DNA from: Pseudomonadota bacterium | GTDB lineage: Bacteria > Bdellovibrionota > FAC87 > UBA2466 | Length of the DNA stretch: 39,710 nt | Direction of reading: 5' to 3' | Assembly (NCBI GenBank): GCA_009927165.1 | Contig: RFNO01000127.1 | Location: 1 to 39,710 of the forward strand | In this document: in pieces, positions 1-39,710 of the stretch | How the letters are laid out: each line of letters begins with the position of its first letter | How positions within the stretch are numbered: position 1 is the first letter of the stretch | Made by a program: the position numbers and the translations under genes | Notes under the pieces: model-generated | Seen by the model: the letters and a program-made list of their open reading frames with translations, nothing else | What the model was told of the DNA's origin: nothing | The model's database searches: none

Positions 1-79
1 GACTTGATCTGCGCTGAGTTCTATCAGAGGTTTAAAAGCGAAGCAATCTCCTTGTCCAGGGGTTTTTTGTATCTGTTAA

Positions 80-472
80 GGGATCCACGAAACCCAAATC
101 GTTCATATTCAAGAAGGGCTCAAATCACATGAACAGTGCGGAATTTTTTTGTTTTCTTTGGGGCTGTGTCTTGCTTTCCCTAATCAGAACCGAGCATGAG
201 TAATCTCGTTAGCTGGCTCAGCAGGTAACTCTCCATTATCTTATTTGTTTCAACAAGTCGGCACTACACTTGAAACATTGGGCGTACCATTAGAGACAAT
301 GGTATTTGTTCCGCATGTAACTCTTTTGAGATTTCGGGAATTGTTGATTCCGGAAATGCCTGTTGTAGCAGAGCCTCTGAACATCAAAGTGAGTAGTTAT
401 GTTTTGTACCTGAGTGATCAGCTTGAGGGGAAAACCACTTATCGGGCGGTCCACAGTTGGCGTCTCAAATGA
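80..472 (+). pseudogene. thpR: Decayed 3' part of an RNA 2',3'-cyclic phosphodiesterase (ThpR/LigT-like)
   Basis: Translation in one frame from 80 to 472 matches the second half of the ThpR/2H phosphoesterase fold. It shows a stretch ending FPNQNRA, then the second H-x-T-L motif (FVPHVTLLR) and the typical C-terminal LYLSDQL...Y strand pair. The frame is broken by TGA at 197-199, exactly where the family usually has Arg after '..RA' (CGA to TGA would explain it), and by TAA at 77-79. The region around 58-90 could be a degraded first H-x-T-L motif in another frame, but I cannot show it. The 5' end would lie before the window start. An intact protein would hydrolyse 2',3'-cyclic phosphate RNA ends. 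Only the 75-residue piece from a TTG at 245 is open, and it has no convincing ribosome site. Family assignment is by motif recognition. Confidence 0.6.
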
Positions 473-479
473 GTTACAT

Positions 480-1841
480 CTAGCCTGCAATTTTCTGAGG
501 GATCGAGTCGAAGGTTTCCGGGGTGTATATTTGAACAGTGTTTCTAGATACCTGTTTTGCAGCATACATTGCGTGATCCGCAAGTTTTAAAAGCTCTTCT
601 TGGTTTTTGGCGTGATGGGGATACATCGCCAAACCAATGCTGACAGTGGTTTGTAATTTCATTCCTTGTATAGAAAATATTCTTCTTTCGATTCCCTTGC
701 GGATCCGTTCGGCAATAACAAGAGCTCCCTCTTGAGGGGTGTCATTTAACACGACAATAAATTCATCGCCACCATATCGAAAGACCGGATCGATCTCTCT
801 TACTGTGTTTCTAATTGATTTACCTATGGCTATTAAAAACTCACTCCCAGCGATATGGCCATGTTCAGTATTAATAGATTTAAAGTAATCGATATCAATA
901 AAAAGAACTCCAAAATTCTTATCCCTTCCTTTGCATTTATTAATGGAGGTTGCAATCGCGTATTTCAAATAACGAGAATTATAGAGTCCTGTGAGCTCAT
1001 CAATAAAAGTTTGTTGTTTTATCTCTTCAAACTTTTCTAAATTAAGCAAGGAAAGTTCCGTGTGCTCTAAAAGGATTTTGGATTTGAGGAGTTTTTCCTC
1101 TGTGGTTTTATTTTTCATTCCCCAGAAAAGAATAGCTTCCTGGTTATCAAGACATGTTAGGAGAACACCATCCGTTTTGTTTTTCTGCAACCAGCTAACT
1201 GCAGGGGGAGGGGCCACAGAGAGGTCAAAATCGGGTAGATGTGTACGAATGTCTTTAGGGCTCATTCCCTTGGGAATCGAGCAAACAACGTCAGGTTCAG
1301 TCTTGCTGATGGTTATCCAAGCTGCACCTTCAGCATAAAAAAATGCTGATAGAAATTCGATGGTAGTTAATCGAATGAGTGACGGAGTGGAACAGGCAGA
1401 AATTTGGGTGAGAGCTCTTACGAAATTGGCTTCCGGATCCTGTAGCTTCTGAAACAGCTCTGTTTTTTGGATACTCTTCTTGATACACCAAAGTAGTTCT
1501 TCTGGGCTAATCGGCTTCAACAGATAGTCAGACATTCCTGAGCGAGTGCACAATAACGCTATTTGGGCAGAATCTACGCTGGAAATCGCAATTAATTCGG
1601 AATGGGGAAAAAGCATTCGCAAATGTTCTAAATGTGGCTCCAAAGGGCGGGACAATAAGTCAATGTCTACCACTACCGCAACGGGCGCAGTCTTATGCGG
1701 AGCGCTTAAAAAACCATCAATTGTCTCGAACCAATCTACTGTTAAAGAGATCCTCTTCAAAAGATGTTCATACGGAAATCGGAGTTCGTCGGATGAGCTG
1801 AGAAAAACAATTCGTTGGGAGTGTTTTTTCGTTTGTGGCAT
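480..1841 (-). CDS. Receiver-domain diguanylate cyclase (GGDEF protein)
   Basis: This 453-residue protein is predicted to make cyclic di-GMP from two GTP in the cytoplasm. Residues 10-125 look like a CheY-type receiver: acidic residues at 59-61 (VVDIDLL) and the Lys of the LLKP motif at 109. Residues 135-260 form a middle region that could be a divergent GAF-type sensor. Residues 280-445 are a GGDEF domain with an intact GGDEF at 357-361, a DxD-type metal site near 315-317 and an RxxD inhibitory site at 348-351, so product inhibition is likely. No EAL domain is present. No histidine kinase lies nearby, so the phosphodonor is unknown. There is no clear Shine-Dalgarno before the ATG, but the length and domain start fit. 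It is convergent with the thpR remnant. Confidence 0.92.
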   Translation of the reverse strand: MPQTKKHSQRIVFLSSSDELRFPYEHLLKRISLTVDWFETIDGFLSAPHKTAPVAVVVDIDLLSRPLEPHLEHLRMLFPHSELIAISSVDSAQIALLCTRSGMSDYLLKPISPEELLWCIKKSIQKTELFQKLQDPEANFVRALTQISACSTPSLIRLTTIEFLSAFFYAEGAAWITISKTEPDVVCSIPKGMSPKDIRTHLPDFDLSVAPPPAVSWLQKNKTDGVLLTCLDNQEAILFWGMKNKTTEEKLLKSKILLEHTELSLLNLEKFEEIKQQTFIDELTGLYNSRYLKYAIATSINKCKGRDKNFGVLFIDIDYFKSINTEHGHIAGSEFLIAIGKSIRNTVREIDPVFRYGGDEFIVVLNDTPQEGALVIAERIRKGIERRIFSIQGMKLQTTVSIGLAMYPHHAKNQEELLKLADHAMYAAKQVSRNTVQIYTPETFDSIPQKIAG

Positions 1842-1882
1842 GGGTAAAGTGAAAAAGAGAAAACAACGCTAGACCAGCCCTT

Positions 1883-1891
1883 AGTATACCA
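1883..1891 (-). promoter_or_regulatory. Possible extended -10 promoter of the diguanylate cyclase gene
   Basis: On the minus strand, TGG-TATACT reads as an extended -10 element (five of six matches to TATAAT) about 42 bases upstream of the start codon at 1841. The expected -35 position carries no good match, which is normal for extended -10 promoters. It sits in the 92-base gap behind the SppA-fusion gene. If real, the GGDEF gene is at least partly transcribed on its own. Motif match only. Confidence 0.35.
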
Positions 1892-1933
1892 TGCAAATCT
1901 AATGTGAGGCCGAAAGGATTACGTCATCGCGAG

Positions 1934-4264
1934 TCAATTCAATGACTCGGGACACCAATACCAAAATGGATTTTCTTCACTAGCGCTCATTTGTAGCCAA
2001 TTCGGTATATCCGTTCTGAAATAAGCTAATTGACTTAATGATTCCAGAAGTTTGGGGGTGGTTCGAACCACCTCGAATTTAAATTCATCCAGCCCAGCGG
2101 AGCTTTTTACTTCTTCAATAGCATCCAGAATACTCCCCACCTCATCTACTAATTTCCCCTCTTTGGCCTTTCTACCTAACCAAACCCTACCCTGGGCAAC
2201 AAATTCAACTTTTTCGCGGTTTAATTTTCTATGCTCGGAAACGTAGTCGATGAAAGTGTCATAGTAATGATTCACTTGTTTTGCAATGATGTCGCGCTCT
2301 TCTGGCGACCATTTTTGGGATTCACTGTAAATCCCTGGGTAAGGGCTACGACTCAAAATCTCTTTGGAAAGGTCCCACTTTTTGTAGAGTGATTCTAAGC
2401 TGGGCTTTCCGGCAAATACGCCGATTGAACCTGTTAACGTGAGTGGTGAGGCAAAAATCTTTTTTCCTGGAGCTGAAATAAAATATCCACCGCTTGCTGC
2501 CACATCTCCCATCGAAATTACAACGGGTTTTATGGAAGCTAGTTTTTTAATTTGGTTGGCAATCTGGTTGCTCGCCAGAACATCGCCACCACCACTCGAA
2601 ACTCGCATAACTACGCCTTTGACTAAGGGGTCATTCTGTACGCGGCTGAGAAGTTTTCCCATTTTTTCTGGAGTGATTTGGTCTGAACCAAAAAGCCCAA
2701 GGATTTTTATTTTTTCTTTAACGATATCACCCTTAGCCACAATAACCGCTACTTTTGGAGGGAGAGAAAGACGTCTGGATTTTGATTCACCCATTTCTCT
2801 CAGATTGAGTGCCTCAGAAAGTTCCTCTTGAACTTGGGCAGGATCCGAAATCCTATCAACTAAATTAATTTGAAGAGCTTCTTTCGGTGAGAGCAAAGCC
2901 ATTTTTCGGGCTTGGTTCCACTTAGCCTCTGAAACTCTTCCATGTTTCTGAATAATCTGAGCTATTTCTTTTTCGGTTTGATCCAGGATTTCAAAAGTGT
3001 TTTTACGACTGCTTTCCGATGCTCGTTTCATGGTGAAAGTTTCAGGAGCGGACTTGTATTCACCCCTTTTTACCATGTCGGCTTCAATTCCTAATTTATC
3101 GAGTGTACCTTTCAAATAATATCGCTCTGATTTTGGACCAGTCAGTTGCAAACTTCCGGAAGCATCGATTGATATTGAGTTGGCCGAAGTAGCAATTAAA
3201 TATTCTTTTAAATTCGCATTTCCTAAAGCAACATGAATTATTTTCCCTCGATTCCGCGCTTTAGATAAAGCTGCATTCAGCTCAGTTGCTGCTCCCATTC
3301 CTAATGGAAAAGATTCTAAATCGACAAAAATGCTTCGTAATTGGGGATTGTCGGCAGTTCGATCAATTTTCAGGAGCAATTCAGAAAAAGATTCTTGTCC
3401 AGAGGCAAAAATACTGGAGGATTCGCCCTCTTCGCTTAAGTCTGAGTCTATTTTGACTTTGAGTGCTGTCGTGGCTGATTGGGCCGAGGGGTTGGGCAGA
3501 GTGGAGAATTGAGCGTGTGCCACTGCCGTTTTTTGTGATGATTCTGGCCTAGCGAATGAGGAGAGGGAGGTTCGTCCAAAGTCCCACTGAATCCCAAAAT
3601 GGGCTTCTGCTTCTTTGTCGTATCCAGCAGATAGAAACAAGTCTTGTAACAATTCGAACTGGACAGAGCTCTGATAATTCCATGCTTTTCCAAAACTGTC
3701 CGAGGAAGTCTCAAAATCAGCCACGATCAGTAATCGTTTTAGCGGTTGTATGGTCAAACCCAATGTGTATTGTTGAGATAATTGGGCCCCATTCTGAAAG
3801 GGCTGATTCAATCGATTGGCGAGTAACCCAAACGAAAAAAAAGGGGAAGGACGAACTTGCAATCCTAAATCGATTTGAGTAATTCCATCCAAATTAGGAC
3901 CAGAGGAAGTAAAAGCTAGGCGAGTTCCCAAAAAAAACCAAGGACTCAATGAAAGGGAGCTGCCTAAGCTGTAACGTTGCCTATTGCCGGTCCCGGAGAG
4001 AAAGGTTTCAATACCTAAACCCCAAGCTCCGTAGCCTAGGCCAACGGCTAAATCATTCGCACTGTCTTTAAGAGCCCAAGATAATGAGGAGCTAAAGTGA
4101 GATCCATTCAGCTCTCTTTGATAAGCAAGCCCTGCCGGATTAGTGAAAACGGTGCGAGCGTCATAAACATGAGAAACTGAGGTGCCAGTCTCAAGGATCT
4201 CTTTTGCCCAGCTTGCTTTTGGCAGCATTAAAAATAAAAGTGAAACCAAAAAAAGAATTTTCAT
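1934..4264 (-). CDS. sppA: SppA-type (S49) peptidase fused to an N-terminal outer-membrane barrel-like domain
   Basis: This is a 776-residue protein with a signal peptide (cleavage expected after ASWA, residue 20). Residues 21-240 are alternating, Gly/aromatic-rich strands starting with a TNPAGLAY motif, as in PorV/FadL-like barrels. Residues 265-776 hold tandem S49 domains as in long-form SppA. The general-base Lys is K404 in GEYKSA and the nucleophile is S591 in AASGGY, so the Ser/Lys dyad looks intact. SppA normally degrades cleaved signal peptides and is tethered by one N-terminal helix. Here that anchor is replaced by a barrel-like region, which would place the protease at the outer membrane. 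It lies 48 bases downstream of murI on the same strand. The peptidase call is firm; the barrel call rests on strand pattern only. Confidence 0.88.
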   Translation of the reverse strand: MKILFLVSLLFLMLPKASWAKEILETGTSVSHVYDARTVFTNPAGLAYQRELNGSHFSSSLSWALKDSANDLAVGLGYGAWGLGIETFLSGTGNRQRYSLGSSLSLSPWFFLGTRLAFTSSGPNLDGITQIDLGLQVRPSPFFSFGLLANRLNQPFQNGAQLSQQYTLGLTIQPLKRLLIVADFETSSDSFGKAWNYQSSVQFELLQDLFLSAGYDKEAEAHFGIQWDFGRTSLSSFARPESSQKTAVAHAQFSTLPNPSAQSATTALKVKIDSDLSEEGESSSIFASGQESFSELLLKIDRTADNPQLRSIFVDLESFPLGMGAATELNAALSKARNRGKIIHVALGNANLKEYLIATSANSISIDASGSLQLTGPKSERYYLKGTLDKLGIEADMVKRGEYKSAPETFTMKRASESSRKNTFEILDQTEKEIAQIIQKHGRVSEAKWNQARKMALLSPKEALQINLVDRISDPAQVQEELSEALNLREMGESKSRRLSLPPKVAVIVAKGDIVKEKIKILGLFGSDQITPEKMGKLLSRVQNDPLVKGVVMRVSSGGGDVLASNQIANQIKKLASIKPVVISMGDVAASGGYFISAPGKKIFASPLTLTGSIGVFAGKPSLESLYKKWDLSKEILSRSPYPGIYSESQKWSPEERDIIAKQVNHYYDTFIDYVSEHRKLNREKVEFVAQGRVWLGRKAKEGKLVDEVGSILDAIEEVKSSAGLDEFKFEVVRTTPKLLESLSQLAYFRTDIPNWLQMSASEENPFWYWCPESLN

Positions 4265-4312
4265 ATGTGCATTTAACTGGAATGTTTTGATTAAGGCAAA
4301 TTAGCAAAACAG

Positions 4313-5113
4313 TTATAGGTCTATTGTCTTAAAAAAGACATTTTCTGTAAAAAGGGCATTCAAGATTGGTAACGACGCTTTAATTTGGTCGGTAGATAAA
4401 AAGGTCATCGCTCGAGGTCTCGGTTGAGTTTGGAGTAGGTTTTTTTCACCGAGAAAAGAGGCGAGCTGTTTTGCCAACAGAGCCCCTCCATGGGTGATAG
4501 GCACCGCGTCCCCTAATACATTTCTGAAGCTTTGCTCAAGGAGAGGATAGTGAGTGCACCCCAACAGCAAAGCGCCATACTGACTGATATCAGTCGAACT
4601 TAAATAATTCCGAATAACATCCTTAGTAATGGAATGATCAAACCAACCTTCCTCTGCCAAGGGGACAAGAAGTGGGCAAAATAACTGATCAACTTTTCCA
4701 TGAAATCCCTGTCGTTGAAACTCTTTGAGATAAGCTTCGCTTTTTACCGTTCCTTCGGTGGCTAGAACTAAAATGGGGTTTTTTTCTGAGATATCTAAAC
4801 AGGCTCGAACCCCAGGCTCAATCACCCCTAAGACGGGAATGCTAAGCTGTTGTCGGAGAAGAGGTAAGGCCATCGCAGTGGCGGTATTACAAGCGACCAC
4901 TAGAGCCTTGATCCCTTGCTGGCACAGGAAATTAGCACAAGTATTCGAATACTTAGCTACGACTTGCTGAGACTTTGTGCCATAGGGTAATCGAGCAATA
5001 TCGCCCAAGTAAACGAAGTCTTCCCAAGGCATAGTGGTCGCCAATTCTTTGAGAATGGTCAAGCCGCCAAGGCCAGAATCAAAAACTCCAATAGGACCCG
5101 TTAAACTGGACAT
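4313..5113 (-). CDS. murI: Glutamate racemase
   Basis: Interconverts L- and D-glutamate for peptidoglycan synthesis in the cytoplasm. From the chosen ATG the protein is 266 residues, the usual length. The N-terminal FDSGLGG (D11, S13) and the two catalytic cysteines, C75 in ACNTATA and C186 in GCTHYPL, are present. The ORF could begin 19 codons earlier (5170), but family members start close to the GPIGVFDSG strand, so I prefer the internal ATG at 5113. That choice also removes overlap with the divergent gene. It precedes the SppA-fusion gene on the same strand. Confidence 0.95.
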   Translation of the reverse strand: MSSLTGPIGVFDSGLGGLTILKELATTMPWEDFVYLGDIARLPYGTKSQQVVAKYSNTCANFLCQQGIKALVVACNTATAMALPLLRQQLSIPVLGVIEPGVRACLDISEKNPILVLATEGTVKSEAYLKEFQRQGFHGKVDQLFCPLLVPLAEEGWFDHSITKDVIRNYLSSTDISQYGALLLGCTHYPLLEQSFRNVLGDAVPITHGGALLAKQLASFLGEKNLLQTQPRPRAMTFLSTDQIKASLPILNALFTENVFFKTIDL

Positions 5114-5211
5114 TGCTCGCTCGTAACATGACTTCTTTGTAAAGGCCAGTGGGGGCTGCTCATAGCTCAAAGTTGATTAGCGAAAAGGGGTTTGGTACAA
5201 GCTCTCCCACT

Positions 5212-5598
5212 ATGGCTTTAGATCCCCTAGAAAAAGAGCGCCTGAGAAGAAAAATGGCCGTTCGAATGCAAGCATTTGTGGAAGGTACTCCAATCGTTAC
5301 TTGCATTAGTGGCCATTATTATGAAGAACCCCATGCTTGCGAATTATGTGGGGATACCCACGCACTTGATATTTTTGTGATTAAAAATCGAGGCGGGAAG
5401 AAAATGTTGGTTGCCTCCAGTTGTTTGAAGGAAATGGTGCGCTTTCAGGTAACTGACGTTGAGGACCTTCCCAAATGGCTCGACAAACTTAAATCTCTCC
5501 ACTCGGAAATGGAAACTCGAAAAGAAGAGGCGGCTAAGGCGAGAGAAGAAGAGCGTCGAAAGCTGGAAAAGAAAGTTATTGTCAGAAAACGAACGTAA
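5212..5598 (+). CDS. Small protein with putative Cys-rich metal-binding core and basic coiled-coil tail
   Basis: Not a family I can name. From the ATG at 5212 it has 128 residues; in-frame GTG 5149 and TTG 5173 would lengthen it, and none has a well-spaced ribosome site. Four cysteines (C31, C43, C46, C71) occur around a CELCGDTH motif and a later SSCL, an arrangement that resembles treble-clef or zinc-ribbon modules. Residues from about 85 are highly charged (Glu/Lys/Arg) and likely form a helical or coiled-coil tail. It has no signal peptide, so it is probably cytoplasmic. It lies 18 bases upstream of cinA and may share its transcript. Zinc binding is inference from cysteine spacing. Confidence 0.7.
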   Translation: MALDPLEKERLRRKMAVRMQAFVEGTPIVTCISGHYYEEPHACELCGDTHALDIFVIKNRGGKKMLVASSCLKEMVRFQVTDVEDLPKWLDKLKSLHSEMETRKEEAAKAREEERRKLEKKVIVRKRT

Positions 5599-5616
5599 TC
5601 GAAGGACGGTTCTAGT

Positions 5617-6867
5617 TTGAATTCCAATTTGAGAATTGAAACTCTCGCTATCGGAGATGAGTTACTCACAGGAAAAATTGCGGATTCCAACTCGGCATTT
5701 GTGGGGGGCTCTTTATTTTCTGAAGGCTTGAGATTGGTTCGACAAAATGTCGTTTTAGATAAAAAAGAAGACATTCTTGCAGCTATGAGCGAGCTAGCTC
5801 ATAGAGCTCAAGTGGTCGTTTGTTTTGGGGGGTTGGGCCCCACATCTGATGATATTACTGCTGCAACCATAGCCGACTTTTTGGGAACAAAATTGATTCA
5901 GGATAAATCAAGTCATGAACGGCTTTTGGTTTATCTAAAAGCCAGAGGAAGATCGGTTACGGAACAAACTCTCAAGCAGGTTTTGATTCCTGAGCAAACC
6001 AGTCCCATCCCCAATCCTGTAGGTTCCGCACCGGGATTCCAGTTTGAACATCAAGGGTGTCTATTTTTTTTTCTTCCTGGGGTTCCTGATGAAATGAGAT
6101 CGATGTTTAACGAATCGGTTCTTCCTCAGATCATCAAAAAGACAGCTCGCCAAGGCCGTGTAGTGAGTAAAGTGTGGCGTTGCATAGGAGTTGTAGAGTC
6201 TGAGCTTCAGCGATTGATGGTTTCCGTTGAAGCAGGTCTACCTCAGGGGATGTGGCTTGGCTATCGGACTCGGTTTCCAGAAAATTATCTATACCTTTAT
6301 TCCAAAACTGATTCATCCGACGAGCAAAAAAAACTTTTGGATGTTTGGTCGGAAAAAATTCAAACCCTGGTTTCCGCTTGTTGTTATGGAACTCAGGATA
6401 AAGATTTGGAGAATTGGGTTTTTGAAAAACTTAAAAAATACGGAAAAAAAATAGTTACTGCTGAATCTTGCACAGGGGGGCTGGTCGTTCACAGACTTAC
6501 TCAAGTAGCGGGAGCTTCCGACTGTGTTTGGGGAGGATGGGTTACTTATCAACTGCAAGCGAAATCCCAATTATTGAATGTAGAAGCACAGTCTTCTGAA
6601 GATGCAGTCTCGGAAAAATGCAGTGAGTCTCTTGCAAAATCCGCGTTGAAAGAGAGCAGTTGTGATCTTGCTTTGGGAATTACTGGCTATATGGGACCTT
6701 CCGGGGGAACTACTTCTGAACCAGTGGGTACCGTATTCATTTCTGTTGTTGATACAACGGGAAAAGTGTTGAATGAAAAAATTCAATTACCGCCGCGGCC
6801 CCGGGCTACCCTGCAATGGGGCGCTGCTTCTTTTGCGCTCTACGCGATTTTAAAGTTTTTGAAATAA
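5617..6867 (+). CDS. cinA: CinA: competence/damage-inducible protein with nicotinamide-nucleotide amidase domain
   Basis: Full-length 416-residue CinA. Residues 5-170 are the MoaB/MogA-like domain (LAIGDELLTGK, GGLGPTSDD at 71-79), linked in known members to ADP-ribose or NAD-derivative pyrophosphatase activity. Residues 260-416 are the PncC amidase domain with the TAESCTGG motif at 281-288, which deamidates nicotinamide mononucleotide in pyridine nucleotide salvage. The start is TTG 5617, about ten bases after AAGGAC. The gene ends just before a strong hairpin terminator. nadE lies about 3.4 kb downstream, so NAD metabolism is represented twice in the window, though not in one operon. Confidence 0.93.
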   Translation: MNSNLRIETLAIGDELLTGKIADSNSAFVGGSLFSEGLRLVRQNVVLDKKEDILAAMSELAHRAQVVVCFGGLGPTSDDITAATIADFLGTKLIQDKSSHERLLVYLKARGRSVTEQTLKQVLIPEQTSPIPNPVGSAPGFQFEHQGCLFFFLPGVPDEMRSMFNESVLPQIIKKTARQGRVVSKVWRCIGVVESELQRLMVSVEAGLPQGMWLGYRTRFPENYLYLYSKTDSSDEQKKLLDVWSEKIQTLVSACCYGTQDKDLENWVFEKLKKYGKKIVTAESCTGGLVVHRLTQVAGASDCVWGGWVTYQLQAKSQLLNVEAQSSEDAVSEKCSESLAKSALKESSCDLALGITGYMGPSGGTTSEPVGTVFISVVDTTGKVLNEKIQLPPRPRATLQWGAASFALYAILKFLK

Positions 6868-6896
6868 AAAAGGCATCCCAAAGGATGCCTTTTTTG
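6866..6896. terminator. Rho-independent terminator, probably bidirectional
   Basis: Perfect 8-bp stem AGGCATCC/GGATGCCT (6871-6878 with 6883-6890) around a CAAA loop, flanked by an A-run on the left and a T-run on the right, which extends the pairing. It lies directly after the cinA stop and faces the end of the minus-strand Lys-rich gene, so it can serve both. Confidence 0.9.
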
Positions 6897-6914
6897 GGTT
6901 CGGAATTTTCTTAA

Positions 6915-7202
6915 TTATTCCTCGTGGCCATTTCCTTTCTGAGACCCATAGAAAGAGCCAGACTCAAAGCTAGATGCGAATCCTGCCACCGTGGTTACTT
7001 CAGATTCATCCTCAGCAGGCAGAACTTCCACTTTAGGTTTTCGCTGCGCCGACTTTGGTGCAGAGCGTTTTTTTGGAGTCGCCCGTTTAGCGGGCTTTTT
7101 CACAGGTTTTTTGGCCGGCTTTTTTTTCGAAACTTTCTTCTTAGCGACCTTCTTTTTTGCTGCTTTGCGCGATTTCTTTTTTGCTGCTTTTTTCTTAGCC
7201 AT
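6915..7202 (-). CDS. Lysine/alanine-rich histone H1-like DNA-binding protein
   Basis: 95 residues. Residues 1-60 are almost entirely Lys, Ala, Pro and Arg, in repeats of the AKKK / KKPAKK type seen in eukaryotic H1 tails and bacterial H1-like proteins. The last 35 residues are acidic and Ser/Gly-rich (EDESEVTT...). The composition predicts a disordered, strongly basic protein that binds nucleic acid without sequence specificity. The start has a good ribosome site (AGGAG before the ATG). It is divergent from another basic protein (7408) across about 205 AT-rich bases. The specific role in nucleoid packing is inference. Confidence 0.8.
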   Translation of the reverse strand: MAKKKAAKKKSRKAAKKKVAKKKVSKKKPAKKPVKKPAKRATPKKRSAPKSAQRKPKVEVLPAEDESEVTTVAGFASSFESGSFYGSQKGNGHEE

Positions 7203-7407
7203 TATTTTCTCCTGGTTGAAGTTAAAAAAATAAAATTTTCCACAGGGTGGTTTGAAAAAAATGCCTAAATTTAAAAGGGTTGTCGAGTTTTAAGATTGAT
7301 TTTAGAGAAAAAAAACATTATCTCTGTCTTATATCATTCGTCTTTTAGACTGACATTTAACAGTTAAAAAAATCTGATCGCAGTACTGGGTCATGGGAGG
7401 GGGGCTT

Positions 7408-7899
7408 ATGGCCAGAGCTGTAAAGTCGAAAGTCCGTAGAGGCGTTAAGTTAGCCAAAGCGATAAGTAAAAAGAGTGTAGCGAAACCAGCTCGGATTAAA
7501 AAAACAGTGACGAAAGTTGCTGCCATTAAATCTGGGACGAAAATAATGAAGAAAGTTTCCGTGGAAGTAGCTTCTTCTGAAGCTGCCAAAAAGAAACTTT
7601 CGGAAAAATTTCTCGCTACGATTGAAAAACGCAAGGCAGAACAAGATAAGAAGCCTGCTTTTTCAAAACCTCGGGGTCGTCGAGGAAGAAGACCTAAGAA
7701 TCTAACTGATTATCAACCGTACAGTGAAGAACAGGAAGACGATCAGTATTCTTATCAGTCCGAGAACGAGAATCTTGAGTACGATACTGGGATTCGGGTC
7801 CAAAACGCACCGCAAACGGGAATTGCGTTTCGTGATGATGGATTAGTCACATTGGATCGGGTCGAAGATTTCGACGAAGAACTCAACTTTGATTGGTAA
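7408..7899 (+). CDS. Basic protein with AT-hook-like motif and acidic C-terminus
   Basis: 163 residues from the ATG at 7408, which follows GGAGGGGGG at suitable spacing; an ATG at 7393 lies upstream of that ribosome site and is less likely. Residues 1-85 are Lys/Ala/Val-rich. Residues 86-98 (KPRGRRGRRPKN) contain an AT-hook-like RGRRP core. Residues 100-163 are acidic and rich in Tyr, Gln and Glu (QEDDQYSYQSE). The layout of basic arm, minor-groove hook and acidic tail suggests an architectural DNA-binding protein. I do not recognise a named family. It is divergent from the H1-like gene and convergent with the CNNM pair. Confidence 0.75.
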   Translation: MARAVKSKVRRGVKLAKAISKKSVAKPARIKKTVTKVAAIKSGTKIMKKVSVEVASSEAAKKKLSEKFLATIEKRKAEQDKKPAFSKPRGRRGRRPKNLTDYQPYSEEQEDDQYSYQSENENLEYDTGIRVQNAPQTGIAFRDDGLVTLDRVEDFDEELNFDW

Positions 7900-7906
7900 A
7901 TTTGCG

Positions 7907-9145
7907 CTACTTGCGCTGATGGACAATTAAATAAACTTCTTCTATCGATCGGTCTGTTGCGGACTGAATTACGTACTCAACTCCATCGATGAGTGTTGAG
8001 TCCCATTTCTTTGGGATTTTCTGCATGTGCTTGAGAAGAAAACCGCCCAAGGTTTGGTATTCCTCGTCGAGAGGGAGCGGAAGTTTAATCAGTTCTCTTA
8101 GGTCATCCATTTCCATTCGCGCAGAAACAATAAAAGCATTCTCGCTAATCTTTCTGTAGAGACGGGGAGGTTCGTCATACTCATCTTCTATTTCACCAAC
8201 AACTTCTTCCATAACGTCTTCCATGGTAATAATGCCCTCAGCCCCCCCGAATTCATTAACCACTATCGCCATCGGTCGAGATTTGAGTTCAGTTAAAAGT
8301 TCATCGACCGGTTTGCTTTCAGGAATAAATAGGGCGGGCTGCATTACATTTTTTACTGGCTGACTTAAATCCTCAGCTCTGAGGCAATCAAATCCTTGGA
8401 TTACCCCTACCATCGTATCAATTCGTTCTTGATAAACAGGTAAGCGAGAATGACCGGACTCACTGAAGAGTCTCACAGCATCGCTTAAAGTCATGGATTC
8501 CTCAATAGCTATGACTTCAATCAGTGGACGATACATTTCTTTTACTGTCATTTTATTGAAATTTAAGATTCGATTGATCAGTTGTCTTTCTGAAGGAGTA
8601 ACGTCAGAGCCTCGGCTAGTGGGAAGTGCTGCTTGAATTTCTTCTCTTGAAACGAAAAAACTTTTTTCTGAGCTCTCCCCCAAAATAAACTTTACGACCT
8701 TTGCGTAGCATCCAAGAGCTCGAGTTAATGGTGAAAGAATAATACTGGCTAGAGAGATGGGCTTAGCTAATTTCAAAATAGCATCATCCGCTTTGGCTCT
8801 GCCTAAAAGTTTCGGAATAAATTCTCCGAAAATAAGAATGAGTGGAGTGAGAATCGCAGCACTGATCCAAACTTTATTGATACCATAATTATGAATAACG
8901 AAAAGCGTGGCGACAGTAGTAGATAAATTAATACACAGAGTTGTTCCAACCACAGTAGTGGAGAAAAGTCGCTCAGGTTTTGAAATCAAAAACTTCGCAA
9001 GCAAGGCATTTGGTTGGTTTTCTTTGGCCTTTTTGTAAAGTTTAGGACGGCTTGCCGAGACAAAAGCTATTTCAGAACCCGAAAAAAAGGCTTCAGCTAA
9101 TACTGCAATGAGTACAAAAAGGGCGAGTAACAAAAGTGAAATCAT
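7907..9145 (-). CDS. CNNM/CorC-type membrane protein with CBS pair and CorC_HlyC domain
   Basis: 412 residues. Residues 1-190 are a DUF21/CNNM membrane domain with several hydrophobic helices and a conserved SGSEIAF region. Residues 205-325 hold two CBS modules, ending EDVMEEVVGEIEDEYD. Residues 335-410 are the CorC_HlyC domain. Relatives take part in magnesium or cobalt transport or resistance; 'hemolysin' labels for this family are historical. The ATG overlaps the stop of the upstream paralogue by four bases, so the two are translationally coupled and may form a heteromer. Confidence 0.9.
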   Translation of the reverse strand: MISLLLLALFVLIAVLAEAFFSGSEIAFVSASRPKLYKKAKENQPNALLAKFLISKPERLFSTTVVGTTLCINLSTTVATLFVIHNYGINKVWISAAILTPLILIFGEFIPKLLGRAKADDAILKLAKPISLASIILSPLTRALGCYAKVVKFILGESSEKSFFVSREEIQAALPTSRGSDVTPSERQLINRILNFNKMTVKEMYRPLIEVIAIEESMTLSDAVRLFSESGHSRLPVYQERIDTMVGVIQGFDCLRAEDLSQPVKNVMQPALFIPESKPVDELLTELKSRPMAIVVNEFGGAEGIITMEDVMEEVVGEIEDEYDEPPRLYRKISENAFIVSARMEMDDLRELIKLPLPLDEEYQTLGGFLLKHMQKIPKKWDSTLIDGVEYVIQSATDRSIEEVYLIVHQRK

Positions 9146-10161
9146 ACAACGCCCTCACTGGTTTTGTTTTGAGTTCTAAAAAGAGCATTGAGCACATCCT
9201 CAAGTGTGACCACCCCTAAGTGTTTGCCATACTCATCTACTACAATTGCAATATGTATTTTCTTGGTTTTGAGTTCGCGGAAAAGTTTCGAGATTTTCTT
9301 GTGAGTAGATACGTAGTAAGGAGGAAAAATTGCTTGTGATAAAATATCCCCCTGCTTTTCTTCAGGTGAGTTGACAAGTAATTTCAGCAATTCTTTTGTG
9401 TAGAGAATACCCACTAAATGTTTGTCTGACCCAGACACGACAGGGATTCGGGAAAAGGTGTGGCTGCGCACTCGATTTAGAATATCAGGAATGCTGAGGG
9501 TGCTCTCTATCTGAAACACTTTTGACCATGGAGTCATTACACTCGAAACTGCCAGATCACTCAAATGAAACACGTTGTAGATCATTTCTGTTTCTTCTCT
9601 TTCAAGAGTGCCAGTTTCAGCACCTACCTCCACTAATGTGAGAAATTCTTTTTCAGTGATCGCCGACGGTGGATTGATATTAATACGAAAAAACCGAATG
9701 ATGCTCTTGGCTGTTGCTTGGAGAACGCTTCTTAAAGGTGTTAGAGCTAAGTGTAGCCAAGTTGCCGGATAAACCAAAACAGAAGCAATAATGACTGGAA
9801 TTCGAAAAGCCAAAATTTTGGGCAGAATTTCGGAAAAAATCAGTAGCAACAGCGTAGAAATGAGAACTGAAAAAAGGCTCATGAGAGTTTCATCAGTACC
9901 CCCAAAGTAAAATTCGAGGAGTGAAACGACAAAAGTACCTACTAAAACACTGAGAACTTCATTTCCTACAATCACTGTTGAGAGAAGTTCTTCAGGTCTG
10001 CGGATGAGGGAGTGAATAGCTCGGTAAGTTCCTGGGCGGCTATCGCGCAACGAATCCAATTGAGTTTGACTAAGAGAAAAGAGCGAAGCTTCAGCTGCCG
10101 CAAACACTGCAGCCAGAAATAGCAACAGTGGAATTAAAACCAAGTAAATATGAATGACCAA
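9142..10161 (-). CDS. CNNM-type membrane protein with CBS pair, lacking CorC_HlyC
   Basis: 339 residues, paralogous to the downstream gene. It has a DUF21 membrane domain (about residues 1-185, with AAAEASLFSLS), then two CBS modules (about 200-325, with VVDEYGKHLGVVTLEDVL). The protein stops within a dozen residues after CBS2, so the C-terminal CorC_HlyC domain of its partner is missing. This looks like a natural end, because the stop overlaps the partner's ATG. A likely role is metal-ion transport or its regulation with the 412-residue partner. It is divergent from nadE. Confidence 0.88.
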   Translation of the reverse strand: MVIHIYLVLIPLLLFLAAVFAAAEASLFSLSQTQLDSLRDSRPGTYRAIHSLIRRPEELLSTVIVGNEVLSVLVGTFVVSLLEFYFGGTDETLMSLFSVLISTLLLLIFSEILPKILAFRIPVIIASVLVYPATWLHLALTPLRSVLQATAKSIIRFFRININPPSAITEKEFLTLVEVGAETGTLEREETEMIYNVFHLSDLAVSSVMTPWSKVFQIESTLSIPDILNRVRSHTFSRIPVVSGSDKHLVGILYTKELLKLLVNSPEEKQGDILSQAIFPPYYVSTHKKISKLFRELKTKKIHIAIVVDEYGKHLGVVTLEDVLNALFRTQNKTSEGVV

Positions 10162-10242
10162 GCAATGCTCCCGCTTCCTAAAACTCTAATTTTATTAAAT
10201 AAATCGTCTCAGGTCAAAAAGCCCTCACGCTGTGCGATAAAT

Positions 10243-10271
10243 TCGACAAGTTTCATTTAAGGGGCTATAAA
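10243..10271 (+). promoter_or_regulatory. Predicted sigma-70-type promoter of nadE
   Basis: TCGACA at 10243-10248 and TATAAA at 10266-10271 are separated by 17 bases; each matches the consensus at five of six positions. Transcription would start near 10278, only a few bases before the GTG at 10284. No Shine-Dalgarno is visible there, so the message may be nearly leaderless. Confidence 0.5.
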
Positions 10272-10283
10272 ATCTCCACTTTT

Positions 10284-11639
10284 GTGAAGATAGCGATTGC
10301 ACAAATTAATCCAAGAGTGGGCGATGTTTCGTCTAACTTGCGAAAGACGTTAGATTTTATTGAAGAAGCAAGACAGCACTCCGCTGAGCTGGTGCTTTTC
10401 CCAGAGTTGTCTTTAACCGGGTATCCCCCTCGTGATTTGTTAGCTTATTCAAGAATTCACCATGAAATCCAAAATGCTTTAGAACGGATACGAACGGCCT
10501 CTATGGGTTTGGGGGTGATTGTGGGGTTCGTGGAGAAGAACCCCCATACTTATGGCAAGCCTTTCTTTAACTCTGCTGCGGTGTTCAAAAACGGCAAGCA
10601 AATCCATGTTTATCGAAAACGACTCTTACCTTACTACGATGTGTTCGAGGATGAGCGTTATTTTGAACCGGGAACTGAACCTGCGGTGTTCGATTGGGAC
10701 GGAAAAAAAATTGGAATTGCGATTTGTGAGGATATTTGGAACCGGAGCGGATTTCTTGAGAGACAATACGCGAGTAATCCCCTCTCAGATTTGAGAGGCG
10801 TTGCATTGTCAACTTTAGTGGTGTTGTCAGCGTCGCCATTTCACGTAGGAAAGCCCCAGCAAAGAGAGGAACTTCTGTCCCTCATCGCTGAGGAATACCA
10901 AACCTCTATTCATTACTGTAATCAGGTCTCGGGTAACGATGAGCTTTTATTTGATGGTGCTAGTTTGGTGCTCAATGCGGAAGGGAAACCAGTTTGTCGA
11001 GCCCCGGCTTTTAAGGAATCGCTGCTGATATCCGGGCAAACGGAATCGGGAATATGGCCTCAGAGGGAAGAGGAGTGGCTCACAGAAGCGTTAAGTTTCG
11101 GACTTCGAGATTACGTTCATAAATCTGGATCACAGCGGGTTTGTTTGGGGCTAAGCGGGGGAGTAGACAGTAGCGTTCTCGCCGTCATTGCGGTTCAAGC
11201 TTTGGGTCGAGAGAATGTTGAGGGGATCTCGTTACCCACTCGATTCACTTCTAGTGCCAGCCGAGAAGATGCAATAGCACTTTCTGCCCACTTGGGAATC
11301 GAATTTAAAGAATTTGAAATCGAAAATACTTTTCTCGCTTTTGAAAAAATGTTGGAGTCGCTAAAACCCCGCACACTGACTTTAGAAAATATTCAACCTC
11401 GGATTCGAATGACAGTACTGATGGCGATTGCCAACGAGGGAGGAAAACTGCTTCTGAATACGAGTAATAAAAGTGAAATAGCAACAGGCTATTCGACTTT
11501 ATATGGAGACAGTGCGGGAGCATTGGCTCCTCTTGGAGATTTGACCAAAGGACAAGTGGTTCGTTTGGCGGAGTGGTTAAATCGAGAGAAAGCAATTTGC
11601 CGCAAAGAGTCATTTCTCGTCCCCCAACTGCTGAGTTGA
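10284..11639 (+). CDS. nadE: Glutamine-dependent NAD+ synthetase, 5' part as read (frameshifted gene)
   Basis: Catalyses the last step of NAD synthesis, amidation of nicotinate adenine dinucleotide using glutamine. Residues 1-260 are the nitrilase-type glutaminase with the E41-K112-C148 triad (FPELSL, KRLLPYYDVF, AICED). Residues 270 onward are the ATP pyrophosphatase-type synthetase with SGGVDSS at 291-297. The reading frame leaves the family pattern near 11596 and stops at 11639. The missing C-terminus continues in another frame to 11902. Restoring one T in the TTT at 11596-11598 would give a normal protein of about 539 residues. The GTG start is supported by the canonical MKIAIAQINP N-terminus. 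Confidence 0.9.
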   Translation: MKIAIAQINPRVGDVSSNLRKTLDFIEEARQHSAELVLFPELSLTGYPPRDLLAYSRIHHEIQNALERIRTASMGLGVIVGFVEKNPHTYGKPFFNSAAVFKNGKQIHVYRKRLLPYYDVFEDERYFEPGTEPAVFDWDGKKIGIAICEDIWNRSGFLERQYASNPLSDLRGVALSTLVVLSASPFHVGKPQQREELLSLIAEEYQTSIHYCNQVSGNDELLFDGASLVLNAEGKPVCRAPAFKESLLISGQTESGIWPQREEEWLTEALSFGLRDYVHKSGSQRVCLGLSGGVDSSVLAVIAVQALGRENVEGISLPTRFTSSASREDAIALSAHLGIEFKEFEIENTFLAFEKMLESLKPRTLTLENIQPRIRMTVLMAIANEGGKLLLNTSNKSEIATGYSTLYGDSAGALAPLGDLTKGQVVRLAEWLNREKAICRKESFLVPQLLS

Positions 11640-11902
11640 GGGAAAACCAAAAAGACGAAGACACTCTGCCCACTTATTCAGTACTCGATAAAATGGTAGA
11701 GGCCTGTTTGATGAAGCAACTCGGGCCCGAGGAGCTTATGAATCAAGGGTTTATGACCGACTCCGTTGAGACTTTTAGCAGGCTTCATCGATTTTCCGAA
11801 TATAAAAGACGCCAAATGCCTCCTATCCTCCGCGTTTCTCAAAAGGCTTTTGGTATTGGCCGACGAATACCTCTAGCCTGCCGAAACTATGCTGATAAAT
11901 GA
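11597..11902 (+). pseudogene. nadE: 3' part of nadE in the shifted frame
   Basis: Continues the NAD+ synthetase in a different frame from the 5' part. It begins LPQRVISRPP and contains the family signature TAELRENQKDEDTLP, which in intact enzymes shapes the active site, followed by the closing helices. It overlaps the last 43 bases of the upstream reading frame. There is no start codon with a ribosome site, so it is not an independent gene. Either the gene is broken or the window carries a one-base indel error in a short T-run. Confidence 0.85.
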
Positions 11903-11903
11903 C

Positions 11904-11932
11904 TTGCCGGAGCGCAGCGTGAGACCTATATT
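11904..11932 (+). promoter_or_regulatory. Predicted sigma-70-type promoter of the cupredoxin/heme-assembly operon
   Basis: TTGCCG at 11904-11909, a 17-base spacer and TATATT at 11927-11932, directly after the nadE stop. Four and five of six consensus bases match. Transcription would begin near 11939, leaving about 30 bases of leader with a strong GAGGAG ribosome site before the ATG at 11970. Confidence 0.5.
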
Positions 11933-11969
11933 TTGTCTAACTTTTTAATCAACCCTTGAGGAGAACACA

Positions 11970-12629
11970 ATGAAAGCTCTTATTAGTTCTTTAGTAATCG
12001 TTGGTTTGTCAGGTTTAAGCTTGGCCGCCGATGTCACAGGAACCGTCACTGCAGCAAAAGCAAAAGCTATGCCTGCCGGGACCCAAATGTCCAAAGCTGA
12101 TCCCAATTGCCCAGCTGCAAAAGCTTCGAACCAAACTGTAGAAGTAAAGGGCGGTAAATTGGGAAACGCTTTTGTTTATATTAAGTCTCAACCTGCTGCC
12201 GGAGCTGCCCCTGTGACAGGTGTTACGCTCGACCAAAAAGGTTGTGTTTATGCACCCCATGCTGTTGGCGTGGTTGTCGGACAAGGCCTCAAAATCATGA
12301 ACAGTGATAAAACCATGCACAACGTGAATGCTAAAAGTGCAAAAGGGCAAGGTTTCAACGCTGGAATGGTCAGCGGTTCCGCACCCATCGAAAAGAAATT
12401 CACAAAACCTGAATTCATTCGCTTCAAATGCGATGTTCACGGTTGGATGAATTCTGTTGTCGGCGTGTTTGAAAATGAGCTTTTTGCGATTTCCGACAAG
12501 GATGGCAAATTCACCATCAAAGGTGTTCCTGCCGGCGAATACACAGTGGGTGTATGGCATGAAAAATTGGGCGAAAAAGAACAAAAAGTCACTGTCACCG
12601 ATAAGGGAACAGTGGATATTGCTCTTTAA
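11970..12629 (+). CDS. Periplasmic cupredoxin-like protein with C-terminal carboxypeptidase-regulatory-like domain
   Basis: 219 residues with a signal peptide (residues 1-20, ending LSLAA). Residues 55-170 form a plastocyanin-like fold with type-1 copper ligands in order: H117 (MHNVN), C154 (FKCDV), H157 and M160 (HGWM). Residues 172-219 resemble the small beta domain ISDKDGKFTIKGVPAGEYTV found after such cupredoxins. A copper-bound electron carrier or copper donor in the periplasm is the likely role. It opens an operon for heme A synthesis and SCO-type copper delivery. Unlike the rest of the operon, it is followed by a short gap before the next gene, and it has its own strong ribosome site. 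Confidence 0.88.
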   Translation: MKALISSLVIVGLSGLSLAADVTGTVTAAKAKAMPAGTQMSKADPNCPAAKASNQTVEVKGGKLGNAFVYIKSQPAAGAAPVTGVTLDQKGCVYAPHAVGVVVGQGLKIMNSDKTMHNVNAKSAKGQGFNAGMVSGSAPIEKKFTKPEFIRFKCDVHGWMNSVVGVFENELFAISDKDGKFTIKGVPAGEYTVGVWHEKLGEKEQKVTVTDKGTVDIAL

Positions 12630-12652
12630 GTCTTAAGAAGTAGTTGAATTCC

Positions 12653-12868
12653 ATGAAGTCCCCCATCTCTGATTTCGTGTTTCTCCAAATTCAGAGGGGG
12701 GACTTCGTGTTTTTAGCAGTGCTTTTCTTCTGTATTTTTGTTTTTGTGGCCATTGAAAGTGTTTGGTTGATACGGCAAATCCAAAAAAAATCAGTGAAGC
12801 AGAGTGCTTTAGTATGGTCTTTTATTCCGGCTTTGGTTCTGCTTCTTCTCACAAAGGTTTGGTCATGA
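12653..12868 (+). CDS. COX2-like two-helix membrane mini-protein
   Basis: 71 residues from the ATG at 12653 (a TTG at 12644 is also possible). Two hydrophobic segments (about 17-40 and 52-69) flank a short basic loop, and the second segment begins with an LVWSFIPAL pattern. This resembles the two-helix membrane hairpin of cytochrome c oxidase subunit II, where W-x-x-x-P marks the second helix. The copper-binding CuA domain is absent. Its stop overlaps the ctaA start (ATGA). It could be an oxidase assembly factor, a heme synthase subunit or a remnant of coxB. The similarity is by eye and short. Confidence 0.65.
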   Translation: MKSPISDFVFLQIQRGDFVFLAVLFFCIFVFVAIESVWLIRQIQKKSVKQSALVWSFIPALVLLLLTKVWS

Positions 12869-13836
12869 CTTTAAATTATAAAAACAGTTTGTGGGTAGGG
12901 CGAATAACGTTACTGACTTCTCTTTCTACTTTGTTGCTTTTGTGTGCGGGTGCTTTAGTAACAGGTACCGGTTCCGGGCTCGCCGTTCCTGATTGGCCGC
13001 TTTCTTTTGGTCAGTTTTTTCCCCCGATGGTGGGTGGGGTATTGTACGAGCATGGTCATCGTTTGATTGCGGGCTACGTGGCCCTTCTGACTATGCTTCA
13101 GTGTGTTTTTATTTTTAAATGGGAAAGTCGTGCTTGGGTAAAAAAATTGTCTGTCTTAGCAGTGGCATTGGTTCTTACTCAAGCGCTTCTCGGGGGGCTT
13201 ACCGTTCTTTTTCAACTCCCTAAAGCCATCTCTATTGCCCATGCTTGTTTGGGGCAAACTTATTTTTGTAACTCCGTAGTTCTAGCGATGGTGACTTCTC
13301 AGCTCTGGGGAAAAAAGCTTCAGGCTTCTCCCGATCATTCTGCGTTTCCCATTCGGTGGTTAGCATTGTTGGTAGTGGTTGGATTTTTTATTCAGCTTCT
13401 GCTCGGCGCGACGATGCGACATTTTGGTTCCGGTTTAGCTATTCCTGATTTTCCTCTTTCCTTTGGTCGCTGGATACCCGCCAGTTGGACATTTCCCGTT
13501 GCTATCCATTTTGCTCATCGAGCCGGTGCCTTCGTCATGGTGACTCTAGTTGCTGCATTGGTGGCTCGAGTATACCGCTTGTACTGGAATCAATTTGTTC
13601 TGCTTCTTTATGCAGGTGCTCTCATGGGATTTGTTTGGATGCAAATCATGTTAGGAGCCATGATAATTTGGCTTCGTCGTCCATTGGCCCTGACCACTAT
13701 ACACTTAGCAGTTGGAGCTCTTTGCTTGGCCAGTTCGGTTACTTTGGCTATCCAATTGTTTCGAGCTCAACGAGAAGCTGTTCCCGAAAACGACCCCCGC
13801 TTAAAGGAACTCGATTTAAGAACCGCTAAAGTATGA
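12865..13836 (+). CDS. ctaA: Heme A synthase (COX15/CtaA family)
   Basis: Oxidises heme O to heme A for aa3-type oxidases. The 323-residue polytopic protein shows the internal duplication of the family: SGLAVPDWPLSFG in the first half and SGLAIPDFPLSFG in the second. Candidate heme-ligand histidines are H65 (HGHR), H126 (AHACLGQ), H218 (AHRAG) and H280 (IHLAVG). The start is the ATG overlapping the previous stop, because the longer ORF would run through the mini-protein. Its stop overlaps the ctaB start (ATGA). Confidence 0.93.
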   Translation: MTLNYKNSLWVGRITLLTSLSTLLLLCAGALVTGTGSGLAVPDWPLSFGQFFPPMVGGVLYEHGHRLIAGYVALLTMLQCVFIFKWESRAWVKKLSVLAVALVLTQALLGGLTVLFQLPKAISIAHACLGQTYFCNSVVLAMVTSQLWGKKLQASPDHSAFPIRWLALLVVVGFFIQLLLGATMRHFGSGLAIPDFPLSFGRWIPASWTFPVAIHFAHRAGAFVMVTLVAALVARVYRLYWNQFVLLLYAGALMGFVWMQIMLGAMIIWLRRPLALTTIHLAVGALCLASSVTLAIQLFRAQREAVPENDPRLKELDLRTAKV

Positions 13837-14699
13837 ATTTAGATAAACGCTTTATTGCTGACCTTTTCGATCTTACTAAGCCTCGGATTTGTTTTCTCTC
13901 TTTGGTCATGGCTGCGTGGGGTTTTTATTTGGGGTCTCAGCAGGGGGTAAATTCAGTTCGTTTGGTATTCTTACTGATCGGTCTTGGATTAGTGGGTTGC
14001 GCTTCTGGAATATTTAATCAAGTTGCTGAAAAAGATATCGACGCAAAAATGAACCGCACTTTGAATCGTCCGTTACCTGCGGGAAGAGTAAATGAAAAGC
14101 ATGCCCTTTTGATGGGATTTTTTTGCGTCATTTTCGGCGAGATTATTTTAGTGGTGGGTGTTAATTCCCTGACGGCTATTCTGGCAGCTTTAACCTTGCT
14201 CTCTTATTTAGGAATGTATACGCCGTCCAAGCAAACTACTCCGTTCTCAACTCTGATTGGAGCAGTTCCGGGTGCTCTTCCTCCATTAACTGGATTTACC
14301 GCAGCAACTGGCGGTTTCGGAAAGCTGGGTATTTGGATCTTTGCTCTTTTGTTTTTATGGCAGATCCCTCATTTCCTAGCGATAGGTTGGATTTACCGAG
14401 AAGATTACAAACGAGCCAGTCTGCCTGTACTCTCTGTTACAGATACTGATGGAGCTGAGGTTTCCAAACAAGTGATGACCTATCTGTTGGCTCTGTTGCC
14501 GTTAACACTCTTACCTTCAGTATGGAAAGTAACTGGCGATAGCTACTTACGGGGAGCTTTGATTTTAGGGCTACTCTATTTGGGGGCCGGTCTGCTATTG
14601 GCTCTTCGACGAACCCTGGGTTATGCCCGAATTTTATTCCTGGTTTCAGTGCTTTACTTGCCTCTTTTGGGTGGACTCATGGTTTGGGATATTTCATGA
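13833..14699 (+). CDS. ctaB: Protoheme IX farnesyltransferase (heme O synthase)
   Basis: Transfers a farnesyl group to protoheme, giving heme O, the substrate of the CtaA product encoded just upstream. 288 residues and about nine helices of the UbiA superfamily. The first prenyl-diphosphate motif is N62-x3-E66-x3-D70 followed by MNRT, and the YREDYKRASLPVL stretch forms the second conserved region. Coupled at both ends by ATGA overlaps. Length and motifs are ordinary for the family. Confidence 0.95.
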   Translation: MNLDKRFIADLFDLTKPRICFLSLVMAAWGFYLGSQQGVNSVRLVFLLIGLGLVGCASGIFNQVAEKDIDAKMNRTLNRPLPAGRVNEKHALLMGFFCVIFGEIILVVGVNSLTAILAALTLLSYLGMYTPSKQTTPFSTLIGAVPGALPPLTGFTAATGGFGKLGIWIFALLFLWQIPHFLAIGWIYREDYKRASLPVLSVTDTDGAEVSKQVMTYLLALLPLTLLPSVWKVTGDSYLRGALILGLLYLGAGLLLALRRTLGYARILFLVSVLYLPLLGGLMVWDIS

Positions 14700-15637
14700 A
14701 ACAGCGCTGGATTGAATTGAAACAAATTCGCTTCTCCTACGGTGAAAAAACAGCCTTAGATGGTTTGTCCCTTGAGGTTAATGAGGGGGAACTCTTTTGC
14801 ATTGTAGGTCCCAATGGTGGGGGGAAGAGCACAACTTTTAAAATTCTTTCTACTTTGATTCAGCCTCATGCCGGATCTTTGTCATTTTGGGGTGAAGATG
14901 GAGTGCGTTTCCCACAGCGAATTCGCCCTCATCTTGGAGTAGTGTTTCAATCTCCTGCTTTAGATAAAAAGCTTACTGTTGAAGAAAATCTTTTTTATCA
15001 GGGGAAATTGTATGGCCTCACTGGAAAAAAGCTTAAAGAAAAAACAGCACAAATTTTAGCTCGTTTTGAGTTGAGCGATCGCAAGCAGGATAAAGTTGAA
15101 ACGCTTTCGGGAGGCCTTAAAAGGCGAGTGGAAATTACCAAGAGCCTTCTTCAAAATCCAAAATTATTGATTTTGGATGAGCCCACTACGGGTTTGGACC
15201 CCATTGCCCGGCGAGAAGTATGGGATCATCTGAAAATGTTGAGAAAGGAAGAAGGGGTAACGGTCGTCTTTACGACGCATTTGATGGACGAGGCCGAATC
15301 TGCCGACCGAACGGCTTTGCTTGATCGGGGAAGAGTAGTGGTTTCTGGGACTCCCTCTGAACTGAAGTCTTTAGTGGGGGGGGACGTTATTGCGTTGAAA
15401 ACGAATCATCCGATTGAATTAAAAAACGGTATTCACGAGAAATTTCAACTAGAAGCCAAGTTGGTCGACCAAGAACTTCGAATTCAGCAAACTGAGGGCG
15501 CCAAATTTATTCCAGCTTTGGTTGAAGCTTTTCCACATCAGATTCAATCCGTAACTTTAGGAAAGCCCACGCTCGAGGACCTTTTTGTTTTGAAAACTGG
15601 GCACCATTTTTGGAAAAGCGAAACGAGGCCAGCATGA
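14696..15637 (+). CDS. ABC-2 type transporter ATP-binding protein
   Basis: 313 residues from the ATG at 14696, which overlaps the ctaB stop; a TTG 12 bases earlier is possible. Walker A is GPNGGGKST (38-46), the Q-loop is FQSP, the signature is LSGGLKRR (137 on), Walker B is LLILDEPTTGLD (157 on) and the switch His is in TTHLMDEAE. About 75 residues follow the ATPase core, as in DrrA/CcmA-like exporters. With the next gene it forms a two-gene exporter. Its place inside a heme and copper maturation operon suggests a substrate linked to oxidase assembly; the substrate is not visible from sequence. Confidence 0.93.
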   Translation: MKQRWIELKQIRFSYGEKTALDGLSLEVNEGELFCIVGPNGGGKSTTFKILSTLIQPHAGSLSFWGEDGVRFPQRIRPHLGVVFQSPALDKKLTVEENLFYQGKLYGLTGKKLKEKTAQILARFELSDRKQDKVETLSGGLKRRVEITKSLLQNPKLLILDEPTTGLDPIARREVWDHLKMLRKEEGVTVVFTTHLMDEAESADRTALLDRGRVVVSGTPSELKSLVGGDVIALKTNHPIELKNGIHEKFQLEAKLVDQELRIQQTEGAKFIPALVEAFPHQIQSVTLGKPTLEDLFVLKTGHHFWKSETRPA

Positions 15638-16407
15638 ATGTTCTTCTAGGCGGAGCTACGTTAGCCCAACGAGAACTGGTGCGATTTTATCGACAGAGAA
15701 GTCGAATTGTCGGCAGTTTAGCTATGCCGGTAATTGTGTGGGCACTTTTGGGAAGTGGTTTGCAAGCAGCGTTTCCCTCTGGCATGGGTCAGGAGAGTAG
15801 AGAGTTTCTGAAATATTTCTTTCCAGGGAATTTAATACTCACTTTGGTCTTCACTTCCATTTTTTCAACCATTTCAATTATCGAAGATCGTCATGAGGGC
15901 TTTCTCCAGTCAGTTTTGGTGTCCCCACTGTCGCCGACAGGTATCGTTTTGGGAAAAGTGGGAGGGGGAGCTTTCATTGCCCTATTTCAAGGGCTACTCT
16001 TTTTGGCCTTAGCTCCTTTGGCTGGATTTCACTTAAACCTTTTAGATATTTTGGCAGTTGTTATCACCATTACTTCCATTTCATTGACTATGACTGCTCT
16101 TGGATTTTTATTTGCTTGGCGTCTAGATTCCGTTCAAGGATTTCATGCAGTAATGAATTTAGTTCTTTTTCCTATGTGGCTCCTGTCGGGCGCTTTTTTT
16201 CCGCCTGAGTCCGCTTCGCGATTTCTGAAACCCCTGATGTACTTGAACCCGCTTACATACGGGATGTGGGCTTTAAAGGGAGCTCTCGGTGGAAAAATAG
16301 AGTGGGTATCATTCATGTCTCTTTTGGGGATGGTTTTATTATTTGGGATAGTGTTTATGGGAAGTTCTGTTTGGTTAGTTCATTCCAAGAGGGAGATGAC
16401 AGCATGA
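15634..16407 (+). CDS. ABC-2 type transporter permease
   Basis: 257 residues from the ATG at 15634, which overlaps the ATPase stop by four bases. About six membrane helices, with the LFPMWLLSGAFFPPES segment characteristic of ABC-2 permeases before the last helices. Partner of the upstream ATPase in an inner-membrane export complex. The stop overlaps the SCO start. No signal peptide or extra domain. Confidence 0.9.
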   Translation: MNVLLGGATLAQRELVRFYRQRSRIVGSLAMPVIVWALLGSGLQAAFPSGMGQESREFLKYFFPGNLILTLVFTSIFSTISIIEDRHEGFLQSVLVSPLSPTGIVLGKVGGGAFIALFQGLLFLALAPLAGFHLNLLDILAVVITITSISLTMTALGFLFAWRLDSVQGFHAVMNLVLFPMWLLSGAFFPPESASRFLKPLMYLNPLTYGMWALKGALGGKIEWVSFMSLLGMVLLFGIVFMGSSVWLVHSKREMTA

Positions 16408-17006
16408 TGAAAATTCGAACTATACCCGCGCTCGTTCTTTCACTCGTTGCAATGCCTATTGTCGCCATCTCATTTCTTGCTTACCGTGGAAGTTTTAAAG
16501 TTGATAGGTTACCCACGTTAGGGGAAGTGACACCTTTTAAACTTACTGATCAAACTGGAAAAGAAGTAAATCTAGATTCTCTCAGGGGCAAAGTGTGGGT
16601 TGCTAATTTCATCTTTACTTCGTGCACGAGTCAGTGCCCACTTATCATGATGGAGGCTAAAAAAGTATCCAAAGCACTTTTGTTCAAAGAAAATTTTCGA
16701 ATGGTTTCAATAACGATCGATCCAGAAACGGATACTCCCAAGCAGTTAACTGACTACGCTAATAAATGGCAAGCAGATCCCTACAAATGGATTTTTCTAA
16801 CAGGTTCTTTCAATGAGATAAAAAACTTGATGCAAAAAGGATTAAAAGTTCCTACCGAAGTTGAAGGAATGGAAGTTATGCACAGTTCGAAATTAGTTCT
16901 CGTGGACCACCTGGCAATGGTACGAGGGTACTACAGTGCCGAAGATGGCCACGAAATGAAGAAGCTTCTCAAAGATGCCAAACAGCTTTTGAAAAAAGCG
17001 TTTTAA
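16404..17006 (+). CDS. SCO1/SenC-type copper chaperone
   Basis: 200 residues with an N-terminal membrane anchor (about residues 8-26) and a periplasmic thioredoxin-like domain. The copper site is intact: C74 and C78 (TSCTSQCP, CxxxC) and H160 (VMHSSKLVLVD). SCO proteins load or reduce the CuA site of oxidase subunit II. The true start is the ATG overlapping the permease stop; the longer frame overlaps that gene. It is the last gene of the operon, and its stop codon overlaps the stop of the convergent fhs gene. Confidence 0.93.
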   Translation: MMKIRTIPALVLSLVAMPIVAISFLAYRGSFKVDRLPTLGEVTPFKLTDQTGKEVNLDSLRGKVWVANFIFTSCTSQCPLIMMEAKKVSKALLFKENFRMVSITIDPETDTPKQLTDYANKWQADPYKWIFLTGSFNEIKNLMQKGLKVPTEVEGMEVMHSSKLVLVDHLAMVRGYYSAEDGHEMKKLLKDAKQLLKKAF

Positions 17007-18634
17007 AGTCCTGTTACAATTCCCTCATCTGAGCAGTCAATGTCATGGGACGAAGGTCTTTTTGGAAGACCGGGCATTAACATCATTTCTCCGCAAACCA
17101 TAACAATGAAGCCAGCCCCAGCAGAAAGTCGAATACCCTGAACCTCAAGAGTGTGTCCTGTGGGAGCACCCAACTTTTTGCTATCAGAAGAAAAAGAGTA
17201 CTGGGTTTTAGCCATGCAAATGGGCAAGCGACCAAATCCTCGTTGTTCAAGATCCTCGATAGTTTTCTTAACCATTGGGGTAATGGATATATCAGCTGCT
17301 CCATAAAGTTGGGTAGCGACCGTTCGCAATTTGTCGATGAGAGAAGCATCGGATGGGTAAAGAAATTGCGGAGATGTTTGTTGTTGAGTAGACGTTTTTA
17401 CAACAGTTTCAGCTAGGTCTTTGCAGCCATTTCCCCCCGAACCATAAGGATCAGAAATAACCACAGGTACTTTCCATAAGAGCGCTTTACTCTGAAGGAG
17501 TTCTAGTTCCCGAGAAGTATCGGTTGGGAATCGATTAATAGACACAGTCACCGGAAGGCCGAACTTTTTCATATTCTCTACGTGTCTTTGTAAGTTAACT
17601 AATCCTATTTCGAGATTTTGTAGGTTTTCCTGATTAAGATCTGCTTGTTTCACTCCACCATGGTATTTAAGAGCACGAGCAGTGGCGACAACCACTACGG
17701 CGCTTGGCCAAAGACCTGCTTGACGGCACTTGATATGCAGGAACTTTTCTGCTCCCAGATCCGCTCCAAAACCACTTTCCGTTACAACATAGTCAGACAA
17801 TTTAAGGGCCAGTTGTGTCGCGATGACAGAACTGCATCCATGAGCAATGTTTGCAAATGGTCCACCATGCACCAAAACAGGATTTCCCTCTAAACTCCGG
17901 ACCAGATTCGGTTTCACTGCATTTCTCAGGAGGGCCGCCATAGAACCCGTAGCTCCCAAATCCTTTACGGTCACGGGAGCTTGGGAAAAGCTGTACCCAA
18001 TAATGATTTGTGAAAGACGTTCTTTGAGATCCGAAAACGAGTTCGCTAAGCACAAGATTGCCATGATTTCTGATGCCGCAGTGATATCAAAGCCGGTTTC
18101 CTGAGCCGTACCATTATTTTTTCCCAGGCCAGTGACAGTAATTCGAAGTCCCCTGTCATTCATATCCATAACTCTACGCCAAGTTACGGTATCCTTATTA
18201 ATTTGTAGCTGATTTCCCTGAAAAATATGATTGTCGATGAGCGCCGCTAATAAATTGTTGGCACTTTCAATCGCTGAAAAATCCCCATTAAATCCCAAGT
18301 TGATATCAGCTTGAGGGGTGATTTGGGATTTTCCTCCGCCAGTAGCGCCCCCTTTTTGACCAAAAACCGGTCCTAGCGAGGGCTGTCGAAGGCAAGCAAC
18401 AGAGTTTTTTCCGATCAGACGTAACCCGTCATTTAATCCAATAGCGGTGGTAGTCTTTCCTTCCCCAGCGGGAGTGGGGCTCATAGCAGTCACCAGAATG
18501 AGTTTCCCGGACGGTCGATCGGAAAGCTGCGTTGTGAGATTCAACGGAAGTTTAGCCGAATAATGACCATAGGGCTCTATTGAGTCAAAAGGGATACCTA
18601 TTTTGGATGCTAATTCGCTCAAAATGTTTTTCAT
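17003..18634 (-). CDS. fhs: Formate--tetrahydrofolate ligase
   Basis: ATP-dependent formation of 10-formyl-tetrahydrofolate from formate, feeding one-carbon metabolism in the cytoplasm. The 543 residues are close to the family's usual length. A P-loop TPAGEGKTT lies at 54-62, followed by RQPSLGPVFG and KGGATGGG regions typical of the enzyme, and the C-terminal MPGLP motif. It lies 31 bases after the RND gene on the same strand, apparently without functional relation. Its TAA interlocks with the SCO stop on the other strand. Confidence 0.96.
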   Translation of the reverse strand: MKNILSELASKIGIPFDSIEPYGHYSAKLPLNLTTQLSDRPSGKLILVTAMSPTPAGEGKTTTAIGLNDGLRLIGKNSVACLRQPSLGPVFGQKGGATGGGKSQITPQADINLGFNGDFSAIESANNLLAALIDNHIFQGNQLQINKDTVTWRRVMDMNDRGLRITVTGLGKNNGTAQETGFDITAASEIMAILCLANSFSDLKERLSQIIIGYSFSQAPVTVKDLGATGSMAALLRNAVKPNLVRSLEGNPVLVHGGPFANIAHGCSSVIATQLALKLSDYVVTESGFGADLGAEKFLHIKCRQAGLWPSAVVVVATARALKYHGGVKQADLNQENLQNLEIGLVNLQRHVENMKKFGLPVTVSINRFPTDTSRELELLQSKALLWKVPVVISDPYGSGGNGCKDLAETVVKTSTQQQTSPQFLYPSDASLIDKLRTVATQLYGAADISITPMVKKTIEDLEQRGFGRLPICMAKTQYSFSSDSKKLGAPTGHTLEVQGIRLSAGAGFIVMVCGEMMLMPGLPKRPSSHDIDCSDEGIVTGL

Positions 18635-18665
18635 GCTTCAGATATAGCACTGGATGGATTTGAAA

Positions 18666-21600
18666 TCACCCCTTTATGGGCTCGGGATGAGTAAAAGAGT
18701 GCTGGAAGGTTCTCTTCTCAAGTCGGCTAAAAAGCCGATAAACGCACGGAACAACGTAGAGGGTTAGAACGGTTGATACTAAAACACCACCAATGATGGT
18801 AATTGCCATTGGAACTCTGCTCTCAGCTCCGGGTCCCAAAGCGAGAGCCGGAGGAATTGCACCGGCAATGGTCGCTATGGAAGTCATCAGAATAGGTCGA
18901 AGCCTAATAGGACAGGCCTCCAAAAGAGCTTTCCGCACATCAATGCCTTTTGCTTCTCGAACATGATTAGTAAAATCAACCAGGAGAATAGAGTTCTTTT
19001 TTACAATCCCCATGAGCAAGACGATCCCAATCATACTGAAAAGATTCAATGATTGCCCAGTAATAAAAAGTGCCACAAGGGCACCAGAGATACTAAAAGG
19101 CAATGCAATGAGTACCGTGAATGGATCAATATAGCTATTAAACTGTGAAGCGAGAACCATGTACGCAACAACAAGACCGAGAATTAAAGCAAATAACAAA
19201 CCCTGAAATGTCTTTTTCATTTCCTCTGAACTTCCTGTAACTTGCATTCGATATCCTTCAGGCAGGATACTTTTAGAAATTTTAATAGCTTCCCCAAGTG
19301 CTTCTTGTTGAGATTTCCCCTGTGCAATATTACCAAAAACTGAAACAGCTCTTTCTCGATTTCTTCGAGCAACGCTTAGCAAACTTGGTTTTTCTTCAAT
19401 ACGCACTACAGACGATAATGGAATGAGCTCTCCTCGATTATTCCTAATTCTCAAACGATTGATCCGTTCAATTCGGTCTCCGCCTTCATCCAATACTTTA
19501 AGTCGGATATCATCTCGATGGCCATTTTCACTAAATTGCCCAACAATCAATCCGCCCATGAGAGCGCTTACTGTCTGACCAATCGCAGTGAGGCTCACCC
19601 CGTGTGTAGCGGCTCTGGCCCGGTCAGGTATTACGGCTAGCTCTGGCATCCCTACTAAATAGTCAGAATCCAAATCAGTCGCCAAGCCACTTTCATTGAG
19701 TTTGATCATAAGGGTTTTCGAAAACTCCCCCAGCTTTTCCCAGTTTGGCCCCTGGATACTCAACTCCAAAGGAAAGCCCCTTCCAGCCCCGAAGCCGCGC
19801 ATGGAAAGGTCTTGCACAGTTGCTTTCACATCTTGAATTTTGTTGAGGTCTTTACGAAAGATATTCATCAGGTCTTGTTGGGAAGGTTCATGTTTGAGAT
19901 CGGGATCGATCCCTCTTTGACCCTTGGGCTTCATTGTTACGAAAATGATTCCTGCATTCACATCTCCACCACCAAATCCACCCACAGCGACATAATAGCG
20001 TTCTAAGTCGATACGGTGAGATAGATAATTTTCAATCACTTTAAATTTTCCATCTGTATATCCAATATTTGAGCCAATAGGAGTTTGAACTCGAACCATG
20101 AAGCGACTCTGATCTTCTGCAGGAGTCAATTCCCTCTTAATTAATTTAATGCTCCCCAAACTAAGCCCGAAGAAGATCAGAGAGCAAAAAAGTGTTACCC
20201 AAGGGTAGTCAAGGACTGTGGCTAAGCTCTTTCTATAAAATTCTTTTAGGCGGTCAAGCGATGTTTCAAAAAATCTCCCCAAACGAGTTCGTCTTTCCCC
20301 TGCTTCTAAAAATTGAGCACAGCGCATGGGAGTGAGTGTTAATGCTTCCAGAAGTGATAACAAAACGGCAACCGTCATAGTGACGCCGAATTGAAAGAAG
20401 AATTTTCCAATAATTCCTTTCATAAAAGCCACTGGAAGAAAAATAGCGACAATTGATATGGTTGCAGCTAAAGCGGCAAAAGTAATTTCTTTCGAACCAA
20501 TCAAAGCCGAATCAATCCGAGTCATTCCTTGTTCTCGATAACGAATGATATTCTCAAGGACCATAATTGCATCATCCACTACGATTCCGATAGCTAAACT
20601 AAGTCCAAGAAGAGTGAAAGTATTTAGGGTGAAACCGGAAAAGGACAAGACGATGAAAGTTCCCACTATCGAAGTGGGAATCGAAAGAAGCACATTCAAG
20701 GTAGACGACCAGGAACCTAAAAATATCCAGCAAACTAGTGAAGTGAGTATAGCCGAAAGAACTAGAGTAAAGTTGAGTTCATGGACTGAGTCTTCGATAA
20801 ATCGGGTACTGTCGAAATTAACTGCAAGCTTCATTCCCTCGGGGAGTGATTTTTCAAGTTGGGAGATTTTTCTTCGTATTTCTCGAGCAACTTGAACGGA
20901 GTTCGCACCTCTTTGTTTTCTAATTCCCAATCCAACGGCTGGTTTACCCATGCCTCGACTAATACGCCGGATATCAGAAAGACCTTGTTCAATTTTTGCC
21001 ACCCTTCCAAGTGGAATAGGCATAAAATTGGGAGCACCCCCTCGAGAAATAATCGGCAGATTAGAAAACTCCTCGACCGAAGCTGCTTCCCCTAAAGTTC
21101 GAATAGTATATTCTCTTGAGCCTTCCTCAATCCACCCACCTGGTACCTCTGAATGTTCATTTTGTATCGTCGCAATTACGTCATTTACGGTCAGCTGGTA
21201 TCGATTCAGAGCCTCAGGATAAACCCACACACGAAGATTAGGGTCAACATATCCCCCAAAATTGATATCTCCTACATCCGGAGTTGTTGCAAAGTGCTGT
21301 TGCAAGTGATCCCGAGTGTATTGCATGAGTGCTCTTAAAGAATGCTTGTCGCTTTCTAAAGTAAGCCACATGATTGGCGCATCATCTGGATTCGTCTTGG
21401 AGATAGTGGGAGCATCCAGTTCTTTAGGTAGCTTTCGCATGCTCTCAGAAATTTTGGCTTGAACGTCTTGAAGGGCAAGATCAACATTTCGGTCGAGCGA
21501 GAGTTGCACAGAAACTGAAGCAGATCCCTTTTTTGAAGTTGAAGTAATGAGTTCCACACCCTGAATAGTGCTCAGAGCATTTTCAACAACATCGACAACA

Positions 21601-21785
21601 TCGGTTTCCATTACTTCAGGAGCTGCACCGAGAAGATTAAGACCTACTGAAATGACAGGAAAGTCGACGTCGGGTAGTAAGCTCACTCCCATCCGCATGA
21701 AAGAGATGCCACCAAAAATGATCAGAGAGGCCATGAGCATCCATGCAAAAACAGGCCTTCGTATAGAAAGTTCTGAGATTGACAT
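18666..21785 (-). CDS. RND-family (HAE1/AcrB-like) efflux pump inner-membrane protein
   Basis: 1039 residues, the normal length for hydrophobe/amphiphile efflux pumps. It starts with the typical cytoplasmic stub and TM1 (SIRRPVFAWML). The proton-relay Asp pair D404-D405 is in TM4 (GIVVDDAIMVLENI), and the partner Lys is in TM10 (MGIVKKNSILLVDF). Two large periplasmic loops are present. It exports drugs, lipophiles or toxic metabolites, driven by protons, through TolC. It begins one base after the TolC-family stop. No membrane-fusion adaptor gene is present here or elsewhere in the window, so one must be encoded elsewhere if the pump is tripartite. Confidence 0.95.
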   Translation of the reverse strand: MSISELSIRRPVFAWMLMASLIIFGGISFMRMGVSLLPDVDFPVISVGLNLLGAAPEVMETDVVDVVENALSTIQGVELITSTSKKGSASVSVQLSLDRNVDLALQDVQAKISESMRKLPKELDAPTISKTNPDDAPIMWLTLESDKHSLRALMQYTRDHLQQHFATTPDVGDINFGGYVDPNLRVWVYPEALNRYQLTVNDVIATIQNEHSEVPGGWIEEGSREYTIRTLGEAASVEEFSNLPIISRGGAPNFMPIPLGRVAKIEQGLSDIRRISRGMGKPAVGLGIRKQRGANSVQVAREIRRKISQLEKSLPEGMKLAVNFDSTRFIEDSVHELNFTLVLSAILTSLVCWIFLGSWSSTLNVLLSIPTSIVGTFIVLSFSGFTLNTFTLLGLSLAIGIVVDDAIMVLENIIRYREQGMTRIDSALIGSKEITFAALAATISIVAIFLPVAFMKGIIGKFFFQFGVTMTVAVLLSLLEALTLTPMRCAQFLEAGERRTRLGRFFETSLDRLKEFYRKSLATVLDYPWVTLFCSLIFFGLSLGSIKLIKRELTPAEDQSRFMVRVQTPIGSNIGYTDGKFKVIENYLSHRIDLERYYVAVGGFGGGDVNAGIIFVTMKPKGQRGIDPDLKHEPSQQDLMNIFRKDLNKIQDVKATVQDLSMRGFGAGRGFPLELSIQGPNWEKLGEFSKTLMIKLNESGLATDLDSDYLVGMPELAVIPDRARAATHGVSLTAIGQTVSALMGGLIVGQFSENGHRDDIRLKVLDEGGDRIERINRLRIRNNRGELIPLSSVVRIEEKPSLLSVARRNRERAVSVFGNIAQGKSQQEALGEAIKISKSILPEGYRMQVTGSSEEMKKTFQGLLFALILGLVVAYMVLASQFNSYIDPFTVLIALPFSISGALVALFITGQSLNLFSMIGIVLLMGIVKKNSILLVDFTNHVREAKGIDVRKALLEACPIRLRPILMTSIATIAGAIPPALALGPGAESRVPMAITIIGGVLVSTVLTLYVVPCVYRLFSRLEKRTFQHSFTHPEPIKG

Positions 21786-21786
21786 G

Positions 21787-23064
21787 CTACTTTTGTTCCT
21801 TGTCCGGGAGTTTTCCCACTGCTGCTTCTAGTTTCAAAAAGTCTATTTTTGTTTGAAATTGTGCTCTATCAAGGGCTCTTTTAGAGTCTTCAAAAGCCGT
21901 CAGAGCTTGAAGGACTTCAAGATTGTTTACAAGCCCGTTGCGATAGTCTCGGTTCTGCTGATTAAAGTTTCTTTCAGATAACTCTCGAGCCGTATTTAAT
22001 TCTTTAAGCTGTTCCAAGTCTGCATTAAAGGCTGCATGCAATGATTGAATTTCTTGTAATCCAGCTCGCTGAGATTTTTTGAATTCAAGTTCTGCTTGCA
22101 TCTTAAGAGATGTTGCTTCTTCTACTTTTGAAGATAAAATCCCACCGTTGAGGACCGGCAGAGTTATAGCGACGCCAACATCCCAAGGAATATCGTTAAA
22201 AAAACCAAAGCGCTTGAAATAGTAATTGCCGTTCACATCTACAGAAGGAAAATGAGCACCTTTGGCAATGCTGACTCCTTTTTCTGCTGCTTCCAGTTGC
22301 AAATTGCGCATTTTTATTTCTGGGCGCTTCAAGAGTAAATCTTGATATTCCTTCAGTGATCCAATTTTTTCCGGAAGTGGAAAAGAATCGCTCAATTCAA
22401 AACTGTCGTGCATCCCAGTAATGAATGAAAAAGTGTCTTTGGCGATTTGGAGTTGCCCCTGAGTTTGGTAAACTTGAGCTTTGAGCGAACTCAACGAAGC
22501 TTGAACAGTGAGCACTTCTGTCAGCCGAGACCGGCCAATCTTAATTCTCTGCTGAAGTTCCTTGATTCGACGTTCATAAGCAGCCATTTGACTTTGAAGA
22601 TTCAGAATCTCTTGCTTCAATGAAAGCACAGTGAAAAAAGTTTGGGTGACATCATTAAAAAGCTGACGGCGAGCTACTGCCTGAGACTGGTGAGACGCTT
22701 CGGAAAGCAAGCTCGTCTGTTTCAATGCGGCAAACTCTCTTAAGCCTCTGAATAAGGGTTGAGTGGCATTAACTTTGATCAACGGTTGTTCAGTGGGGGA
22801 GAAAGCACCTCCGCCGGCAGCAGCTTGCCATTGATAGGAAGCAAACGCAGTTACTGTAGGGAGTACAGCTCCGAGCGCTTGCCGATATTTTTCTTCGGCC
22901 TGGTTAATCTCTTCCTGTTTCCCCAGAAAAGTTTCCGAATTTCTGAGGGCACTGGAGAAGGCATCAGAGAGCTCAATAGTTTGGGGCACCCCAAAAATCA
23001 AAGGGCTCGCCGCTAAGGTCAAAAAAAGTGGGATTTTAAAGATTCGATTGAGTAGTCCCAACAT
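21787..23064 (-). CDS. TolC-family outer-membrane efflux protein
   Basis: 425 residues with an N-terminal signal segment (about residues 10-26). The two halves repeat long alpha-helical hairpins with heptads, as in TolC/OprM; the N-terminal repeat starts with LSDAFSSALRNSETF. It would form the outer-membrane channel and periplasmic tunnel of the pump encoded next to it. It is the first gene of the pair, an order opposite to the usual adaptor-pump-channel arrangement. No lipobox is seen, so it is TolC-like rather than OprM-like. Confidence 0.9.
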   Translation of the reverse strand: MLGLLNRIFKIPLFLTLAASPLIFGVPQTIELSDAFSSALRNSETFLGKQEEINQAEEKYRQALGAVLPTVTAFASYQWQAAAGGGAFSPTEQPLIKVNATQPLFRGLREFAALKQTSLLSEASHQSQAVARRQLFNDVTQTFFTVLSLKQEILNLQSQMAAYERRIKELQQRIKIGRSRLTEVLTVQASLSSLKAQVYQTQGQLQIAKDTFSFITGMHDSFELSDSFPLPEKIGSLKEYQDLLLKRPEIKMRNLQLEAAEKGVSIAKGAHFPSVDVNGNYYFKRFGFFNDIPWDVGVAITLPVLNGGILSSKVEEATSLKMQAELEFKKSQRAGLQEIQSLHAAFNADLEQLKELNTARELSERNFNQQNRDYRNGLVNNLEVLQALTAFEDSKRALDRAQFQTKIDFLKLEAAVGKLPDKEQK

Positions 23065-23128
23065 GTCCCAATTTTAGTATCAAATATCTGTGAGGTACAG
23101 GTGAAACTCCAAGCTTCAGAGTGACGAA

Positions 23129-23989
23129 TTAGGGGGGGGACAGTAGTTTTAAAAAACGATTTCTGGTTTCTGGGGTTTCTGTGTTGAATGAGCCTATGTG
23201 TCCCACATTTTCTAAAGCCCAGAGGTATTTAGGTTCTTTCGCTTTTTCATAAATTTCCTTACCAAAAGCGAAAGGGATAACGTCATCATTTTTATCATGG
23301 ATGACTAGGACAGAATTTTTGAAAGTTTTAAGAGATTCGGTGGCGGCAAATTCATCTGAAAAAAGTAAGCCAGCAAAAATGCTTAAAGGCCAAGTAATAA
23401 ACGAGGAGAGCATTTTATCCCTCGCAATTTCAACATAAGAGAGGAAAGTAGAGTCGAGCACTAAGTGAGTTACTTCATCTTTGTTGGTAAAATCCTGTAT
23501 CGATCTTAACGCAATGGTTCCTCCCAAACTCTGTCCAATAACGACGAATGGCTTACCCAGAGCTTTATTGGTTTGGTGTAAATCCCAAGCTTTGTCGAGC
23601 GCAGCCAATCCATCTAAATAAGTGCCCTTTGGACTGGGGCTCCCTTGGGATTTTCCATAGCCTCGGTAATCAAATACAAATATCTGATAACCCTGAGGAA
23701 CTAGCCACAGCACCGAAAGATAGTGACTTGAAATATTTTGGCCATTTCCATGGAAAAGAGTAACGGTACCTTTGGGAGGATTACTTTTTGTGGGAAAAAA
23801 CCATGCAGAAAGAGAAACGTTATCTGAAGTCTTGAACTCAATTTCGTGAGCTGTTTGACCTGATTTTTGGTGAGGAAGGTAAAGACTTTTGTCGGGATGA
23901 TAAAGAAGAGAAGAGCAAGAAGTAAGAAGGAGTAAGAACAGTGCCCCCAGATTCTTGTGGAATATGAGGGACGTCTTACTCCTTTCCAT
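23129..23989 (-). CDS. Alpha/beta hydrolase, predicted lipoprotein
   Basis: 286 residues. The N-terminus carries a lipobox LTSC with C25, so it is probably lipid-anchored in the envelope. The hydrolase core contains HGNGQ (80-84), the nucleophile elbow GQSLGG (S154), an acid in HDKNDDVIPF (D235 or D236) and H264 (VGHIG). This is the Bem46/ABHD13-like pattern; substrates are unknown. It starts seven bases after the DUF3015 gene stop and precedes the TolC/RND pair. Confidence 0.88.
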   Translation of the reverse strand: MERSKTSLIFHKNLGALFLLLLTSCSSLLYHPDKSLYLPHQKSGQTAHEIEFKTSDNVSLSAWFFPTKSNPPKGTVTLFHGNGQNISSHYLSVLWLVPQGYQIFVFDYRGYGKSQGSPSPKGTYLDGLAALDKAWDLHQTNKALGKPFVVIGQSLGGTIALRSIQDFTNKDEVTHLVLDSTFLSYVEIARDKMLSSFITWPLSIFAGLLFSDEFAATESLKTFKNSVLVIHDKNDDVIPFAFGKEIYEKAKEPKYLWALENVGHIGSFNTETPETRNRFLKLLSPP

Positions 23990-23996
23990 TACTTCA

Positions 23997-24497
23997 TTAA
24001 GCTCGGCAGCTGCCAGCTAGAACAGCGTTCTGCTTAATCTGAGCTTTTACGTTGCTCAGCATTTCAATACCAGAAGCATTGTTTGCTGTAATAGCGCCAT
24101 AATTGTCTTGAGCCATTTTTGCGAATTCGCCTTGAACTGCATCTTCACAGCCCAAAGTTTTTGCAAAACCAGCTAAATATTCGCCTTCACCTTGAGCCAT
24201 TTCGATGGAAAGAGACTCTTGGTTGTTAGAAGCGTATTTTGCAGCATCCATATCATTTTTAGCGATAGAGTGCTGATCGCAACCCATAGTTCCGGAGGTC
24301 ATTCCGAATGCGGGTGGGATGAAGTAGTTGGTCGTGCCACGAGTGGTGGTAGCGAGCCAAGTTTTCTTCTGGGTAATTTGCCAACCCATACCGCAACTAT
24401 CAGAACCGGGTAGGTTAGTTCCTTTACCAGCATCTGCAGCCATAGATACTACTGGCATCAGAGCAACAACAAGCAATGAACCGATTAACTTTCTCAT
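23997..24497 (-). CDS. Secreted DUF3015-family protein
   Basis: 166 residues from the ATG at 24497, which has a clear GGAG ribosome site; the longer frame upstream runs into the neighbouring gene. A signal peptide ends near VSMAA (residue 21). Four cysteines (C35, C73, C117, C164) could form two disulfides in the periplasm. The pattern of SCGMGWQ, a Phe/Gly stretch and MGCDQ fits the DUF3015 family, whose function is unknown. DUF3015 assignment is from memory of the family pattern. Confidence 0.82.
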   Translation of the reverse strand: MRKLIGSLLVVALMPVVSMAADAGKGTNLPGSDSCGMGWQITQKKTWLATTTRGTTNYFIPPAFGMTSGTMGCDQHSIAKNDMDAAKYASNNQESLSIEMAQGEGEYLAGFAKTLGCEDAVQGEFAKMAQDNYGAITANNASGIEMLSNVKAQIKQNAVLAGSCRA

Positions 24498-24565
24498 GAT
24501 TTCTCCATAAGTTTTTTGAGGTTTAAGGTACTGCAAATTACAATTATATCCGACAGATAGGATTA

Positions 24566-26464
24566 TCAGAAGTAATAATTCAAAGACAATTTGGCTTCCT
24601 GAAAGCCGCTGAAAAATGATTCTGAAGCCGCGTGCCAAACTCCCATTGAGAGTCTGGCTTCCCAAGACTGGTTTAGACTTAACGCGTGTTCCCAATCCCA
24701 TTGGAACATTTGACCCGGTCGGTCAGACTGAAATAAATCCCACATGAGAGTCGATGAAAGTCGAGTTTTATAATTTTCGAAAGGATTCAATATCGAAGCA
24801 AGTTGCAATTTAGGACCAAGCCGAAATCCTCTGATGAAATGGGTGGAACCGTCGATATAACCTAAAGCTAAGAAGTAGAGCACGTTTCGCTCACCTAAAA
24901 ACCCAATACTCGCGCCTAAACCCGTTTCAATTCTAAATACGCCTGAACGGTCCAAATTGAGATCACGTGCTCTTAAGTAACCCAGTTGAACTTTCCAAGA
25001 AGGGCGTTTCTCAATAAAACTGAGAGGAAAGAGTGACGTAATATGCAGAAGTTCCAATTTTTCTAATTGAAACGCCTGCCGCTCAGGATAGTAGCGAAAA
25101 TAAATATTAGGAAAATCTATTTGGGAATTTCGAATGAATCCCAAATCTTTATTGAGCAGATCGTGATAGGCCGACTTAATTCCCACTTCCTGAAAAAAAC
25201 CAGGGTCTTGGGCTGAAGGAGATCCGAGGTACCCAGGAGATAAGCTAGCTCTGTAGGAGTAATGGCCAAGATCGGGCCGTGTTTCTTCCTCAATGGTTGT
25301 AGGGGAATCTCCTGCATCGGCAATCTTTCCCATTTTGCTTCTTTGGATCAACAAACTGGCTTGTAGGGCTTTATCTTTTTCAGAAAATTTGGCGGCTTTT
25401 TCCTGTTTTTCATAAAATAAATTGGCAATGGCAGCATCTAATACAAAAGGATCGGCAACTGTTTCCGGTTCTATTTTTTTTGAGAGAAGAGATTTCAATT
25501 GCTCTTTTTGGGGGGAGGAAAGGGTTTGAGCTTTTTGTAGCATTTTTTTTCTCAATGAAGGACGAAATCTAACGTGAGTGACTGCTCCTGGGGTATTTGT
25601 AACTTTTTTGACTGTTTCACTGGGAATAACGTAAATCGGGAAATTGGAAATGTTCCATTCGGGTTTCGCTACTTCCAAAAGAGTCATGAGTTCATAGGCA
25701 CAATTTTCATCAAAAAAGTAATAATCAAAGTAGCTATTGGTCTCTATTTCCCAAACATGATTAACCAAAGATCGAGTTTCTTCTTCGTTGAGATTTAAGT
25801 CATACTCCCAGACATCGCGGCTTTCTGCATTGCTGTACTCATTTACTTTTACGTAGTAAGGGACCGATGAAAACTGTCCCCGATAACCCCCTGTAAGTCC
25901 TAAAACAATAAAGGCTAGTGGATTTTCATCATCACCAACTGATGCGGCAAAACTGATACCGTAATCCAAAATATCCATTTTCTTTTCTTTAGATTTTGTT
26001 TTCCGATTAATTCGAAGAAAAGTATGACCAAACATCGAGCCAGGATTGTTAGGATAGGCACTCGAAAAAACAAGAGTCACTGAATGCGGTTCAACTCTCT
26101 TCATGAAGTCTTCCAAAAGGGGACACTTCACTTCGGAAATCTGAAGACCGAGTTCCTTTTTAAGAAAAGCAAACCTAGCTGGAAAAGCACATTGCGGGTG
26201 TTGCTTTAGCTTACCGATTTCCATGGTTTTTGAGAAAGCTTCAACACTCGCTTGAAGCTCTGCTAGCGGATTGGTCTTTCCCTCAGGGCTAAAGAAGAAC
26301 TCAGAGCCATCCACTTGGCTTTTAATTTTCCCAAAAGGGAATGATGGCAAGTAATGCATCAAGCGGTGCCATTGAGGAGATTCAGCTATTTCTGCTTCTC
26401 GGGACAGGCTGAAGCCGACAGTGGAATAACTCACTATTAACAAAGAAAGAACGAGAGTTTTCAC
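24566..26464 (-). CDS. DUF4105 (Lnb-type) periplasmic domain fused to a C-terminal beta-barrel
   Basis: 632 residues with a signal peptide (about 1-19). Residues 120-290 match the DUF4105/Lnb_N pattern: SSAYPNNPGSMFGHTFLRI with H147 and FFDENCAYELMTLL with C255, a likely Cys/His pair. Residues 300-400 are a charged helical linker. Residues 420-632 alternate aromatic and polar strands and end in Phe, like an outer-membrane barrel. Some DUF4105 proteins of Bacteroidota have been reported as lipoprotein N-acyltransferases, so a lipoprotein- or lipid-modifying role is a reasonable hypothesis, not shown here. Confidence 0.8.
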   Translation of the reverse strand: MKTLVLSLLIVSYSTVGFSLSREAEIAESPQWHRLMHYLPSFPFGKIKSQVDGSEFFFSPEGKTNPLAELQASVEAFSKTMEIGKLKQHPQCAFPARFAFLKKELGLQISEVKCPLLEDFMKRVEPHSVTLVFSSAYPNNPGSMFGHTFLRINRKTKSKEKKMDILDYGISFAASVGDDENPLAFIVLGLTGGYRGQFSSVPYYVKVNEYSNAESRDVWEYDLNLNEEETRSLVNHVWEIETNSYFDYYFFDENCAYELMTLLEVAKPEWNISNFPIYVIPSETVKKVTNTPGAVTHVRFRPSLRKKMLQKAQTLSSPQKEQLKSLLSKKIEPETVADPFVLDAAIANLFYEKQEKAAKFSEKDKALQASLLIQRSKMGKIADAGDSPTTIEEETRPDLGHYSYRASLSPGYLGSPSAQDPGFFQEVGIKSAYHDLLNKDLGFIRNSQIDFPNIYFRYYPERQAFQLEKLELLHITSLFPLSFIEKRPSWKVQLGYLRARDLNLDRSGVFRIETGLGASIGFLGERNVLYFLALGYIDGSTHFIRGFRLGPKLQLASILNPFENYKTRLSSTLMWDLFQSDRPGQMFQWDWEHALSLNQSWEARLSMGVWHAASESFFSGFQEAKLSLNYYF

Positions 26465-26583
26465 GAGCGAAAATCATATCTAAGGTACCCGATGAGTCAA
26501 TCACACAAGCAGTAACGCAACGCATTTTTCTTTTCCTGATATTCCCCTCTACTTTTTCGGTACTCTTCGTTAAGTTTTCCCAA

Positions 26584-27333
26584 GTGAAAATCTCGTTGCT
26601 CATCCCAATTTCAGCTGCTTCTGAACGCTTGGAGGCTACTCTTGTGCAGGCTCAGCATCTTTTTAATGGGCTGGTTTCCGGCCAATTTGAAATCATTCTG
26701 GTTCCGAATGGAGGGGCTATCGCGGGATCTCCCGTTTTGAAGCAGTGCGAATCTCTGGCCAAAAAGTTTAGCCAAGTCAAAGTGGTTGCTATCGAGGAAA
26801 AAGGCAAGGGGCGCGCCCTTCAACAGGGCTTTCGTCACTCAACAGGAGATTGGATTTTTTTTACGGACGCTGATTTACCTTACCGGTTGAGCTTTTTTAA
26901 AATTGCTAAAGATGCGTTAGAGAAGGGAACAGGTTTGGTCGCCGGAAATCGGCGTCTGCCCGAGAGCCGATTTAACGTACCAACGACGGCTTTGAGACTC
27001 GTTTATCGTCGGTATGTTTTAGGAAAGCTCTTTAATAGTTTTCTTCGACTATCTTTTTCCGAAATAAAGACCCATGACACTCAAGCGGGCATCAAAGCGA
27101 TGACCCGCTCGCTTGCTGAGCGGGCTTTTTCCAGGCAGCTTTGTCCCGGTTTTCTTTTTGATATCGAGATTTTTATACATGCTTCGGTGATAGGAGCTCC
27201 GATACTTGAGCTGCCAGTGGAACTTTATTTAGACAACGAAAAATCTACGGTTCGCATTCTAAAAGAAATATTTGCGTGCGGGTACTGGATGATCATTCTA
27301 AAATTGAATCAAATGAAAGGTTATTTTTCTTGA
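26584..27333 (+). CDS. Family 2 glycosyltransferase (dolichyl-phosphate-sugar synthase-like)
   Basis: 249 residues from GTG 26584. A GT-A fold nucleotide-sugar region starts MKISLLIPIS, followed by a KGKGRALQQGF stretch and the metal-binding DAD at 95-97 (FTDADLPY). A later KTHDTQAGIKAM segment resembles the acceptor loop of polyprenyl-phosphate mannosyl/glucosyl transferases. It probably charges a polyprenyl phosphate with a sugar at the inner face of the membrane. The next gene encodes a polytopic GT-C-like enzyme that could use that product. The two overlap by four bases. Confidence 0.88.
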   Translation: MKISLLIPISAASERLEATLVQAQHLFNGLVSGQFEIILVPNGGAIAGSPVLKQCESLAKKFSQVKVVAIEEKGKGRALQQGFRHSTGDWIFFTDADLPYRLSFFKIAKDALEKGTGLVAGNRRLPESRFNVPTTALRLVYRRYVLGKLFNSFLRLSFSEIKTHDTQAGIKAMTRSLAERAFSRQLCPGFLFDIEIFIHASVIGAPILELPVELYLDNEKSTVRILKEIFACGYWMIILKLNQMKGYFS

Positions 27334-28487
27334 GTTGGCGAGACCTCACCCTCCGTAAAAAGCAGATTTGCCAATGTTTGTTTTTGTCAGTTTGGAGTTT
27401 TCTGTTTGTGTTACCCCTGCTGTTAAAAGGGGGGCCAAACATTGTCACGTTGACCTTTCAAGAAGGCGCGGACCGATTTTTTCAAGGGCAAAATCCCTAT
27501 GCCCTCCCAGGACAGGACACCGATGTGTTTCATTACCCACCTTTTTTTGCAGTGCTGTGGGGAGTCTTTGATATTTTGGGGATCTCTACAAAAGTGTTGT
27601 TTTGGGTGTTTTTAAACTGTCTTATTTTTTGGCTAGGAATTTCGAAATGGTGGCTCTTTGAAAGAAAACAAACCCCCTGGGCCTGGTTTTTTCTCATATG
27701 CACGGCGGTCGAGTTAGATATTTCAGTGAGGTATCAGCAATCAAACGCCTTGGTAACTGGACTCATTCTTTTGGCTTTGGCAGCCATCAGAGATCGTCAA
27801 ATGGGACGGGCAGGTATTTATTTCGCTGTTGCTACTCATATTAAAGTGTTTCCTGTTTTCTTAGCTTTGATTGTTGCATTTTCCTTTCCCGTAAATTGGT
27901 CTTTCTTAGGAAGTTTCTTGGGGGCGCTTTTGATCTGTTTTTCAGTTCCCTCTTTTCTCGTAGGACCGCAGCAAACGCTTTGGTTACATTGGGCTCAGTT
28001 TCAGGCCATTACCCAAGACTTTTCACGTCGAGAAATGTTGGATATTGCTCCGTGCATGGCCCGTCTGGGCTTCTCTTTACTAGGAAAGATTTTACAAAAA
28101 GGGATTTTGTTTATTTCCGCTGTTGTTATGGTGATTTATCGGTTGAGGAATGCTAACGATAAATTCCGTTGGCAGTATTGGTATTCCATTTTTGTAACCA
28201 CGTTGCTTTTAGTAACTCCCCGGGCTGAGTCGCCCACGTTCGTTTGGGCTGCTCCGGCATATCTACTTTTTTCCCAGACCAATTCAAGAAGAGTATTGTG
28301 GGGGTTAGCATTCATTGGGTTTTTTCTTTCGCTCATTTACTCTTCGGCTTTTGCTGTGCAACCCTTTGAGTGGTTCCGGCAGAACTGGACTTCTAAGACA
28401 CTTGCTACTTTAGGGCTTTGGCTTTTGTCGGTGAATTTACTTTTTGGGGACCAACCCAATCAAAAACATGAAATAACAAACATTTAG
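27330..28487 (+). CDS. Polytopic GT87/DUF2029-type glycosyltransferase
   Basis: 385 residues from TTG 27330, which overlaps the GT2 stop (TTGA) and follows GAAAGG at good spacing; a GTG at 27276 is an alternative but would sit deep in the upstream gene. About ten hydrophobic helices. The first outer loop has QGQNPYALP followed by FHYPPFFAVLW, the pattern of GT87 polyprenyl-phosphate-mannose-dependent transferases. It probably adds a sugar to an envelope glycan on the periplasmic side, using the lipid-linked sugar from the neighbouring GT2. Confidence 0.8.
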   Translation: MSWRDLTLRKKQICQCLFLSVWSFLFVLPLLLKGGPNIVTLTFQEGADRFFQGQNPYALPGQDTDVFHYPPFFAVLWGVFDILGISTKVLFWVFLNCLIFWLGISKWWLFERKQTPWAWFFLICTAVELDISVRYQQSNALVTGLILLALAAIRDRQMGRAGIYFAVATHIKVFPVFLALIVAFSFPVNWSFLGSFLGALLICFSVPSFLVGPQQTLWLHWAQFQAITQDFSRREMLDIAPCMARLGFSLLGKILQKGILFISAVVMVIYRLRNANDKFRWQYWYSIFVTTLLLVTPRAESPTFVWAAPAYLLFSQTNSRRVLWGLAFIGFFLSLIYSSAFAVQPFEWFRQNWTSKTLATLGLWLLSVNLLFGDQPNQKHEITNI

Positions 28488-28662
28488 GTTCATTTCATCC
28501 GTGTGTTTAAGTCGGAGACATTAAAATCAGAAGGATCCTAGTTACTTGGAGAAACCCTCTTAAAAAGTGTCTGAATCTCAGGCATTTGTAAAAGATTCCG
28601 GCAGCTGTCGGATTCAGGCATAGCTTTCGCATCTCAGAGTTCAAAACAAACTAGGAGCAAAA
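28488..28662. other. Intergenic leader of the tat operon with an inverted repeat
   Basis: 175 bases with no ORF. It contains a near-perfect palindrome centred on CAGCTG (28597-28612, one G-T mismatch) and a partial direct repeat of a CAGGCAT-type word (ends near 28584 and 28621). The palindrome has no loop or T-run, so it looks more like a protein-binding dyad than a terminator. A good ribosome site (AGGAG) precedes the tatA ATG at 28663. Confidence 0.45.
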
Positions 28663-28857
28663 ATGGGTGGAATGTCGCTGTTTCATTGGATTGTCGTATT
28701 GGGAGTAGTTTTGATGGTGATGGGACCAAACCGCTTTCCTGAACTTGCAAGAGCCCTTGGAAAAGGAATTCGTGACTTTAAAAAGGCGCTCAACGAAGAC
28801 GAGTCAACTGACAGATTACGTTCGGTCGAAAACGAAAATGAAAAGAAAAGCGCATAA
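28663..28857 (+). CDS. tatA: Twin-arginine translocase subunit TatA/E
   Basis: 64 residues: a short periplasmic N-terminus, one membrane helix (about 6-20), the hinge GPNRFPEL, an amphipathic helix rich in Lys/Arg (28-42) and an acidic tail. It forms the variable-size pore of the Tat pathway with TatC encoded three bases downstream. No separate TatB is present, so this protein may serve both roles as in minimal Tat systems, or TatB lies elsewhere. Confidence 0.93.
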   Translation: MGGMSLFHWIVVLGVVLMVMGPNRFPELARALGKGIRDFKKALNEDESTDRLRSVENENEKKSA

Positions 28858-28860
28858 ATT

Positions 28861-29691
28861 GTGAAATCACCACTTTCAGAAAAAAGAGAATTGGGGAGTT
28901 CGGAAGAGCCATCTGAAGAACTCTCTTCAAATTTGTTTCAGGATATTACGGGTCACCTGAATGAGTTAAGAAATGTTCTCGTTCGTTCGGTTACTGTTCT
29001 GATGGCAGCTTTTTTTGTTTGCTTCTATCATGCAGAAAAGTTGGTTGGGTTTTTAAAAAAACCCATTTTGCAGGCACTACCGGAAAATCAAAAAATGCTC
29101 TATTTTTTTGGCCTCACGGAGCAGTTTTATACCTACATGAAAGTAGCTTTTATGGGAGCATTGGCAGTTTCCACACCGTTTCTCCTGTATCAAGTGTGGT
29201 TATTTATCTCTCCTGCTCTTAACAAAAAGGAAAAAAAGTTGGTCTTGCCTTTTTTGGGCTTTGCAAGTGGGGCATTTTTAGGGGGGCTTGTTATTGCTTA
29301 TCGTTGGGTGCTTCCGTACACTTTTTCATTTCTTTTAAAGTTTGGGGCTGCTGATGAAGTGCCCTTACTCAGCCTAAGTGACTACACAACCCTCTCCATT
29401 CAACTTCTTTTAGGGGTCGCGCTCATTTTCGAAATTCCGGTGATTTTAGGCCTGTTTGGAACATTGGGATTGGTAAACGCCACTCTTTTAAGAACCATTC
29501 GCCCTTATGCTTATGTAGCTCTCTCTGTATTTGCTGCGGTTGCAACACCCACCCCGGATGCTCTATCGATGATCCTAGTGTTGATCCCTCTTTATTTTCT
29601 CTATGAGCTTGGGATTTTAATTGTTAGTTTCGTTGGCAAAAGAGAGCTTCGTCGAGATAATGTGATCTCTTTCCAAAAGGAGCGAAGATGA
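28861..29691 (+). CDS. tatC: Sec-independent protein translocase TatC
   Basis: 276 residues from GTG 28861. Six membrane helices; the conserved HLNELR motif sits at the end of the cytoplasmic N-terminus and an FEIPVIL glutamate lies in the fourth helix region. Recognises twin-arginine signal peptides of folded proteins. The N-terminus carries about 25 extra Ser/Glu-rich residues before the conserved core. The stop overlaps the YceI-like gene start (ATGA). Confidence 0.95.
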   Translation: MKSPLSEKRELGSSEEPSEELSSNLFQDITGHLNELRNVLVRSVTVLMAAFFVCFYHAEKLVGFLKKPILQALPENQKMLYFFGLTEQFYTYMKVAFMGALAVSTPFLLYQVWLFISPALNKKEKKLVLPFLGFASGAFLGGLVIAYRWVLPYTFSFLLKFGAADEVPLLSLSDYTTLSIQLLLGVALIFEIPVILGLFGTLGLVNATLLRTIRPYAYVALSVFAAVATPTPDALSMILVLIPLYFLYELGILIVSFVGKRELRRDNVISFQKERR

Positions 29692-30167
29692 AGCACTTAT
29701 TTTTTTTAATGGCTTTTTCAATGATAGGTTGGAGCCACGAATTGCAAATAAAAGTTGATTTGAATCCAGCCGGGACATTTACAGCCAAAAGCTCGGAACT
29801 GAAAATTGTAGGCGAGCTCAAAAAAACGCCGGTTGGTTTCGCCGCCAAGAAGATTCTTTTGTCTGTAGCTTCCCTGAAGACCGGTATTGATTTGCGGGAC
29901 AACCACATGAAGAAAAAATACTTTGAAGTAGAAAAGTTTCCCATTGCCACCTTGATTGAAGGGGGGGGACAAGGAGGGAAGTTTCAGGGGAAATTAGAAG
30001 TGCACGGAGTTATCCATCCCATTGCTGGAACTTACCAATTGAATGGGCCAGACCTTGAGGCGGAGTTTACTTGTAAACTCAGTGATTTTAAAATTCCAGA
30101 AGCCAATTATATGGGAGTTGGTGTAGAAGATGAGGTGAAAGTAGTAGTGAAATTAAGGATCCCTTGA
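29688..30167 (+). CDS. YceI-like periplasmic lipocalin-fold protein
   Basis: 159 residues with a signal peptide (about 1-16, ending GWSH). The rest fits a YceI-type barrel: KKILLSVASLKTGIDLRDNHMKKKYFEVEKFP is the family's characteristic region (given here only as a landmark near residues 62-95), followed by HGVIHPIAGTY. YceI relatives bind isoprenoid quinones or similar amphiphiles. Coupled to tatC by ATGA overlap and to the following cytochrome by TGATG. The context suggests an electron-transfer role in the periplasm. Confidence 0.8.
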   Translation: MKHLFFLMAFSMIGWSHELQIKVDLNPAGTFTAKSSELKIVGELKKTPVGFAAKKILLSVASLKTGIDLRDNHMKKKYFEVEKFPIATLIEGGGQGGKFQGKLEVHGVIHPIAGTYQLNGPDLEAEFTCKLSDFKIPEANYMGVGVEDEVKVVVKLRIP

Positions 30168-30484
30168 TGCAGTTAGGAAAAGCTTCTTTCTCAATCTTTT
30201 TTTTCTCAACACTGTTTTTTATTCCACTCCTTGTTCGATGTGGAGGTGTAAACTCAGTCTATTATGACGGAGGAGTCTGTGTGGATGGAATAACAACTGC
30301 TAGTACGGGGGTCCAGATTTATCAAACTGCTTGTGCCAGCTGTCATGGAGCCATTGGTACTGTACCGGTCAAAGGTGCTTCTGCTTCTACTATTTCTTCT
30401 AAAATAACGATAGTTCCTGCTATGCAGCGATTTGCTTGTTTGACGAGCGCTCAAATCGATTCTTTAGCCCAGGCCAATCCCTAA
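30167..30484 (+). CDS. Small mono-heme cytochrome c
   Basis: 105 residues from the ATG at 30167 (TGATG overlap with the YceI stop; TTG 30164 would add one residue). A hydrophobic N-terminal segment acts as signal or anchor. The heme-binding motif CASCH is at 56-60, and M86 in VPAMQRF is a plausible sixth ligand, as in class I cytochromes c. The region after Met is short and ends LTSAQIDSLAQ, the usual C-terminal helix. A role in periplasmic electron transfer is likely. Two cysteines outside the motif (C25, C38) precede the heme. Confidence 0.85.
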   Translation: MQLGKASFSIFFFSTLFFIPLLVRCGGVNSVYYDGGVCVDGITTASTGVQIYQTACASCHGAIGTVPVKGASASTISSKITIVPAMQRFACLTSAQIDSLAQANP

Positions 30485-30490
30485 CAAAGC

Positions 30491-31087
30491 TCAGAGATGA
30501 AACTGAAAATCCATGATTGCAAAGTAGTTTTGTAGATTATTGAGGAATCCAATTTTGGGATTAAAAACCAACTTATTATTTCGAACTATCCGTAAATCGA
30601 CAAAGAAACCGAGTTTTACAAGTGGTGATTTTTCTAAATGATACCCGGGGGCTATTTCCGGATTTAGAAAAAAAGTAGTGACAATGGGAACGCCACAGCC
30701 GACTGCCACCCTCTGAGACAGTCTGCTCAATAGGGTGACGTCAAAGCGATTTCCTAACTGTGAAAGATTTTTTCCCTGAAAAGTAACTGGCGTTGAATTA
30801 CCAGGTCCAAATCCCACATCTGTTAGAGCAAAAGTAGCTTGGGTTTGGACTACCAAACTCAAGCTAGGAAAAGGGAAAACATAGCCAGCTCCCAGGCCAG
30901 TCGCAACTGCAGAACTATTCAGCGAATAACTTTCTTCATTGCCTTCAATGCGTAAGCCCTCTTGCCAATGTCCCAGAGAGGTTACAAAAAAGAAAGAGCT
31001 GGTGGGTTTCGCCCCGTGAGCCATATGGGAGTGCAATGACCAGCTCAAGATCAGTACAAACAAAAAAGAAAGTCTAGAGCCAAACAT
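30491..31087 (-). CDS. Putative outer-membrane beta-barrel protein
   Basis: 198 residues with a signal peptide (about 1-26, ending HMAHG). The remainder alternates hydrophobic and polar residues with many Gly, Phe and Tyr, consistent with about eight transmembrane strands; it ends MDFQFHL. I do not recognise a family. Its start overlaps the stop of the cytochrome-barrel gene by 14 bases, so the two are coupled and may work together. It is convergent with the cytochrome c gene only six bases away. Confidence 0.7.
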   Translation of the reverse strand: MFGSRLSFLFVLILSWSLHSHMAHGAKPTSSFFFVTSLGHWQEGLRIEGNEESYSLNSSAVATGLGAGYVFPFPSLSLVVQTQATFALTDVGFGPGNSTPVTFQGKNLSQLGNRFDVTLLSRLSQRVAVGCGVPIVTTFFLNPEIAPGYHLEKSPLVKLGFFVDLRIVRNNKLVFNPKIGFLNNLQNYFAIMDFQFHL

Positions 31088-32225
31088 GGGTTTGCACCTG
31101 TAATAAGTAAGAATTGGGAGCTACGGTATTAAGTCCTTGGTTTTGAGAACCCAAAAAATCTGCTCGGATTTCACATTGTGGAAAGGGAAGGTATTCTAAG
31201 GAAGGACCAGCTCGAAAAGTTCTAATTCCCCCTTCCGCAAACCGATCAAGGTAAGCTTCAAAGGTCATGAGTCCAGCAAAGCCTCGAAAAAACAAATGCC
31301 TGCTCTGGAGAAAAGAAAAGAGCCCGATAGAGCTATCTGTGGAGGAGCTTAAACTCTGACGAAAAATCCCTACTTCTGCGAGGAGACTGGAGCCCTTTCC
31401 AGCTTGCATTCTCATGTGGGTGGCTAACATTTGACGGGAGCGAAAACTGCTTTCACTGTACCAAAGCGATCCACCCAATCGGAAATTCTCATCGACTAGA
31501 AATTCGGAGTACAGAGTCCCTCCTTTTTGCCGACTAGCGGAATCCTGATTGAGCTTTCCTAGAAAAAAATGGAGAGCTAGCTCGCCTTGTTCCCAATCGT
31601 AGTGATAAAGAAGTCCGTGGGTTTGATCGTTCATATTGAGAAGGGTATTGGCTCGCAGGAAGGCATTATGATCGGGAACGCGTAAACCAAAAGCTACATC
31701 CATTAAACCAGCGTAAATGCCGTGTCCCTTTGCGGGTCGTAAACCGAGATAGTGTTCTCTTGAAATGATGTGGCTCAAGGATGCCTTTTGAGATTCAGAA
31801 AGGGAAGCCGGGAGAGGAACATAACCAGCCGATGCTGATGCAAATAGCTGTTTGCTAAAAGTGACGATAGCTGCGCCATCAGCTTGCATATGAATCCATC
31901 GATATTGTGGACTAGATTGTAGGCTTTGGCCCACATAGATCCCGCGGTAGGAAGCTTGGACTTGAAGCCATGAAGGGAGGGGAAAAATGAATCCAGATTT
32001 TTCCCCCAAAGATTCATCAGTTCCACCGAAAAGCCTCCCTGAAATTTCTGAAGCTTGAACAGCTCGTCCATAATTATTGATGGGGCCGTTTCCCAAAGGA
32101 TTGGAGTGACAAGTTAAACAGGATGAGTAGCCATAGCCAATATAGGAGGGATAGGACCCTCCCAGCTTACTGATAAGCATGGCCATCAGGCAGAAAACGA
32201 ACTTGAGAAAGGAATTACGATTCAT
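31074..32225 (-). CDS. Outer-membrane barrel protein with N-terminal heme-c motif
   Basis: 383 residues with a signal sequence (about 1-24). A single CLTCH motif (36-40) sits right after it, in the context SNPLGNGPINNYGR. From about residue 85 the sequence shows regular amphipathic strands rich in aromatic and Gly residues, ending in QTHVWL, as in an outer-membrane barrel of roughly 14-16 strands. A mono-heme cytochrome fused to a porin-like barrel would place a heme at the periplasmic mouth of the barrel. It is followed by a second barrel gene. No close named family recognised. Confidence 0.75.
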   Translation of the reverse strand: MNRNSFLKFVFCLMAMLISKLGGSYPSYIGYGYSSCLTCHSNPLGNGPINNYGRAVQASEISGRLFGGTDESLGEKSGFIFPLPSWLQVQASYRGIYVGQSLQSSPQYRWIHMQADGAAIVTFSKQLFASASAGYVPLPASLSESQKASLSHIISREHYLGLRPAKGHGIYAGLMDVAFGLRVPDHNAFLRANTLLNMNDQTHGLLYHYDWEQGELALHFFLGKLNQDSASRQKGGTLYSEFLVDENFRLGGSLWYSESSFRSRQMLATHMRMQAGKGSSLLAEVGIFRQSLSSSTDSSIGLFSFLQSRHLFFRGFAGLMTFEAYLDRFAEGGIRTFRAGPSLEYLPFPQCEIRADFLGSQNQGLNTVAPNSYLLQVQTHVWL

Positions 32226-32236
32226 GGTGGTGGGAT

Positions 32237-33490
32237 TCAGTCGTCTTCGTAAAGTGGAATAGTGTTAAGAGTCGATAAATTAGAATTCAAGTTTATTTCT
32301 TGACCAGTTGCTTTTCCAACTAACTTATCGGCTTCCTTAGTAAGCTCCTTGCTATCAATAATTTTGGCTCGTCTTTCTTGAGGAGGGTTCAATTTTGAAG
32401 TACGCTCTACTTTTCGAGCTTCGTCAAGAATCTCTGTCGGCAAATTCTCCGCATCTGTCAGCACTGAAATAAATTCATTTGCAAAAAAGTAGTCGATTTG
32501 AATTCTTCTTTTCATGCCGTGCGCCATTTTCCCAATGGTTGTGACTATTTTTTCTCGATCCTCAGGGCTTAATTTTTCTGCGAATTCGTAATCTTCAATC
32601 TTTTTTAAACCAATCAGGATGGGTTCTAAGGCATCTTCGGTGATCACATGAACCCGATAGTCCCCATAAACCATGTACTTTTCACCGATAACGTGAATTG
32701 CATTTGTGGGGACAACCAGAAAAACATCCTTTTTTACTCCCTCATAGGCAGCATATTTCTTGGAAGCTTCCGCTTGTCCTTTAATATACGAGGGGAAATT
32801 GTCTAAGCTCTCCCCTTGAGGGGATTTGCTATCAAAAACGATAAATTCATCACAAATTTTAACTGCGTTATCGGGTTTCCCTTTGAATGGGAATTTTTCT
32901 TTGGGGGAATACTCAATTCCGTGCCTTTGGCAAATGAGCTGCATTTTCTCTTCGATATTTTTCTCATGCCGAGCCCAGGTTTCTTTCAGCGCTTGGAGAC
33001 GTTTGAGTTCTGAAAGCTCTTTGCTTTTGATTTCCCCCTCGCGTTCCTTTTCTCGTTGGTCAAAAGCTAGATTGAGTCGCTGTATTTTTTCTTCAAATTC
33101 CTTTTGCCGTTGTTCTTTAGTTTCTTCAAAAGAGATGAGGCGTTTGGTTAGATCACTCTTTTCGGTTCGAAACGCTTCAAGTTTGGCTTCCAATTCAAGA
33201 TTCTTGATTTTATAGACATCGACTGCTTCTTCTTTTGAGCGCTTTAGTGCTTCTTGGGCCGCTTCACTTTTAGCGACTGTTTTTTTAAGTTCGAGATTTT
33301 CTTTTTCATTTTCCTGATTGGTTTTTTCCAGTGCGCTCAGTTCTACTCGAAGCTGTTGATTTTGACCGTCTAATTTAGATTTTTCTTCAACAAGTGCCTT
33401 CTCAGTGTTTGTAGCCCTTCGTGAAGTAAAAAAATGGCCAATCAAAACTCCGAAAGCCAGTCCGCCCAAGCCTATCAGGGTGAGTAACAT
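32237..33490 (-). CDS. Membrane-anchored coiled-coil protein with RmuC-like PD-(D/E)xK domain
   Basis: 417 residues. The N-terminal helix (3-22) anchors it in the inner membrane. Residues 27-185 are a long Glu/Lys-rich coiled coil. Residues 195-360 resemble the RmuC domain, with P206-D207 and D220-x-K222 (IVFDSKSP) forming a PD-(D/E)xK-type site. RmuC proteins limit recombination at inverted repeats and are putative nucleases. The last 50 residues are low-complexity and polar. Relationship to true RmuC is remote, so I leave the symbol empty. It lies 11 bases upstream of the cytochrome-barrel gene. Confidence 0.7.
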   Translation of the reverse strand: MLLTLIGLGGLAFGVLIGHFFTSRRATNTEKALVEEKSKLDGQNQQLRVELSALEKTNQENEKENLELKKTVAKSEAAQEALKRSKEEAVDVYKIKNLELEAKLEAFRTEKSDLTKRLISFEETKEQRQKEFEEKIQRLNLAFDQREKEREGEIKSKELSELKRLQALKETWARHEKNIEEKMQLICQRHGIEYSPKEKFPFKGKPDNAVKICDEFIVFDSKSPQGESLDNFPSYIKGQAEASKKYAAYEGVKKDVFLVVPTNAIHVIGEKYMVYGDYRVHVITEDALEPILIGLKKIEDYEFAEKLSPEDREKIVTTIGKMAHGMKRRIQIDYFFANEFISVLTDAENLPTEILDEARKVERTSKLNPPQERRAKIIDSKELTKEADKLVGKATGQEINLNSNLSTLNTIPLYEDD

Positions 33491-33608
33491 GTGGTTTTCC
33501 TCAAATCTTAAAAATTCTATGAAAGGTGTCTTATCAGAGAGTTACTCTTTTTGCACGGCTGGGGTTTTGGGTCTAAGATGGAGGTCAGGCTTTCCTGGAG
33601 AAATTTAA

Positions 33609-33950
33609 ATGTCGCAGAACATTCAAGGTCATCGAATAGGCTCTTTTAACGAATTTTGGCCTTTTTATTTAAGTCAACACAGCACGTCGCAATGTCGTCT
33701 GAAGCATTTCCTCGGAACGTCCAGTGCGGCTACTTTTGTGTGTGTTTTCGTGATGACTCTGCATGCCACGTGGTTAGTGTGGGCGATGGTAGTCGGCTAT
33801 GGCTTTGCGTGGTGGGGACATTGGGCGCATGAAAAAAATCAGCCAGCTACTTTTAAGTATCCAATCTATTCGTTGCTTGCTGACTGGAAAATGTTTTGGA
33901 TGATGTTGCAAGGAAATCTAGACGCCGAATTGAAACGATTCCAAATTTAG
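33609..33950 (+). CDS. Mpo1/DUF962-like membrane protein
   Basis: 113 residues. It begins FNEFWPFYLSQHS, has two membrane segments (about 38-68) and then GHWAHEKNQPATFKYPIYSL with a final charged segment. This His-rich layout matches the DUF962/Mpo1-like family, whose yeast member oxidises 2-hydroxy fatty acids using Fe2+. A similar lipid-oxidation role is possible but unproven here. A TGGAGA ribosome site precedes the ATG. Confidence 0.8.
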   Translation: MSQNIQGHRIGSFNEFWPFYLSQHSTSQCRLKHFLGTSSAATFVCVFVMTLHATWLVWAMVVGYGFAWWGHWAHEKNQPATFKYPIYSLLADWKMFWMMLQGNLDAELKRFQI

Positions 33951-34053
33951 TCCCCAGTGCTAAGCAACTTTGACGAGTGGCCGACTTAACGATACTCTTT
34001 TTCATTAATCAGCTTTTGAATACATCATTGAACTCATGCTTACGAGAGGGGCT

Positions 34054-35670
34054 ATGTCTCAAAATTATAATTCCAAAATCCAAAAAGTTTGGTTCTCCTT
34101 AGTTACTTTAACTGGATGCTTGCTGTCGCAGTCAATTTTCTCTGCTCAATACGTGGTTAAATTTAAAAACCAAACAGATGGTTTTAGTAGAGCTGTAGCT
34201 CAGAGGACTCTTAAACGAGCTAAAGTAATCGATCAACATTCAGCCGGGAACTTGGTGTTATTGGATTTGGGCCAGCCTTCAAAAAAAGAATTAGTGAAAA
34301 AATTATCTGAAATTCTAAAAGATCCGAATGTTCAGTATGCAGTCGAAAACATAAAGATTCGTGCTTTTCATCTTCCCAACGATCCGGAAATTACCAAGCA
34401 GTGGTCGGTGGCAGCGGTACGTGCCGCGGAAGCTTGGAACTCAGGAGTAGGAAGCCGGCAAGTTATCGTGGCAGTCACTGATACCGGTGTGGACTATTCT
34501 CACACTGACATCAAAGATAATTTGTGGACGAATAAAAAAGAAACCCCAGGGAACGGCATTGATGATGATCAAAATGGATATGTCGATGATGTTCATGGTT
34601 ATGACTTTCGAGACAATGATGGAGATCCCAAAGACGAGACAAGCCAGCAGAATCCAGGGCATGGAACCCACTGTGCTGGGATTTTAGGGGCCGTAGGTGA
34701 TAATGCGAAAGGAATCTCTGGGATGAGTCAGCGCATTTCCATTATGGCTTCGCGATTTTTAGGAGCTGATGGTTCGGGTGATCTCATGGGTGCAGTCAAA
34801 TCAATTGATTATGCAACTGAAAATGGAGCGAACGTCATCAGTGCAAGTTGGGGAGCTGCTAGTACAGCGAGTAATGCTCAGCCCATTATCGATGCGATTT
34901 CGAGAGCTAATGACAAAGGTATTATTTTTGTTGCTGCTGCATCGAATGATGGAAAAAATAACGATCGTTACGAAGTGTACCCTGCTAATACCCAACTTCC
35001 TAACGTGATCACGGTTGCAGCAACAACTGAATCTGAAACAAAACCCAGCTGGTCAAATTTTGGGCAAGCAAAAGTGAGTTTAGCTGCACCTGGGGAAAAG
35101 ATTTACAGTACTCTTCCTGGGGATAGGTTTGGGGAGCTCAGTGGTACTTCCATGGCTACTCCTCTTGTCTCCGGTTTAGCAGGCCTCTTGTTAGCCCACA
35201 ATTCTGATCTGAAACCCACTGATGTGAAGGGAATTCTTCAGGCTTCGGGTAAGAAAATGGAAATCGAAACAGCCTGTAACTGTCGAGTAGATGCTGCTAC
35301 TGCAGTCGAAAGAGTTCGCGGGGGGAATCTCACTGTAATTCCTCAGGCCGCTACCATCGCTCCCGATTCAACCCTCCAGTTTTCTGCTTGGGGTGGAAAA
35401 GGACCCTATCAGTTTGCTTCATCTGCGGAAAACATCGCTTCAATTGATTCCAAAGGCCTTCTGACGGCAAAAACAGAAGGGGAGGTCACAGTGACGGTAT
35501 CGGATTCTCGAAATACTTCCAATCAGTCCCTAAGAATTCGCGTTGTAGCTTCAGATGCAGGGGGAGGGGGAGGAACCGAAGACTGTCCTTTGGGAGACCC
35601 TCAAATTTGTGAAATGATGTGCGGGATTTCGCCGGATTTGCCGTGGTGTAAGGCGAAAATGGGTCGATAA
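34054..35670 (+). CDS. Secreted subtilisin-like serine protease (S8) with Ig-like domain and Cys-rich tail
   Basis: 538 residues from the ATG at 34054, which has GAGAGGGG just upstream; an ATG 18 bases earlier has none. A signal peptide ends near IFSA (residue 31). Residues 33-105 look like an I9-type propeptide. The triad is D143 (VTDTGVDYS), H203 (GHGTHCAG) and S366 (GTSMATP), with oxyanion N298. An insert at about 162-190 rich in Asp, Asn and Gly is typical of calcium-dependent subtilases. Residues 425-500 resemble a bacterial Ig-like (Big2) domain, and the last 35 residues form a Gly linker plus a small Cys-rich tail with four Cys. Probably exported as an extracellular or surface protease. 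Confidence 0.93.
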   Translation: MSQNYNSKIQKVWFSLVTLTGCLLSQSIFSAQYVVKFKNQTDGFSRAVAQRTLKRAKVIDQHSAGNLVLLDLGQPSKKELVKKLSEILKDPNVQYAVENIKIRAFHLPNDPEITKQWSVAAVRAAEAWNSGVGSRQVIVAVTDTGVDYSHTDIKDNLWTNKKETPGNGIDDDQNGYVDDVHGYDFRDNDGDPKDETSQQNPGHGTHCAGILGAVGDNAKGISGMSQRISIMASRFLGADGSGDLMGAVKSIDYATENGANVISASWGAASTASNAQPIIDAISRANDKGIIFVAAASNDGKNNDRYEVYPANTQLPNVITVAATTESETKPSWSNFGQAKVSLAAPGEKIYSTLPGDRFGELSGTSMATPLVSGLAGLLLAHNSDLKPTDVKGILQASGKKMEIETACNCRVDAATAVERVRGGNLTVIPQAATIAPDSTLQFSAWGGKGPYQFASSAENIASIDSKGLLTAKTEGEVTVTVSDSRNTSNQSLRIRVVASDAGGGGGTEDCPLGDPQICEMMCGISPDLPWCKAKMGR

Positions 35671-35705
35671 TTGAGCCAAAATCAATCGAGAAAATGCTGG
35701 GCTTT

Positions 35706-35722
35706 TAGGCTAAGCAAGCCTA
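35706..35722 (+). promoter_or_regulatory. Short hairpin upstream of ahcY
   Basis: TAGGCT and AGCCTA pair around an AAGCA loop in the 79-base leader before ahcY. There is no T-run, so it is not a terminator. The leader is too short and lacks the conserved core of known SAH riboswitches. It could affect mRNA stability or processing. Weak evidence. Confidence 0.3.
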
Positions 35723-35749
35723 GATTAGGAGCCTTAATAGGAGTTGCAC

Positions 35750-37150
35750 ATGCATAGTGTGAGAGATTTTGTTGTAGCGGACCTAAGCTTAGCTAGTTGG
35801 GGTCATAAAGAGATTAAAATTGCTGAAACCGAAATGCCTGGTTTGATGGCAATTCGGGAAGAATTTGCAGCGGCTCAGCCTTTGAATGGGGCCCGAATTA
35901 CCGGTTCCCTTCATATGACTATTCAAACTGCTGTTCTTATCCAAACACTCACCGCTTTGGGTGCAAAAGTTCGTTGGGCCTCCTGCAACATTTTTTCGAC
36001 CCAAGATCATGCAGCTGCAGCTATTGCCGAAACGGGGGTTCCAGTTTTTGCTGTGAAAGGTGAATCTTTAGCTGATTATTGGGAGTATACCCATCGTATT
36101 TTCGAGTGGAACGACGGCGGCTACACCAACATGATCCTTGATGACGGAGGAGATGCGACCTTATTGCTGCACTTAGGTGCTAAAGCAGAAAAAGATCCGA
36201 GTGTTATTTCAAAGCCCACTTCAGAAGAAGAAACCGTGCTTTTTTCTGCTATTAAAAAGAAATTAGCTGTTGAACCCAAATGGTACTCCACACGGTTAAG
36301 CCACATCAAAGGAGTAACCGAAGAAACAACGACTGGAGTCCATCGGCTCATTCACATGCATGAAAAGGGTGAGCTAAAGTTTCCAGCAATCAATGTGAAT
36401 GATTCTGTTACTAAATCTAAGTTTGATAACTTGTATGGTTGCCGAGAATCTTTGTTAGATGGAATCAAGCGAGCAACTGATGTGATGGTAGCTGGAAAAG
36501 TAGCTGTTGTTGCGGGCTATGGGGATGTGGGTAAAGGATCAGCTCAAGCGCTGAGGTCGCTCTCAGCTCAAGTTTGGGTAACTGAAGTCGACCCCATTTG
36601 TGCTTTACAAGCAGCGATGGAAGGCTATCGAGTCGTGACCATGGATTACGCAGCTGATAAAGCTGATATTTTTGTCACGGCCACCGGAAATTACAATGTG
36701 ATTACTCACGATCACATGGTTCGAATGAAGGATCAGGCGATTGTTTGCAACATCGGACATTTTGATAATGAAATTGATGTTGCTTCTTTAGAGAAATATC
36801 AGTGGGAAGAAATTAAGCCTCAAGTTGATCACATCATTTTTCCAAATGGAAAAAGAATTATTTTGCTGGCAAAGGGACGGCTAGTAAATTTGGGCTGCGG
36901 TACTGGCCATCCCAGTTTCGTGATGTCATCTTCTTTTGCTAATCAAACCATAGCTCAAATCGAGCTGTTTACGAATACGAGCAAATATCCAATTGGGGTT
37001 TATACGCTACCGAAGTTTCTTGATGAGAAAGTGGCTCGTCTTCAATTAAAGAAACTCAATGCGGAACTTACGGTATTGAGAGAAGATCAGGCCAAATACA
37101 TTGGTGTTCCTGTTCAAGGGCCATTCAAATCAAACTCATATCGCTACTAA
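35750..37150 (+). CDS. ahcY: S-adenosylhomocysteine hydrolase
   Basis: Splits S-adenosylhomocysteine into adenosine and homocysteine, removing the product inhibitor of methyltransferases. 466 residues from the ATG at 35750, six bases after TAGGAG; the TTG two codons earlier is less likely. The NAD-binding motif GYGDVGKG is at 256-263, and the substrate-domain landmarks [23 protein letters not shown] and HEKGELKFP are present. The C-terminus ends in SYRY, as in active enzymes where Lys/Tyr residues contact the cofactor of the neighbouring subunit. The DUF2157 gene follows after three bases. Confidence 0.97.
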
Positions 37151-37153
37151 TTA

Positions 37154-38293
37154 ATGTCCAAATTAGAAAAACAACTTAAAAGTTGGATTTCCCGCGGGCT
37201 GATTAGTTCCGATCAAGCTTCAGCTATTCTGAATTTTGAGAAGGAAAAACCCTCGGCCTCTTGGTTTATTTATGGAGTTCTGACTCTTGGAGTTTCCGTA
37301 CTCATTTTTGGCATTGTTTCTTTGGTGGCTGTGAATTGGGACTTGCTTCCTAAAGAATTGAAACTGGGGGGTGCTTTTGCCCTTTTAGGTATTACTGGTT
37401 TCATCGCTTATCAAATGTACTTGAAAAAACAGCCTATTTTCTTCGATGCTGCTATTCTCGCTCTGAACCTCCTTGTAATCGGTACGATCACGCTTGTCGG
37501 GTATCTCTATGGGGCTTCTGGCAATCGTCACTTAGGTCTTTCACTTTGGTCATTGCTCACTCTTCCTACTGCACTTTTGACTTATTTTCCGGTTGTTCCC
37601 TTTGTTTGGTTTGGCGGTTTTATGTGGGCCCTTGCGGAGTGTTTTGAGGCTTTGGCAGCTTCTCGCTATGATTGGATTAATTTTTTTATGGCCCCGCTAT
37701 TCACTGCGTTCGTGGGCATCTTGGCAAGACTTATTGGCACCTCCAGTGGATTTACCAAAGCTCTCAACGTCTGGTTCTTAATTTGGGGGACTTCAGCTAT
37801 TGTCGAGTTTGAATTCACCAGTAGCTATTCCTATATGGGTCGTGAGCTCTCTCCCGAACATTTACTTCCCGGTGGTATACTAGCAGCTTTCTTTTTGGGT
37901 TTGGTGTGGGGCACTCAATTCTACAACCGGTTTCAAAAATCTCTCATTACATGGCTAATAGTAACCTTTGCTGGTTTTTTCTGCTTGAGGTATTGGCGGT
38001 TGCTCGATTCCTCGAAACTAGCCGATCAATGCGTGTCAGCAGCCTTTACAATTATAGTTCTAAGTCTGGTAGGTTTGTTGTTTGCTAGTAAGCGTGAGAG
38101 ACTGGCTTTTAATTATATTTTGGGTCTTCTAGCTATCCGATGTTTTTTTCTCTGCATTCAATCGTTCGGTGAGTTTTCCATTGGTGGATTCGGACTTATT
38201 GTGTCGGGTTTGATTTTGATTGGTCTAGCCATCCTGTGGCACAAAAAGAAAAATGAAATCGCAGTTTGGGCTGAGAAGTGGACCGAAAAATAA
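37154..38293 (+). CDS. DUF2157 polytopic membrane protein
   Basis: 379 residues. Residues 1-35 form a soluble helical head (LEKQLKSWISRGLISSDQASAIL), followed by about ten to eleven hydrophobic helices with the NWDLLPKELKL loop after the second. This matches DUF2157, a family of unknown function found in many bacteria. It lies three bases after ahcY, but no biochemical link is evident. No ribosome site is visible between the genes, so coupling to ahcY is likely. Confidence 0.85.
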   Translation: MSKLEKQLKSWISRGLISSDQASAILNFEKEKPSASWFIYGVLTLGVSVLIFGIVSLVAVNWDLLPKELKLGGAFALLGITGFIAYQMYLKKQPIFFDAAILALNLLVIGTITLVGYLYGASGNRHLGLSLWSLLTLPTALLTYFPVVPFVWFGGFMWALAECFEALAASRYDWINFFMAPLFTAFVGILARLIGTSSGFTKALNVWFLIWGTSAIVEFEFTSSYSYMGRELSPEHLLPGGILAAFFLGLVWGTQFYNRFQKSLITWLIVTFAGFFCLRYWRLLDSSKLADQCVSAAFTIIVLSLVGLLFASKRERLAFNYILGLLAIRCFFLCIQSFGEFSIGGFGLIVSGLILIGLAILWHKKKNEIAVWAEKWTEK

Positions 38294-38379
38294 CTTGGTG
38301 CACAGTAGACTTAAATTCCATTCAAAAATAAAATAAAACAGGTACGGTTTTTTATCCAACTTGCTTGGAGAACTGCCAA

Positions 38380-38814
38380 ATGAAATCAAAACACCTCGTT
38401 CCTTCAGTTATTACCCTATTGGGATTTATTCTCGTGTTAGTAACTGGTTGTGGTGAATCAAAGAGCGCCAACCCTCTCAGTTCTGAGGTGGCCGCCTATA
38501 CGGGAACGCTGATCGGATCCATCGATGGATTAAAGGGCTATACTTTTAAAAGCACCCAGTACGAGGATGGGTCGGTGAAGGCCGCTTGGACGGGACCTTC
38601 CTCCATCTCTGGGACATTAACAGGAACAGCCAAGGGCCTTCAATTATCGATTACTGGGTTGTCCCTCGCAGGTTGTACAGTGTCGAGTGTTTCTGGTTCC
38701 ACCACCTCAACGGCGATCCAAGCGGGAACCATCACAGGCACTCTCAACGCTCTCCTAGCTGGAGGGGGTTGTAACAGTCTTCCCAGTGCTCAAGTGAGTC
38801 TAACAAAGAAATAA
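38380..38814 (+). CDS. Predicted lipoprotein of unknown function
   Basis: 144 residues from the ATG at 38380 (GGAG nine bases upstream). The signal peptide ends in a lipobox VTGC, giving an N-terminal lipid-modified Cys. The mature part is rich in Gly, Ser and Thr with alternating strands (SGTLTGTAKG, TITGTLNAL) and two Cys in the last half (AGC, GGGC) that may form a disulfide. No family recognised; it resembles small beta-sandwich lipoproteins. Convergent with the next gene. Confidence 0.7.
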   Translation: MKSKHLVPSVITLLGFILVLVTGCGESKSANPLSSEVAAYTGTLIGSIDGLKGYTFKSTQYEDGSVKAAWTGPSSISGTLTGTAKGLQLSITGLSLAGCTVSSVSGSTTSTAIQAGTITGTLNALLAGGGCNSLPSAQVSLTKK

Positions 38815-38825
38815 GGGTCCTCTTA

Positions 38826-39524
38826 TTATTTCTGACAATTAGATTCGTAAATTTTAGGCGCTAAAAGTGGTGCAAATTTTTCATCTACCGTCGATTCGAC
38901 CATGGTTCCTGCTGCACCACAAACCATGATATAGCCAGATCCGTAGCTGCCGGCGTAGCAACCGAGTACAGTTGCCCAATAGGAAACCACTGGAAGTACA
39001 GAGCGGTATTTTGGATCATCAGATGCGAAGTGTTTGTAAAATTCATCATAACCATATTCACAGGGATTAAACACAACAACTAAACCATGATTGATGGTTT
39101 TCATGTCGCTGATTCTTTGTGAGAAACAAAAATCGTATCCTAAATCTGCTTCGATTTTTTCATAAGATTCAGACAGCCACTGATTCAGGGGTTCAAAATC
39201 TCCAATGGATCGGATGCCTAAGACTTGGCGACTTTGTGCAAGTAGGATGAGCTGTCCATCCAACTGAGCCCAGCCCTGCTCGAGTTCAGTAGCAAGGCGA
39301 CGAGATCCTTTATGTCTCAAACTGTTAACTGACTTTTCTACGATTGCTCCAATAGCTGCATTCGAATACTTCGCAAATCCTTCAAGGGTTTGGACGTCCT
39401 TTTCGATTTGGGGAAGAGCTTTTTCGGCTACTTCTTTTTCTTTTTTATCAAAGTAACAACCAAATTCCCCAAAGCTCACATTGGCAAAAATTAAGCAGAG
39501 CATTCCTATGCCTGTAATTTTCAT
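38826..39524 (-). CDS. Secreted protein of unknown function
   Basis: 232 residues from the ATG at 39524, which follows GGGAG at good spacing; an upstream ATG adds eight residues. A signal peptide ends near VSFG (residue 18). The mature region has a helical segment with Glu/Lys heptads (about 25-90), then a C-terminal part with several Cys (FCFS, NPCEYG, LGCY, VCGA, SNC) and a Gly/Ala-rich stretch. I recognise no family. The Cys suggest disulfides and a periplasmic or extracellular location. Confidence 0.65.
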   Translation of the reverse strand: MKITGIGMLCLIFANVSFGEFGCYFDKKEKEVAEKALPQIEKDVQTLEGFAKYSNAAIGAIVEKSVNSLRHKGSRRLATELEQGWAQLDGQLILLAQSRQVLGIRSIGDFEPLNQWLSESYEKIEADLGYDFCFSQRISDMKTINHGLVVVFNPCEYGYDEFYKHFASDDPKYRSVLPVVSYWATVLGCYAGSYGSGYIMVCGAAGTMVESTVDEKFAPLLAPKIYESNCQK

Positions 39525-39692
39525 ATCAGTCTCCCTTATCTTATACATTTAATGCAGTGCACAACGTTTCGGTTTGCGTTAGGAAGAACTTGAGTTATTT
39601 GTTTATCAATTATTACCGTTAGTTATCTGAATGGCGTTAGTTCCTGCCCAAGCTTTGATAGAATTAGAAATCTTTCAACTTGAGGGGAAACT
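39525..39692. other. Intergenic region between divergent genes
   Basis: 168 AT-rich bases separating the secreted protein from the gene starting at 39693. It holds the divergent ribosome sites; no convincing promoter pair, hairpin or repeat of note was found, apart from a few GTTAG words between 39580 and 39650. Confidence 0.5.
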
Positions 39693-39710
39693 ATGAAAGC
39701 AATCACAGGT
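39693..39710 (+). CDS. Start of a further gene, truncated by the window end
   Basis: An ATG with a well-spaced GAGGGGAAA ribosome site opens a frame (MKAITG) that runs out of the window after six codons. Nothing can be said about its product. Confidence 0.45.

Follow-up and report, generated by a model that had tools for sequence, protein, structure and literature searches.

The E. coli signal peptide peptidase SppA is an inner-membrane enzyme held in place by an N-terminal transmembrane helix (PMC9360617). A gene from a Pseudomonadota bacterium (GTDB: Bdellovibrionota; FAC87; UBA2466) encodes an SppA-like protein in which this helix is absent and is replaced by a signal peptide and a predicted β-barrel, raising the question of whether some bacteria hold a Ser/Lys peptidase at the outer membrane. 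Here we describe the organization, predicted structure and distribution of this protein, which we call barrel-SppA, starting from the 39,710-nucleotide stretch of DNA that encodes it (contig RFNO01000127.1 of assembly GCA_009927165.1; hereafter the window). Our sequence analysis and structure predictions suggest that barrel-SppA is probably a second, outer-membrane-tethered and periplasm-facing Ser/Lys peptidase.

Gene organization and the S49 protease module

The gene is an intact minus-strand open reading frame of 776 codons, counted from its ATG, and encodes a 776-residue protein. The protein consists of a signal peptide, a domain spanning approximately residues 24 to 254 and a complete tandem (67K-type) S49/SppA module (residues 265 to 735), in this order, and the linker between strand 14 of the predicted barrel and the protease comprises only about 10 residues. 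Read from the sequence itself, the domain order, signal peptide, catalytic dyad and their conservation are established. The features, all on the minus strand of the window, are as follows.

1934–4264, minus strand: whole barrel-SppA gene (signal peptide, predicted 14-strand barrel and tandem S49 (SppA) protease; 776 residues)
4205–4264, minus strand: signal peptide, residues 1–20 (MKILFLVSLLFLMLPKASWA), from the sequence and from matching signal peptides in most homologues
4133–4141, minus strand: NPA motif, residues 42–44, in the FadL-type N-terminal hatch segment before strand 1, from the alignment and model
3503–4102, minus strand: predicted 14-strand outer-membrane β-barrel, residues 55–254, from AlphaFold2, Foldseek, amphipathic alternation and loop asymmetry
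2765–3472, minus strand: first S49 domain, residues 265–500, providing the dyad lysine, from the first PF01343 stretch and the 3bez alignment
3053–3055, minus strand: codon of Lys404 (YKSAPE), equivalent to Lys209 of E. coli SppA, from the 3bez alignment
2060–2761, minus strand: second S49 domain, residues 502–735, providing the dyad serine, from PF01343, TIGR00706, 3rst and 4kwb
2492–2494, minus strand: codon of Ser591 (AASGGY), equivalent to Ser409 of E. coli SppA, from the 3bez alignment
1937–2056, minus strand: C-terminal tail, residues 737–776, modelled by AlphaFold2 with low confidence

The Pfam family PF01343 matches the protein twice (5.3e-61), with the best stretch at residues 574 to 725 and a first stretch that scored 65.5 bits in the genome scan. 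The TIGR00706 profile scores 230 bits, above its cut-off, whereas the profile of the 67K SppA, TIGR00705 (aligned over positions 76 to 547 of 590), scores 265 bits, below its cut-off of 311.45, and the window protein is thus a divergent relative rather than a TIGR00705 equivalog. E. coli SppA (PDB 3bez) aligns along residues 290 to 739 (3.5e-42), covering nearly the whole S49 module. In this alignment, K404 and S591 pair with residues 184 and 384 of the 3bez chain, which correspond to K209 and S409 in E. coli numbering by a constant offset of 25, counted by hand. The second S49 domain is additionally matched by 3rst and 4kwb, both by sequence and by fold. Every one of the 30 fused proteins inspected retains the dyad lysine and serine, in agreement with the first-pass annotation, which had held that both catalytic residues are kept. 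The region around K404 (residues 386 to 411) is modelled with low confidence in the full-length AlphaFold2 prediction.

The same annotation had proposed that the membrane anchor of SppA is replaced, and this also holds for the N terminus. The signal peptide has a putative signal peptidase I-like site (S-W-A↓K), so that the mature chain would begin with KE after MKILFLVSLLFLMLPKASWA, and inspection of residues 1 to 20 revealed no lipobox cysteine. At the other end of the chain, the tail terminates in a short aromatic or hydrophobic motif (PFLYW-like) common to most Bdellovibrionota members. Since the title of the Bacillus SppA entry 4kwb, a fold match of the S49 part, names C-termini bound in active sites, self-trimming of the C terminus may, by analogy, be common to both proteins.

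Predicted fold and orientation of the N-terminal domain

Residues 24 to 254 of the window protein have no match in Pfam or NCBIfam, and the Toluene_X, UPF0164 and PorV_fam profiles do not match the window protein. Weak matches occur among its relatives, to the NCBI profile PorV_fam in three of ten family members (best, 6.6e-4) and to UPF0164 (best, 0.013). AlphaFold2 modelling of residues 20 to 262, together with nine relatives (ten sequences in total), yielded two short helices and exactly 14 antiparallel strands, with a mean pLDDT of 79 and a pTM of 0.78. The full-length model contains the identical strand set at lower confidence (pTM of 0.51), and the relative placement of the barrel and the protease is therefore not fixed by the model. 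The strands are preceded by the N-terminal hatch, in which the NPA motif is modelled as a short helix. NPA is invariant in the ten-member alignment, the hatch motif is conserved across three phyla, and the motif also occurs in FadL, for which a 'delta NPA' mutant has been deposited (2r4o).

With the barrel model as the query, the 50 PDB fold matches listed consist almost entirely of membrane β-barrels, including KdgM, TodX, TbuX, CymD, FadL, OmpG and chain F of both 6h3i and 8gl6. The two chains F, from type 9 secretion system (T9SS) entries, have the top query-normalized TM-scores among the listed matches (0.68 for 6h3i and 0.66 for 8gl6), TodX and FadL are likewise high among them, and the sequence identities in the fold alignments are low (6–15%). 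The 6H3I entry has been termed a 'PorV complex model' (PMC10994853), and we infer from the chain length that its chain F is PorV itself. The N-terminal domain is thus predicted to be a FadL/PorV-type 14-strand outer-membrane barrel. The first-pass annotation had described about 220 residues with PorV/FadL-like strand character; the barrel character is upheld by the structure predictions of both the domain and the full-length protein, neither of which produced a soluble domain, and the size is corrected to nearer 230 residues (24 to 254). With 14 strands in 200 residues, the barrel is compact for the FadL family.

A hydropathy analysis of the modelled strands is consistent with this fold. The hydropathy difference between the two strand faces averages 2.12, as compared with 1.17 ± 0.24 when residues were shuffled within the strands, and none of the 2,000 shuffles reached the observed value. 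The turns following strands 2, 4, 6, 8, 10 and 12 comprise two residues in the ten sequences, except for the S8–S9 turn, which has three residues in two members, whereas most of the loops following odd-numbered strands are longer or variable. Outer-membrane barrels usually have short periplasmic turns and longer or variable outer loops. By this rule, the even strand number and the loop asymmetry predict that the N terminus and the C-terminal protease both face the periplasm.

Three other readings of the N-terminal domain were weighed against this evidence. Barrels of the FadL type transport substrates through a lateral opening, and PorV is a carrier of secreted proteins; the barrel might therefore serve not only as an anchor but also as a substrate-binding or transport element, taking up or laterally extracting peptides, lipopeptides or lipoprotein pieces for the protease bowl. 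The retention of the hatch motif in all three phyla would suit such a function. However, the barrel loops are short and variable, and the barrel is less conserved than the whole protein, with the invariant columns gathering mostly in the S49 part, and we regard this function as improbable.

Slightly less credible is an arrangement like that of the inverse autotransporters, in which the N-terminal barrel would help to export the S49 module to the cell surface for the digestion of external peptides. The order of an N-terminal barrel and a C-terminal passenger does resemble that of intimin and invasin, whose C terminus is exported (PMC3467248), and the even strand number, taken alone, is compatible with this topology. 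By contrast, the top fold matches belong to FadL/PorV barrels, whose lumen is plugged, no intimin-type barrel occurs among the 50 listed Foldseek matches, and the conserved NPA hatch implies that the lumen is filled. Moreover, the linker of barrel-SppA leads directly into a large, compact, oligomer-forming enzyme, unlike a series of small Ig-like domains.

Finally, a soluble β-rich N-terminal domain, with the protein either periplasmic or retained at the inner membrane by an uncleaved signal anchor, would fit the lack of a curated family match in the window member, but is highly implausible given the 14-strand amphipathic meander with its two-residue turns, the fold matches almost exclusively to outer-membrane barrels and the A-x-A-like cleavage site of the signal peptide.

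Distribution and genomic context of barrel-SppA

Within the Bdellovibrionota family to which the window belongs, 10 of 14 genomes, its own included, encode full-length homologues (39–54% identity across both families), as does the sole sampled genome of a second, sister family of the same order. A scan of 369 Bdellovibrionota genomes with the barrel alone as the query confined the fusion to these two families; in the other genomes, weak matches were found in six, mostly to open reading frames of about 280–300 residues. Scanning genome contigs with the whole protein as a single sequence gave no match, whereas the barrel alignment as the query did find homologues. The named records among the homologues are Bdellovibrionales or Deltaproteobacteria metagenome-assembled genomes (MAGs).

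The barrel–S49 architecture was also identified in one Krumholzibacteriota and one Neomarinimicrobiota MAG. By our own count, 21 of 61 sampled Neomarinimicrobiota genomes and 13 of 58 sampled Krumholzibacteriota genomes have a profile match that starts inside the barrel, in a frame of at least 780 residues. A barrel profile, which itself includes one member of each of these two phyla, confirmed all of the fused frames that were fetched (12 of 12 from Neomarinimicrobiota and 7 of 7 from Krumholzibacteriota; E values from 7.7e-71 to 4.3e-12). The domain pair, for which a search in other genomes had been suggested, is thus a recurrent architecture present in at least three phyla and not a one-off. 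Chance or an assembly artefact as the source of the fusion is ruled out, because it is present in over 30 independent genomes. A quick tree of the S49 part (37 rows) recovered the Bdellovibrionota and Krumholzibacteriota clades with support of 100 each; its deep order is without support and fits one or several fusion events.

Two further barrel proteins were encountered in these searches. In another Bdellovibrionota family (genome G022), locus L056 encodes, at 1177–2058 on the minus strand, a stand-alone barrel of about 294 residues that is related to the N-terminal domain and is possibly an unfused cousin of it. In Candidatus Mcinerneyibacteriota, locus L044 (669–2126, plus strand) encodes a UPF0164/FadL-like barrel fused to two ComEA-like helix-hairpin-helix motifs, with barrel profile scores below the cut-offs (PF03687, 4e-4; PF03349, 2e-3). 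This protein pairs an outer-membrane barrel with a DNA-binding domain, perhaps for the uptake of DNA.

The genomic site is conserved, with cinA and the gene for a small CxxC-type protein adjoining barrel-sppA in both Bdellovibrionota families, and murI adjoining it in the window's genus. Other family members instead encode, directly upstream of barrel-sppA, a protein of about 295 residues (L037, 5058–5933; L038, 5040–5942); these proteins are 36–63% identical among themselves and have no Pfam match. The neighbours (murI, cinA, the CxxC-type protein and a GGDEF protein) are conserved in place and provide no functional clue. Among the four family members in which no fusion was seen (G004, G006, G008 and G010), the site was located only in G008, in which the contig ends beside it. 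Elsewhere in the window are a protein with Lnb_N, DUF7843 and DUF7840 domains (24566–26464, minus strand), in which a periplasmic-enzyme domain is again combined with further domains, amid envelope genes; a very basic, Lys/Ala-rich, histone H1-like protein of 95 residues with no Pfam match (6915–7202, minus strand); and a very basic, GRR-rich protein of 168 residues that is conserved in the family (7393–7899, plus strand).

All 11 Bdellovibrionota carriers additionally encode a short S49 protein of about 300 residues as a separate chain, and this short protein is the only S49 protein seen in the four family members for which no fusion was recovered. That of the window genome has 313 residues and, as would befit an inner-membrane SppA, a single hydrophobic segment at its N terminus. 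The coexistence of the two proteins suggests that barrel-SppA has a task of its own and is not the housekeeping enzyme. Its substrates may also differ from those of ordinary SppA, as had been proposed, and the short S49 protein in every Bdellovibrionota carrier is the one observation that bears on this point.

Proposed mechanism and comparison with known systems

We propose the following model for barrel-SppA as a peptidase tethered to the outer membrane and facing the periplasm. The protein would be exported by Sec through its signal peptide, which is then cleaved, and its N-terminal part, folded as a 14-strand barrel of the FadL/PorV type with its NPA hatch, would insert into the outer membrane, a location that we infer from the predicted fold. 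The barrel would act as an anchor, taking the place of the helix that holds ordinary SppA in the inner membrane. After strand 14, the chain would emerge into the periplasm and form the tandem S49 module, and such modules would assemble into a bowl, probably a tetramer by homology with E. coli SppA, in which each active site combines the lysine of the first domain with the serine of the second. Short or unfolded peptides would then be cut near the inner face of the outer membrane, with released signal or lipoprotein peptides, protein fragments and stalled outer-membrane proteins as candidate substrates, and barrel-SppA would work beside the separate S49 protein of the same genome.

The recurrence of the fusion in at least three phyla suggests that, in some bacteria, the outer membrane holds an additional protease of the SppA type, and the conserved lineage, together with the separate S49 protein, implies a dedicated Ser/Lys peptidase there in Bdellovibrionota and several deep uncultured phyla. 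If this location is correct, it would represent a new place for Ser/Lys chemistry and a route for clearing peptides and the debris of outer-membrane proteins and lipoproteins. A bolder extension, which we consider unlikely but worth stating, is a widespread, undescribed class of ClpP-fold proteases at the outer membrane. In these, the FadL/PorV-type barrel would gather or pull out peptides or pieces of lipoproteins there and feed them to the periplasmic SppA bowl; if true, the outer membrane would have its own pathway for peptide disposal or quality control, alongside that of the inner-membrane SppA.

Both halves of barrel-SppA can be assigned to known folds or families, and the combination is recurrent in genomes yet undescribed in the open-licence literature, as no description of the fusion was found among open-licence PMC papers. 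As to a possible link with the T9SS, the SprA profile gave no match in 15 relatives and equally none in 14 controls, a comparison that lacks a positive control and is thus uninformative.

Barrel-SppA shares with E. coli SppA (protease IV, 67K, MEROPS S49; 3bez and 3bf0) the tandem S49 arrangement, with the lysine first and the serine second, but differs in having a cleavable signal peptide and a predicted outer-membrane barrel in place of the transmembrane helix, and in missing the TIGR00705 cut-off. With the 14-strand barrels of the PorV/PorQ and FadL/TodX families (6h3i, 8gl6, 3bs0 and 1t1l), it shares the predicted 14-strand fold and the NPA hatch, whereas its barrel is much smaller (about 230 residues), is fused to a protease and has only 6–15% identity to them. 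A protease also works beside a PorV-type barrel at the outer membrane in the PorU–PorV attachment complex of the T9SS, but there the protease, PorU, is a cysteine sortase of the C25 type and is located at the cell surface. PorU and PorV are separate chains, whereas the S49 protease of barrel-SppA is part of the same chain as its barrel and is predicted to lie on the periplasmic side.
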